Shown here piece after piece: positions 1 through 64,000 of a DNA stretch of 64,000 nucleotides. Source of the stretch: Agrocybe praecox (taxonomy: Eukaryota > Basidiomycota > Agaricomycetes > Agaricales > Agrocybaceae); contig OZ024840.1 in the NCBI GenBank assembly GCA_964017145.1, positions 1,984,001-2,048,000 of the forward strand. Direction: 5' to 3'. Positions within the stretch are counted from its first letter, which is position 1, and every line of letters begins with the position of its first letter. A program made the translations under genes and the position numbers. The notes beneath the pieces were generated by a model. It did not search any database, was not told where the DNA came from, and saw only the letters and a list, made by a program, of their open reading frames with translations.

Positions 1-390
1 TGACAAAAACCCGAGATTGTTACAGATTAAAAACTTCCAAAAACGCGCTTTTCGTTCCTGGTTCCAAGGAAACGCGTCCTCGTTTTACTCCCACGTGACC
101 TACCAAAAGACATGCCGAGACATGCCTATCAAAACTTCTGCCGACAAGCGACGCGCTTCCCGGCCATGGCATTGGTAGCACCACGTAAGAGCGCACGTCG
201 TCTCCGATCATTGTGAACACATGTATGCACTGCATAAAATGTCTGGATTTGAACATCTTCACTACTCTACTGTTCTTCTTGGGCGGCACCGTGGTGGCTA
301 TCTTTGACTTTGACCTTGACTCGTCCCATATTACTCTTTCTTGATCTTGGCCTTTTCTTCTTTTGACTTGGGACGACTTGACACTTGACA
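1..390. other. Upstream region of the first gene
   Basis: No gene is supported here. Minus-strand open frames overlap the start of the next gene but have no recognisable domain and end in low-complexity sequence. A CACGTGAC box lies at 92-99, about 290 bp before the ATG at 391; the same octamer recurs upstream of several other genes in the window. Confidence 0.4.
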
Positions 391-2426
391 ATGATCATCC
401 CGTCGGAAGAACTAGACACAAAGGCGTCGGACGACAAGAAGAGGCTTGCTGCTCTATACTCTGACTCTGACAATAACGACAACATCGACGACGACAATGA
501 TGAAAGAGAGACAGCTGCCTTGCTCAACCGAGCAGCAGGGAGCGGTAGTGGCAATAACAACACAAACGCAAACACCCTAGCTCGAGGCGCGTTATCTTCC
601 GCCACATTTGGCTCGGCCACAGGCGCGGAGTATTATCAACAGCAAGACCAACACCACCTCGTCGATATGGTCCCGCAGGAACCACCCCCCGAATTCGCGC
701 CATACGACGCTGAACATTTCGAGGTCGGGTATCAGGATATAGTCTCGCATGATCCTCATTTGAACTCGGATGGTAAGCAGCCCTCATACACACACACCCC
801 CTTCCACACATGTATACCTACCTACAACTTCATTTTCCTACAGGCGAAGCCCTATACCGCTTCCTCCTCTCGCAATGCCTCGCCTCCCACCCGACATACC
901 GCATCCAGATCCGGGGCACGCACACCGAATCGCGCTCGCGCATAGTCACGCACCGCGATGCCCAAGGACGCTCACACACCCGCACGGAGCGATACAACGA
1001 CACCATCACCGACTTCGACTTCTGCGTCGCCATCACGCCTGGCGCGATCGACGTCGAGCGCGGTGTCGTCCAAGGGGACAGGGAGCGCGTGCCCAGCAGG
1101 CCGATACATTGGACCGTGCCGGACGACGTCCCCGCGTACAGGGGCAAGATGGTAAGGGAGTACGACGTCGAGCCGTACAAGGCCAATGCGGCGGATGTGC
1201 CCACGCGCCTGGGGGAGTGGTCTGCTGAGACGGGCAGGCGCAGTGCGAGAAGGAAGGAGGCAAAGGTGTATAAGAAGATGATGGAGAATAGGATGAGGAG
1301 GGGCTTCCCGCCGTGGGGGGATAGTAATGGTGCTGAGTATGATGAGCCTGGGCTGGGGGAGGAGGAGTGGGCCCGCGATAATTATTACCCACGCCCGCAA
1401 GATATTCAATGGGGGGCGGGAGGAGGAGGGATATATGCGCGGAATAGAGGAGCAGCTATGGATCCTGCTGCTGTATCGGTCGCTGAGAAGGATACCTTGC
1501 GGTCGTCGAAGACTCTTAGGCAGTGGGCCGACGAGTATTGTCAGAGTCCGAAACAGCTCAAGGAGTTCGTATATACCAAGGTATTTCAGCCATTCTCAAT
1601 AAAAACAGCTTTCTTCTTCAATGCTCACTCAAAAATCCTCCAGACTCCCTACGGGTGGAATATCGCGCAAATCGAATCTGCCATCCGTGCTTCTATCCTC
1701 GCCACACCCTACAACGGCAACCTGACCGTCGAGACTGTGCCGTACAACACAAAGATATACATTCGACCAGACAACAGAGTTTCCCGGTGGCTCTCGAACA
1801 AATGGCTGCGCTTCCTCTCTATAATCCTCTTCATATTCCCCTTTATATGGCTATATAAGAGATTCCACTCAAAGGGAGGAGGCAAGTGGGAAGTCGGAGG
1901 CGCTGCGTACCCTTTGAAGATGTACGTGGATGTGCATACGGAAGAGGAGCTCGAGGAGGCGGAAAGGGAGTTGGCGGCTGTAGCCCAGGGGCTGGAGATC
2001 CCAGGCCACAGCGGTTCCTCAAGCTCTGGATCCGGAGGAGGAGCCTCAATACCAACAAGAAGACCAAGCGGAGGAGGCAAGTCGGACGACCTCCCACCTA
2101 ACTACTCAGATCTCAGCCCTTCCCAGCCGTCTTCTTCCTCCTCTCCATCGGGCAGCAGCCCACTCCCCGCAGGGATAATCAAATCCCGGCGGTACATGCA
2201 GACACCCACAGGGATCAAGAAGCTCGTCGGGATCAAAGAGGGCGAGTGGTTCAAGAGCTGGGAGGGCGCAATCACACGCGCCGTCGTTGGTCGGTACCAA
2301 TCCAACGTGCCTCTGCCGAGGAACTCCAGGTCGACGGGCCAGGCGCGCGGTTTGGATGGGTATCTCGATGATGATGATGTTTCTCCTGTTGTTGTTCCTG
2401 GGCCTCCGCGCTTGGTCGATTTCTGA
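391..2426 (+). CDS. Uncharacterised fungal membrane protein, 633 aa
   Basis: I do not recognise the family. Coding segments 391..772, 844..1580 and 1644..2426 join in frame. The first intron (773..843) has GT-AG ends. The second (1581..1643, 63 nt) is also in frame if retained, but its GT...CAG ends and length match other introns here, and its removal joins conserved-looking sequence (FVYTK to TPYGWNI). The start is the ATG at 391; an in-frame TTG six bases earlier is not a plausible eukaryotic start. The N-terminus is acidic and Asn/Asp-rich. The middle is folded-looking with many Arg and Tyr. One strong hydrophobic helix (WLRFLSIILFIFPFIWLY, roughly residues 425-445) suggests a single-pass membrane protein. 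The tail is Ser/Gly/Pro-rich and disordered. No signal peptide or catalytic motif is visible. Existence of the gene is well supported; its function is not. Confidence 0.75.
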
Positions 2427-3185
2427 ACGAGAAATATCGTATGGTTATTTTTTCTTCTTCGGAACCCCCCTCTCATTAAAAATGATTTTCATTGAATCAC
2501 TTGTTTTTCTACTCGTAGTACTATAATGTATATCTAGGATACCATCTTGTAGATCTATCTATCACACACAATTTTCTTTATGTTTATCTTGTTTTATTTT
2601 ACCCAAACTGATATATATGCTGTACTTCGAAAAAGATTCGGATATGTACTCGGTGCATGGTATACTAAAAAAGAGGAGTGAATAGCAAATTTGAGTAAAA
2701 TGTGTCCTTGAAGTATTCGATAAACAGATTTTTGCTTCTGAGAAGACAAAAAAAAGAGACAACAATGGAGAAATCGGATAAGTGGAATAGAGTGGTATCT
2801 ATAGTAATGAAAATTTTCAAGGAGTGAAATGAGCTGTTACAGTACATTTTTTAAAGGAAATGAAAGTGGCAAAAGAAAATATGAAACACGAAATTGTAAC
2901 AGTAATAGTGAAAGTGGGGTGCTGCCTTGTGTAGTAGTGATCCAGGATAATTTGAAAATAGTAGATCGACAAGTAGGTAGGTAGGTTGGGAAAGACAGAT
3001 TGATAGAAATGTTCTTCCTTGAGACAACGAGAATTCTAAGCCTCTTCTTTCTGGTCAGGATAATAGAATGTCGAAATTAAAATTTTTCAATAAACAAGGG
3101 GTTTTGTTTCATTCATTCATTCACAAAAAATTAGGCGATTAGTAGTGCAGAGTCGAATGGGATCCTTTTTTCTTCTCCAACTTGA
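2427..3185. other. Convergent 3' intergenic region
   Basis: AT-rich spacer between the 3' ends of the unknown membrane protein gene (+) and the glycosyltransferase gene (-). Short frames exist but have no domain or codon character. I see only 3' untranslated sequence. Confidence 0.5.
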
Positions 3186-5547
3186 CTAGCTCTTGATGGG
3201 ATCTGGTTTCCTCTGATTTAAGCGCGCGGGGCTGCGTTGCTTGACGTAGTAGTCCGAATCCGACGCGGTTCCAACACCACCCTCCAACGCCATCCGACCC
3301 AGCTCGTATCTCTCCGACTCGGACTCTTCTTCGCCCTCCAGCATTGCAAGTGCCGTTTCCAAATACCACATGTTCTTCTTGATGAAATGCACCACCACCG
3401 TTCCTCCAACGCGATTGCCCTCATATCGAGCCTTTCTACCTTCCCGATGCGACCATGCATATTCAGGTGTCATGGGGCTCCCTGTGATGTGAAACAATAA
3501 TAGAACGAGCATGAATGAGCACATTTATAAAAAGGTATGTAAAGAAACTGCGCAATCAAAGAAACATGGGAGATAAACTTACCTTCTCGTAATGATGACA
3601 TGTCGCTCCCTTCCACGAGAGCCTCCACGCTGTGCGTGGTTGATAGGTCCGGCAAGGGCGGGGTATAGCGCACACGGAAAGTCGACACGCTTGAATGTCC
3701 CCAGTACGAAGGTGTACCACCACCAACGATGCCTGTCGTTGAGGTAGGCGTGTTCACTCCCGGTAACGGCGCCTGCACGGACTTTTCCAGATCTTCCTTC
3801 ATCGCACGTTTCACCCTAGAGACCTCCGACGGGAATAGAAAGCCGTGAGAGTACCTGTATGCCATAACAAAAATATAAGAATTGATGGGAAAGATGACCA
3901 AAATGGGTAAGAAACAAGCTTACACTGTCCCAGACCGTGGATGGTCATAAATCCAGCAGCGTTCACTCGTCCACCTCACCTCTGAGGCTCTTGGATGAAG
4001 ACGCATCCATTTTGCAGTTTGCTTATCTTCAGCACCTCGGGTTAGAGTCTTGACTGTCTTATCCTTGGACACCCAGTCAACTAGACTCCAACTAAGCGCA
4101 TATAGTTCTCCTGCCATGAACATATGCAGACGATTGGTCACAAGATATCCCCAATAGATCAAGGGATCGTTATTTTGCGTATCCAATGCCAGATGTTGTG
4201 TTTGAGCGATTATAGCATTGGGCAGTGTACTAGGATTCGAGGCTAAATCTTTGTTTTTCCTGGGGTCGTGATGAAGTTCTAAACGGAGACGGGCTTCAAG
4301 TTCCGCGAGCATGATGAACGAGTCGTCGTCCACTTTAATTACAAAGTCTGGTCGGACCCAGGGCTTCGAGTTGCCAGAATTGATGTCTTGCCATGCAAGG
4401 AAGGGGTCGTGTGTGGCAAGAGAGGGGGGCGTTGATGTGTAGTTTGAGTAAGAGAAGTTTTGTGGAGGTACGACGGAGCCTTTGTATACAGGTGGTACCC
4501 AGGCATTAATTGCTGCCCAGGAGAAGTACGTGTGGCTTTTGCCGCTATTCATGTTTTCAGGGATGGGGAGAATAACTATATCATTGTACACTAAAAGAGA
4601 CTGAGAGGTGCTCAAAAATACAGAAAAATGACAACTCACTTTCCATCTCCAACTTGACTCTTCGTTCCCAATCTTTACGGGGCTGTCCTAGAATGAAGCG
4701 GACGATGGTTCTCGATGTGCTTATGCCATCGTCTCCGGCGCCGGCGCCGTCTCTGCTACGTGGGTGACTAGCCCATGTGGACCGCATCAACATGCGACGC
4801 TCAAAGGCAGAGTCAATCGAAAAGACGCCAACGAAGACGCCAGCAGGGGGTAGACGGTCAAGTTCGGCATGGGGAAAAGGAGGGACTACTTGTGCGTTGG
4901 TGTAGTTTGGGTATATTTGAGGTGTATTTGGGGGGGCGGGGTGATCGAAGGGGGTGGCCAGGGAAGGAACCGAGCAATAAGCACGCCATGGGAGGGGTTC
5001 CTTGTCGGGATTTAGGATATAGATAAGTAGCAGAGTTAGAGAAATGGCAAAGATGGCAAATAGAATAAGAGTCAAAATCTTTCGGACACAAAAGTGAGTT
5101 TGCTGCGGGGAAGACGAGACCGGACAGACGACTCACAATGGTGATAGGCTGACTTGGGAAAAAAGGATGTCGGACAAGACCTCTGAGCCATCTCCTGGCG
5201 CCTCTGACTATCCTCCAGCCCTGCTTTGGTCTGCGACGATTTGAGACTGTCCACCATGGACGCCGGCGCTCTCTCCAGAGGGGGTCCCTATCACGGCCAG
5301 GGCGGTCTCGAAACAAGGGCTCTGTGGGTTCCTCGTCGCTGTCCGAGTCTGAAGGACATGAGGAAGCAGGATAAAAGTGGGGAAGAGGAGAGGTTGAGCG
5401 GGAAGGAACAGGGGTGGAAGAACGGGAGGGGCGGGCTGAGAGGAAAAGAGAGTGGGAAGGACGAGCAGCAGCGTCCGAGTCTGTGCTGTCCGTGGATGTG
5501 TATTCTGTGGGACGACCGTCGTGGTCCATTGGTGAGTGATAAGCCAT
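3186..5547 (-). CDS. GT31-family glycosyltransferase (beta-1,3-galactosyltransferase-like)
   Basis: Five coding segments on the minus strand (5547..5137, 5078..4640, 4590..3924, 3854..3583, 3481..3186) give 694 residues. The layout is that of a type II Golgi membrane enzyme: a Ser/Arg-rich cytosolic N-terminus of about 137 residues, a transmembrane helix at about 138-160 created exactly at the first exon junction (start LTLILFAIFAISLTLLLIYI), then a lumenal catalytic domain. Family signatures include RRMLMRSTWA near the start of the domain, YNDIVILP after it, and VIKVDDDSF, the DxD-type metal/nucleotide-sugar site. Further on, RCWIYDHPRSG resembles the EDV region of GT31 proteins. It probably adds a hexose to a protein or lipid glycan in the Golgi; donor and acceptor cannot be read from sequence. 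The C-terminal 190 residues are less conserved. Confidence 0.85.
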
Positions 5548-5626
5548 AAGTGTTGCTGCTCAATATGCGCGTCAACTAACTCCGATCACGTGTTCATTTC
5601 TTTTTTACCCTACATTTACACAAAAT

Positions 5627-7019
5627 TTAATAAAGTCCTTCCCCGTACACCTTTTTCCAGCTTGGTCTCTCCCGCACTGCATTCCAGAATGCTCCGATCT
5701 TCGTCTGTTTCTCCGTCTTTGCGTTTTCCCGGCGCGATTGCTCTGTTGCAAAATCTCTGGGAAATACAAATCCTCCTCCAATATATTCTTCCAATCTCTT
5801 AGCAACTGCACTGCCATCCTCTGTTGCACTCCCTCCAACCAACTTGACAACCCGAGTCAGCCATCCTGCAAGGTGCAGGTCTGCAATCGATAATTGATCA
5901 CCTATTGCAAATCAGTTTTTAGTCTCAAACAAGAATACACTTGACACCTACCCAAAGTATACGGCCCCACCATCTCCTTGCTCAACTGCTTCAAAACTTC
6001 AGACAGGTTTGTCTCCCATACCTGACGTGCCGTTTTAAAGAACGCAATTCGGTTTCCTCTACCTTGTTCCGTTAACTCTGACTCTGCTTTCCCCGCTTCA
6101 GCGAGGACTTCCAAAATGACATTGATCGCATTCAACTTGTCCACCCAGAGTTTCTTCACTTTCGGTGAAACCTGCAGACTACCATTTTCCGCCTGTGCCC
6201 CGTAATTCGTCAAAGTTTGGGACCGTTCTTGTAGTGATGGAAGTAGCTCTTTGGCAAGCAGACGCAATGATTCATCATTTCGGGCATTCACATACCGCAG
6301 GGTATTGGGGTTTGCTTCTTCCGTGTGCAGTAACTCGATTATGGACTTGGCCAGAATTGTCGCTTCAATTGTGGCAGGACTCAGAGCAGGCGCTGGCGCC
6401 GTGGATGTCGTGTGTGTGTGTGATAATCCCGAACGCGACTTGTCCAAAAATTCGACAATGAGCTGTTAATGTTGACACTGACATCGGTGATCACGACTAG
6501 ATTGCCCTTTAATCAATCACTGACCTTGGTCTCGACAAGCGCCTTGTATCGGCTTTCAACGTCGTCTGTCAAGGAATTCTCATAAGGAACTACTAAGACA
6601 GGTACGGTTGCTGATTATTACAAAACGAGTTAACGTAGAATAGGTATAGTCAATGTAAGTATTTTTGTACCTTGTGGGTTAAGCCTAAGGAATGTAGGAT
6701 TGTGGTTTTCTCCTTTGCCTTCAGACAGGGGTTAACTATCAAAATTATTACACCAGTGGAACACAAGCGCACCTAGATCAACGATACGAAGGTCGATTTC
6801 ATCTTTTCCGTAGCCTTTCTCCTCACTGCAACAAGAAATCGTTAATAACTCATCCACACCGTCATGGCGTTAAGTGTCGTCCTACATTGCTAAAAGGGCT
6901 GAAAGTTGTAGGGTCAGTAGACACAACTTGCGATAAAGGATCGGAAAGAAGGGCTGACCAACTGCAGACCAGGCAGATATCGGTGAGTAGTATAAGGCGG
7001 CCTTTGGAACTTGCGACAT
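5627..7019 (-). CDS. Glutathione S-transferase-like protein, 348 aa
   Basis: Seven coding segments (7019..6959, 6898..6886, 6825..6773, 6718..6671, 6610..6525, 6462..5952, 5901..5627) close in one frame. The N-terminus reads ALYYSPISAWSAV, then ALLAI, then EEKGYGKDEIDLRIVDL, then NPTFLRLNPQATVPVLV: the thioredoxin-like fold of fungal GSTs with the cis-Pro segment (ATVPVL). The C-terminal all-helical domain ends with DQLSIADLHLAGWLTR, the usual N-capping/hydrophobic-staple region. A Ser/Thr-rich insert follows the N-terminal domain, and the protein is longer than a typical GST of about 220 residues. Exon 2 is only 13 nt; two donors are weak (GTCAGC, GTCAGT). The role is probably conjugation or redox, but no substrate can be assigned. 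It is divergently transcribed from the SGT1-like gene. Confidence 0.8.
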
Positions 7020-7402
7020 GGTTGAAAAAAAGGAATGCGAAGACTGTCGATTCTTATGGTTGGGGCGTCAGATGACGTCGTTAATTACCCCCCTAAATAG
7101 TCCAGTATTTGCACTTCTTTGGTCGTAACCTCCACATGCGGGGTAGGCACTTGCTCAAAAAAGTGGACAAAACAAAGAACGCGAATGATGCGCAGAATTG
7201 ACGCGTAAGCATTAGTACAGAGCTGTTATTCTTCCAATATTCTCCAGCACTATTAGTATTACGGCAGACCGCGATCGATTCTTATGTCTACACCACGTGA
7301 CTACAATATAACATCGAATGTACTGGAATAAAAGGAATCAGAACAACTTTAAATAGGCGCCAACCATCTTTCTCTCTCCTTTACCTCTTGACCATCTCTT
7401 CA
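7020..7402. promoter_or_regulatory. Divergent promoter of GST-like and SGT1-like genes
   Basis: This 383-bp spacer separates two start codons on opposite strands. It holds a CACGTGAC box at 7294-7301 and a TATA-like TTTAAATA at 7348-7355, about 50 bp before the SGT1-like ATG. No open frame is credible here. The site assignments rest on consensus match and position only. Confidence 0.4.
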
Positions 7403-8207
7403 ATGGCTACTATTAGGTATGCTCTCTATTGCCTAAGCCTCTATAGCGTCTGAAGAACCCCACTGATATCGCGTACCAGACACGAATTTTACGAAACCGA
7501 CGAAAAGCTCACCCTTTCCATCTTTGACCGTGGCGCAGACCCGGCACAAGTATCTATTAAATTTGAGCCAAGAAAAGTGAGTACCAAGCGTTCATCCATG
7601 TCCCACCCCATCCTCACTTATAATATTCCTTGGTAGTTCACTTATACAAACGGCGAGAAATCACTTGTCCTTGAGCCACTGAAGGGACAGATTGATACCG
7701 ATGCGAGCGATTATAGCGTAGGGAAGGTCAAAGTCGAGGTGCGATTCGTCAAATCTGCGCAAGGTCGATGGGGGTCTCTTATTGGTGACAGTCCTGATCG
7801 TAAGCATCCATGATCGTCATTTATTTCAATAGATCCTAAACGCCACTCATATTGCATTCACAGCTATGGCTGCAGCACCTGTAGTTGCTCCTAGTCCTGC
7901 GGCCGCCGCTCCTGCTGATACTGGTGTACGGAAACCTCGTAAGAACTGGGAAGGCATCAGCGACAATATCCTGAAGGCCGAGAAAGAGAAATCCGCTGAT
8001 GAGGACCCCAACGTCGGAGGAGACAGCACCCTCAACTCGTTCTTCCAGAAGATCTTTGCGGATGCTGACGAGGATACCAAGCGAGCTATGATGAAGAGCT
8101 ATCAGGAAAGCGGCGGTACGACATTGAGCACAAATTGGGATGAAGTTAAGAAGGCTCCTGTGGAAGTCAAGCCTCCCCAAGGATCCGAGTGGAAGAAATG
8201 GAATTGA
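7403..8207 (+). CDS. SGT1: SGT1-type co-chaperone (CS + SGS domains)
   Basis: Coding segments 7403..7416, 7480..7576, 7637..7799 and 7864..8207 give 205 residues. The first coding exon is only 14 nt. Residues about 5-90 form a CS (p23-like) domain: HEFYETDEKLTLSIFDRG, then VSIKFEPRK, then LVLEPLKGQI and KVEVRFVK. A linker rich in Ala/Pro follows. The C-terminus is an SGS domain (KNWEGISDNI, DSTLNSFFQKIFADADEDT, then AMMKSYQESGGTTLSTNW), diagnostic of Sgt1. The family bridges Hsp90 with SCF ubiquitin ligases, kinetochore assembly and receptor maturation. The usual N-terminal TPR domain is absent; the ATG sits just after a TATA-like element and no TPR frame lies upstream, so the protein is TPR-less rather than truncated by the annotation. 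AATAAA at 8335-8340 is a plausible polyadenylation signal. Confidence 0.88.
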
Positions 8208-8439
8208 TCAATCGACCTTGATATAAAACTGTATTTTTTTGTTAGCATCCATCTCTCAACTTTCCCCTCATCTTATGGCTGGTTTTCCCTCTTATATCCG
8301 CATGTTTTGATATGCTCTGTTGCATTTTGCATTCAATAAATTGTTGCTTCTTTTTGTACAAGATGCTATTGTGTGTGCAAACCGACGCGGGACCTGCCTG
8401 CCTGGGACAGTCGCGTCAATTAAAGTCACTCCTTCATCA

Positions 8440-9112
8440 ATGTCTCGTTTTACCATCATCGTCGCAGCTACCAAAGCCAATGGAATCGGTGCCAACGCAC
8501 GCCTTCCGTGGCGATTACCGAAGGAAATGAAGTACTTTGCTCAAGTCACGTCTGCTGCTCCCGAAGGACAGCAGAATGTAGTCATCATGGGCAGGAACAC
8601 CTGGGAGAGCATACCTAAAAAATTCAGACCTCTGCCAAAGAGGCTGAATGTTGTGATTAGCAGAAATCAAAACCTCGATCTGTTCGTATGCTGTGTCTTT
8701 CGTAGGAAAAATCATTGTCAAACTGACGGTAAAAATTGAACGCAGAGGAACGTCGGACAAGTCAGTAGTGCTTAAGAATGACCTCAAGTCTGGACTTTCG
8801 GTCCTCAGCGAAGGACAATACGCGAGCCTCAATCGTGGATTCATCATCGGAGGCGCGACACTGTATACCGAGTCTCTTGCGCTCCCTCTTTCCGCGACGG
8901 AACCAGGCGTGGACCGCGTTCTACTCACGCGTATACTATCCCCAACTTTTGACGATTGCGATGTTTTCATGCCTGATTTCATCAAAGAGGGTGGCTGGAC
9001 GAGATCCACATACGCGGAATTGCAGGACTGGGTTGGGTTTGAGGTGGCAAAGGGAGAGCAGGAAGAAAATGGGACAAATTACGAATTCCAGATGTGGGTT
9101 CGGCAAGCGTAG
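8440..9112 (+). CDS. DFR1: Dihydrofolate reductase
   Basis: Two coding segments (8440..8681, 8746..9112) give 202 residues. It reduces dihydrofolate to tetrahydrofolate with NADPH, supplying one-carbon units for thymidylate and purines. Conserved features: [21 protein letters not shown] (substrate pocket with the LPW motif), [14 protein letters not shown] (NADPH binding), RLNVVISRN, and [13 protein letters not shown]. The intron is the uncertain part: GT at 8682 (GTTCGT, poor consensus) to AG at 8745 restores frame and gives RNQNLDLGTSDKS; other pairs would change only a few surface residues. The gene follows SGT1 head-to-tail with a 232-bp spacer. Confidence 0.88.
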
Positions 9113-9225
9113 AAATGTTATAATGTATATGTCGAGTCATTGAAAAGGAGTATCTAAGACGAATGAATTAAGATAGTGCTTGCGTCGTCTATATGCATCT
9201 GCTCTTCACGCTCGGCTCGAGGCAA

Positions 9226-9543
9226 TTATCCTTGTCGCTGTAGTGCAAATTAAAGACTTCTCCAAACGAAATTTCACATACGGCATAACCCACGTACCTG
9301 CTTATGTTTTGGGTTCTTCGAACAAACGACATATACTCTTCCCTTCCGTCTAACGACGTTGCATCCATCACACATGACCTTCACCGACGAGCGAACTTTC
9401 ATCCCTCTGGATAGAGCAGGAATTTGAGAGAGCATTGGAGAAACATGGTGGTGGTGGTGAGGGTGTGCTTGGTAGATTTGGGGTGCGGCTGAGCGAAGGC
9501 GCGCGACCAGCGGCCGACTTGAGTTGAGTAGTGCGCGCAGCAT
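9226..9543 (-). CDS. Mitochondrial ribosomal protein bL36m
   Basis: Two coding segments (9543..9298 and 9237..9226) give 85 residues. The N-terminal half is Arg/Ser/His-rich and looks like a mitochondrial targeting sequence. The mature part, [20 protein letters not shown] followed by [15 protein letters not shown], is bL36 with its zinc ligands (Cys, Cys, Cys, His). Reading straight on would give a foreign tail (VRGLCRM). Splicing out 9238..9297 (GTACGT...CTACAG) instead adds Arg-Gln-Gly-stop, the classical bL36 end. The terminal coding exon is thus only 12 nt including the stop. Role: large subunit of the mitoribosome. Confidence 0.9.
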
Positions 9544-9980
9544 CGAGTGCGTCGTTGAGAGACTAGAGTGTCAAGTGAACAGCAATGTGTCGGGAAGAGC
9601 TAACCTCGTCGGGTGCACGTGACGTATTCCAGGGTAAAAGGCCCGGTTCAGAGGCGGACATCCGACAGACATAGGTTATTCGCTTCAATCTTGGCTTTAT
9701 ATTACTGCTTGTCAGTTAGAGTCTTCTAGAGTTATACACGTTCGCCCGTCCGCTGCAGGCTCGGTTCAGGCTCTTTGGTTCTAGTGCACGATAAGATAAG
9801 GCCAAAGCTTCTCAGGTCATACAGTGCATTCATTACTACTACGACTTGGCACGACCGACAATACTGTAATCCGATATCAATCAGCTATATAGCGCATTCA
9901 TTCCTATAATCGGACCTTAATCGGATATTCAACTGGCCTCCAAAACCACTTGCCTATAGACGTATGATATCTAGCGAAAC
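9544..9980. promoter_or_regulatory. Divergent promoter of bL36m and transporter
   Basis: This 437-bp spacer lies between two divergent start codons. A CACGTGAC box occurs at 9616-9623, about 75 bp upstream of the bL36m ATG. No gene is visible in it. Confidence 0.4.
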
Positions 9981-11546
9981 ATGCGTATCAGAAATACCGA
10001 AACACCTACAGCGCCCAGGCTGGGAGGACGACTCGCAGTTGTGGTGTTTATATGCACCCTCCTAGCTTTCGTAGAAGAGGGTCAACTTACCCAGGTGAGT
10101 TAGATCGTTTGACCGTTGCACATTGCACTCACAAATCGAAACCGAAAGTATGTGCAAACGAATCTGGGGTACAGGCAGCCATTCTTCCTATTGTCAGTGC
10201 ACATTCAAACTTCTTGCCATCGAAGGTCGAAACAGCTAACCTCCGTCTCAGCTATCTTGTACATTCTTCGTTCTCGTTGATATTTCCACTACACCTTCTG
10301 TACCTCCTCGCAACGACGAAATACACTACTGCATCACTATTAAACGGATTATATATTACCATCGCAAACCACCTCGCTCCTCGTCAATTCACTAATGGAG
10401 ATAATCCTCGATTTCCTCGCGCTAAATTCGTGAAACTGGTTTTATGCTGTACGGTGGGCATCACTTGTCCTGGTCTCCTCTGGTTTGCCGCTGTTTCTTT
10501 ATCAACGTGAGTCTCGTCGCCTCGTGGTTTGTCTGCAGTTCGTCCTAACCGATTTGCAGGGTGACCGATATAACAGGTACGATGCATCATCCCAATACGG
10601 AAACAATAAGCTGAAATCAAACATCGAAGCTATCTGGAATACCAACGCATTCTTTGCATATATCATCAGCGTTAAACTTTTCAAACTGCGATGGGAACTT
10701 CGACCCTTGGTCGCAGTTGTGTTGGCCACATTGGGCACGATGGTGGTTGTTTACGGAGGCAGCACTACTTCTTCAGACATGCGGAAAGGTGCTTCTGAGT
10801 CTGTCACCGCCAATTCACACAAGCCATCTGCCCCTCTAGTCGGCAACCTTCTGACTCTTGTTGCGTCATTTGGATATGGGCTATATCAAGTGCTCTACAA
10901 GATATATGCCGCATTACCTTCTGACCCCGAGGTTCAGGCTGACCTTGCTTACGAACAAATCCTAGAAGAAGAAGAGAATAGCATCGACAATAGACGCGAG
11001 ACTGAGACTCGATTCAACATAGATCCATCTGAAGCTGTATATCCACCTCCTTTCGGCCTCTACCCAAACCTCATAACGTCGTTATTGGGCCTGTGTACCT
11101 GCGTCTTATTATGGATACCTATCCCACTCTTACACTGGTCCGGCATGGAGATATTCAGGCTCCCTTCTAATTCCCTCACTATGTTCTCTATTGCCGCCAT
11201 TGCGCTGGGCGGCATGGTTTTCAATGCTGGTTTTATGGTATGTTACTTAATTTGTTGCTGTCACCGGACAATCAGTGATTCACCGTTGCAGATCCTATTG
11301 GGTATATGGGGTCCAATCATCGTCTCTGTTGGGAACCTTCTGACAATTGTTCTTGTTCTAATATCGGATGTGAGTTTCAAATCGAATCGTAGCATTCGTT
11401 TGAGTATTATACTTATGATCATCTTTTCGAAGATCATCTTTGGTGAAGGGTTAGAGGTGGTGACCACTTGGAGTCTCTTAGGCTCAGGGGTTATTGTGGT
11501 TGCGTTCGGTGTTCTGGCTTACGATATGTTTACGAAAAATTCATGA
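9981..11546 (+). CDS. DMT-superfamily transporter (SLC35F/THI74-like)
   Basis: Seven coding segments (9981..10094, 10149..10192, 10252..10506, 10560..10576, 10630..11237, 11292..11369, 11433..11546) give 409 residues. It is a multi-pass membrane protein of about ten helices. Examples are RLAVVVFICTLLAFVEE at the N-terminus, then YRQPFFLFYLVHSSFSLIF, KLVLCCTVGITCPGLLWFAA, and the Gly-rich C-terminal helices GIWGPIIVSVGNLLTIVLVL and TTWSLLGSGVIVVAFGVLAY. WNTNAFFAYIISVKLF is typical of the EamA-like repeat. A hydrophilic acidic loop of about 60 residues sits mid-protein. The substrate is unknown; relatives carry nucleotide sugars, thiamine-related or other organic solutes. Exon 4 is 17 nt and encodes little more than VTDIT. 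The last two introns are in frame, so retention would not break the frame. Confidence 0.85.
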
Positions 11547-12445
11547 TTAATTTCTGGCAGATGTATATAATTGGCCTGTTGTACATAAAGTTTCCTAACG
11601 ACCATCTCTTTGATCATGAATCAAAGCGTGCGCTTTACAGGTGAGATTGATGTGGTATTGGAGCAATTTTGTAGCAAGAATAAGGCTTTTCTTCAAGATA
11701 ACGTAAGGACAGAGGTGAGAGGTCATTACTATATTATGATTCAGCGGAAAATAATTCATGATTTATCGGAAGCCGGACATAAGTACTTGTATGTATGCAT
11801 CGAGGAGCGAAGATATCGTAAGCCAGAAAAAAAGAAAAGGACATTAGATAGCACCAAAAAAGTAAAGAAGAAAAAATTGATCATCTCAAAGGACAGTAGT
11901 ACAGCAAAAAAAAAAAAGTTGTACCCCCTATAAAAAGCGTAAACGAAAAAACAAGGTAATATGATTACAAGTCCATGATATTCTGTCTGTGCTGGACTGG
12001 CTGACGCTGATTGATGGAGGTCAAGGTAGAATAAGGGATGGGATGTGCGATGCTGCAGTTATGCGAAGAGGCAGGGAAACAATAAATGAACGGGTAATGA
12101 TGGATGGTATTCGGATGGACAACCGAGAGCGTTTGCCGAAGTTTGAAGTTTGGATGAAAAGATAGACAATCCCGTAGTGGGCGAGGCTGATATTTGATGA
12201 GGCCAGCCATATTAGTGTAGGTGGAATGAAGTGGCGACGACACGCAAGCGCAGCTCGGCTTGAAGCCAACTATAGTCAGTCAGTCGGATCATCAGAAGAC
12301 ATGTCGACACGTTGTGTAGAAAGAGAAGCATATGTCGGGGTCTGTCGCACAGCCCAAACAAGATCTAAGCGATTAGGAGGCTGTCGACATTACGCTGCGC
12401 TACGATTCAGTCTATCTTTTCATGGATTATAAAGTGGAATAAAAT
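11547..12445. other. Convergent 3' intergenic region
   Basis: Spacer of 899 bp between the 3' ends of the transporter (+) and PPZ phosphatase (-) genes. A Lys-rich frame at 11610-11933 runs into A-tracts and lacks domain character; it looks like untranslated A-rich sequence. Nothing else is supported. Confidence 0.5.
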
Positions 12446-14038
12446 TTACCTCTTCCGCTTTACTTTTGTCATCTCTTTGCGAAGGGCAGCTCCATCCAAT
12501 GGTTTAAGAAGTTCAAATGCACAGAGCAAATCCTCAGAGACACTGGAAGAAAGAACACGTTAGTGTTTTGCAACTTATAAAGATCTTGTACTGTGATGTT
12601 CGACATACCTCATGCAGGCCCCATAGTTATCGAATTCTGAAGAATAACAATTAAGACAAAGCATATGATGAAAAGGATGGAAACTCACCGCCGCAATAAT
12701 TGGGGGCGCTGAAAACCGTTACTAGCGTACGGTCATTCCAAAACTCGTAACCATCTTCTACAACCATATGCGCGCGACATATCAAATCCATGTCGTATCG
12801 AACCAAAAATTCGTTGATTATGGCCTTTCCGAAACAGTAACTGACTCCTCGTTCGTTGTCCTCCCAGTCTAACGCGGTGTCTGATGGATCAGACCAAAGT
12901 AGATCATTGAGCAGACCGTAGTCTGGAACGTCTGTAGGCCGTTGTATGCGCTTTATATCATCCATAGTATGTAGCGAGGGGGAAAGACCACCATGGACGC
13001 AGAAAATCTTGGACGCGACAATCGCTGCTATAGGCAGGCAATTGAAAACGTCTATGAAAGTTTTCCAAGTTTTGATGTTACACCGTCGTTTGCACTCGTC
13101 GTAGAATCCATACACTAGAAAATGGTAAGATAGCATAGAGGTCTTATAAGAGATAACACACCTCGTGTGACATTAGCACACTCGTGATTGCCTCGCAAGA
13201 GGAAGAAGTTCTCGGGGTACTTGATCTTGTAGCAAAGCAGGAGGAGAATGGTTTCAAGACTTTGTTTGCCACGATCGACATAGTCACCGAGGAATAGATA
13301 ATTGGCGGCCGGAGGGAAGCCGCACATCTCGAATAAACGAATGAGGTCCGAGTACTGCCCATGGACATCACCAACGATTTTGACAGGAGGAGACAATTCA
13401 ATGAGCGTCGGCTGGCTGAGGAAAACGTCCCTTGCGGCGAGGCAGATGGCGGTAATTTCTGTGTTCTTCAGACAGAGAGACTTGCTCACTTTGCCTGTGT
13501 AGCCAACATCAAGCAAACGCTGAATCATGTCATCAACGTCGAATTGTTTCAACCTGTCCTTGGCACCGCCATTCCCCAGCGACTCTGCATTGGCACCGAT
13601 TCCATTGCTGGTAATGGAATTTGGGGTGAGAGGAGTTCCATTGGAAAGGATCGTTTGAGTGGCAGGTATATCCAAAGGAGCTGACCCGGTTTTTGGAGAA
13701 GGAAGAGGAGAGGGTATTGGTGCGAGTTCTGGCGAGTTGTCAGGATTTGGAATGAGAGCATTAGCTGGATAGGGAGATCCATGAGCTCTTGGGCTGTCTG
13801 CATTAGAGGCAACCGGTGCTCCTGCTGGATCTGATACATTGATAGACGGGTGTCCGTTGGACTGTGTGCCCGGATCCGAGCCATTGAGGGTCGCTGAGCC
13901 CGTTGCACGGGACACAGAGCTCTGGGAAGTGTTGTCGTCGGGTCCGTCTAGCGGTGGATCTCCCTGAGCGGGGTCTGGAAGGTCCTTATCCTTGTCTTTA
14001 CTTGACTTCCTGGACTTCTTGGAGGGCTGCTGGCCCAT
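12446..14038 (-). CDS. PPZ1: Ser/Thr protein phosphatase, PPZ type
   Basis: Four coding segments (14038..13162, 13114..12689, 12636..12609, 12542..12446) give 475 residues. The N-terminus MGQQPSKK has the Gly2 and Ser/Lys pattern for N-myristoylation, as in yeast Ppz1. About 165 residues of Ser/Pro/Asn-rich disordered sequence follow. The PP1-like catalytic domain starts near residue 167 and has every metal and phosphate motif: [43 protein letters not shown] and [16 protein letters not shown]. The end, [10 protein letters not shown], is basic. PPZ phosphatases regulate potassium and sodium homeostasis and cell integrity and are fungus-specific. A 28-nt exon encodes the residues around [10 protein letters not shown]. 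Confidence 0.93.
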
Positions 14039-14335
14039 GGGAGCGCCTGGCGGTTGGGGTGACTGAGGCCTCGATTTTGACAGCCGAGAAGTAAATACGG
14101 ATAAGAGAGTGGGAGCCAGCTTTGAATTGTCGACGATGCAAGGATGGGAATCGTCAAGGACTTAATATTTGATAAACGGGGAACAAAGCTGTAGTGAAGC
14201 ACAGCAGACGGCTCAGCACAGTCACAACCATCCCATCATTGTTTGGTCTTTGTTTGCTCATACATCATCACACATAGTATGTATAAAATCATGTTGCATA
14301 ACAGTAATAGTGCGTGGAGACATATAGCAGTACAT

Positions 14336-15072
14336 CTAGAACTTGTTAAATGTTTTGCTGGCAGCCTTACTCTTGGACACTCGCAGCACGTTGAAGCGCA
14401 CAGTCTTCGAGAGAGGGCGGCATTGACCTGTATGTCCAATTAGCTATGCTTCCATTAAATGGACCCATTCAAACCTACCAACGGTGACAACATCGCCGAG
14501 CTCGACACGGAAGGCTGGCGAGAGATGGGCAGCCAAGTTCTTGTGGCGCTTCTCGTAACGGTCTAATCCATAAGTTTAGCAGCTGCAATCACCCTTTCAA
14601 CCATTCAGACGCACTGTATTTGGGGATGTAGTGGAGGTAGTCCCGACGGAGGATGATCGTTCGGTTCATTTTGGTAGAAACAACCTTTCCTGTAAGAATA
14701 CGGCCGCGAATAGAAATGTCACCAGTGAAGGGGCATTTCTTGTCTGATCAAGGGCACACTGAGTCTGGGATTATAGCAGAGAGGCAAAACACGTACCAAT
14801 GTAGGTGCCGTTAATCGCCTCAGAAGGAGTCTTGAATCCTAGACCAACATCCTTGTACCACCGCTTTTCCCTGGTCGAGATCTTCTTTCCACCTAAATCC
14901 AAAATCAGCCGCTGGGCCAAAAGTTAACCAAAGTGTTAATGCAGACCACGGGTTTTGGCGTTGTAAAAGATATCCTGCTTCTGGAACGCCTTTTCGATCT
15001 GGAGATAAAGCAATTTAAAATCCAATTCATAGTCCCGGTAGCACACATGTAACCCACTTGAGCGTCAGCCAT
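14336..15072 (-). CDS. RPS11: Cytosolic small-subunit ribosomal protein uS17 (S11)
   Basis: Six coding segments (15072..15058, 14998..14947, 14892..14797, 14743..14615, 14562..14479, 14427..14336) give 155 residues, the usual length. Recognisable stretches: [95 protein letters not shown] and the terminal [10 protein letters not shown]. The first coding exon is only 15 nt, ending after MADAQ. Five introns in a short ribosomal protein gene fit an agaricomycete. It is divergent from DNA ligase I. Confidence 0.95.
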
Positions 15073-15830
15073 CGTGTTGGTCTTGAGGTCGTTGAGGACG
15101 GTGGCTGGAGAACTTTTGGCGAATTATTGACGCTTGTTTGGTACAGACGGCACAAGGAAGCCACATAAGTGCAACTGTATAGCCAATTCGGATTTTGCCG
15201 AAAATGCCGTTCCTGCTCCCTATCTGAGCAAACTCACCCGATGACGAAAATACAATACTTCAATGTGCCCCTCAGAACAACGGTGAACAAGTGTTAAATC
15301 ACATAAGCGAACTCTCTTAGGAATATCTGCACCAAAATCTACATACAAGCCTTGTAATTACTTATACATCATCCCTACACGAGCTTACCTAGGGGGATCA
15401 AAGGTTTAGGCGCTCGCGAGGAGTTCCCTCTACACAGTCTGATCGACCACTCTTACAGACACTAGAATCCTTAGGGTAGCAATATCAAGCAGCTGATACC
15501 TTCATGGGCATATAAATTCAATTCAATTATTTTTTTGGCCATACCGATATGGATGCAATGCAGTGTTGCGGTTTGGCTTTCCTTTCAACTTCCGCGAAAT
15601 CAGATTTCTATTGGGAAGTGGCCAGGTTACCAATTAGCAAAATCTTGCAACTAAAATCAGGGTTGTACGGATGTATGCGAGGTACGTCTCGTATTGATCA
15701 ATTGCCATAAAGGCAGCACACATACTCCTGCGATTAGTAGTATCGGTCCCATTTGATAAATCTTTGTACAATCAACGTGGGTCGCACTTACCCTTCAAAA
15801 CTTGAAGTAACTTTGAAAGACTGGGTATAT

Positions 15831-15897
15831 ACGCGTTAAGCAACTTCCAAAAATAGAAGACGCGGCGGACTCATAATTGAACAGCGACGCGACGCGG
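15831..15897. promoter_or_regulatory. Cluster of MluI-cell-cycle-box-like sites before DNA ligase I
   Basis: Within 67 bp there is a perfect ACGCGT (15831-15836), ACGCGG (15860-15865), ACGCGA (15887-15892) and an overlapping ACGCGG (15892-15897). They lie 58-124 bp before the DNA ligase I ATG. MBF binds ACGCGT-type boxes in yeasts and drives G1/S genes, including ligase I. The rest of the 15073-15954 spacer shows no gene. Confidence 0.55.
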
Positions 15898-15954
15898 TAT
15901 TTGCTTATGTTTGTGTCCCGGCTTTCGTTACTGACACGATCATCTAGAGTTGCA

Positions 15955-18900
15955 ATGGGACGCCAGCAAACGTTAGGTATGTCCTATATCGTTATAAACC
16001 CTGCAAAAGTCTCTGAGACAATACATACCTCACAGGAAAGTTCTTCGCCATGCCAAATTCTACGAAAGTACCGCCCCCGCAGCAAGCTAGCCTGCAAGAG
16101 ATGTGGGGCAAGAAGGAACCGACAGTTGTCGTGCCTAAAGCAGAGCCCGACGCGATGGAAGTTGACGTTCCAGAGGAGAAGAAAGGTATGGCTCCAATGT
16201 TATATCCCCTTGCGCGTCTTTTCATCTTATTCGGACGAATAGCTGAAAGTTCCAAGAGAAAACAAAGTCCTGTCCAAGCAACGGGTAAGTCTTTCTTGCA
16301 TTTGAATAAACGCGTCGGTTGAGAACTATTTCCTTAGCTGAAAGCTCTAAACGCAAGCAGAGTCCTACACTGGAAACAAGTATGTTACAGTGGCAAGTGT
16401 CGACACACTCACTCATGTTGTTCTTCGAATAGGTGAAAGTGCGCAACCTAAAGCAAGCGTGACTCTTGTAGCAGGTATGATGCCTCCCTGCCAAACAAGC
16501 CAGCATATTTTCTTAATCTTTCTGGCTCAGGCTCTCCCAAATTGAAGAAAAGAAGAATAATCGACTCGGATGATGAAGCGGACCCCAATGACTTCCCGCC
16601 CACGTCATGTTTGTGTGCAGTTGTTCTGCCTATCCGAATTAGTTGTCTAATGTGTCAACTACAGCACCCGACTTAGCGCCTAAAACTTCAAAGTCATCTA
16701 AACGATCCAAAAAAAGCGCGTCACCTCCCCCCAAACCAGCTTCTCAGACTGCAAAAGTAAAGACAAAAAAACAGACAAAGGCTCAAGAGGCGTTGGTCGA
16801 AAGTGAAAGCGATGGCGAAGTATCTGGGAGTGAGAATGGAGAAGAAGTAGAGCTAGACTCAGATGAAGAGGAAATCGCCGTTGGCAAAGGCAGCAGCACA
16901 AAAACGTGTGTGCTATACCTTACCCCAACATTCCAAAATACTCACTTTATACTAGCGTTCAAGTTGCATTGTTGAAACGAGACGATGTCGATATTGAAGG
17001 TGGTTGGAAAGTTGGTCAGCCGTGAGTTTAAAAAAGATTATTGCATATAATAGCTTGACTGAACTACTCGTCAGTGTTCCTTATGCAGCTTTGGCGAAAG
17101 CCTTCTCCTTGATTGAAGCGACAACCAAGAGACTGGAAAAAAACGCTATCCTAACATCTTTTCTCTTCCTCGTCATTCAAAGGAGTGCCAAAAATGATCC
17201 CACGTCCCTTCTCCAAGCTGTGTATCTCTGTATCAATCGAGTACGTTTCATTTAAACTCTTTATACCATCTTATTTACTCGGTCGGTCTCTAGCTCAGTC
17301 CAGATTATATCGGGATCGAACTGGGTATTGGAGAGAGTATCCTCGTAAAGGCCATTGGAGAATCAACAGGACGCAGCATCCCTCTCATTAAAGCTGACTT
17401 GAAGAAGGAGGGTGATTTAGGACTCGTTGCGATGGTGGGTTATCCGTGATTCCTTCCAGGATTGTTCCCTGTAACTTATTTTCCTTGCTTAGAACTCCAA
17501 AAACAATCAAAAAACCTTGTTCAAGCCCAAACCCTTGACTGTGCCCTATGTGTTCTCGCAGTTACGTGAAATTGCCCTTACATCAGGAAATGCTGTGAGT
17601 ATTTTACGAACATCATTGTTGTCATACTCTTTTACTTAACAGCTTCTTTAGTCCCAAGCGAAGAAAGTATCTATCATTACCAAATTACTGGCAGCATGTC
17701 AAGACTTCGAAGCGAAGTACATTGTTCGCAGTTTGGAAGGCAAACTTCGAATCGGAAATGCTGAAAGATCTGTCGTTGTCGCTCTCGCGCAAGCAGCAGT
17801 TCTGGCAGAACGCGAACGATGTTAGACCATCTCATCTTTCTTACGTGCTCTTTGAACTTAATAATAACGCAGCGTCAAAGAAATGGAGTCAAGAACAGCT
17901 GGGAGTCCGCCTAGAAGAAGGCACTAATATCATGAAGTCTGTCTACAGGTATGCCCTCTGTTTCCCATAATTCCAACAGCTTCTTTAAATCTGTTTCTCT
18001 CTCTCTTGTAAGTGAACTACCGACATACGACAAAGTTATACCCGCTCTATTGGAGTTTGGCGTCGATGGTGTGCGAGAAAAGTGTAAACTTACACCTGGA
18101 GTTCCTTTGAAGCCGATGTTAGCCAAGCCAACGAAAGCCATTGGAGAGGTTCTGGATAGGTTCGAAAATAAACGGTTCACTTGCGAATATAAATATGACG
18201 GTGAACGAGCGCAGGTATGTCACATTACTCCGCGAAGCTGAATGGTTAAATTTATGAATTACAGGTGCATAAACTGGATGACGGCAGCGTTGCAGTATTC
18301 AGTCGAAATTCAGAGGACATGAGCAAAAAGTATCCTGATCTCGTTGACCAACTTCCGAAGGTAACATGCATCGCGTTTACTTTATTCAATTTTTTTTTAA
18401 AAGATCTAATCCTTTTAATCAGTGTATCAAAGAATCCACGAAAAACTTTGTACTCGATACTGAGGCAGTTGCATTCGATAGAAGCACAGGAAAACTCATG
18501 CCCTTCCAAGAACTGAGCAGGCGAAAGCGCAAAGACGTCAAGGTCGAGGATATCACAGTCAAAGTCTGCCTCTTCGCGTTCGATTTGCTGTATCTCAATG
18601 GCGAGGTGCGTAATAACCATAATGTCTGTTTTTATCTTTGATCTGGTTCTGAAATTTTTGCCTATTCAGCCGCTCCTGCAATTGCCTTTATCTAGACGTC
18701 GTGAGCTTCTTAGAGAACATTTCACAGTGGTTCCGGGAGAATTCGACTTCGCAAAATCGTCGGATGGTGAAACGATGGATGAAATTCAAGTCTTCTTGGA
18801 AGAGAGCGTGAAGGACGGATGTGAAGGTCTCATGGTCAAGATGCTCGACACAGATGCAAGTTTCTACGAGCCCAGCCGAAGAAGTGTTAACTGGCTCAAG

Positions 18901-19593
18901 GTAAGAATGTCTCACATTGAATCACGGAACAATCATATTGATGTGTATTCTAGCTGAAGAAAGATTATCTCGCGGGTGTAGGTGATTCTCTGGACTTGGT
19001 CGTCGTTGGTGGGTACTACGGAAAAGGAAAGAGAACAAACGTATACGGTGCCTTCCTCCTTGCCTGCTACGACGCCGATTCAGAAGAATACCAAACAATA
19101 TGCAAGATCGGTACTGGCTTTAGCGAAGAAATGCTCCAAACGCATTATGATACACTGAAGCCTCTCGAACTGACCAAACCACGCGGTGACATCAAAATTG
19201 GAGGCGCCAAACCGGATATCTGGTTCGAACCCAAGGTTGTTTGGGAGGTTTTGACTGCCGACTTGAGTTTGAGTCCTATATATATGGCTGCTCAAGGATT
19301 GGTAAGTAACCATGCCGCATTTCCCATCCTGGGCGGAAACTCATGGTTGTATGCGTAGGTTGAAGATAGAGGCATTTCCTTGCGGTTCCCCCGTTTCTTA
19401 CGGATACGCGATGACAAAAACTGTGACGACGCCACCGGGCCTGAACAGGTATGTTGAAGTTCTGCCCCAGAAGTTCTATATTGACATTCATTACCTCTCT
19501 TAGATTGCTGAAATGTATGAGAAGCAGGCATTGGCCACGAAGGGAAAGAAGAGTAAGGGAGGCGACGGCGGCGGCGACGACGGTTTTTGGTGA
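15955..19593 (+). CDS. CDC9: DNA ligase I (ATP-dependent replicative ligase)
   Basis: Twenty coding segments (15955..15976, 16036..16185, 16243..16284, 16338..16379, 16433..16474, 16531..16608, 16665..16905, 16956..17021, 17075..17240, 17294..17434, 17493..17594, 17652..17820, 17873..17948, 18013..18214, 18265..18360, 18423..18605, 18670..18900, 18954..19301, 19359..19448, 19504..19593) give 858 residues. It seals Okazaki fragments. The extreme N-terminus QQTLGKFF is a PCNA-interacting PIP box, split by intron 1. A disordered acidic/basic region follows with three repeated 14-residue exons (residues about 58-99). The DNA-binding domain runs from [11 protein letters not shown] through [20 protein letters not shown]. 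Motif I is KYDGERAQ with adenylated Lys about 506. Later motifs include [26 protein letters not shown] and the OB-fold ([14 protein letters not shown]). AATAAA at 19647-19652 is the likely polyadenylation signal. The junction between segments 7 and 8 is the least certain. Confidence 0.93.
16243..16530 (+). repeat. Tandem exon-intron duplication in DNA ligase I
   Basis: Three exons of exactly 42 nt start at 16243, 16338 and 16433, that is 95 bp apart. All are phase 1-1, with introns of 53, 53 and 56 nt. The first two encode nearly the same peptide ([10 protein letters not shown] then VQAT or TLET); the third is diverged ([14 protein letters not shown]). This reads as two rounds of duplication of one exon plus its intron. 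Confidence 0.8.
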
Positions 19594-19709
19594 AAGATAT
19601 CCAAACTTTGGGTTCATAAATCTTTATGTATCATGTATATTAGACGAATAAAGATTATAATAGGGTGCTGTTACTCGTGTGCGGGTGGACGAGAAGATTC
19701 TGGGATCTT

Positions 19710-20351
19710 CTATGCGGATTTTTCTTGGGCACTCTCCTTTGCCTCCTTGATTGCCTGGGTAACCTTGCCTTCTTCTACTGGGGCGGCGACTGTTCCTTGC
19801 TCAGCCAGTTTTTTCTCTCGTCCACCTCGGTGCCAGTAGTTGACGAATCGGAATTCCTGAATGGACTGTGCGGTTGCGTTTGTAGCATGGCAAGCGAATA
19901 GCAAGTAATTCCGTGGTTGAACCCTCCATGCTGGTGGAGTAGAGTATGCGTGAGAGCTAGGAGAAATGAAATTGTGAAGAACACGTACCAAACCGCATGA
20001 ACACCATGCTAAGGGTACGGAGATGACATCAACATGGCAGGCGCACACGAGAAATATGACCCTTACGAATAACATGCGAGAGCAGTGGTCATTGTCCCTG
20101 AGATGACCTCTTCATCCTTGCTCAAGTCTGCAAGAGCAGCCAAGGGAAGACCCCAGTTGGCGACCTGAAGAACATATGTCAAAACCAACCCCACGGAATT
20201 TGTGCCCGAAGACGTACTGGTCCCCAAAAGTGGGTGCCTAGAAGAAACCTGAGTTGGAGAATGTAAAAAAGCAGCTGAAATGGATACACGTACTGAAGAA
20301 GTATTCACGCGAAGCTGGTGAGCGCAGCCACGTAAAGAAGGTAGAGGCCAT
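19710..20351 (-). CDS. MPC1: Mitochondrial pyruvate carrier subunit 1
   Basis: Five coding segments (20351..20294, 20237..20218, 20164..20067, 20008..19989, 19930..19710) give 138 residues. It imports pyruvate into the matrix as a heterodimer with MPC2/3. Family signatures: [59 protein letters not shown] sequence (the join gives [11 protein letters not shown]) and [15 protein letters not shown]. Two exons are just 20 nt (STHFWGP and SMVFMRF). A charged C-terminal tail of about 45 residues extends past the conserved core. A CACGTGAC box at 20412-20419 lies 61 bp before the ATG. The 3' end converges on DNA ligase I with about 116 bp between stops. Confidence 0.93.
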
Positions 20352-20694
20352 TTGCAGAGACTGGGAAGGATGAAAGCAAGCGGTTCGAATGAGGCAAGGG
20401 CGCCAGAGATGCACGTGACCTTTATGGATTTGTCGGAGTCAACTAGTTGACAATGATCTTTGAAAGACTGAGTGGCAAGAGCGGTGATGAACCTGTTGAT
20501 GATGCATGAACACCCTTTTCTCTTGTCGTTTTAACATATACCGCCCACATCCAGGCGGCGACAGAGGGCTCGGGTAATTCCTATTAATTAACACTCTACA
20601 AAAGGAAATCAAGCAGGCCCGTATCTTGCACGTTGTCCTTTTCATCTTCTCCATCTCTTTTTAAGATCCGTATACCCTATTTCTCTCCAAAGAG
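20352..20694. promoter_or_regulatory. Divergent promoter, MPC1 and Gln-rich gene
   Basis: This 343-bp spacer contains the CACGTGAC box (20412-20419). A pyrimidine-rich stretch at about 20634-20655, just before the plus-strand ATG, is common in fungal promoters. No gene is seen. Confidence 0.4.
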
Positions 20695-22157
20695 ATGCAG
20701 CAGCCCTATGCAAATTACCCTTACTATGGACAACCAATGTATCCTCCCAATACCCCGTACATGGGTGCCGCAAATCCTCCAGGCCCCAGTGGTTATCCAT
20801 CATATTATGGTTCTTCTCAGCCTGCCCAAGCGCCTCAGCACGGAAATCCTCCAGCACCCTCAGCATACAGCTTCGATGCAGCTGCATATATTGCTAGACC
20901 ACAACCACACCCTAATGCTCAGTCCCGGGCCCATCGAAGGAATTCTACGCATCCTACTGTACCTCAGCAGCAGCAGCAACAACAACAACAAGTCCCTGCT
21001 CCTTTTCCTCTGAAATCCGCATTGAAAAAGACGATCAATGTTTTCGGTAACGCTGAGGGCACTATCGGAAGACAATTCTCCAATCCGTTTAATAACAATA
21101 GTAGCCAGCGCCAAAATCAAGCGCCTCCCTTTCCACGGCCCCGAGTCCAGTCAAATCCCAGCAAATCCCAGAACAGTCAGAAGGAGAGTCCAGTCGAGAA
21201 CTCTTGTGGGCCTACTTCTTCTTTTTAATCTTATCAGCATCGTCTAATCCTTTTGATCTGGTAATTAGTCCACATGATGATTTCTTTCCACAACTATAAC
21301 GAACTGCACATCGACCACATCATCCTCGCTGGGCTGGAGGAAATGCGTCAGGTCATCTGGCCGATGTGGCCTGAAGGCCTCGAGTCTGAAACCGTCACAG
21401 GGCACACTTGCATCGTCAAATTCAAAAATACCCCATGGGATTTGAGTGGACCCAGTGTCGACCTGTGGGTGACTCGTTTTCATGATCAACGTTTTGCTAA
21501 TCCCGGATTTCTTTATATAGAACATACAAAATCATAATTGCTATCTTCCATTTATTCCAGTCTAGAGTGAGTGAGAAGTATTCTGATTGTGCCTTTTCAC
21601 TTGATCATCGTGTTTTCCAGGGATATTCTTTCCAAACCTTGATGAACGTTGCGACACCGGTTTGTGTTTATTCTCTCATGGGTAGGATCCTGATACTTAC
21701 TCGAAACTATCTTAGAATCCCCGGCTCCTCTTTCAAGTTACTTCGCCTCATGAAGCTGAATTCTTTATAGTCTATCTTTCTCAAGAAGGACGAAGAATTA
21801 CATTGATCGATCCACCAGGTCGCGTCGAGCTCTCCATTGGCGCGCACTTGCGGGCTGCACTCCCATACAGCTACGTCTCGGACGAAGTGGTGGAAGAGGC
21901 CAACAGAGTTATTGAGGTGAAGCGAAAGGTGTCTGGTGGTATGTCGTTTCTCTCTCCACAGGATCGTTCTTACTTTTTACCCCCATCTAGCTCCAGAAAT
22001 AGAACCGTCTGTTATTTTTGTTCAACTGTTGAAGGTACTCAACAATTCAAATTTCAATCTCGATGCCTCGTTCCCTCTAGGACGCAAAGGACCGTTAGGT
22101 ATGCGATACACAAGAGAACTACTCATTTTCAAAGGCCCAATGGTGCCCATTCCTTGA
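20695..22157 (+). CDS. Uncharacterised agaricomycete protein with Gln/Pro-rich N-terminus
   Basis: Six coding segments (20695..21205, 21269..21464, 21521..21566, 21621..21659, 21716..21938, 21991..22157) give 393 residues. The first 170 residues are low complexity: Tyr/Pro/Gln-rich (MQQPYANYPYYGQPMYPPN) with a run of nine Gln (20965-20991) and many Asn/Ser. The folded half begins at ISFHNYNELHIDHIILAGLE, followed by EEMRQVIWPMWPEGL, KIIIAIFHLFQSRGYSFQ, NPRLLFQVTSPHEAEFF, GRRITLIDPPGR and GRKGPLGMRYTRELLIFKG. I recall this as a pattern common to many agaricomycete hypothetical proteins, often multi-copy, with no assigned function. There is no signal peptide or membrane segment. Confidence 0.75.
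20965..20991 (+). repeat. CAG/CAA repeat encoding nine glutamines
   Basis: A trinucleotide tract of mixed CAG and CAA codons lies inside the first exon of the Gln/Pro-rich gene. Mixing of the two codons suggests selection on the amino acid or an old, interrupted repeat. Confidence 0.9.
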
Positions 22158-22359
22158 TTTCAAGAATGATTCGGACATTTCATGATTTATGGTATAAGAT
22201 AACATAATCAAATTCGTCTATAGATCATCTCCATGCACATTACAGGACCTGGTTATCCTCCCTACTTGCTTCATCTTTCCCCTATGTAATTATATCTGTA
22301 TCTCCTGTATCAACGCGGGCTCTTTGAATGGTATTGAATGTCACGCTCGAGAAGAAAAA

Positions 22360-23301
<942 letters not shown>

Positions 23302-23610
23302 TCTGCGGTGATGATAGGCTGAAAACTTTGGGACTTGCGCTGGGAAACGCGGTAATCGTTTCTGTAGTAGACGGAACAGGTTGGATCAGAATATTTGACT
23401 GTTTATGTGGTTGAATAAGTAGTACGATTCAAGGTAATAATTATGTGGTCCCATCATTTTGGTTCTGTGTTTTAAGCGAAAGGTTCTGATTGGACGGAGA
23501 TCTTTTAGCGCCGCCGTCCCCGTATTCGGAAGTCACCGCACACCAATAACGGCCGTTGCAAATCGGAACACAGCTATTTCTTTTCTTATCATTACAGTCT
23601 CTTAATTTTC

Positions 23611-26600
23611 TCAAAGAACCTCAATATTAACTGTCCCATACGGTTCTCGCTGCTGGAGGCGAACAAGGTGCTTCGTGGCTAGAACTGTGATGAATAGAAA
23701 TTAATTGAAAATTTCGCCTGTAGAAATGATAGAGCCCGACCGACCTAGGCAGTGGTAAAATCCGGCTGCGGCGACGTGACGAGTACTCGTCATCTTTGGG
23801 ACAACGAGTTCAAAAGTCAATTTATCATCTGCCTTCGGCAATGCTTGGAATTGCATCTTGGCGTATCTGTCATAACAGATAGTTGTTATCAATCGAGGTC
23901 CCCAGCAAACCACAACTTACTCCAAGAAATTGAACGAGTTCCTCTCCAGAGTAATAAGGTTCAGTTCTGACTTTTGTGTTTCTTGTTGCGTATATTCCGG
24001 AACAGCAACTTCGTCCTGGTTCAAGTTGACTGCACAGCCTGTAAATCACGTTTTTAGATGCATAGCACTACTAGGTCTGACCTTCGAATTGGAAGTCTTC
24101 TCCAAACACATGGGATCCTCGTCCTCCAGATCTGGGCGAGAACGAGATGCCTACCCCTTGCACGCTTCCTCTATGACTGTTATGAACAATAGGGCTTCCA
24201 TGACGGCTCAAAGAACTGCTTCGTAATCTGACGTCAACATATTCGACTGGCTGGTCAAACTCAGGCTGTGCGAACGGAACATTTCCACTCGAAGAGCTTG
24301 GTCCACCTCCCGCATTATCCCACGGGAATAGCGAACTACGTTGTGACCCATTCCCAGAGCCTTTCGTAGCTATATCGAACCCAAGGTTTCCGCCCACAAT
24401 AGAAGCAGAGCGAGATACGCGACGTGCTTGACCCGGTTCCTAAAGAATGGCGAGATATCAGGTTTCATACAGCGCCAGATTTTTGCAACAATCACTTCAG
24501 ATGAGTGTCTAACGGCCCCAGGGTCGTCCATGATCATCGCCATGTCGCCGTCAATCCCTGAACCGAAATCATAAACTCGACTGATATCATCGGGAGGAGG
24601 AAACACAAACCTGCACCCCAATCCATACCCCAATCCCCGTCCCCGTCTGGGTAAATGGGTTCGTCTTGATTTATGGCGAGATTATCGTCGTCCTTGCCTT
24701 TTGACTGTGGTCGAGATACCTTTCGCTTCTTGATAGGAGGTCCTTCATCTATGAAATTTCAGCTATGAGTGCTAGTAGTATGATATCGCACCCCAGCGTA
24801 CCTTCATCATGAATACGGAGCGCACCCGAGCGAATTTCTACCTGGACCTTGAAGTTTTCCTGCCAAAATTCTTTCAATCCCTGTTCCTGAACTTTTGGGA
24901 AATGTTAATCAAAAGTCACTTCTCAGGATCACTATTGGCACTCACTCCCTTTGGGCACACCCCATATGAGATCTTCGACATATTTTCCTGCTTCCTTCTC
25001 AAGCCTCTTGGTCAAGACGTCTCGTCTTAGACATCTTTGGGATTCCACGTATTTACTCCTGGCAATCTTCAAACAGGTGCATGAACAACAAGCTCCACGG
25101 CAAATGAGGTTTAATACAGACCTTCAACTCATCGTCCGTCAGTTCAGTTCGAGCGTCTAGAAGCAATCTTGTCCTTTTGGTTTTCCTTTGCCGAGGCTCC
25201 GCTTGGTTCTGCCTTTCTGCCGTTACATCTCTCAAAGGTTGTGGCGGAAAGTCCTCATCCTGAGATAATAGCAATCGAGAAAATGACGCCGCGGGACTTC
25301 CTGATTGCATATTTGGCGCGACTGATCCCAACCTCGACGATGGATAATTGTTTTCTTTCAAGGGATCAATAAAACAGTGGAACAGTCATATCAAATTCAA
25401 CGAAACCTTTTCTCGGAGTCTAAGAATTACGCAGTCAGTCCTTTCATATAGATAGGGTACCATTGAAACACTTACTTTTGCTCTTGATGCAGAACGAGGA
25501 GCGGGCGTGCCAAGTATAGGGGTTACTCTGTTGGCGGGTTGTTGGTCAACCATTTGCATGTCTTCAAAGTTCAAATCAAAGTCCATATCCATATTGAAAT
25601 CATTCAACTGCTGCTCGAAATTCATCTCCGGCGGATCATCGACCATATTCCTGGATGTATGAAACCGATGAGACTATCACGCGAAGGAGGTGGCAAAACA
25701 ATAACCTGTTGCTTCTGACACTCTTCTGAGGCGATATATTCCAGCCGAGCTCGCGGGCGAGGTCATCTCCAAGGCCATCTCCAATTTCTAGGCCGTCGGA
25801 AAAAGGAAAGAAATTATCGAAAGGAACGTCCACTTGAGACGAAGATAGTCCTTGTCCAGAGATGTTAGCATTGAAAGATAAGTCGAAAGAAGCAGAAAAA
25901 AGGTGTTCGTGATGTTCATCAAGTGTATGCTGTTCTTTGCGAAGTGCTTCTGTTGCAGGCGCAGGTTTCTTGATGGGTTTCCCTTTTCCCTTCTTTTTCT
26001 CGTTTGGGTTAAAGTCGTCGTCGTCTTCTTCTAGCATACTTATATTTCCTGCTGTAGTATCGGCTGTTGAGACCTGGTTTATAAGGACACGAAAGCGTGG
26101 GGAAAGGGGCAAAGACTCGCCATCTATGTTTAAGTATTCGTCCCAGTTCTGTATGAAAAGAGATCGACTAAAATTCATGGACTATATGCTAAAGGATTAG
26201 TACTCACGGCCACAAAAGCATCAAAGTCTAGCGCATAAGCCTGGTTTGGATCTGCTACCAGAGTAACAGTGGACGGGCTTTAATAATTGGACGGGTCAGT
26301 AGGATTCGAAAGCAATGCACACCACACTAAAATCATACCGAACGGAAGGGTTCGCCATCTGCAGTTGTGCAGAACCAGACGTTCGTAGATCTTGCACGAC
26401 CTTTTTTAACGTCCCGACACAGTTCGTAACATCACTCAGAAATATTTCTTGTTTTACTGGATAAAAAAGATATGTTGATGATAGCCAGAAAGCGAAAGGC
26501 TCCAAAATTGTTACCTTTATAAACTCTGAAATCCGGCAGCCAAACTATGAAGATTGTAGAGACAATAAACAAAGGCAATCCCTACCGAACGACACCAAAC

Positions 26601-26849
26601 ATCAAGTTGCTCGATAGTCGCAGGGCAAGAGGTTCATTCGGTTCAGAAATCAAGTCGCAGAGTTGGGTGATATCGGCAGTAAGGACAGAACGCTTTGGAA
26701 GCTTTTTGAAACTAGATCTCGAGCCCAGTGTAGCAGCCAGCCTAAAAATGAGTCTGCAAGTTTTGGTCAAAGCATGATATGAATATTGAGTACCATAGTA
26801 GACCAAAACCACTGTCGCGCTTTCCGAGCAATTCAGCTGTGAAGAACAT
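23611..26849 (-). CDS. REC8: Rec8-type meiotic cohesin kleisin
   Basis: Seventeen coding segments (26849..26794, 26741..26586, 26525..26515, 26456..26339, 26277..26208, 26148..25706, 25650..25476, 25419..25407, 25354..25122, 25066..24946, 24891..24802, 24748..24611, 24557..24496, 24439..24082, 24038..23921, 23866..23745, 23684..23611) give 785 residues. Kleisins close the SMC1/SMC3 ring. The N-terminus MFFTAELLGKRDSGFGLLW plus LAATLGSRSSFKKL and EPLALRLSSNLMFGVVRVY is the SMC3-binding domain and closer to fission-yeast Rec8 than to Rad21. The middle is acidic and disordered. The C-terminal winged helix is NSFNFLEYAKMQFQALP, then LTFELVVPKMTSTRHVAAAG, FYHCLVLATKHLV and QREPYGTVNIEVL. Exons 3 (11 nt) and 8 (13 nt) are microexons. 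Expression is probably meiosis-specific, by family. Confidence 0.9.
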
Positions 26850-26967
26850 GGTGGTATAAGAGAGAGAGAAAGTCTACGATTTTATAAGGAAGAAAAGGCC
26901 ATTCAAGGTCCACAAAAAGAAATATTAGGAAGCACCTGTCGACAATCTTTCTAAAAATAAACTCAAA

Positions 26968-29337
26968 TTAGACCTTCATCCACTTTTTACCGTCGCTCCC
27001 AACAAGACGAGCAAACAGCTCATCCCGTGATCCTATCCACATAAACTTGTCTTCTTTCTGCTCTTTGACCTCCTTGTCCTCATCGTTTATACACTGAGTC
27101 CAGCGAATCTGTAACCCCTTGAGCATCCCGGCCTTTTTGATTCCTTTGACAGCAGACAGTGGAATCATGAGCTTCGCTGTCTGTGACATCAGTGGAGTGA
27201 ACAGCAGCGCTCGAGATGTCAAAGTAATTAGGCCCGGTCCCGAGGAATGTTGGCAGGGATAAGCTATCACAAGAAATATACTGAGCTTCACCAGCAATAG
27301 AAATCCGAAAACAACTTACTATGCAACTCGACATTTGACTGTGGTAACGCAATACCAACTCCTGGAAGAAGAGGATGTCTCGGCGGCCAAACTTCATGGA
27401 CAGGCCACTATTGTAAATTATAAGCCAAAAATATAGAAAAACGCAAGCAGGGCTCTTACGGCGCTCCCTGGCTTTAGCCTTCTCAGATCATTGGCCGCAG
27501 ACTTGCCAATGGCGAGGCGACTTCCCCACTTTTTCCAGTCAACAGAATCGTTTCGGCTTCGTTGTTGAGGCTTCGATGAAGCTTCCAACACGAGACTGTC
27601 CGACGATGAATTTTTGTGGCTCTTTGATTGCTTCTTCTTGGTCGGCTGAACCTCGAGCCCAGCAGCAACGCGCTGGGATATTAGCTCCATAGCATAGTCG
27701 GCGTCGGTTGGTACGTCTTCGAGGGGTGGAGGAATCCTTGAGTTCAAGTTAATAACAAAGACCATGAGATGAGCGCCTGTACTACTAACCTGCTCCTGTC
27801 TGAAGGAGACAAGGCAGCGATGAGCGGAATAACATGCCAAAACATAAAGCCTAAGGAAAATAAAGCAAGTTTGGCGATATATTGGGTCGGCAGTAGTGTT
27901 AGCAGAAAGATTCCAACAAGTATCTGGGATACTTTATTGTCAGTGCGCAAGATCTGAGATGATTGTACTTTAACTTTAATGTATTGCGTACATAACTGTA
28001 TCGTTGAGAAGCAGACGGCCTCCTCCAAATAAGAATACTAAGAGGAGAACGTTCTAGTCAGGATCTTTTCCTGATCATAATGAATTAAGACCTACTTTTG
28101 TATTCTCTCATGGAGATCAGCAAGATCTTCTAGGACCCGAAGGCCTATAAGCTTTACATCCTTACTTACTTCAGTCTCGTCCACAGTATCAAGAACCGTG
28201 GGTTCTTGGTATTCACTTGTGGTATCTGTGTTGTCGGGGCTGGAATCATTTTTCATTCCATTGTCTGTGCCTTTAGCCTTGGCCTTGTTTTTACGTTTAT
28301 TATCGAACAATTTGAAAAGTCTCCACATCTCAGTTACACCAGATGACGAAGCAGAAAGTCTAGTAGAGACGCGTTCGCCAAATTCATCAGCACTTGAGAC
28401 TTCATCACGATGCCTACGCAAATCTTCCAAAGTGGGATAAGAAAACAGGCGTCGTCGCAATACTCCATACAAGATGCGCAAAACAAAGGCAGGAGCCAAC
28501 AAATTATGCCACCAAAGTACCCAGAAAGTCTATAATGTCTTGTTTGTTATCACCACAACCATATTTGAGCCGGTAAGCTTACCAGGCAATATGCAAAACT
28601 CGTCCAGTAATCTGCCCATGTGGCCAAGTCGATAAGCTCGGAAAAAAAGGTGTTATATCCTGGAAATGCCGCAAGGTATAGTCTCTCAACAGCAATTCGC
28701 AGACGTCCAATCGTAAAAGATTGTGGCACAGGCCTAGGAGGGGGGAGGTGGGGAAGTAGATAACGCTTGGGGAAAATATTAAGGATGAACAAATATGGCT
28801 AATACTGTAAACCATAAACTCACATTCGCGATTTCTTCAGACAGCCCATCATATCGTAATTCTTGAGAAGAGCTCTCAACTTGAGTTCCATGAATCGTTT
28901 CCGCTGGCTCTGTAGAAACGGGAGCCCAGTCCCCATCTTCCAATGAGGATCTTGCTGAAGTGCTACCAGAAGAGATATCCGGATTGAAATATTCTTTGGG
29001 AGGCTCAGTAGGCCTGTTATTCGGTAATGGGGTATCTGGCACTTGTACCTCCGTAACAAACTAGAGATACAGTAGTTTATGAATAAGTAAAGAGTTCAAT
29101 AAGGATAAGCCCAAATATGGGATGAGGCAGGGAGGCACGAACGGCGGAAAATAGCCTCAGAAACCTGTCTATCTCTTCGTTATCATAAAGTTCCCTGAGT
29201 TGTTGTTCATTAAGTTCATCCTCGTTCACAGCGTTTTCCCTTGCCGCCAAGTTGATTTCCGATTGTTGGAACGCATCCATCGAAAGAGCGCGATAGAAAT
29301 GAGGGGGAGGTAGCTCTGAATCCTGCGAGGAGTCCAT
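26968..29337 (-). CDS. GRAM-domain membrane protein (GRAMD4-like)
   Basis: Nine coding segments (29337..29143, 29060..28824, 28765..28583, 28529..28096, 28037..27992, 27923..27790, 27736..27460, 27407..27320, 27263..26968) give 629 residues. After an acidic N-terminus come hydrophobic segments: WADYWTSFAYCLTFWVLWWH, LLAPAFVLRILYGVL, then after a charged loop ILVGIFLLTLLPTQYIAKLA and LFSLGFMFWHVIPLIAAL. The C-terminus is a GRAM domain: PCQHSSGPGLITLTSRALLF, TPLMSQTAKLMIPLSAVKGI and KFMWIGSRDELFARLVG. GRAM domains bind membrane lipids, and relatives sit at the ER or membrane contact sites. WRRPSASQRYSY before the third helix is created by a 46-nt exon; the adjacent intron 4 was the hardest call. 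The stop lies only 118 bp from the REC8 ATG. Confidence 0.8.
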
Positions 29338-29630
29338 TCTGGGATGAGCACCAATGTCAGATTCAGGTATTATATAGGGAAAAATCGAGGAGTATTGGTG
29401 AGCGCGTCATGATCTTAGTCGTCTGGGTTGATGTCACTGCTGCTGCATGACATGATGATGTTTTGCCGCGTTCGCCCCATACTTACGATTAGCTAATTTA
29501 AGGTGCGTGTATGCGATCACATGACAGACGCGAGTACTAGTTGGGTTCAAACAGCTCGCACTTGCCATTTTACATCAACAACGACTACATTAAGCAACGC
29601 CCTTTAAGATTCTTGCTCTGTGGACCCACT

Positions 29631-32600
29631 ATGGCGCATCTTGGGCTTCTCAACTGGGCAAACTCCATTCGACAGACGATGGCGAGCGACCCAGGCCGTC
29701 AAGTTTTTAAGGATGAAGTTCAGACTCACGGATTTCTCTTTCTCGAGGATTACTTGGACAACATTGTTTCAGGCGCAAAACAAGAGTATGTTCGCCTAGT
29801 TTATGACTGACAATTAACTTATGTCCTTTAGTCCTCTAATTGAGTTGGTGAAGACGCCTGGACGCAAGAAGGCAATCGCTAAAAAGCCGAAACTAATGTC
29901 TTCAAAGCTAGGCAACATAGTTTCATTATCAGGCAACGCAAGTAACTTGACAAAATAATTTGAGAGAAAAATGCTGAGACTAGTTTTCAGGATGATGCAG
30001 AAAACGAAAATCTTCCTCCAGTCAATCTTTTCGTTCCAGTCCCTCTTTCAACAGCCAAAGCATCCAAACCCTTAGGAGAAAAGGGCAAATCACCCATGCT
30101 TTCGTTCACGCCCGGTACTCAAGAAAGGAAACCCTTTGCTCCCATCCAACCGATTTCTACCACCACGGTCCCTCCTTTAACCGAGACTCACGTAAGAGTA
30201 ACACTGCCTGATGCTACCCCCATTGCCCTCGCTCCTCCAGTTACCGTTGATCGCAATGACCTTTCCATCATTGCTGAAGACGAAGAACCCTCAGAGCGTA
30301 GTCGTGCATCGACCAGTGGCCGAATAGACGATTCGACAGGTCCTATTGTCACACAGACACCTCAAGTATCAAACATTGAGCCGCGCGAGCCATCACTTCT
30401 AAGAGAGCAAGAGCAAGAACACAACGATACTACAACGTCCTCTTCCATTGGATCCTTCCATTCTATACCCCTTCTTTCCCCATTGTCAACGGGCCCCAAG
30501 ACTGAAGAGAATGCGCAACATCCGGAAACTCCGCATATTGTTGAACAAGAGGTGCCTGTAGAAGAGGCTGTTGACGAACCTCTTCCTGAAAGTGCGACCC
30601 AACCTCAAGCATCGTTGAAGGAAGCAAACGATGTTCAAGAGTTTAATATGGGAGAATTCCAGGATGATGCTACGACTGATCGTAAATCTCATGATAAACA
30701 TGTTAGTCTTTCATTCCCAACACTCCCGGATCCTACTATCATTCGTAAACCAAGCGGACACTCCCTGACGGCAACAATGATGGGGGCTGCAACTCCAGGA
30801 GCAGGTGTTGGAAAACGTACGTCGTGGTTGAAGACAGCACGAGCAGTAAAAGCTTTGGAAGCGGTCCCTAAGAAGTCGTCGCATGCTCCCATTAACACTG
30901 CACCCACGCCTGCATCTTCTTCACAGGGCATCAAGAGGAAAAGCGATGATTTCTTTTCCCAGCTACAGTCTCGCGAGGACGACCAGGAACGACAAGCCAA
31001 AGTCGCGAAGACCGTTGAGGGAGAAAGCGCTCCTCGTCAATCGAAGGAGCAGTTCAAAGTTCAAGACCAACCTGTAATGGAGTCGAAGTCAGCTCAAGAA
31101 GAAGAGACATCACAACTCTCAGAACCAGGTGTCGGTGTTTTAGATCGTCTCAAGAAAACTGTCGAAGGTTTAGGTTTCCGTACGACCAAGGCAGCTGGAA
31201 AAAGTTTTGGAGGAGATGCAGCAACGCTTCTCGCAGAAGCCCGTAGAGCAGCAGAAGCCCGCATCGCCGAAAGGGACCGCAAGGAAGAGGAGATGACCAT
31301 GGCTATGGGCTTGCCGTCATTGGGCGTTGATTCTCAAGCAACTCCGGAATTGAAAGCTCTGGGATCGTCAACAAAGCAAAACGATGAACAAATGGATATA
31401 ACCGAGCTATTTCCAAGTGCGGGCAAAGTCAAGGAAAAACATAAAGTTCCTGAGAAACCATTCCAATTCAAACCTATTTTACCTGAATCAAGCAGCCAAT
31501 CCAACGAATCCGTGGCTCGTGGAAGTGTGTCAACAACTCCCGCAAACTCACCACCAAAGACCATCAACGCCGCGTCGGTCCCTCCTCCAGTCTTTAACAA
31601 GCAACCTCCGGTATTTGTCGCTCCTCTAGTGAAACCTGGTACATCCTTCACCAAACCAACATTCGTTCCTCCCTCCAAAAAGGATACTCGACTTTCTTCA
31701 ACATTCAAGCCCAAGAGTCCAGCTCCTTTAACTGCACACTCGACCCTTGAAAGCGTGCAGTCCGACAAACTATTCGATGATGATGATGTGCCTGCGTGGA
31801 TGCCAGACACCCAGGATACAGAATACACTTCCGCTTATGATACCGAGTCCCAACCATTGAACACACAAATCTGTGACGAAGATGATAGCTGGCCAATGGA
31901 TGAGAAACTTGCAGCAGGCGTTCAATGGACTTTTGGAGGTTCGAAAGAGGATAGCATGACGTGGAGCACCCAATTCACGCATAGCCAACGGGCAGACACA
32001 GGACCTATTGCTAAATTGACCCCGAACCGGGAAGAGAGTCCTCAACATCAGTCACCTCCAAGGAGTCATCCTGTGCCTGGTGCGTTCGATGTCGATATGG
32101 AAGACGACGATGGTCTCGATCACGATGCTGAGCTCGAGGAAATTATCTTAGGAGGGACTAACGGCACAAATAACACTACTGTAAGCTCCCTTGCAATCAG
32201 AGTTTTCACAGGATTGACCTTTCTCCCCAAAGTCACAAATTCCGAGAAGCGAAAGCCAACTGTCCCTTGCTTCGACCGAGTCTTCTCAGTCACAAATTGG
32301 TTTCTTGGGTCAAGCATCTAAACTAATAAGCAGTGCTCTCGGTACTGGTAAGAAGAAGCAGCCTGAGGTCAAGACGGTGCTACAGAAAGCTGCTGTCGCT
32401 GCAAAGAAGGTAATCGTTCGTTCAACTCCGATTATTACTTGGCTGATTTTAGTCTTTCATAGCAACAAGAAGAGGCTGATAAGAAAGCTGCTCGTCTGAA
32501 GGAAATGGAAAACCGCCGTCAGCTCGCTATTCAAAGGAAAGCAGAAGAGGAGAAGGCTCGAGCATTGGAGGAAGAGCGTAAGATGAAAGAAGAGGCGGAC

Positions 32601-33370
32601 CGCAGGAAGAAAGAGAAGGAGAAAGAAGGAAACACGGAAAAGAGAGCTTTGAAGCCTCCTTCAAATAAAAAGGTAGGAATCGCCTTCCCTCTAATTCAGT
32701 TTGCTTTCTTACCTGTTTATAGGAAGAAGAAAGTCAAAAGAAACGAAAAGTCGAGGTTGAAAAGAAACCAGAAGTTAAGAAACCTGGTCCGAGTGGTGTA
32801 CTTTTCGGGAAGAGTCATTTGAAAACACCTCTCAAGAAATCCACATTAAATTCATCAACCGCTTTCGGCTCGTTGGCGCACGCAGCTTCATCCTCGTCGA
32901 GCAACATATTTGAACATCTTGGAAAGGGGAAAGAACCAAGTCAACACCAAACTCCTATTGACGATGAAGTATCTCGACCCACGCAACATATACAATCGGC
33001 CATGGCAGCTCGCGCTAAAGCGCAGATAGATGCTGCTAATCACGTCGACCCTCCTGTGCCCAGTGAAAGTATCGAATTACCTGATATCAACAGTGAATAT
33101 TCAGACTCGGAAGACGAGGATCGTGTTCGTACTTTCGATCCGCCTGATTGGGCACAATCACCTGAACTCCGCCAAGCTCTGGAAAATCAAAGAACTATCA
33201 ATCCGGACGATATTTTCGGTGCAGTGCGCCCACTCAAGATGGAGGAAATTTTCAAAACCAGGACTAGTCGTTTCCGTGCCCGTACGAGCTCAGCAAACTG
33301 GACGGGCACTGATCGACTAACTATGAAGGAAGAAAGCGAATATGCTCGACGTATGGGGTTCAAGAAGTAG
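29631..33370 (+). CDS. INCENP-like inner centromere protein (chromosomal passenger complex)
   Basis: Six coding segments (29631..29785, 29832..29941, 30001..32180, 32233..32409, 32463..32672, 32723..33370) give 1159 residues. INCENP scaffolds Aurora B with Survivin/Borealin at centromeres and the midzone. The N-terminal 60 residues (LLNWANSIRQTMASDPGRQV) are helical and fit the Survivin/Borealin-binding region. A long Ser/Pro/Glu-rich disordered middle follows. Next comes QASKLISSALGTGKKKQPEV and a strongly basic/acidic helix (EEADKKAARLKEMENRRQLA onward) resembling the microtubule-binding single alpha-helix. The C-terminus has the Aurora-activating IN-box: DINSEYSDSEDEDR, then PPDWAQSPELRQALENQRTI. 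The start was placed at the ATG at 29631; an in-frame ATG at 29541 would add 30 residues. It is divergent from the GRAM gene. Confidence 0.88.
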
Positions 33371-33576
33371 AATTTAGATTGCGGAACTATTCATTGTGCA
33401 ATCAGTAGGATTAAACCGCGGATTTTTTGCCATTTAAGTTATGTTTGATGTATTACTATTATCCAACTATTTTACACTTGTACTGTATATATGCCATAAA
33501 GACTCGAAGGAAACGATACAATAATTGCGACTACATGGTTTGCTTTGTTTTCATCAACCCTTTACGAATCACATCA

Positions 33577-34307
33577 TCAAGTCGCATGGCATAATGCCTT
33601 GTGACGCTTCTTCCAATCGGTGTTCTATTGGCCAAATTACATTGGTGTCTAGTACGTTCAGAAACCGTGATGTTACATACCTGGCAAGCTGCAGAGCAAT
33701 AGTATACGGACTGAGGAAAACCCCCATCAACTTGGTCGAAAAGTGTAGACGCGAATGTAGAGACTCACTTTGCATTTACCGCACATTTTAAGTTGGTTTA
33801 TCTTGAACATTGCACCTGGACACTGGGCAGGAAAGTTCATTCGACATGAATCGTTTGAACAATAGACAATCATGCTCGTACATGATAATATCCGCATACG
33901 ATGTTGTCGGGTTCACCCGAAAGGCGTATCTTTCTTGCTTTGAGTAAATCTCCGCGAAGTTCATAAAGTTGAGCGAGATTTTCGCGGGAGACTGCTGCGT
34001 CATGCGCAGACCCTTTATCACTTCGAATGCAAACAGCTTTGGTCAAATAGTTCTCTGCTTCGTCAAGACGTCGCATGTGGAGGTAAACTTCTCCAATGGC
34101 ATTATACGACAAAGCAGTCGTTATGTTTTCCGTCCCAAGCTCCTGTTCTCTGATTTCGATGGCTTGCAAGTGCAATCGTTCAGCTGTCGCATAATCACCC
34201 TGCTGCTCAGCCCTCAAAGCTTCGTTGTTCAACTCAGTCGCTGTCATGACAGCATGGACTATGCCAGCACTCGGGTTTGGGTGAATATTGATAAAAGGAG
34301 CGGACAT
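33577..34307 (-). CDS. TPR protein with C-terminal MYND zinc finger
   Basis: Four coding segments (34307..33900, 33822..33769, 33710..33681, 33624..33577) give 179 residues. Two or three TPR-like helices are visible: ELNNEALRAEQQGDYATAER, ALSYNAIGEVYLHMRRLDEA and ENLAQLYELRGDLLKARKI. The MYND finger is assembled from three short exons: CPGAMFKINQLKMCGKCK, SVYYCSAACQ and NTDWKKRHKALCHAT. It shows the CxxC, CxxxC and HxxxC spacing that binds two zincs. MYND fingers mediate protein-protein contacts; the specific role is unknown. The exons reading through (VCGYYH and so on) would destroy the finger. A longer start at 34430 is possible but adds a low-complexity hydrophobic stretch. Confidence 0.82.
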
Positions 34308-34656
34308 GGGAAAGAGAGTTGAATTGAACTCAATAAGATAGAACAGGCTGTAATAATTTGAAAGCCGGGAAAAGATTGTGGGTGAACAAAAACAAGGCAA
34401 AAACAAGGGTGTATAAATATAAGCCGACATTGATTACGTACCTCAGTATTTATGATTCATCTGTGACTGCTAGTCAAGTCACGCATATGGTCACATGCTT
34501 GAATTAGGTTGTTTCTCAATCACCGCCTGGACTGTCTCCACCATCCACCACGTTCCCTCGACATTAAACATATTCTTATCATCGACTCTGCAAACCCCTT
34601 TAGCGGGATTATCTTATTGAACTCTTTCTCCATCAGCCCCTTTTCTTTCTCTTTTC

Positions 34657-37136
34657 ATGGCGTCTTCGTCATCATCTTCCCCAGAGATTCCTTCTGCCAA
34701 TGCTACAGAGCCAGTCTCTCGTTTCTCCTATAAGAATGCCACCCAAGAAGAAGTGCTGGATGATCTTTCCAGGTAAGTTCATACTCGTGCAAGAAATAAT
34801 TTCTGTGCTGTACTAACTGTATCAGCCGATTCATCCTCAACCTTCCCGATGAGGAACTAGTTTCATTAGAACGTCTTTGTTTTCAAGTCGAACAAGCGTG
34901 CGTTGCGATGTGGCCTGCGTTGCGACGATTATAGTTTGACTGATCTGGTTATATTTCAGTCATTGGTTCTATGAGGACTTTATCCGCGAAGAAAACACAA
35001 AACTTCCTTCTTTAGCCCTCAAGAAATTCTCTGAGATGTTATTTCACGCATGCCCGCTTCTACAGCAATGGAGTCACGATCATGAACAGGCCTTTAATAC
35101 ATTCATGCAGTACAAGACACGGGTTCCGGTATGCGGAGCTATCATGTTGAATGATGCAATGGACAAGGTGCGTTTGTCAAACATCGAGTTTTAACAAACA
35201 TCTAAGCTCAACCATCATGCTTTTTACTCAGTGCGTGCTAGTCAAAGGTTGGAAAGCATCATCAGGTTGGGGCTTCCCTAAAGGAAAAATTAACGAGACG
35301 GAACCTCCTCATATTTGTGCCATTCGAGAGGTGTGTAGAGCGATTGTGTCTTACGCGCCTTTGTTTATGTGTCATAGGTTCTGGAAGAGACTGGTTACAA
35401 CCTTGCTGGCCAGCTAAATCCCGAAGATGGTTTTGAAATATCAATCAAAGAACAGAAGATATCCTTATTTGTTGTTCCCGGCGTACCAGAAGACTTTCCG
35501 TTTAAGACAAAAACGCGGAAAGAAATATCTGTAATAATTGGCTCCTTTTCTCAATGCCACTTCCTGATAGATCTTTCTTAGAAAATAGAGTGGTTCAGAT
35601 TAACGGATCTCCCAACTTGGAAAAAGAACAAGGCGTCACCTGGAAGGTTTTACTTGATATCACCGTTCATTTCGTAAGTTTCCTTGATGCTCAAGTCGCT
35701 CCATTAACCAAACTATTGTTCCTAGTCAACTCAAGGCATTCATTCAAGCTCGAAAATCCAACAATACTACACGGAGGACCCCCAAGCAGAAGAAGAAGCA
35801 ACAACCTGTTGTGCATGTCCTTTCAAGGCAGGATGTTTTAGATGCCGACCATGATCCTATTCAAGAATCAAGTTCCCAATCATCTGTCGACAATCCAGGT
35901 CCACTCACGCCATCCCCGCAAGAGCATGAACATGCTGTGACCACAGCGTCTGACATAAAGGAACTGGATCCACATTTTGCGAGATTGCTTTCTTCTCTTA
36001 CAATGTCCGCTTCAAAGAAAGCTAGTAACAACGTGTACGAAAATCAAGTTTTTGGCTCACCTTCAGGTCACGATTCGGATTCATCCAATGACTCACCTGT
36101 TGTACCGCATGTTTTGGAACCTCACGATTGGTCTTCGTCTGTGCCGTCGAATCAGGCTCAGCCAACAATAAACATCGCATCAAGGACAAATTCAACGCAA
36201 AAACAATCTGCTGGACTATCACCAACATCCACTCCATTTGATATTCAGTTCTCCAAGCCCGCGTCCGACGAAAAGAGGAATCGCGATGGAGAAAATCTTG
36301 TTAAGGCTAAGCCTTCCATGACTTCTCCCTTGTTGCAGACGTCTGCTCCTCAAACTTCTGTTCGTAGACTTTCAGGAACCGCTGATATTTCGCCTTACCT
36401 TACCAAAGCTCCTGAAGTCCCGACTTCAGCTAAGACATTGCAGCAATTGTCATTGCTCGAAGCTGTTGCCGAAGAATCTGCCAGGATTGCAGCGCGCGCT
36501 GCAGCTGTCAGTAGGGAGCCTATTCCCACCCCCTATTCGATCCCGACCGCCTATCCCGCTTCTCAGCACTTGCACAATACTGCTCCACCATACGCAGACT
36601 ATCCAGGATTGCCGTCTAGTGCTGCAGGTTTCCACCCTCGTTATCCTTCGAATAATCCAACGAATGCATATTACGATCCATTCCAAGTTCGGTCGAGAAC
36701 GAGCCAGGCACTTCATCGACCTCCGATGCATAATCCTACAGGAAGCATCAGTATGAATCAAAATCACCTCCCTACTGCTTTCAAGGGACCTCGAGGTGGT
36801 CTCATTAGCCCGGGTTATCAAGCAGTGCCTCAATTTATGCAGCAGCAGCAGTTGCAGCAACCCCATCTTTTCAATGTCAATATGCCATTTTATGGTAATC
36901 CAAACCAACCACCGTACCAGCCTGCCCCACTCCCTATGCATGCGTTTGGCATGTCACCTAATCCTTTCCCTCCCCAACCAACCTCGCCTATTCGATCTTA
37001 TCCTACTATTGCCCCTAATGTTATTCCCAATATGAGTACAGCACCTTCTAATCCGCAAAGCACCTCTTCGCTTCTGTCTATCCTCAACGGCAGACCGGCA
37101 ACACAGACAATTGTTCCTGCTCCTGTTCACCAGTAA
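34657..37136 (+). CDS. DCP2: mRNA decapping enzyme Dcp2
   Basis: Seven coding segments (34657..34772, 34826..34897, 34960..35167, 35232..35330, 35378..35530, 35582..35673, 35726..37136) give 716 residues. It removes the m7G cap before 5'-3' decay. The N-terminal regulatory domain ([20 protein letters not shown], then [12 protein letters not shown]) binds Dcp1. The Nudix domain follows, with [15 protein letters not shown] and the Nudix box [20 protein letters not shown] ending in TGY; the box is split by an intron after AIRE. Box B follows: [14 protein letters not shown], then [17 protein letters not shown]. The C-terminal 460 residues are Pro/Gln/Ser-rich and disordered, as in other fungi, where they recruit Edc3/Pat1 through short Leu-rich motifs. 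It is divergent from the TPR-MYND gene (349-bp spacer). Confidence 0.93.
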
Positions 37137-39028
37137 TTCTCTCCTTCAATGTGTTGTACTTTCAGTCACGACCATTTCGATTCCCACTTCGTCGTTTCCC
37201 TCTTTTTTTCTTGTATTCTATTGTCATCATCTGGCAGAGATCTGTCCCGTATTCTTTCTACCCTTTTTTATCCAGGCTTCAACCTGCTACGTTCGTTCTC
37301 TTTGGAAATTTAATGATCCTTACGTCCAAGTACTTGGTTGTTCATATTGTCTTATATCTAGCTAGCTACTTGTTTTGTCTTGTCACAATGTATACAAATG
37401 CAAAAGTGTGGTGGAGGAGATTAGTTGAAATTTTATGGAATTTATAGCAGAGGACATGAGCGTTGGGGTGCAACAACTAAGTGAAAGAGAGACTCGGACA
37501 AAGCATGGCCACTGTTACAGGGTTTATAAATTTATGGAAAGATGCAGATGCAGGCCCCAAGCGGGCACAAATGGAGTTGAAATGGAGAGAATCATGACAT
37601 CGTTTGTCCGAGCACAGACTCAAGGACAATAAGGATGGAGACCAAGTGGCGGCGGCCAAATAAACGTACACGAAAAACTGCCTCTGGAGTCTGGTTAAAG
37701 ATAGGGTAATTTACCCTATTTATTTTCACCGGAACTTGAGCCCGTGGAATTTGACTTTGACCTAATCTGACTGTAAGATTTTCAACTTTGTCGACTTGTC
37801 TTTGGTTTATACTACTCACAACCGGTGGGGTGAGAAAGCTTGGGCCCATATATATCGCATCACGAGTATGTACTCTTGTAGACTCTTGTTGGTAGGAAGT
37901 GTATGTTGGATTGTTTTCTAGTGATGTCCAATATATGTGAGTTCGCAATAACTGCCATAAGAGGCATTATACATATGTCGGTATGTCTAGGTATGTACAG
38001 ATAACTTGCTATGATACATACGTATGATGATAAAATGTTCTCCTCGCGATGCGATTGCCTGCGTGATTGCCTGCAGTTGGCCTGCATCCTTATCTAAATT
38101 TGCCTTTCCTTTCGGAACCGAATCTCGCGGTGGTACTATATAACAGACGTTGGGCACGTACATACGTATGTATGTTATTTACATAACAGTGTGGATCGTG
38201 AATTAAAATGCCTCTTTTGCAATGCGAACTTTCGAATGGAAGACGTTTGAAACTGAGCCCAGGCTCTGTCTTGGTTGATTTCGAGGAATGAATGATCAGT
38301 CGAAGAACCTCGGTAAAATCGTTAAGCGGTATCAATCCGGATGGCCGTCAGGGATTCGTGAGGTGGGTATAGGCTCTAGGGCATGCTAACAAAGTATTCA
38401 AGAAGTCAAGAAACGAAGACTGGTTTAAATGTACCAAGACCAAGAGGCGCCCAAATGAATGATAACCATTTCGACCGAGCACCACAAATATGAGGATGTA
38501 CTGATGGAGGTTGCAGTAAATCTCCGATGAGACATTCTGCGGAAATCCGCACCCAAGGCATGTCAAATTAGGCTGTCATGATAAAACGCGAGATTGATGG
38601 TGATGTCAGCAGAATGTGTTTTTTTGTACATCATGGAATGAAAAGAAAACACACATTCAGCCGTTGCAGCGGACATGCACTGGCAGAATGAGGAGAGTTG
38701 ATTCTTCCGCTTTCTGTCTCCGCCTTATGGCTGTGGGGATTCGGTAAATTTAAAGAGACTTCCGGACAGGTGTCTGTGGTCTATTTTTGTCTTTGATTCA
38801 ATTCATTGGTCCGGCTACTTGCCGGACAAGTCATTGAATCTGTCCCATGAGTGACCGGTTCGAACTGGTTCATGTCACGGTTCGCTTGTGACACAGCTCC
38901 GACCCTCCGTCAGAAAATCTTATCATCATACAGACCATCTTTGTTGCACCTGCGACATCCCTTTCCTGAATCCTCCTGGTCGTTTTTATTCTCTTTGTAT
39001 TAGTCTTTTGCACATCTTTTGAGCAGAC
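37137..39028. other. Long intergenic region
   Basis: About 1.9 kb without a supported gene. It contains AT-rich sequence, short GTATGT/ACATAC-type simple repeats around 37970-38025 and 38155-38175, and a near-repeat (GATTGCCTGC at two places, 38054-38074). A GGTTCGAACT at 38857-38866 resembles a tRNA B-box but has no tRNA around it. The last few hundred bases are presumably the PRPP synthetase promoter. Confidence 0.45.
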
Positions 39029-40348
39029 ATGCTGAACGGCAGCGGTATCAAAATCTTTTCGGGTGCGAATTGTCGTGTATGCAAGCATGAATTTTGAATT
39101 TGCAAGCTGACAAGCTTCTATTCGTAGGGACGAGCCATCCCGAACTTGCTGAGATTATTGCTAGACGGTATCTCTCTTCCCTTATCATCAAGGCTTTCCA
39201 TCCTTGAAAAACGCCATTCATTGACATCATGCTCCAGCATTGGTTTGCCCCTCTCCAAAGCTGAAATCACGAAAAGTGGAATCGGCGAAACAAACGTTAC
39301 CATCGCAGAATCGGTGCGAGAGGACGATGTGTATATCATCAACACAGGCTGTGGAGCAGTCAACACGGCACTTATGGAACTGTGCATCATGATTCATGCC
39401 TGCAAAATCGCAAGTGCAAAGCGAATCACGGCTGTTATTCCTCTGTTTCCCTATGCTCGACAAGATAAAAAAGACAAAAGTCGAGCTCCCATTACGGCTA
39501 AGCTCGTGGCAAATATGATTCAAAAAGCGGGTTGTGATCATGTTATTGTGAGTAGTGGAGGATTTCGAAGCTAGCTCGGCCCCCGCTTGACTACCGTTAT
39601 ATTGTTTACAGACTATGGACCTCCACGCTTCTCAGATTCAGGGTTTCTTTGATGTTCCGGTTGACAAGTGAGTCCAGGATCGCTTCTCAAGCCTAAAGTT
39701 AATTTAAACCGACAATCTAGTGTAAGGAGGTCTACCACCCTGCGCTTTTTTGAATTTGCAACTGAAGCCTTTGCAGCTGTATGCAGAACCATCGGCAATT
39801 CTATATATAAGGACGCATTTCAACGTGGATGATGTCGTTATCGTTTCACCAGATGCTGGAGGCGCTAAACGGTGAGCGAATAGGTTAGCTAGTTTCACGC
39901 AGCGACTAATAAACCTTGCAGAGCTACATCAATAGCTGACCGGCTTGGCGTAGACTTTGCATTATTCCACAAGGAGCGAAAAAAAGCTAACGAAGTATCA
40001 CGTATGGTGTTGGTGGGGAACGTCAAGGACAAGATTGCAATACTTGTGGACGACATGGCAGACACCTGCGGGACACTCTGCCTTGCAGCATCGCACTTGA
40101 CTGAAGCGGGTGCGACGAAGGTATTTGCATTTGTGACCCACGGGATCCTGAGCGGAAATGCGCTGCGGACGATTGAAGGAAGCAGCTTGGAGAAGCTGAT
40201 TGTGACGAACACGCTGCCGCAGAATGCGAACCAGGCAGCATGCAGCAAAATTGAGGTCATTGACATTGGAAAAGTACTTGGAGAAGTGATACGACGGAGC
40301 CACTATGGGGAGAGTGTGTCGAAGCTGTTCCACGAGGTGCCATATTAG
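39029..40348 (+). CDS. PRS: Ribose-phosphate pyrophosphokinase (PRPP synthetase)
   Basis: Coding segments 39029..39062, 39128..39167, 39238..39547, 39612..39667, 39721..39721, 39777..39871 and 39922..40348 give 320 residues, the normal length. It makes PRPP from ribose-5-phosphate and ATP for nucleotide, His and Trp synthesis. Motifs: [59 protein letters not shown] (the flexible ATP-binding loop), [34 protein letters not shown] and the PRPP-binding [13 protein letters not shown]. The frame closes only if a single T at 39721, flanked by perfect AG and GT sites, is an exon: GAC AA + T + CTG gives Asp-Asn-Leu, the conserved sequence. It belongs to the short PRS class without the large insertions seen in yeast Prs1/Prs5. 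Confidence 0.92.
39721..39721 (+). other. Predicted single-nucleotide exon in PRPP synthetase
   Basis: Intron 39668..39720 (53 nt, GTGAGT...CTAG) and intron 39722..39776 (55 nt, GTAAGG...GCAG) flank one T. It completes the Asn codon AA|T. No alternative acceptor yields the required frame with AG ends. Confidence 0.75.
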
Positions 40349-40605
40349 TACTAGTTACAGATTGTACGAAAGTCACGGATTAAATTGAACCGGCTTGGAT
40401 CTGTCCCGAACGATTGGCTACGATCGATCAAAAAGAGATGTCCAGATTAGGAATGAGCAGGTTGGGTCGGGGGCTCTGAGCTACGAGCACGGTTCTCTCT
40501 TCTTTTTTTCAGCCTTGTGCAGGCCTCGCCAGCGAACCTCGAATATCTTTATTTCTATGTTCCCTTGATCCTTTCCTTTATATCACCCTCTCACTCAAAG
40601 GCCAA

Positions 40606-43600
40606 ATGCAAGGTATCTGACAGAATCCAAACAGCTCATTTTATATATCTCTCTCACACTCTTCCCAGATGGCCATGCTCAACAACAACCAAACGGCCAT
40701 CCTCACACAAACAACCATTCACAACACAGGCCTCAGCTCAAGGCCCCTATTACGGTCGTCGGAATCCCCAGCGTATCCATACACAACAACAGGCTTCACG
40801 TTGGCACCTCCCAGACCAGTCCGCTAGCTTCCTACTTCTTTCCGCTTTTCCCCAGCTTATTTTTCCCTCTATCTAGGCTCGACACGCTCATATACACCCC
40901 TCAAGGTCTTGGGAGATGGTTCATTTGGCACCGTTTGGCTCTGCGATTGGCATGGCACTTTACCCCCAAATACCCCACTTTCCCCGATGCAGTGTGGAGC
41001 AGGTGCGAGGCCAGAATGGGCCGGGAAGCGGTTGGTAGCAGTCAAGTTGATGAAGAAGAGATGGGAGGGAGGTTGGGATGAGTGTCAGAAACTCAAGGAG
41101 CTTGAGGTGCGTTATCCTCCAATTCTTTTTCTCTTAATTCGCGCGTTAAAGCGCATACATTCAGTCTCTGCGCGCAATTCCTTTTCACCCAAACATTATT
41201 CCACTGTACGATTTCTTCCTTCTTCCCGACACCAAAGAACTGTATTTCGTGTTTGAATCCATGGAGGGAAACCTTTACCATCTCATCAAAGCACGTAAAG
41301 GCCGACCGCTCGCGGGTGGCCTAGTTTCTTCTGTTTTTCGCCAAATCGTAACCGGACTAGACCACATACACGCCCACGGCTACTTTCATCGCGACATGAA
41401 GCCTGAGAACGTCCTCGTCACTACCACCGGTCTCTTCGACTACACCAGCCTGTCACCAATCGCACCGCCGAACGCACCGAAGGAGAAAGATGTCGTTGTC
41501 ATCATCAAACTAGCCGATTTCGGTCTTGCTCGAGAAACGAAAAGTTCACCACCTTACACAGAATATGTATCCACCCGTTGGTATCGGGCGCCAGAGGTGT
41601 TGCTATTGAGTCGAGATTACTCGAATCCTGTCGATATGTGGGCATTTGGTACAATCATGGCAGAACTAGTCAATTTGCGTCCACTATTTCCTGGCTCTGA
41701 TCAGATTGATCAGGTGGCACGAATTTGTGAGATTCTGGGAGACCCGTCAGATGCGTATGGGGTTGACATGTACGGAAGTCTGTTAGGTGGAGGTCCATGG
41801 GCTAAAGGAGTCAAACTTGCAGAGGTTATTGGCTTCCAGTTTCCTCAGGTGCGTTAACAATTTAGTTGCATTTCAACTTGAATTATTGACTGTGTATCCT
41901 AGATTCCGCCGAAAGACTTTTATTCCCTATTTGAGAAGACGGTACCAGTATCGCTAATCAACTGCATTCGAGATCTTTTGAGATACGATCCTGCAAAACG
42001 TCTAACTAGTAGGCAATGTATGGACCATCCTTACCTGCTAGAAACAATACCCCGTAACAATATCCCTATACCCTCTGGCTTGTATGCATCAACATCGCAA
42101 TCTTCCATTCCCACCATTGGTCCGTACAACGGCTCCAGTTCCAACCCATCATTAACAACAACACCCCACATCCCTCCATCACATTTACGTCCTGTGCATA
42201 ATCACCACCCCCAACACTTTCCCGACGCTTCCACTACCCATCGCATACCCTATTCTACACCTTCACCTCACCCTCAATTTCCCTCTCATCCCAACGTTCC
42301 TATTGCGCACAGTGATTATCGACATGTACCTTCTAATGGTAACTGGCAAGATTCTCAAAACGACTTTCCAATGGATGTCGCTCCTCAAAATCCACCTCAA
42401 CGACCACATCTTATGGATACTCAAGATTCAGCTATGGTTCAAGATGCGCCGCTTGTCGAATCCCAAGATGCTTCTAACGCCCAAGCGTCGCACGGCAGTA
42501 AACTCGGCAAATTGGGTCCTTTGACCTTTGTAAGGAAGCATAGCAAATGGGGTCTTGGTGGTATGTTTGGCGGAGACAAGTCACACCATAATCCCCTTCC
42601 TCCTGTTGATGAAGCAAGTCCGGCTGTGATATATCCTTCCCGCAAGCGCACACAATCTTCAAGTACAGACAGTCGGTCATTGCGTGATTCTTCACCAGTT
42701 CGCGCACCTGCGCCAGTGGATCCGCGTCAAGCTAAGAAAATGCAAGACTTTAACAAAAAGGAGGCTGAACGGTTACTCCGTGAGGCTGAGATCGCTAAGC
42801 GTAAACGGACGGAGACGAGTCAACGGGAACAAGCTCGTGCTGTCACTCTCAAACGTCAACAAATACTTCGCGCCAATGTTGGTGATGATCTCGAATGGCA
42901 AGCAGGTCCCGCGCCGGAACTCAATGCAGGGAAACAACCGTCATCTGGACCAGTTCGACGTGAACAGAGTGCAGGAGGTAATGCAGCCTCGACCATTGGT
43001 GCAGCCGCTGGCAAATTCGTGCAAAGCAGTGAACTACTGCATTCGCCTCCTGATCGAGATAGAGAAAATCGTGACCGTGAATGGAGAAATCAACAAGAGC
43101 GTATGGTCAAGGCTCGGCGGCGGGAATATGATGATGACCACTCGATGTCGTCTTCGGATGTGCATAGTCTTAGTCGGACGTCTTCAATATCCTTCGCTAC
43201 GGTTGATAGTGATCCTGGACCATCAAGGCTACGGAACCGACCAAGTTTATATGGTATCAGTAGGATGACTTCAAGATCTTCTCTACGGACATCCTTTGAC
43301 GACTTTCCACCTTCTGCTCACGACTTTCCGCCTTCTGCTCGTTCATCAAATTCGTTCTCCCTCGAGGGCCAGTTGGTCCACGATTTTCGTACCCAAGCCT
43401 CTGTGTCATCGCATATATCAGGCAGCGTGTCTCCTCCGCCTCTTCAGTTACTTTCTCTTTCTCCTTCCATGTCTCCATCTTCGCCTCCTTATGGGTTACA
43501 ACGACATAAAGGCGACCTCTTATCCAGGACACAATCACCTCCCTTCCTTGCTGTATCTCCTGTTTTCTTCCCAAGCAATCCTCATAGTCCCCGGGATTCA

Positions 43601-43936
43601 AATGGGCAACTACCTCCTCTACCTCCAAGTCCATACGGCCATCCACGAAGTTCATACGGGTATCCCCCCCGCTCAGGACATACACCAAAATCGGCAAAAT
43701 CAGCTATTAATCCGATATTCAAAGTGGTGAGTTACAAATGGGACAGTACGGATGGTCTGGTCCCTGATGACTCCATCCAGCCTCCATTACCACCACCACC
43801 ACTACCTACTTCAACTGGCGATGAACGCCTACTTTCTGCCAACGCCCTCCCACCTTTCTCCCAGTTAGAAGCGGTTGCTGGCGGCGAATTTACACCCCTA
43901 TCGCCGATGGTTTTCACGAAAACAGAAGATTCTTGA
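40606..43936 (+). CDS. Ime2/RCK (MAK)-like protein kinase, 1034 aa
   Basis: Five coding segments (40606..40612, 40669..40818, 40877..41106, 41165..41848, 41903..43936). The kinase domain spans about residues 57-360: LKVLGDGSFGTVWLCDW (Gly loop), VAVKLMKKRW (catalytic Lys), HRDMKPENVL (HRD), LADFGLARE (DFG), and the activation loop TEYVSTRWYRAPE with a T-x-Y dual phosphorylation site, as in RCK/Ime2 and related CMGC kinases. SLRAIPFHPNIIPLYDF also fits. A 660-residue disordered Ser/Pro-rich tail follows, with a Lys/Arg/Glu coiled-coil-like patch (MQDFNKKEAERLLREAEIAK). In fungi Ime2-like kinases control meiosis, filamentation and nutrient responses. The 7-nt first coding exon and the GTCCGC donor at 40819 are inferred; the kinase core is certain. 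Confidence 0.85.
43300..43341 (+). repeat. 21-bp tandem duplication in the kinase tail
   Basis: Two adjacent 21-bp units differing at two positions encode DFPPSAH and DFPPSAR in the disordered C-terminal region of the kinase. Confidence 0.85.
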
Positions 43937-44468
43937 TCCTCTGCTAGACACACTCTTTTGGTTTTTTTTCGTGGCTTTTTTTTTTTTTGGCTTCGTTCCC
44001 CTTTTTGTTCTTTAGGCTCAATTGTTGATTACATATTTTCCTATTTTCCTCCCTCTGCAACCGACCATGTCACTCGTTTTGACCCATCTCGTCTTGATCC
44101 ATCTTACCCAGGAGGTTGTATCAGCGACATACACTAATGAACCTTTGGCTTTACCATCTGCTTCTGCTCCTAATCTGCCATTTTTCATTAGTACCATACT
44201 TTATTCTTTGCTAGTTGCACTATCCAAATTCGGAAGCTACGCATAGTAGTAGACAGACAATATGTATTTTTACGCTCTCAGACTTGCTGCAATACACTCA
44301 AGATCGGGGGCTGGATAATCCAGATCCAAAAAAGAGAATAACCATCCCTCGAAAGGCATCTGCGTGGCAAGACTTCTTTTGACATTCATCTTGGAAAGAG
44401 GAACTTGGAAGGAGCTTAAACGTATTCTATTGTTTCGCATGACAGCGTAAAGGGTGGCTATCAAATAA
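43937..44468. other. Convergent 3' intergenic region
   Basis: Spacer of 532 bp between the kinase (+) and NDUFS6 (-) genes, with long T-tracts at about 43960-43990. No gene is supported; the 44022-44246 frame has no homologue I recognise. Confidence 0.5.
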
Positions 44469-45231
44469 TCAATGATGGTGATGGTGGGGGTCTTGCTCGA
44501 ACCGGATTCCACTATGAGAAACGAACCAGGTTATTAACAATCTCGCCACTGGACTATATTAACGTGATAGGAAGAAAGTACATACCAGTATCTGTATCAG
44601 AAGAAAACAGACCATTTTGGCTCGGGTTTAGTCATTGCGGTCCAGAAGGAAGATGGTAGCGACTTTTACACATACCCGCATGGACGAGGTCCTGGTTGAT
44701 CCTGTCGTTGAGGTATAAGTGTCTTGTGAATTAAGTACTAGAAAGCGAAGTCAACCGCACCAAGTTGATGTAAATTTTGGGATGGCCGAGAGGACCTCCT
44801 CCTGATTTGCCACGAGTTGGGATACGTCAGTGAGCATATTGCTTCATTTCAAGGGGGAAAAGGAAGAAAAAGAGGGCACAGGACAGCGAAGGGGTACTAG
44901 GAAACCACATACCTCCATCACAGACAGCCTTGCGACCTTGCACCAGCCGTATAGGCTCCTGTGCTATAAGTTCCATTGCGCTTAGTGGGTTGGGCTGGAA
45001 TTCCATAGCAGTTTGCTCGAATCTAGGGCCGGATCCAGGACCTGGACGAGGACGCTGGCTCGTCGACCATGTCGTTGCGTAGTTGGGAGATTGCTGGGTG
45101 GTAGCGGGTGGAGTCTCAAGAGCCTTCTTGTCAATCTTGGTGTCCTTTCCTACGACAGCAGGTGTTGAGGCATTCCGCCTAGCGTTCTTTAGAGTGGAAG
45201 TGAGACGAGTTGCAGCACGGCGCCCCAACAT
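44469..45231 (-). CDS. Complex I zinc subunit, NDUFS6 homologue
   Basis: Five coding segments (45231..44913, 44801..44761, 44701..44676, 44591..44586, 44511..44469) give 144 residues. The N-terminus MLGRRAATRLTSTLKNARRN is a mitochondrial targeting sequence. The conserved part is RFEQTAMEFQPNPLSAMELI, then [20 protein letters not shown] and PGPRPCGYCGIRFEQ, ending in a His-rich tail. Cys/His residues bind the structural zinc at the Q/N-module interface of NADH:ubiquinone oxidoreductase. Exon 4 is 6 nt: it completes Gly129, encodes Tyr130 and begins Cys131, so the Cys-x-x-Cys zinc pair depends on its inclusion. The intron after the first exon is 111 nt, long for this window. Confidence 0.9.
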
Positions 45232-45595
45232 GGTTTGGTTAAGATAGAACTCGGATGACCTCCAACAAGTTTCCGGACGCGGAATTCCTTGAGACACTTT
45301 TTCCTTTTTTGGAACTACCCTACGTATAAAGAAACACAAATTTGCGCAATTTAATGAAGTTCACATTTTGTACTCAGTGGCACTACTCGAACACACGTTT
45401 TGAAGTAGCGTTAATTCGTTTCATGTAAATTCCATTGCTACACATCGAGAATATTGTTGTCTACAAATACAATCCTACTAATACAATATTTAATACAATA
45501 TTTCGTTTCATTTTTGAGTCCAAGGTTGCCAGGTTCGACTTGAGAATAAACAGGAACTACACCTGCTTCTCAACCCCGATTTTGTCCACACATAT
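45232..45595. other. Intergenic region between tandem genes
   Basis: Spacer of 364 bp: 3' region of HSP104 and promoter of the NDUFS6 gene, both minus strand. AT-rich; no gene seen. Confidence 0.5.
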
Positions 45596-48500
45596 TTACT
45601 CCATCTCTTCGATTTCAATATCGTCATCCGCATCAAGGTCATCTATATCCATAGCAGCCCCGGTGCCTTCATGGTTGGGAATGATGTGCAGACGGTTGCG
45701 AGGACCGTCGAACCGCACACGAACGACCTCACCGTCTAAAACCTGGCCCGATAAAATAAGCACGGATAACGGGTTGAGTAGCTCGCTTTGAATAGCCCGG
45801 TTCAATGGCCTGGCACCATATGCTGGTGAGTAACCAACAGACATGACGTAGTTTTTGCTCTCCGGATCGACATCGAGGACTATCTTTCGGTCCGCAAGAC
45901 GATCATTAACTTCCTTGAGCCGTATGTCGACAATCTTGAGTATATCCTTGTGCGATAGAGCGCGCTATAAGAAAATTCCATCAGCTTTCCGAGCTTACTC
46001 GTAAAATAACATTGAAGACTTACGAAAATAACGATATCGTCAATGCGGTTGACGAACTCGGGAGGGAAGTGACCTTGGATGGCTCCCATTACAAGGGTCT
46101 TCGTATTCGGGTCGACGGGACCATCTCCAAGGTCGTTGAGGTATGCAGCGCCCAAGTTAGACGTCATCATGATGACAGTGTTTCGCATGTCGACAATGCG
46201 ACCTTGACCATCCGTCAAACGACCGTCGTCCAAAACTTGCAAGAATAGCGTAACAAACTCGCGGCAAGCTTTCTCGATTTCGTCGATGAGGATAATTGAA
46301 TATGGTTTGCGCCGAATGTACTCGGTCAGTTGACCACCCTGATCGTACCCAACGTAACCTGGGGGAGAACCAATGAGCCGCGAGATTGAATGTTTCTCTG
46401 AGTATTCGGAAGCGTCGATTCGAATCATGGTATCTGGAGAGTCGAAGAGGACGGTCGCTAGCTAAAATTGGTACGGTCAGATTCACACTCAAATCTAAAG
46501 GGAAAAAATCATAACATACTGTCTTGGCCATGAGGGTTTTACCCGTGCCCGAAGGGCCTGCCATTAGGAAACTAGCAATTGGTCGGTTGGGATTCGACAA
46601 CCCACTTCGAGACAATCTGACTGCATTTGCAACAGCCTTCACAGCATCCATCTGACCAACCACGCTTTCACTCAAGACCTTTTCCATCTTGAGAAGCTTC
46701 TCTCGTTCAGTGGTGACCAGACGAGTTACGGGAATGTTAGTCCATTTGGCAACAATTTCCGCAATTTGGTCTGGCGTCACAGTGTCCGATCCTCCACCGG
46801 AAGCAGCATCCTCGGCAGCCTTCTTCGCTTCTAGCTTCTCCAGACGAGCTTGTAAATCCGGCATGGCGTAATAGCGAAGATCAGATGCTGTCGCGAGATC
46901 ATATCTAAAAAATTATGGGATGTTAGTACACGATTACACCAGCGCCGAACAAAAATAGTTAGCGCCCACCTTCGTTCAGCATCCTCGATCTTGGCCTTCA
47001 GTTCGTCCATCTTCCTGCGAACCTGGTTGATCTCGTCGCCGCGTTTCTTTTCGTTTTCGTACGCGGCCTTGAGAGGTTGTAATTGCTCTTCAACATCGGC
47101 GATGGCTTTGCGGGCAGTTGTTAGTCTCTCTTTGCTAGCAGCATCCTTTTCACGCTCCAGTGCATGAATCTCTATTTCCAGTTCAAGTTTACGGCGTTGA
47201 AGCCTATCAATGGCTTCGGGCTCTGTTTCGCGAGTAACACGAACGCTAAAACAAAATTTGGTGAGAAATAAATCGCCCCTTCTAAAACAAGAATAACCAT
47301 ACCTAGCGCAAGCTTCATCAACTAGATCAATGGCGGAATCAGGTAAACGTCGCGATGTCAAATAGCGATGGGCCAATGTGGCGGCAGTGATAAGAGCGCC
47401 ATCGAGTATTCTAACACCGTGATGAACTTCATACTTCTCGCGAATACCACGCAAAATGCTGATGGTTTCTGGAACAGTGGGTTCGTTCACAAGAACCTGT
47501 GCAAAACGGCGTTCTAGTGCTGGATCAGCCTCGATATATTTGCGGTATTCTGATAGTGTAGTGGCGCCAATACATCTTAGCTTGCCACGTGCAAGAAGAG
47601 GCTTGAAGAGATTGCCGGCATCCATGCCTCCTCCTTCAGCTCCTCTGCCGGCCATGATAAGATGCAGCTCGTCGATGAAAAGGATGATTCCGGGTCCACC
47701 ATTGTCGGCTGCTTTCTCGACTTCGTTCAACACAGACTTGATACGCTCTTCGTATTCGCCCTTGTACTTGGCGCCAGCCATCAATGCACCCATGTCCAAA
47801 GAGTAGAGACGGGCGATGAGGCTGGCCGGCACGTCGCGTTTAACTATCCGCTGAGCAAGACCTTCTGCGATTGCCGTCTTGCCAACTCCGGGCTCTCCGA
47901 TGAGAACTGGATTGTTCTTCGTTCTGTGAAGACAAATTTATTAGTGACTTAGGAGTATTGGAAAACACAAAGTTAGCTTACCTTCGGCAAAGAATACGAA
48001 TAGCACGTCGAATCTCGTTATCGCGCCCAATGACTGGATCGATCTTTCCTTCTTCAGCTAGGGAAGTCAAGTCCACGGCGTACTTTTGGAGTGCATCGAA
48101 GCCTTGTTCAGCGGTCTTTGACTCGACTCTCCGGTTACCACGAATTTGCTCGATTGCGGTTTTCAGAGTAGCCTCTGTGAGACCGTTCTCCTTGAGAACG
48201 CCGGATATTGATGGGTCTTGAATCAATGCAAGGAGGATGTGGTCTTGTGCGATATATGAATCGTGCATGGTCTTCTGAAGCGAGTGGGCTTCGCGTAGGA
48301 CTTTCATAGCAGCGGCTGATAGGGATGTTTCTTCGGGTGGTGGACTTTGCGTTGGTAATCGTACAATAAGCTTCTGCACCGCTCGCTTTACGGCTACCTG
48401 AACAAAGCTGTTAGTATCCAATAGAAGTAAGAAATGCGTGTTTCACACGTACTGGATCTCCGCCAGCCCTTGATACTACAGAGGAGAATAGGGGGGCTCC

Positions 48501-48721
48501 GCCTGTCTGAGTCTGCGGGGCTCCTGGCATTGCATTTTCGGATGGCCCTTCATTGAGGAGCACGAATGCCATATGCGCAGGGTAAACTAGAGCAGTATAT
48601 TAGCAACTTGTGAATGAAAATAAACGACAGTATATTGAATCATACCTTGAGCATTGGCGTGATCTTTGGCCAGTTGGATGGCTTCAGCAAGTGATTGCTG
48701 AGTTTTGTCGGTAAATTCCAT
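45596..48721 (-). CDS. HSP104: Hsp104/ClpB disaggregase
   Basis: Eight coding segments (48721..48646, 48586..48453, 48397..47982, 47923..47303, 47245..46970, 46904..46520, 46461..46024, 45964..45596) give 904 residues, as in yeast Hsp104. A hexameric AAA+ ATPase that threads aggregated protein with Hsp70. Order: Clp_N domain ([35 protein letters not shown]); NBD1 with Walker A GEPGVGKT (about 218-225) and Walker B ILFIDELH; pore loop [18 protein letters not shown]; middle coiled-coil domain ([20 protein letters not shown]); NBD2 with Walker A GPSGTGKT (about 624-631), pore loop [13 protein letters not shown] and [10 protein letters not shown]; acidic tail ending [12 protein letters not shown], which in the family docks Hsp70/Hsp90 co-chaperones. 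The promoter carries heat-shock elements. Confidence 0.96.
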
Positions 48722-48803
48722 GTTACTTGTCATTATGGTCGTAAATTATGATGTTGAGGTTATTAGAAGAATATAGCGATAAGGGAGGGCTTGCAAACTG
48801 GGT

Positions 48804-48811
48804 ACTTATAT
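48804..48811 (-). promoter_or_regulatory. TATA-like element of HSP104
   Basis: On the minus strand this reads ATATAAGT, 83-90 bp before the HSP104 ATG and between the start codon and the heat-shock elements. Confidence 0.5.
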
Positions 48812-48834
48812 GCACTGAGAAATGGTGTGAAGAA

Positions 48835-48917
48835 GAAGTTTCTTGCGGGAGACACTATGTTCTAGACTTACCCTCAATAATCCACAGAAGTGTGGATCCT
48901 CAGAGAATATTCTGGAA
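48835..48917 (-). promoter_or_regulatory. Heat-shock elements of HSP104
   Basis: Two sites: 48905-48917 reads GAAtaTTCtgGAA, a perfect three-unit nGAAnnTTCnnGAAn element; 48835-48847 reads GAAgtTTCttGcg, two perfect units plus a partial third. Both lie upstream of the TATA-like element, 114-196 bp from the ATG. They are the binding pattern of heat-shock factor Hsf1. Confidence 0.75.
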
Positions 48918-49305
48918 GTGACATCATCGATTGAAACAGCGTTCACGGAATGGTACGGTTGGCGTATTGGGCAAAGAGACTGGCTACCTTTGATTTCAAA
49001 ATACGGAAGATCATTATGTGCACCATCTCATCTCAGCGCATCGTTCTACAGCTGAGGATGGACTCGAAGGTCAAATAAATTATAAACAGGGGTTTTGCCA
49101 TTTCATCACTGATCACGTGCGTTCTAGGAGAGGTCATCAAGGATCACACGACTACCGGTAACCGCAGAAGACCGCAGACTGCTAAACAGCGGTGAGCCTA
49201 GCCTCAGCCTCAGTGGTCACCTCATCCTTACTTGTCAATGAAGACCTGACACAATATTCCTGCCTGCAAGTCTTTTCCTGCCTGGATAGGCTTCACATCA
49301 TTCTC

Positions 49306-51516
49306 ATGTTCTCCGCCAATCACATCTCAATCCCACTGGGAATAATCATCGGTCTCCTTGCTTCCTTCGTCCAATCCCTGGGGCTGACCATCCAGCGTAA
49401 AAGTCATGTCTTAAACCAGGCCCTCCCAGAACATCGTCAAACTTTAGAGCATCGACGACCGTTTGTGATTTCACAGTTTCCTTGCTCTATCAAACTTAAA
49501 CACCTTATTTCATAGACTATGGTTGCTCGGTTTTGCCATCTTCATTTCATCCAATTTTATTGGTTCATTCGTTCAAATTGCATCCCTTCCTGTCGTTATT
49601 CTTGCTCCCCTAGGCGCTGTTTCTTTGCTATGGAATGCTTTCTTTGCACGCCTCCTTCTGGGTGACGTATTCTCCCCGTGGATGATCCTGGGTACCATCC
49701 TCATTGCGGGTGGAGCCATACTAATTGCCTTCTTTGGTATTGTGCCTGAGCAAACGCGCTCGTTGGAAGACCTCCTTGCGCTATTTAGACGGCCGACATT
49801 CATTGTATATTTTTCTATCCTAGGGGTGGTAGTCTTTGTCAGTTTGGTTATTGTAAGTTTATGCATGATAATATGATATTTGCTGAAATATAAGCTAAAT
49901 AAACTTCTTAGACTCATGTAGTGGAATTCTCTCTGGCTCGCAAGCTGAAAGACACCATATCTGAGACATCTTCTGCCACTATGTCACCAACATCGTCTAC
50001 CCTCAACCTCCCAACGCAATCGGCGGGCTTGACTACGGGCCTTACGGATGCCCTTGTTGACACGACTGTGTCCAATGAGCAGGCCCCACTCATCGATCCA
50101 AAGCTTGGTTCCCCAATTCCGCAGTATTCTTCATCAATAGAACGAAACCAGGTAGATGGTTCGAGGCTTCCTTCAACACATCGTACGCGCCTATTTCTTG
50201 CGATCTCATATGCTTCATTTTCCGGTATTCTCTCTGGCATGTGCCTGCTGTTTGCTAAGAGCGGAGTGGAATTACTTTTGCTCACATTCGGAGGCAATAA
50301 TCAATTCTGGAGGTGGGAGGCCTGGGTCCTCGCTCTCGGATTGATTATATTCGCAGTGCTACAACTATGGTACATGCACAAAGCACTTATTCTTGCGGAT
50401 CCGACGTTAGTTTGCCCATGTGAGTACACTTTTTATTTATATTAAGGTCCTCGAGCTCATTGAATTCAAGCTGCTTTTTGTTTCTACAACCTATCGTCTA
50501 TTGTTAATGGCCTGGTCTATTTCGACCAGTTTTCGCTAATATCGCCTTTACACCTTTCCCTTGTTGTGCTTGGAATCATCGTGCTATTGGGCGGAGTTTG
50601 GGTCGTTAGTATACAATCTGGAGGTGGAGGCGTCGATGTTGGTGCATGGAACGAAGAAGGGGTCAAGCTGGCTGGAGAGGATATTGCCTTATATACAGAA
50701 TCAGGAGATGCAGAAGAAGCACCTCTGTCTGCAACTGCAGCTGAAGTGGTCCCGATGACCCGCCAGTCCCAGTCAGAAACATACACTCCCACGAAACAGA
50801 AAATAGGTGCTGTCCCTATGGAACGCGAAACGCTCTCTGAACCTAATCTGCCGAATATGACAACGCCGTCACCGGAGGTGGGATCAAGCGCATATCATGA
50901 TTTCTCCGACAGTGTTTCGAGAACACAGAATACGTTCACATCGCCTAGCAAGTCGCAAGAACGGGCAGGGTCCCTATTATATTCTTCACCCCGAACACCT
51001 TCTCACCACGGTCGGCGAAGACCAACCGTAGATGGACATGGACATGGACACGTCGCATCTCCATCGAATCACCATCACCAACCAGGGCACTCGCGCACTT
51101 CTTCGTATCCGGTGCCTCTCTCGCCGCCCACAAGTGGCACGGTGTCAGCTGGATTCCAGATTGGCCTGTCGCCACTAAGTCCCGGATTCACAATCATGCC
51201 GATGGAGAGGAGGAGACCAAGTTTGATGGCGGCACAAATTGGAAATGGAACGTCTTCGTTTGCGGATGTCGCTCATGAAGTTGTGGATTCCATGCGAAGA
51301 GAGAGACGGCGGACTGTCAGTGAGGGTGAAGACATACGTCCTCGTGGAAATCTGTCGGGTAGAGGAGACCCGTCCGATTTGAACGAGGGTGGTGGCAGTA
51401 ACCCGAATGATCCATTTTTGTCACCTGGAAGCTCCCAGGACAATGCTGAATATATTTCCGGGGATGCGAGGAACCGCTGGCGATGGCTCCAGAATGTATT
51501 TGCGGGAAAGCGTTGA
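49306..51516 (+). CDS. NIPA-like magnesium transporter (DUF803)
   Basis: Four coding segments (49306..49460, 49516..49852, 49912..50419, 50471..51516) give 681 residues. The membrane core carries the NIPA pattern: IPLGIIIGLLASFVQSLGLT, IQRKSHVLN, WLLGFAIFISSNFIGSFVQI, LPVVILAPLGAVSLLWNAFF, DVFSPWMILGTILIAGGAIL, YASFSGILSGMCLLFAKSGV and NLSSIVNGLVYFDQFSLISP. About nine helices are split by a hydrophilic loop of about 110 residues rich in Ser/Thr. NIPA proteins transport Mg2+ and related divalent ions. The last 300 residues are disordered, His/Ser/Pro-rich (a run of HGHGH type near 51030-51075), probably regulatory. It is divergent from HSP104 across the spacer with heat-shock elements. Confidence 0.88.
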
Positions 51517-51540
51517 GATTGGAATATACCTGATCTATAA

Positions 51541-53256
51541 TCTATAATATTAAATGAAAACGGTGTTTCTCACGGGACAAACGTCAAAGACAAAGACGCG
51601 TTCTGATTGGCTGAGGCAACATTTTCACGTGCTCGCTTACGCTTACTGGCTCACTGGCTCAGGCTTACTAATACACTCTCACAACGATGATCGCCTCAAA
51701 GAACGGCTCTCTTGCTTTTCAAAGCTTCACACTTGGTAAAATCCTGTAAAAATATGATTTGGAATACCTCTGTCTGTGCTACTTTACCTTTCTCGCTCAC
51801 TCAGAGACCGGAGTCACCTAGCCTTTCGACAAAGATTGGCTAAAGCACAACGTTAAGCGGTACTCAAACGGCGTACGTCTTTTGCTTTTCATTTCTAGAA
51901 TCTTCGAGAGCTCAGGGTTGTGTGATTGTTCCATCATTTTTGCAACCACATGACTGACGTATCCCTTAATCACTTTCTATTGCATTCCCTCAACGGTTTA
52001 GCACGTTGTGATCCATTTTTCAAGAACATTCGAAGACATTCTGATATTCGACACACCATGGTGTATAAAAGGCATCGGAATGCAAACCCTATTCTCCAAT
52101 AAATTATCCTCATTATTCTATTACCTCGCTACTCATACATACAGGCTCACTATGTTACTTACTTTCTCGAGACTCTGCCGACCTCTGCTCTTGCTCTTGC
52201 TAAATTGCTCTTACTTTGCTGTCTCTCTTGCTGTGTGCTTCGACAGAAAGACTCTGACACCTATGATCTTTAAATTACAAGTGCATCACGACTCCTCTGG
52301 TCCTGTTCGAGCAGTCCAGGATGCAGCTATAGGCGTAGCTGGGCTCTGAAGCGCGTCGAGCAGCCTCGCACAATGGCGGTAATGGTCAAGGATGATATAT
52401 TCACCTATGTACGCGTCGTGGTCACACAGAGTCTGTACACGATCTAATCTAATCAGACCGGTTGCACTGCCACACTGTGTCCTGTGTTTATCCATTGATG
52501 AAGGTGGCATTGAAGGCAGTTACTTGAAGTTTGGAGGTTCGCTGCTGTCGCGCAACAAATCTCTGATTGCGAAATGTTTCCCAGATATCTTTGACGGACT
52601 CGATAGCATCTCATACCGCTCATCGTCACCGATGGTGCGCTTGGCAGATTCTTTTCCCAAATTCACTTAATGCATGTGCGACTCAAGGTGCCCCGGGTCC
52701 AGCTGCAGCAAGACCGGATCTACCGTTACGGGATACATGGTGAGAAATATACCACGTTTCAGACACTTGCCTCCCAGATTTCCTTGGGAGAACGGCGTCT
52801 CGCACGGGTTCAAGGGTAGAACAGTGCCCAAGCCACTGTAAGAACAAGATGCCATGCTGCACCAAGACCTGAAACACTGGCCCTTGCTCTGGCAGAGGAA
52901 AACGGACATTGTGACCCATGACTTGCGAGAGCTCTGGAGCTCTTGCAGGCTCACATCTTGCTCCCGTTTTAATCGTGCTTAAGACGTCTGACTAGCACTA
53001 CATTCGTATTTAGATACCATATATTTCTATATATCTCGATATACATTTACTTTATTTTCTCAATATTCCTCAAACTGGGCCATGAGGAGCCAACCAAAGG
53101 TTGGCGACGAGTGGCGGCGAAGAAAGCAAGTAAAAGTGTTACAGTTCGGGAAGCAGCAGTGTTGCCTTTCGACTGTATCTTGAGATGTTTTATTTTCACT
53201 TGGAAGTTGGAGTACAATAAGGCAAAAAACCGTGCGAAGCACGGGTCAACGGCTAG
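51541..53256 (+). mobile_element. Non-autonomous Helitron candidate
   Basis: The right end has a perfect hairpin CCGTGC-GAA-GCACGG (53230-53244), an 8-base spacer, then CTAG at 53253-53256 followed by T: the canonical Helitron 3' terminus (hairpin + CTRR, insertion between A and T). The left end is proposed at 51541, where TCTATAATATTAAATG follows an A, matching the TC start with an AT-rich terminus. The 1716-bp body contains no Rep/helicase frame, so it would be mobilised in trans. It begins 24 bp after the NIPA stop codon. Short frames inside (52151-52349, 52392-52670, minus-strand 52667-52954) have no recognised domain and may be captured gene fragments. The 3' end is firm; the 5' end is inferred. 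Confidence 0.65.
53230..53256 (+). repeat. Helitron-type terminal hairpin and CTAG end
   Basis: Six-base stem with a three-base loop, 8 bases before CTAG, next to a T in the flanking DNA. Confidence 0.75.
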
Positions 53257-54743
53257 TTTATCTATCATATATAGACATGTATCATAATTACTGCATAGTA
53301 TAGCAGTACATGGACAACTTCTTTTCCTAGTACATACATTATTGCATTCGACTCCATCTATCTGATTCCTGCATTTTCTGAACTTTTGCGGCTACTCCAA
53401 ACCGCTAAAGTGGTTCGTTTAGAACTAAATTCGCAGAGAAATGAATCCAAATGGGTAAGTAAATAGTAATGTTTGAACCAGGTTTGAGGCTCGTTTCATG
53501 TTTTCTGAATTCTCAGTGCCTTCGCAGTTCGCACGAAATCCAGAAGTTGGACCCTCCGTTCAACTTCGAAGAGTGTCACCGTCTCCAGTGTTACCTGTAT
53601 GGTTTTGTTCCTACGTAAACGGACTACTTACACCTGAATGAGCTATCAGAAGAGTATGTATATATGAATTCCTTGACGTTGGCGCTTCACGTAAGTTTCG
53701 ACATACTACTGTGGTGTGGCAACTTGCAAGCCAAGCCACAGGACTCATTCAGAGTTTCCGAGAAGGGCACTGGGATGACGGGAAACGAAGGAGGGTAGGT
53801 ATGTAGTCAGGCTGGATACGATACACATTGGTTGCCCTCTTCATCGTAAGGGTGAACAGATACAATGGTATGTATGTACTGAAGTGTATGTAAGTCTTCT
53901 TATCACTGACATATTCATTAATAGGCTGAAAAGTCTTCTAGACTACAACAATTTTTTGGGGTATTGTACAGGCGTTGGTCTGCTGTGTAAAGTGGGTAGG
54001 TCAAATGCTGCAGTGGATCCACATATGTCAATGTCAAATTCTTCTGTTTGGACGAGACACGACGAAAAAATCGACAAACGCGGCAATATCGGATGGACGT
54101 GGGGTTGCCAAGGCACGACAACCTTCTTTCTTTTTTCCCTTTTGGGACTAGACTTGTTGAAATTACGCAACAAAGTTGAAACCCCCAGACAGCCCCACAC
54201 GGAAGGAAACAAGACTAACGAACGAGTTGGACTTTTGTTTCTTTCTTGGTAGGGACTTGACTGTGGGTGATAGTTGTATGTTTGGTGATGGTGGTGATTG
54301 CGAGGAAGAATAGGGCGCTTATCTGATTTACCAGGTTTTTTTGAGTGATTTGGCGCTAATGGGGTCTGTGTGAGTTATGCGTTCTCACGAATCCAGGGGT
54401 TGATGGAGAATCGGAGATCCACCTCCACGTGACCGCGTTCTTTCTTGTCATCTCCAAGTTGGGCTTTACCTTGTTTTCGAGGGTATGTAAAGTCAAACTA
54501 GTAAAAGAGATGTTAGAAAGGAACGGATGAAAAAGTTCTGTGGAAGAGTGGTAGGAGTAGCGGGAGTGTGTGTTCTGGACGCGTGTTGGAGTCCCTGAGA
54601 TATATTAGGCGGATTGATGTTTTCTAGCCTTCTGCTCACTGACAAAGAAAAAATAAATACTTGCTGTTAATTAGACTGTGACTTCCTTCTCCCCCCTTTT
54701 TCCTTCATTCCATTAATCATAGAGTCCATTACGGTATATACCC
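53257..54743. other. Intergenic region before the DENN gene
   Basis: About 1.5 kb. A 122-codon frame (53884-54252) has no recognisable domain and I do not call it. A CACGTGAC box is at 54427-54434, about 310 bp before the DENN-protein ATG. Confidence 0.4.
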
Positions 54744-57700
54744 ATGGCTACTAGTAGAAGAGCTGGGATCCCCCCAGCCAGCATCACTGTAAGCCCACCG
54801 CCGTCGGATAGAATGCTCAAGTCACAGCGTTCTTTAGAGAAGGGGAGGTATAGCAAGTTGAAAGGGGCGGAGCTGAGCGGGAAAACCAACTCCGGGTCAG
54901 AACCCATTATAAGTATCTCTGTTACAAACAACGACGATGTCGCCCTCGCCGATGAATTAGACTACATCACCGTCACAGCTCCAGTAAACACAAGTCCCAC
55001 CTCCCAATCTTCCTCCATCCGCCCAGACAAGGCTTCCAGAATTCTCGGTATCCGTCATCGCAAAAGCATGGAACCCATACCCGCCTCAGCTCGTAATTCC
55101 ATCGTATCTTCACGCTCTCTTCCAGAAACCGCACCTATACAATCTTTTGTTCCAACTCTCCCCCTCACTTCCCTCTATGTCGTCTCTGGTTTGCCAAAAT
55201 CTCCTCATACATGGACCCTTGCAGATCCAGACTCTGTTCTGGGTCTGCATCACAGTGAAAGCGCTGTGAATCGCTGGTGGAGGCCAGAAGTCCTTGGCAG
55301 CACCATTAGCCCTGGTGCCGGCGGAGGGAAGAAGAAAAGAAGAGGTAAAAATGAGGAAGTAAAAGGTGCAGGCGCGCTCAGCAAGCAAGAGGTTGGGAAA
55401 ATGCTATCCAAGGCCCTCAAAGTGAGTTTTTTTATCCGTCGAAAAACAAGTAAATGTTCAGCTTAGCCTGCGCAAATAGCTCTCGTTCACTCGTGAGGTC
55501 GAAGTCATTGCTTCTACTCTTCAACCGGCCTCAACTATACACACATTCACTTTTAATCTACCTGCTCCTAGCACTCCACTCGCACCCACTCCTTCTGGCG
55601 ATCTCCTTCGCGCTTCCGTTCTTTCCAACTCAGATAATCGTTCTTCTGCAGCCACCTTTGCATATCCCTACAACGACGACCCATTCGCTCGTCCGTCCTC
55701 CGCCTACCTCGGACCTCCAAGTTTGCTAGGCCATGGCTCACACAGTAACCCTGCAGGCGTTGCTGGAAATAGCACAACAGATTTGAATTCGCCACTTAGT
55801 AATATAGTTGCATACTACGGCGTCTGTTTAACCGTCTGGTCTCATGCCGACGCAGAACGCAGCAGCGCGATTCGCCGGACTCTTGAAGCTGGAAGGTCTC
55901 GTAAAGAATCAGCCCAGTCTGCTGTTACCTCTCGGTTGAAGCATTTGAGGTCCGACCTTTCTGGCTCGGCCAGCGACGGCCAAGACCCGACAAGCCAGGC
56001 TCGTCGCAGCACTAGAAGAAGTTCCAGGGGCCCTTGGGCAGACGCTGAGACTGACGGTGAAACAGAAAATGACGGCGCTATTAGCGAGAGTGACTTTGAA
56101 GTTGCGAGCACAATTGGTCATGGTCCAGGTGAAAGCACGCTCTTTCTACCAGGAGACACCGTTTTCTGGCTTCCATATGCATTGAGTAGGACTTTTTCTC
56201 TCTTTTTCGTTGGAATTCTGCTGATATATCTGTAGCACTCGTTTCTCGACATCCTGTTTATGATCTTATGCGGGATTATCTCACCCTTTCCTGGGCACGC
56301 TTTTCTAAAGATGTGCAATCCCACACTTTGCAAATCTCCAAGATTCTTGCACATCCAGCTCCTCGTGCTGGTGATCTCATTAAGCTGGATGCCAGTCCAA
56401 AATCTGACGGTGGCGATTCAAATTTGGAGGTTATTGCGCGTTTCCCAGGTGGTCTTGATTTCGGTCGTGGCCTTGTCGATATAAACTTCACTATGTGGCC
56501 TCTCTTCAAATGCCTGAATATCGACAATATATTGACTATATGCGAGGTTTGCTTTTCTGCCACAAGCGCTGTGTGTCTACCGTCTGAATTGCCTTTGTAG
56601 ATCGCTTTGGCTCCAACCGGCAGGGTAATTTTCTTTTCAAGGTACCCAGCTATGCTTGGTGTAAGAGATAATTTACTTTATATCATAAGCACAAGACTAA
56701 CTAGTTTATAGATCGCAGTGTCTACGATTAAGTATCTCGTCGAGCTTCGTGGCTGGAGCGGTATCGCTTTGCCAGCGGTACACTCACGAGACGCCAAAAT
56801 ATACATCGACGACCCTGGCCCGTGGATCATGGGCCTGGCTACTGAAGCAAGATACAGCATCAGACCTGCACCGGAGGTCTGCGTCTGTGACTTGGACATC
56901 AATTACTTGTGCGTAATAAAAATATACGGTGCATGGCAAAGCGACATGTTCTCATGTTCTCTTGACAGGAGCTGTCCATCACCCCCACCCAACGTGGTCT
57001 CGGTTAAACAGCAACGAGATAAATACAGACAAAGACTGTTGGCAGCCTTTGAGTCTCATTATCACCCTGATCATTCTGTGCCTAGGTGCGTCATGCAGTT
57101 CTTACAGTTTCCCTTCTTGCCTAACACACTCTCCCCTAGTGAATTTAAGGAGGCCTTCCCTGCCGGCAGATTTAGGCCTGTTTGTAAAATACAAGCTAAA
57201 CGTGGCGCATCATCTGCTGCGGTCGCTGACCAGATTAAGCCACCAGAATGGTGGCATTCTACTCGCATCATCCAGGCATTTGACAGCGTTCTTGCAGATA
57301 AGGTAAGTCTTCCTCGGCAATGTCATTTTCGTGATCTCATTTTGACCTTCATCATGTATCGCAGTTCAAGAAACCTTCCTTATTGAAAAGGATCAGCATG
57401 TTTGGCACACCTAGACGCCCACCGCAGTTGACTGCAGCTGAACAGCTCATCCAGCATTCTATCCGCAAACGCGCGACTGCCTTTGTGGATGCTCGTGATG
57501 ATCTAGAGACCAAGATCGGCCGCCTTTCACGTCGTCTTAATTTCTTGATGACTGAATCTGACCTCTGGCGTGACAAGTTTGTCACCTTTGAGCAATACGC
57601 AGAGAAACTTAGCGTCGAGGCCAACCAATTAAGGTCAAAGATCAATAAAGAACAGCGCGAGACCAAGCGACTTTCTGGATTGGTTACGCTGACTGCTGTC

Positions 57701-58994
57701 GAGAAAACTAAACTCCAGAAGGGTGAGTCTTATAGTGTTGATCTTGTCGATTCTATGTCCTCATGCAGAAATTTCAGAGTTACGTGACACTGAGGTCGCC
57801 CACAAAGATGCAGTTGCAGAGCTGGAACGAATGAGAGAGACCATGGAAAAGATGGAACAGGAACGAGCTGAAATGGTCGCCGAGGTTGAAGCTCAAATTG
57901 AGCGAGCCTTGGCCTCTATGGCTGTTGAGCTCGACGTCGACGACTCGGATTATGTCAGTTCTCGACCACAGAGCTGTCTTTCTAATGCTTCGGGCACCCG
58001 CTCTAGGCGTGCAAGTGACGCTGCGAAGTCCAGACACCTCCGATCGTTCGGTACTGAGTCGACTTTAGCTGAGTCGTACGGAGAAGGTGTCATTGAAGAT
58101 GACGATACTGTCAACGTACCTTCGAAGCTGCTCCGTGAAACTGGGACTATTATTGAAGATGATGAGGAAGAGCACTCTGCTTCCAAGAAAAAGAGGTTCT
58201 CAGCATCGGAGATGGACGCCCCACAGGATGGTATGAATGCAGTCGACGAAGGGATTAGTATCAAAAGCGATAAAATTGCTCAGAAAGTTTTAGAAATCCA
58301 GCAAAAAGTGCGTGGCTCTCTCTGTTGCTCACTTAAAACATGCTCTAATTCTTTTCCCCTGTAGTTGGAATCTGCTCTCGCTACTGACCGAAGGCAACAC
58401 AAGTGGAAAGGTCACGCCGAAAGCGGAGAAGAATCCTCGGAAGCAGGATCTATTCGGTCCAGGGCGTCCCGAACACGCAAGATACACTCAAAATCCAGCT
58501 CAAAACTTAGGACCCGAAGTGGCACGACATCATCAACCCAGACCAGCACCCCGATGACTGTCAAAGCGGAAGAGATCGCTGACACCACTCCGTCGAAGCA
58601 TACCCGTGTTGCCAAAGAGAGTGGTACGCCAACTCGGAGCTCTTTTTTGGATGTGGAACACGACGAACAAAGCACCCCAGAGATCTTTCCCTCCCCTGTC
58701 GAGACGGAAATTACCTTACACGAACCTGATGCCGTTGTTGGAACTGTGAAATCCGCGCTTGGTTTGACGGATGAATCTGATACTGACTTTCAGAGCGCAT
58801 ACTCTGCTAGTCCACGCGGGAGTTCACGCGGGAGTTATGGGAGCTTGGAAGGCGAAGATCATAACGATGTCCTGTCAGATATTCCTGTCGAAAAAAATAT
58901 CGAGGAACGATTGTCTGCTCCACCAAAACCTCGCCGAGAACGCGTTTCCAGTACTGCTACAGCTATAGGACCACGCGATAAGTTCGACGCATAA
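54744..58994 (+). CDS. DENN-domain protein, 1252 aa
   Basis: Ten coding segments (54744..55421, 55480..56185, 56236..56546, 56601..56660, 56712..56908, 56969..57085, 57140..57302, 57365..57722, 57769..58307, 58365..58994). DENN proteins are exchange factors for Rab GTPases. The uDENN-like part is IVAYYGVCLTVWSHADAERS with VFWLPYALTLVSRHPVYDLM; the central DENN core is WPLFKCLNIDNILTICEIAL, then APTGRVIFFSRYPAMLGIAV, STIKYLVELRGWSGIALPAV and DDPGPWIMGLATEARYSI. A long coiled coil follows (about 57480-57930; RRLNFLMTESDLWRDKFVTF, then LERMRETMEKMEQERAEMVA), then an acidic Ser-rich tail with KLESALATDRRQHKWKGH. The N-terminal 150 residues are low complexity. The Rab partner cannot be told. Confidence 0.85.
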
Positions 58995-59020
58995 AACGGT
59001 TTATCTCCTCAATTTATCAA

Positions 59021-59040
59021 CCTATGTCAGCCTATGTCAG
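59021..59040 (+). repeat. Tandem 10-bp repeat
   Basis: CCTATGTCAG occurs twice in direct tandem just after the DENN-gene stop codon, in the 3' untranslated region. Confidence 0.9.
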
Positions 59041-59194
59041 CCCGATGCTGCGTTAACTTCTTGTTTACTGCTATCATCTTTATATGCAAGCCAAAAGATA
59101 CCACCTTGTTCACTATAATTATTTTTTTACACACATTCGTTACATGGTAATTTTATCCCCAGGATTTACACATATTACAAGCTAGATTTACATA

Positions 59195-62100
59195 TCAACT
59201 GTCCATTCTTCTTCGAGCGTTGAAAGACTTTACGACGGTTGCAACTTGGTTGAAAAACCAAGATTGTGCAGCTTTATCTGGAATAAATGCGAATTTATCT
59301 TGCTCCTTGCCTGCCTTGTGAGCAAACCGAATGCCTGTGTCTTCAACCGTCACCCCTTGGATCTGTGTGAACGGCAATTCCCATTCCAGGCGAAGCTTTT
59401 TCGACCAAAGAGATAACACTCTCGACGCCGTCAATAATATCACATTGTCGGCCCCTGGTGAATCTATGGAAGGCATTGTGAGGATCACAAATTTGGCAAA
59501 TAGATATCACCGGCAACTGACTTATGTGTGCAACGTAAGATTCATGACGATAAGAACCATTATTTAAATCTTTCATCCACGACTGGCCTAGAGCTTCACG
59601 AGCTGAATATGACTATATTTTGGCTATCAGTTTGTTATACCAATAAATGATAGACAGAATCGAACCTTGAGGACACCATCTGCGGGGACTAATCGAGGCT
59701 ACCGAAATTAATTAGCTATGAGTAACATACGATGTGGGTTTGTAAAGGTGACATACCAGCCTGACGCGATCTCTTGCTGGATTATCGAAGACAGTAGTTG
59801 TGTTCCTAATCCCTGCATAAACATACACTAAGTGATATAATCTAATTTTTGGTACAAATAAAACGTACCTTCTGAGACATTAGATGCCAGATCAAAGACA
59901 CCGACAACAGGTTTCGTGACAGCTCTGATTTCGAAGATTATTCTTCTGCTCAGGAATCAAGGAGACACACGTATAACGTACCCTACTAAGCCTTTTCCTA
60001 CGCCTTTGAAGAACCCAAAAGCGCCCCCTGATTCTGCGCCTTCAATAGGCTTCATCTACGGACGGAGTTAGCACGATTTTCTTTTTACCCTATGCGGGGG
60101 CCTTACAAAGACGCCTTCCATTGCACTAGTAACGCTGCTTGCAAAAGCTTCTCCTCCAGCGGTGACGCCATATCTACCCAGTCATAAATAAAATGAGAAG
60201 TGAAATTACTAATGGAAAGAGTTTGATTCACATAGCATGACGAGGTTTGTTCCTTCGTTGCGTCATACGCCTACGGGCTTGATATTCAGAATCAAAAGTA
60301 GCCGCCGAAAGTCCTGCATAGCACTTTATCAGTTTTCAGTTGTAGGTATTAAAGAGACGTGCATTAACCTTTGCCGACACTGCTAGTAAATTTAGTAACA
60401 CTATCACTCACTCCGAACACGGTCTTTTTGACAAAACTAGCGGCGCCCTTGAAAATAAACGATAAGAGTATGGCTAAAATATAGATTATTATTCTTTTAC
60501 CTTTGCTATGCCAATTCCTAATTCTTTGTTGCCGTGCACTATTACTCCTTGGAAAGGCTCGTAGAAGATGTCGGCCACTCCCGAGCTCACGTTGGTGAAT
60601 AATCCAACAGGGTTGCCAATAAAGTCGGCCGAGCCAAGTATGCGGTATAACTGCCGAAGAACGTCTTGTCTATAATGATACATTATGCGGCTTTGCAGTT
60701 CTGGCATGGTAAGTCGCATATCCTTGATCGCAAGGGCGTTCATTTCCAATGGCGCGTCGTTGATATTTCCTACGGTCATGGTCAACGCATTCACCACTAC
60801 TGCCAGAGGGTTCCTGATGCTCAATCTGCAGAAGGAGCTTGAGCAAAGCACGTGACGAATAATTGATGAACTTACTTTTCTTCGCTGTTTACTCGTTCTG
60901 TGCGCATAAATGAAAGCGATAACCTGATTGGCTGGAGCTCTAGGACTTCGAAATAAAGATCCTGGCCTGTGACATTATTACTAGGCTCGGGAATCTCCTC
61001 TGGATGCTGCAACAAAGTACTGTGAAAATACCATGTTAGGAAAAGAATTCAACATCACAAAAGAGATGGTTTACTCTGCAGGGCCTTCTTCCCACGATGC
61101 TCCTTTGATTTGTGTAAGATCAAATATAGCAAATAGGAGGTCCTCGTCGGCTTCAATTGTAAGAGCCTGTAATAACACAGAACAGTATTTGATGAAAAAA
61201 ACACCATGTTCTGTGGTTTCCAAAGTCAGATTTGACCTGACGACGTTATATGAAGATCCAGACATACCTTGGTCATTCAACCATATGATTGATGCCTGGA
61301 CAGTTGGCAATGCACCTATGTCTGCTGATTCTTTTGGTATTGGGGTAGGTTGAACAATGACAGGATAAAGAGCTTCGTGAAGTTGGTTGTCAATCTGCAG
61401 AGTCCCAATAGCCACAATGATCGATTGTGAAATTGAGCTAGTGTTGTACTCGAACTTCATAGCATCCATGACGAGATATATCACCTCGACCATTCGTTTG
61501 TTGATCAACGATACCCCGACCCCGGCTAGTTCTACGAGAACTGTTAAGTTGGATTCCGCTTTTTCGGTCACTGCCTCGAAGGCTTCAGCACTGCTGGAAA
61601 TCGTATCTTGTCTGTATACCGACACGGAACCACTTCGCTGGCGGGGTCTGTAGAGACTCTGGTTGGGATCATAGTTCGTGATTGTCAAAATCTGCTTTCG
61701 ACCATCGGCACGAACATCCAGAGAGACGGCACGATATCTTTGTTGGTCCTGGATTGTTTGTATATCAGGAAAGGTCGTTCGTCAAAATCGCAGTACTCAC
61801 ATTGAATTTGAAAGGCATGAGGTCTCCGATTTCCATGATGTCGATCACTCGTCGTGCTGCACCAATGGTGAGGAGTATTTTCTTGTCTCTAGCAGCAGGA
61901 TAATCCCATGCGTATTCTGTTGATGTCCGTGAGTTCAAAGTGTATGTCATTGCTTCGCGCGATTGTTGATCTCGACTTGCATCCTACTCACACTGGCATT
62001 GAGAAACAATACATTAGGGAGAATGGAATTACTGCAACATACCTGTTGAGAGAATCCCATTTTATAGTCGCTGTTGTTCTCAATAACGAATGGCCATTCC

Positions 62101-64000
62101 CCATCTGCAGGGCCGAGATGCACAAAAATCGTCGAGTTTTCTATCCGAACGTCTGCTCTGATCAAATCGTAGCCAACATCGTCACCCAACCGACGAAGGC
62201 GAAAATGGACCGTCCCAATGTCTTCGATATTTATAGGGGAAGACCTGTTAAATTTAATTAACGTCACAGCAGGATAATTAAATGAAGAGCTGAATACCAC
62301 TGAGCGTTTAACCCGGGATAAGCTATGGTAAGAAGCTTCTCATCTCCCGGTCTCAAGACTTGGAAGGCACATCTTTGCCCGGGTTCAGCGATTGAGCGGT
62401 CTCTGGGAGTAGTTCCATGTTCCCTGTAAGCGATTGCTAGTGGAAGCTCGTTTTTGATCAAGAAACGTGGCGCAAGAGTAATGACTTTCGATAGTTTGTA
62501 CTTCCCTAGTCCTTCACTCCATGACAAGCCAACATGATACTCATCTGACCTTTGTCTTTGAGAAGCAACGACCAGCTCAGTTTCAGCTGCAGGTGCCTCG
62601 AAAGAAGTGACCTTAAATTTCGAATTCGACACATAAATTCAACAAACAACAAACAATCAGCCAGTCACGTACCTTTGACCAGACTGAATCATCAATTTTG
62701 AATACAAATTCATGACCTTGCTTGCTTGAGTGGGACAACACTAGATTTGTCGGTATATTTAACATTTGTGAACACCATATTTTGCGAATTTACTCACAAA
62801 ATGGAACGGGTTTTGAGAGAGACTCTGCGATGGTCTTGGTCAGTGTGGTGCATTGCCGATACTTGTATCACTCACCGGGACGACCGTCTCCAGCTGCATC
62901 TTGTGAGCCAGCACGAGTTGAGCGAGCGGATCTGACATAGAATGGCAAACCAGTCTTATTGACGATTATATACGGGCTGTATATTTGGACCTTGAATGCA
63001 CCCCCCGAATCCGGATGACGGCTAGTAATATGTTAGAATAGTAAGCCTCGGGTGCGAGTTTAACATTAGAGATTATGGCCAACCCACATATAATTCAAGC
63101 TAAGGTTCAATTTTCGGTCATACTCATCACGTAGAGTCACTGTTTTTTCGATCTCGAAGTCAGAATGACCATCGGTGTTTATGATGGTGAATTCGCTTGG
63201 CTTGTAGACTGAATTTGGAGTGAGTGATGAGGCATTGTGTCATTTAGAGAAAGTAGATAGCCTTTACCTGTATCTTGGACGTTTACATTAAGCAAGATGA
63301 AGTGTCCAAGCTCAACAGAGTGGACCGGCATGACACCGCCTTTCCGCAAATAACTTTTCCAGTTTTGATTCGTGTTTTTGTCGTATATGCGATATTCCAG
63401 GTTAAAGGGGAGTAAATTTTCTAGTTCCAAAGGTGCGCGAAGTTTGAGGTTGATTTTAGGATACTTTCTGTAAAAATAAATGTCTCAGCGATGCGATGCG
63501 TGTCAGTGTAGCTTTGTAATGGAATGGACCTACAAAGGCGAAGTATCCGGCGATCCCGTTTGTACCCATGCTTGAAGTCTGAAAGCTGCTTCTTTGGGGT
63601 CACTATGTGGACATTTGATTGTAAAACCTTTCCTGGAAATCAAATCCTCCCAGCGTATTGGGAACGACCATTTGTAGCCAAAACCCTCTGAAATGCGCAT
63701 GAATGAGCAACTGATTAGACAGTAAGGGAGTTATCTCACGATCAGGTTGAATTCTGATTCTGTTCTTGGTGACCGCCTCGATGGGGAGAGAATAGTCTTT
63801 CCCTGGAGCAATCTTCTCCAAAGAATATACAGGATGGCCGGCATCATCGACCAGCATCAGTTCAAGAGGATATAAAGTCAAATTTTCAACCTTATAAGTT
63901 GACCGTATTGTCACAATCTTGGTATTATCAACCACTGTGACCTCACAAAGCAGACGACTTGGGTATTTCTCGGTTTTGGGCCTGAGCGAGTAGACAAATT
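59195..64000 (-). CDS. VPS13: Vps13 lipid-transfer protein, C-terminal part (5' end outside window)
   Basis: Partial: the frame runs off the window at 64000 (FVYSLRPKTEKYPSRLLCEV). Many short exons; clear ones are 64000..63740, 63687..63534 and 63467..63268, and the stop is at 59195. Not all joins were mapped. Vps13 is a bridge-like protein that moves lipids at membrane contacts. Seen here: the VAB/SHR-BD region (TYKVENLTLYPLELMLVDDA, GFGYKWSFPIRWEDLISRKG, PLELENLLPFNLEYRIYDKN, VTLRDEYDRKLNLSLNY), then the ATG2-C-like region (LLVELAGVGVSLINKRMVEV, PLEMNALAIKDMRL), the Gly-rich amphipathic stretch (GNPVGLFTNVSSGVADIFYE, then GAASFVKKTVFGVSDSVTKF) and the C-terminal PH-like domain (PRLVPADGVLK, REALGQSWMKDLNNG, NVILLTASRVLSLWSKKLRL, FNQVATVVKSFNARR). 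A protein of about 3000 residues is expected. Confidence 0.92.

Follow-up and report, generated by a model that had tools for sequence, protein, structure and literature searches.

A probable single-nucleotide exon in the PRPP synthetase gene of Agrocybe praecox and its likely retention in Agaricomycetes

The PRPP synthetase (PRPS) gene located at positions 39029-40348 (+) of the analysed window, a stretch of 64,000 nt of Agrocybe praecox DNA, most probably contains an exon of one nucleotide. The best overall explanation of the data is that a single T at position 39721, flanked by two short introns, makes up a whole exon; the probability of this reading was estimated at about 95%. Three things were observed directly: how the sequence is arranged, that no other usable micro-exon restores the frame in the range examined, and the way in which the annotations of homologues go wrong. 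Their combination is very hard to explain by other means. From it are deduced the splicing as such, its order and constitutive character, and the corresponding arrangement in the DNA of relatives. The gene model is as follows.

39029..39062, + strand: PRPS exon 1, with the start codon
39063..39127, + strand: PRPS intron 1, 65 nt, GTGCGA...GTAG
39128..39167, + strand: PRPS exon 2
39168..39237, + strand: PRPS intron 2, 70 nt, GTATCT...CCAG
39238..39547, + strand: PRPS exon 3
39548..39611, + strand: PRPS intron 3, 64 nt, GTGAGT...ACAG
39612..39667, + strand: PRPS exon 4, last bases GAC AA, phase 2
39668..39720, + strand: PRPS intron 4a, 53 nt, GTGAGT...CTAG
39721..39721, + strand: putative single-nucleotide exon T, third base of Asn147 (AA-T), supported at the protein level
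39722..39776, + strand: PRPS intron 4b, 55 nt, GTAAGG...GCAG
39777..39871, + strand: PRPS exon 6, first codons CTG TAT GCA GAA
39872..39921, + strand: PRPS intron 5, 50 nt, GTGAGC...GCAG
39922..40348, + strand: PRPS exon 7, to the stop codon

The modelled product has 320 residues and matches the three Pfam domains PF13793, PF00156 and PF14572. The scores of PF13793 (166.3 bits, curated cut-off 25) and PF14572 (133.2 bits, cut-off 27) place it among the ribose-phosphate pyrophosphokinases. A DNA search of the whole assembly gave one match, which is the PRPS locus itself. In the alignments shown, the model runs without gaps alongside human PRPS1 through VDN-LYAEP, and the human protein also has Asn there. 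A second gene of the PRPS family is located at G000:C5:754641-755863 (L003, L006, L007), with 66% identity over residues 25-181. This C5 paralogue, which was used as a length marker, has no intron at the one-base site and is open through it, reading GFFDIPVDNLWSEP.

The end of exon 4 (GAC AA, up to 39667) and the CTG TAT that starts at 39777 are one base out of frame when joined directly. The initial annotation had pointed out this difference between GAC AA and CTG TAT GCA GAA, and the sequence check agrees. The gap of 109 nt between both exons (39668-39776) contains ATCTAG-T-GTAAGG, and including its T at 39721 completes the Asn codon and restores VDN-LYAEP in a PRPS of 320 residues; the details given in the initial annotation (CTAG-T-GTAAGG within 109 nt, the position of the T, intron lengths of 53 and 55 nt, 320 residues in total) all check out. 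At both edges of the gap the missing position would be filled by G, which gives Lys, and Asn requires T or C; hence, only a base from within the gap can complete the Asn codon. When the outer sites are kept in place and each half has to measure 30 nt or more, the gap offers two frame-correct GT-AG micro-exons. One of them, of 31 nt, includes a stop, and the single T is the only stop-free choice within the limits scanned. Single introns were also enumerated, with donors from 39640 to 39699 and acceptors up to 39839; eight outcomes were in frame without stops within these limits, and all eight change the conserved motif. The mildest one with a normal acceptor uses the donor GTTGAC at 39660, drops VDN and gives 317 aa.

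The locus shares several features with the nuclear spliceosomal one-base exons of APC11, VPS55 and CYP621A: flanks one base out of phase, a missing base within a conserved motif, an AG-N-GT in the gap that defines two workable GT-AG introns (53 and 55 nt), and a residue count confirmed by uninterrupted homologues (the C5 paralogue and human PRPS1). These intron lengths had been called typical of this genome, which holds within the comparison made, the gene's four remaining introns measuring 50-70 nt. If the T is spliced as an exon, the transcript would read GACAA-T-CTGTAT, and contrary transcripts would read GACAACTG or GACAAGCTG.

Homologues were collected by three protein searches, keeping the best 120 of 7992, 7991 and 7993 hits, respectively, which gave 186 distinct proteins. 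Of these, 107 have an NCBI genome source, and the other 79 come only from JGI or 'lgn' contigs, a label which we take to denote Logan assemblies of public reads. The contig-only proteins are encoded by intron-free, single-frame ORFs on short contigs (the longest contig per cluster measures 963-6274 nt), and are for this reason presumably derived from cDNA. Two entries with a genome source, P0010 and P0045, also have a contig source and were counted in the genome group. Among the 107, some are strains of one species. As the queries of searches 2 and 3 were annotations of the K type, the sample is biased towards this type; in search 1, which used the intact model as query, 5 of the 55 genome-annotated entries among its best 120 hits were intact. 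Moreover, the viral_contigs and genome_contigs sets were searched with a degenerate pattern of the exon 4 end plus donor, with no matches in either; a protein scan of the viral contigs gave two loci at 43% identity, which were set aside.

The two groups differ sharply at codon 147, the one completed by the T. Among the matches listed, 101 of the 107 genome-annotated proteins are aberrant there: 31 read VDK, 26 lack VDN, 25 read VDK followed by W, C or Y, 5 read VDN followed by V-S or V-G, and 14 show other changes. The six intact ones among these matches (P0010, P0045, P0064, P0104, P0106 and P0156), which come from Laccaria, Moniliophthora roreri MCA 2997, Marasmius oreades, Taiwanofungus (two entries) and Somion, could be cases of intron loss or of correctly modelled one-base exons. 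On the other hand, all 79 contig-only proteins listed keep the length at this codon, with N in 78, S in one and K in none, and the V and D of VDN are invariant in this set. The exception, P0017, reads VDS instead of VDN, perhaps a genuine replacement in the split codon. Indels located within four residues of a junction follow the same distribution. In the genome set listed, 69 of the 107 proteins have one at this site, and the counts at the four remaining introns are 0, 0, 1 and 0 of 107; in the contig set listed, they appear in 0 of 79 here and in 1, 1, 0 and 0 of 79 elsewhere, both of these (introns 1 and 2) being due to P0105, which has an aberrant start. Likewise, the Jensen-Shannon divergence between both sets, as listed, reaches 0.705 at residue 147 and 0.157 at residues 145 and 146, with 0.129 as the next value elsewhere and a median of 0.005.

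Furthermore, in ten pairs of an annotation and a contig protein among the matches listed, the two members are identical or differ at a single position over the 296 other residues, a comparison that leaves out the N-terminus and the junction and in which identical proteins are not proof of the same species. Nine of these pairs combine a contig protein that has VDN with an aberrant annotation, and in the remaining one (Laccaria P0010) both members are intact. Three discordant Pleurotus annotations (one with K, one missing VDN and one with K plus an insert of eight residues) all match the same contig protein, P0059, which reads VDN, and two Postia/Rhodonia annotations match contig protein P0116, which also has VDN.

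The errors are of the kinds to be expected from a base concealed within an intron. An annotator that does not allow a one-base exon has to mend the frame in another way, and the choices available are visible in the window. Judging from the proteins, choosing the donor GTTGAC would lose VDN, as in 26 of the 107 entries listed. Reading AAG and starting the intron from TG, or keeping the last G of the intron, would give VDK, as in 31 of the 107. A donor four bases further on (GTRN followed by GT) would add a TRN codon, which is a sense codon only for W, C or Y, and all 25 single-residue insertions after VDK among the matches listed are one of these (W 13, Y 7, C 5); in this window, that donor would read TGA. 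When the first intron is spliced and the second is not, AAY would be followed by GTNAGY or GTNGGN, the start of a GTRRGT donor, so that N-V-S or N-V-G is expected; V-S or V-G comes next in 5 of the 7 VDN-plus-insert annotations listed, and no GT donor is read in P0043 and P0063. The insert of P0087 from Moniliophthora roreri, of 25 residues after VDN and ending in F-Q, looks as if a whole intron of 75 nt (GTNGG...CAG) had been retained after the Asn codon. The 14 entries with other changes were decoded in part.

Several alternatives have to be considered. The gap could be a single intron of 109 nt, the frame being broken by a sequencing or assembly error with one base missing at a junction, and the matter would then turn on the junction sequences GACAAGTGAG and TTTGCAGCTG. 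One missing base at either junction, for instance a second C at CAG-CTG, would restore VDN-LYAEP just as well. However, this codon is also affected in 101 of the 107 genome annotations listed, most of them from separate species and assemblies, and the other four introns show a single indel in 4 x 107 checks among these matches; an error would also make the central YAG-T-GTAAG motif a coincidence. Regarding these data, an error is very unlikely. A stwintron (spliceosomal twin intron, in which an internal intron splits a splice element of an external one) or another nested excision in which no exon is retained would fit the look of the gap, since two intron-like units lie next to each other there, with an AG and a GT in the interior, much as in the complex introns described from fungi. 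Nevertheless, such an excision keeps nothing between the outer sites, and by simple arithmetic the frame would stay broken, while the contig proteins have the extra base, which makes this alternative scarcely credible. RNA editing or ribosomal frameshifting was also considered and is not needed, the contig ORFs being continuous.

The aberrant annotations could also be taken at face value. A non-canonical splice, with the intron starting from TG after GACAAG or with the G of the final AG kept, would give a true Lys147, and exactly this VDK is annotated in 31 of the 107 genome entries listed. However, K is found in none and N in 78 of the 79 contig-only proteins listed, the K annotations of Pleurotus P0065 and Postia P0146 agree at every one of 296 other residues with contig proteins that carry N, and Asn is also the residue in human PRPS1 and the C5 paralogue, so a real Lys here is extremely improbable. 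The remaining option is that one intron begins at 39660 with GTTGAC, a weak donor, and that the real protein has 317 aa and lacks Val-Asp-Asn; this splice is in frame and stop-free, and 26 of the 107 genome annotations listed adopt it. Nonetheless, VDN is missing from none of the 79 contig-only proteins listed, where V and D are invariant and N occurs in 78, and Pleurotus eryngii P0096 and Suillus P0109, both annotated in this way, are identical over all 296 other residues to contig proteins that have VDN. A cDNA with GTTGACAAT would be at odds with a product lacking VDN. The chance that such a protein is the real one is negligible. The initial reading of the T as an exon is strongly supported at the protein level by the contrast between 101 aberrant entries among 107 genome annotations and N in 78 of 79 contig-only proteins among the matches listed.

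Concerning the distribution of the exon, aberrant entries among the matches listed belong to seven orders whose lineages were checked, all of them Agaricomycetes: Agaricales (checked through Pholiota), Boletales (through Rhizopogon and Serpula), Jaapiales, Atheliales, Amylocorticiales, Polyporales and Russulales. Examples are Athelia P0181 (VDKY), Heterobasidion P0168 (VDKC), Serpula P0095 (without VDN) and Rhizopogon P0080 (VDNVS). Jaapia P0113 (Jaapiales) and Plicaturopsis P0093 (Amylocorticiales) show plain VDK, with one entry per order; this signature is the least specific of all, and a true Lys could exist there. The one-base exon is probably common to the PRPS orthologues of several of these orders, with a similar arrangement that their DNA would be expected to show. 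An exon shared in this way would have been present in a distant common ancestor. It is quite likely, then, that it was ancestral to at least five orders (Agaricales, Boletales, Atheliales, Polyporales and Russulales) and probably to seven, with Amylocorticiales and Jaapiales, and that it was kept through their radiation as a constitutive exon of an essential housekeeping gene.

The sequence motif was also evaluated against chance. YAG[CT]GTR.G in a central position (both halves of at least 45 nt) is found in 1 of the 459 GT...AG 109-mers on both strands of the window, that one being the PRPS locus. When the gap was shuffled 5000 times at the dinucleotide level, it appeared in 0.08% of the shuffles. 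The looser AG[CT]GT in central position is found in 10 of the 459 (PRPS locus included) and in 3.7% of the shuffles, and by itself it therefore carries little weight. Candidate branch sites close to CTRAY are TTAAT, CTAAA and CCGAC in intron 4a (each 4 of 5 positions) and CTGAA in intron 4b (4 of 5), 11 nt from its 3' end. Elsewhere in the gene, introns 2 and 3 have near-consensus branch sites as in 4a and 4b, and introns 1 and 5 have perfect ones. On a weak yardstick of 17 predicted introns, the 4a acceptor falls at the 0th percentile and the 4b donor at the 12th, but undisputed PRPS sites score just as poorly, with the acceptor of intron 2 at the 0th and the donor of intron 3 at the 6th; these percentiles were not counted as evidence, a second intron finder having yielded just 3 confident introns in the window. 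Repeats were sought around the single T and none were found.

With regard to the mechanism, introns 4a and 4b would each be recognised as a unit (intron definition). U1 usually covers a donor from -3 to +6. At the 4b donor this footprint would extend over 39719-39727 and overlap the AG of the 4a acceptor (39719-39720), and because of this overlap the two introns would probably be excised in succession. Such a sequential removal would be akin to recursive splicing at a ratchet point, with one base left behind.

The initial annotation had mentioned the one-base exon of Arabidopsis APC11. That report stands, but not as the sole case, since plant VPS55, Fusarium CYP621A and organellar examples have also been described. 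The APC11 exon is an A within a stretch of 422 nt, proved by cDNA and minigenes, and its authors favour intron definition with recursive, sequential removal (PMC4674806). It resembles PRPS in being a nuclear base between two introns, missed by annotation and widely conserved, and it is constitutive in Arabidopsis (PMC4674806, PMC8831610). PRPS differs in its short introns (53 and 55 nt), in gene and kingdom, and in that its support is at the protein level. The VPS55 exon of land plants is likewise missing from reference annotations and is followed by a GTRAGT donor; unlike PRPS, it belongs to a different gene and kingdom and its inclusion is alternative in some plants (PMC8831610).

One case is fungal. 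CYP621A is also a nuclear gene with one base in a conserved motif, a gap exceeding two ordinary introns in length and wrong annotated models in every case but one, and it is presented there as the first for a fungal gene (PMC12940212). However, it is an ascomycete P450 from Fusarium species, with a G supported by 18 RNA reads (PMC12940212), whereas PRPS is a basidiomycete housekeeping enzyme with a T, apparently across several orders. In the mitochondrial genes cox1 of placozoans (PMC5436844) and rnl of Ophiostoma (PMC12308204), a single-base exon also lies between two introns, but these are group I or group II introns and not spliceosomal ones. A search of titles and abstract starts in the open-access literature gave no report of a one-base exon in agaricomycete PRPS. 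In the text seen of PMC4014442 and PMC3990503, microexons appear only as mapping settings, and in that of PMC8208691 the term appears only in the reference list.

PRPS would thus join the known nuclear one-base exons as an apparently unusually widespread case and, if the reading is true, as the most widely conserved one in fungi among the cases found in the literature. It would also mean that nearly all genome-derived PRPS sequences of the group examined are corrupted, 101 of the 107 agaricomycete entries listed having a conserved motif with a wrong residue or with residues missing or added. This suggests that, where introns are short, an essential gene can keep a one-base exon over very long periods. 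The order of splicing and the limits to splice-site overlap would be testable in the tractable Coprinopsis, Schizophyllum and Pleurotus. Moreover, a route to other one-base exons that does not depend on reads would be to look for genome models scrambled at one codon where cDNA-like contigs agree.

Regarding the surroundings of the gene, scans of the 64,000-nt window found no tRNA and, at the gathering threshold, no Rfam family. The gene directly downstream of PRPS, at 41150-41857 (+) of the window, encodes a protein kinase domain (PF00069).
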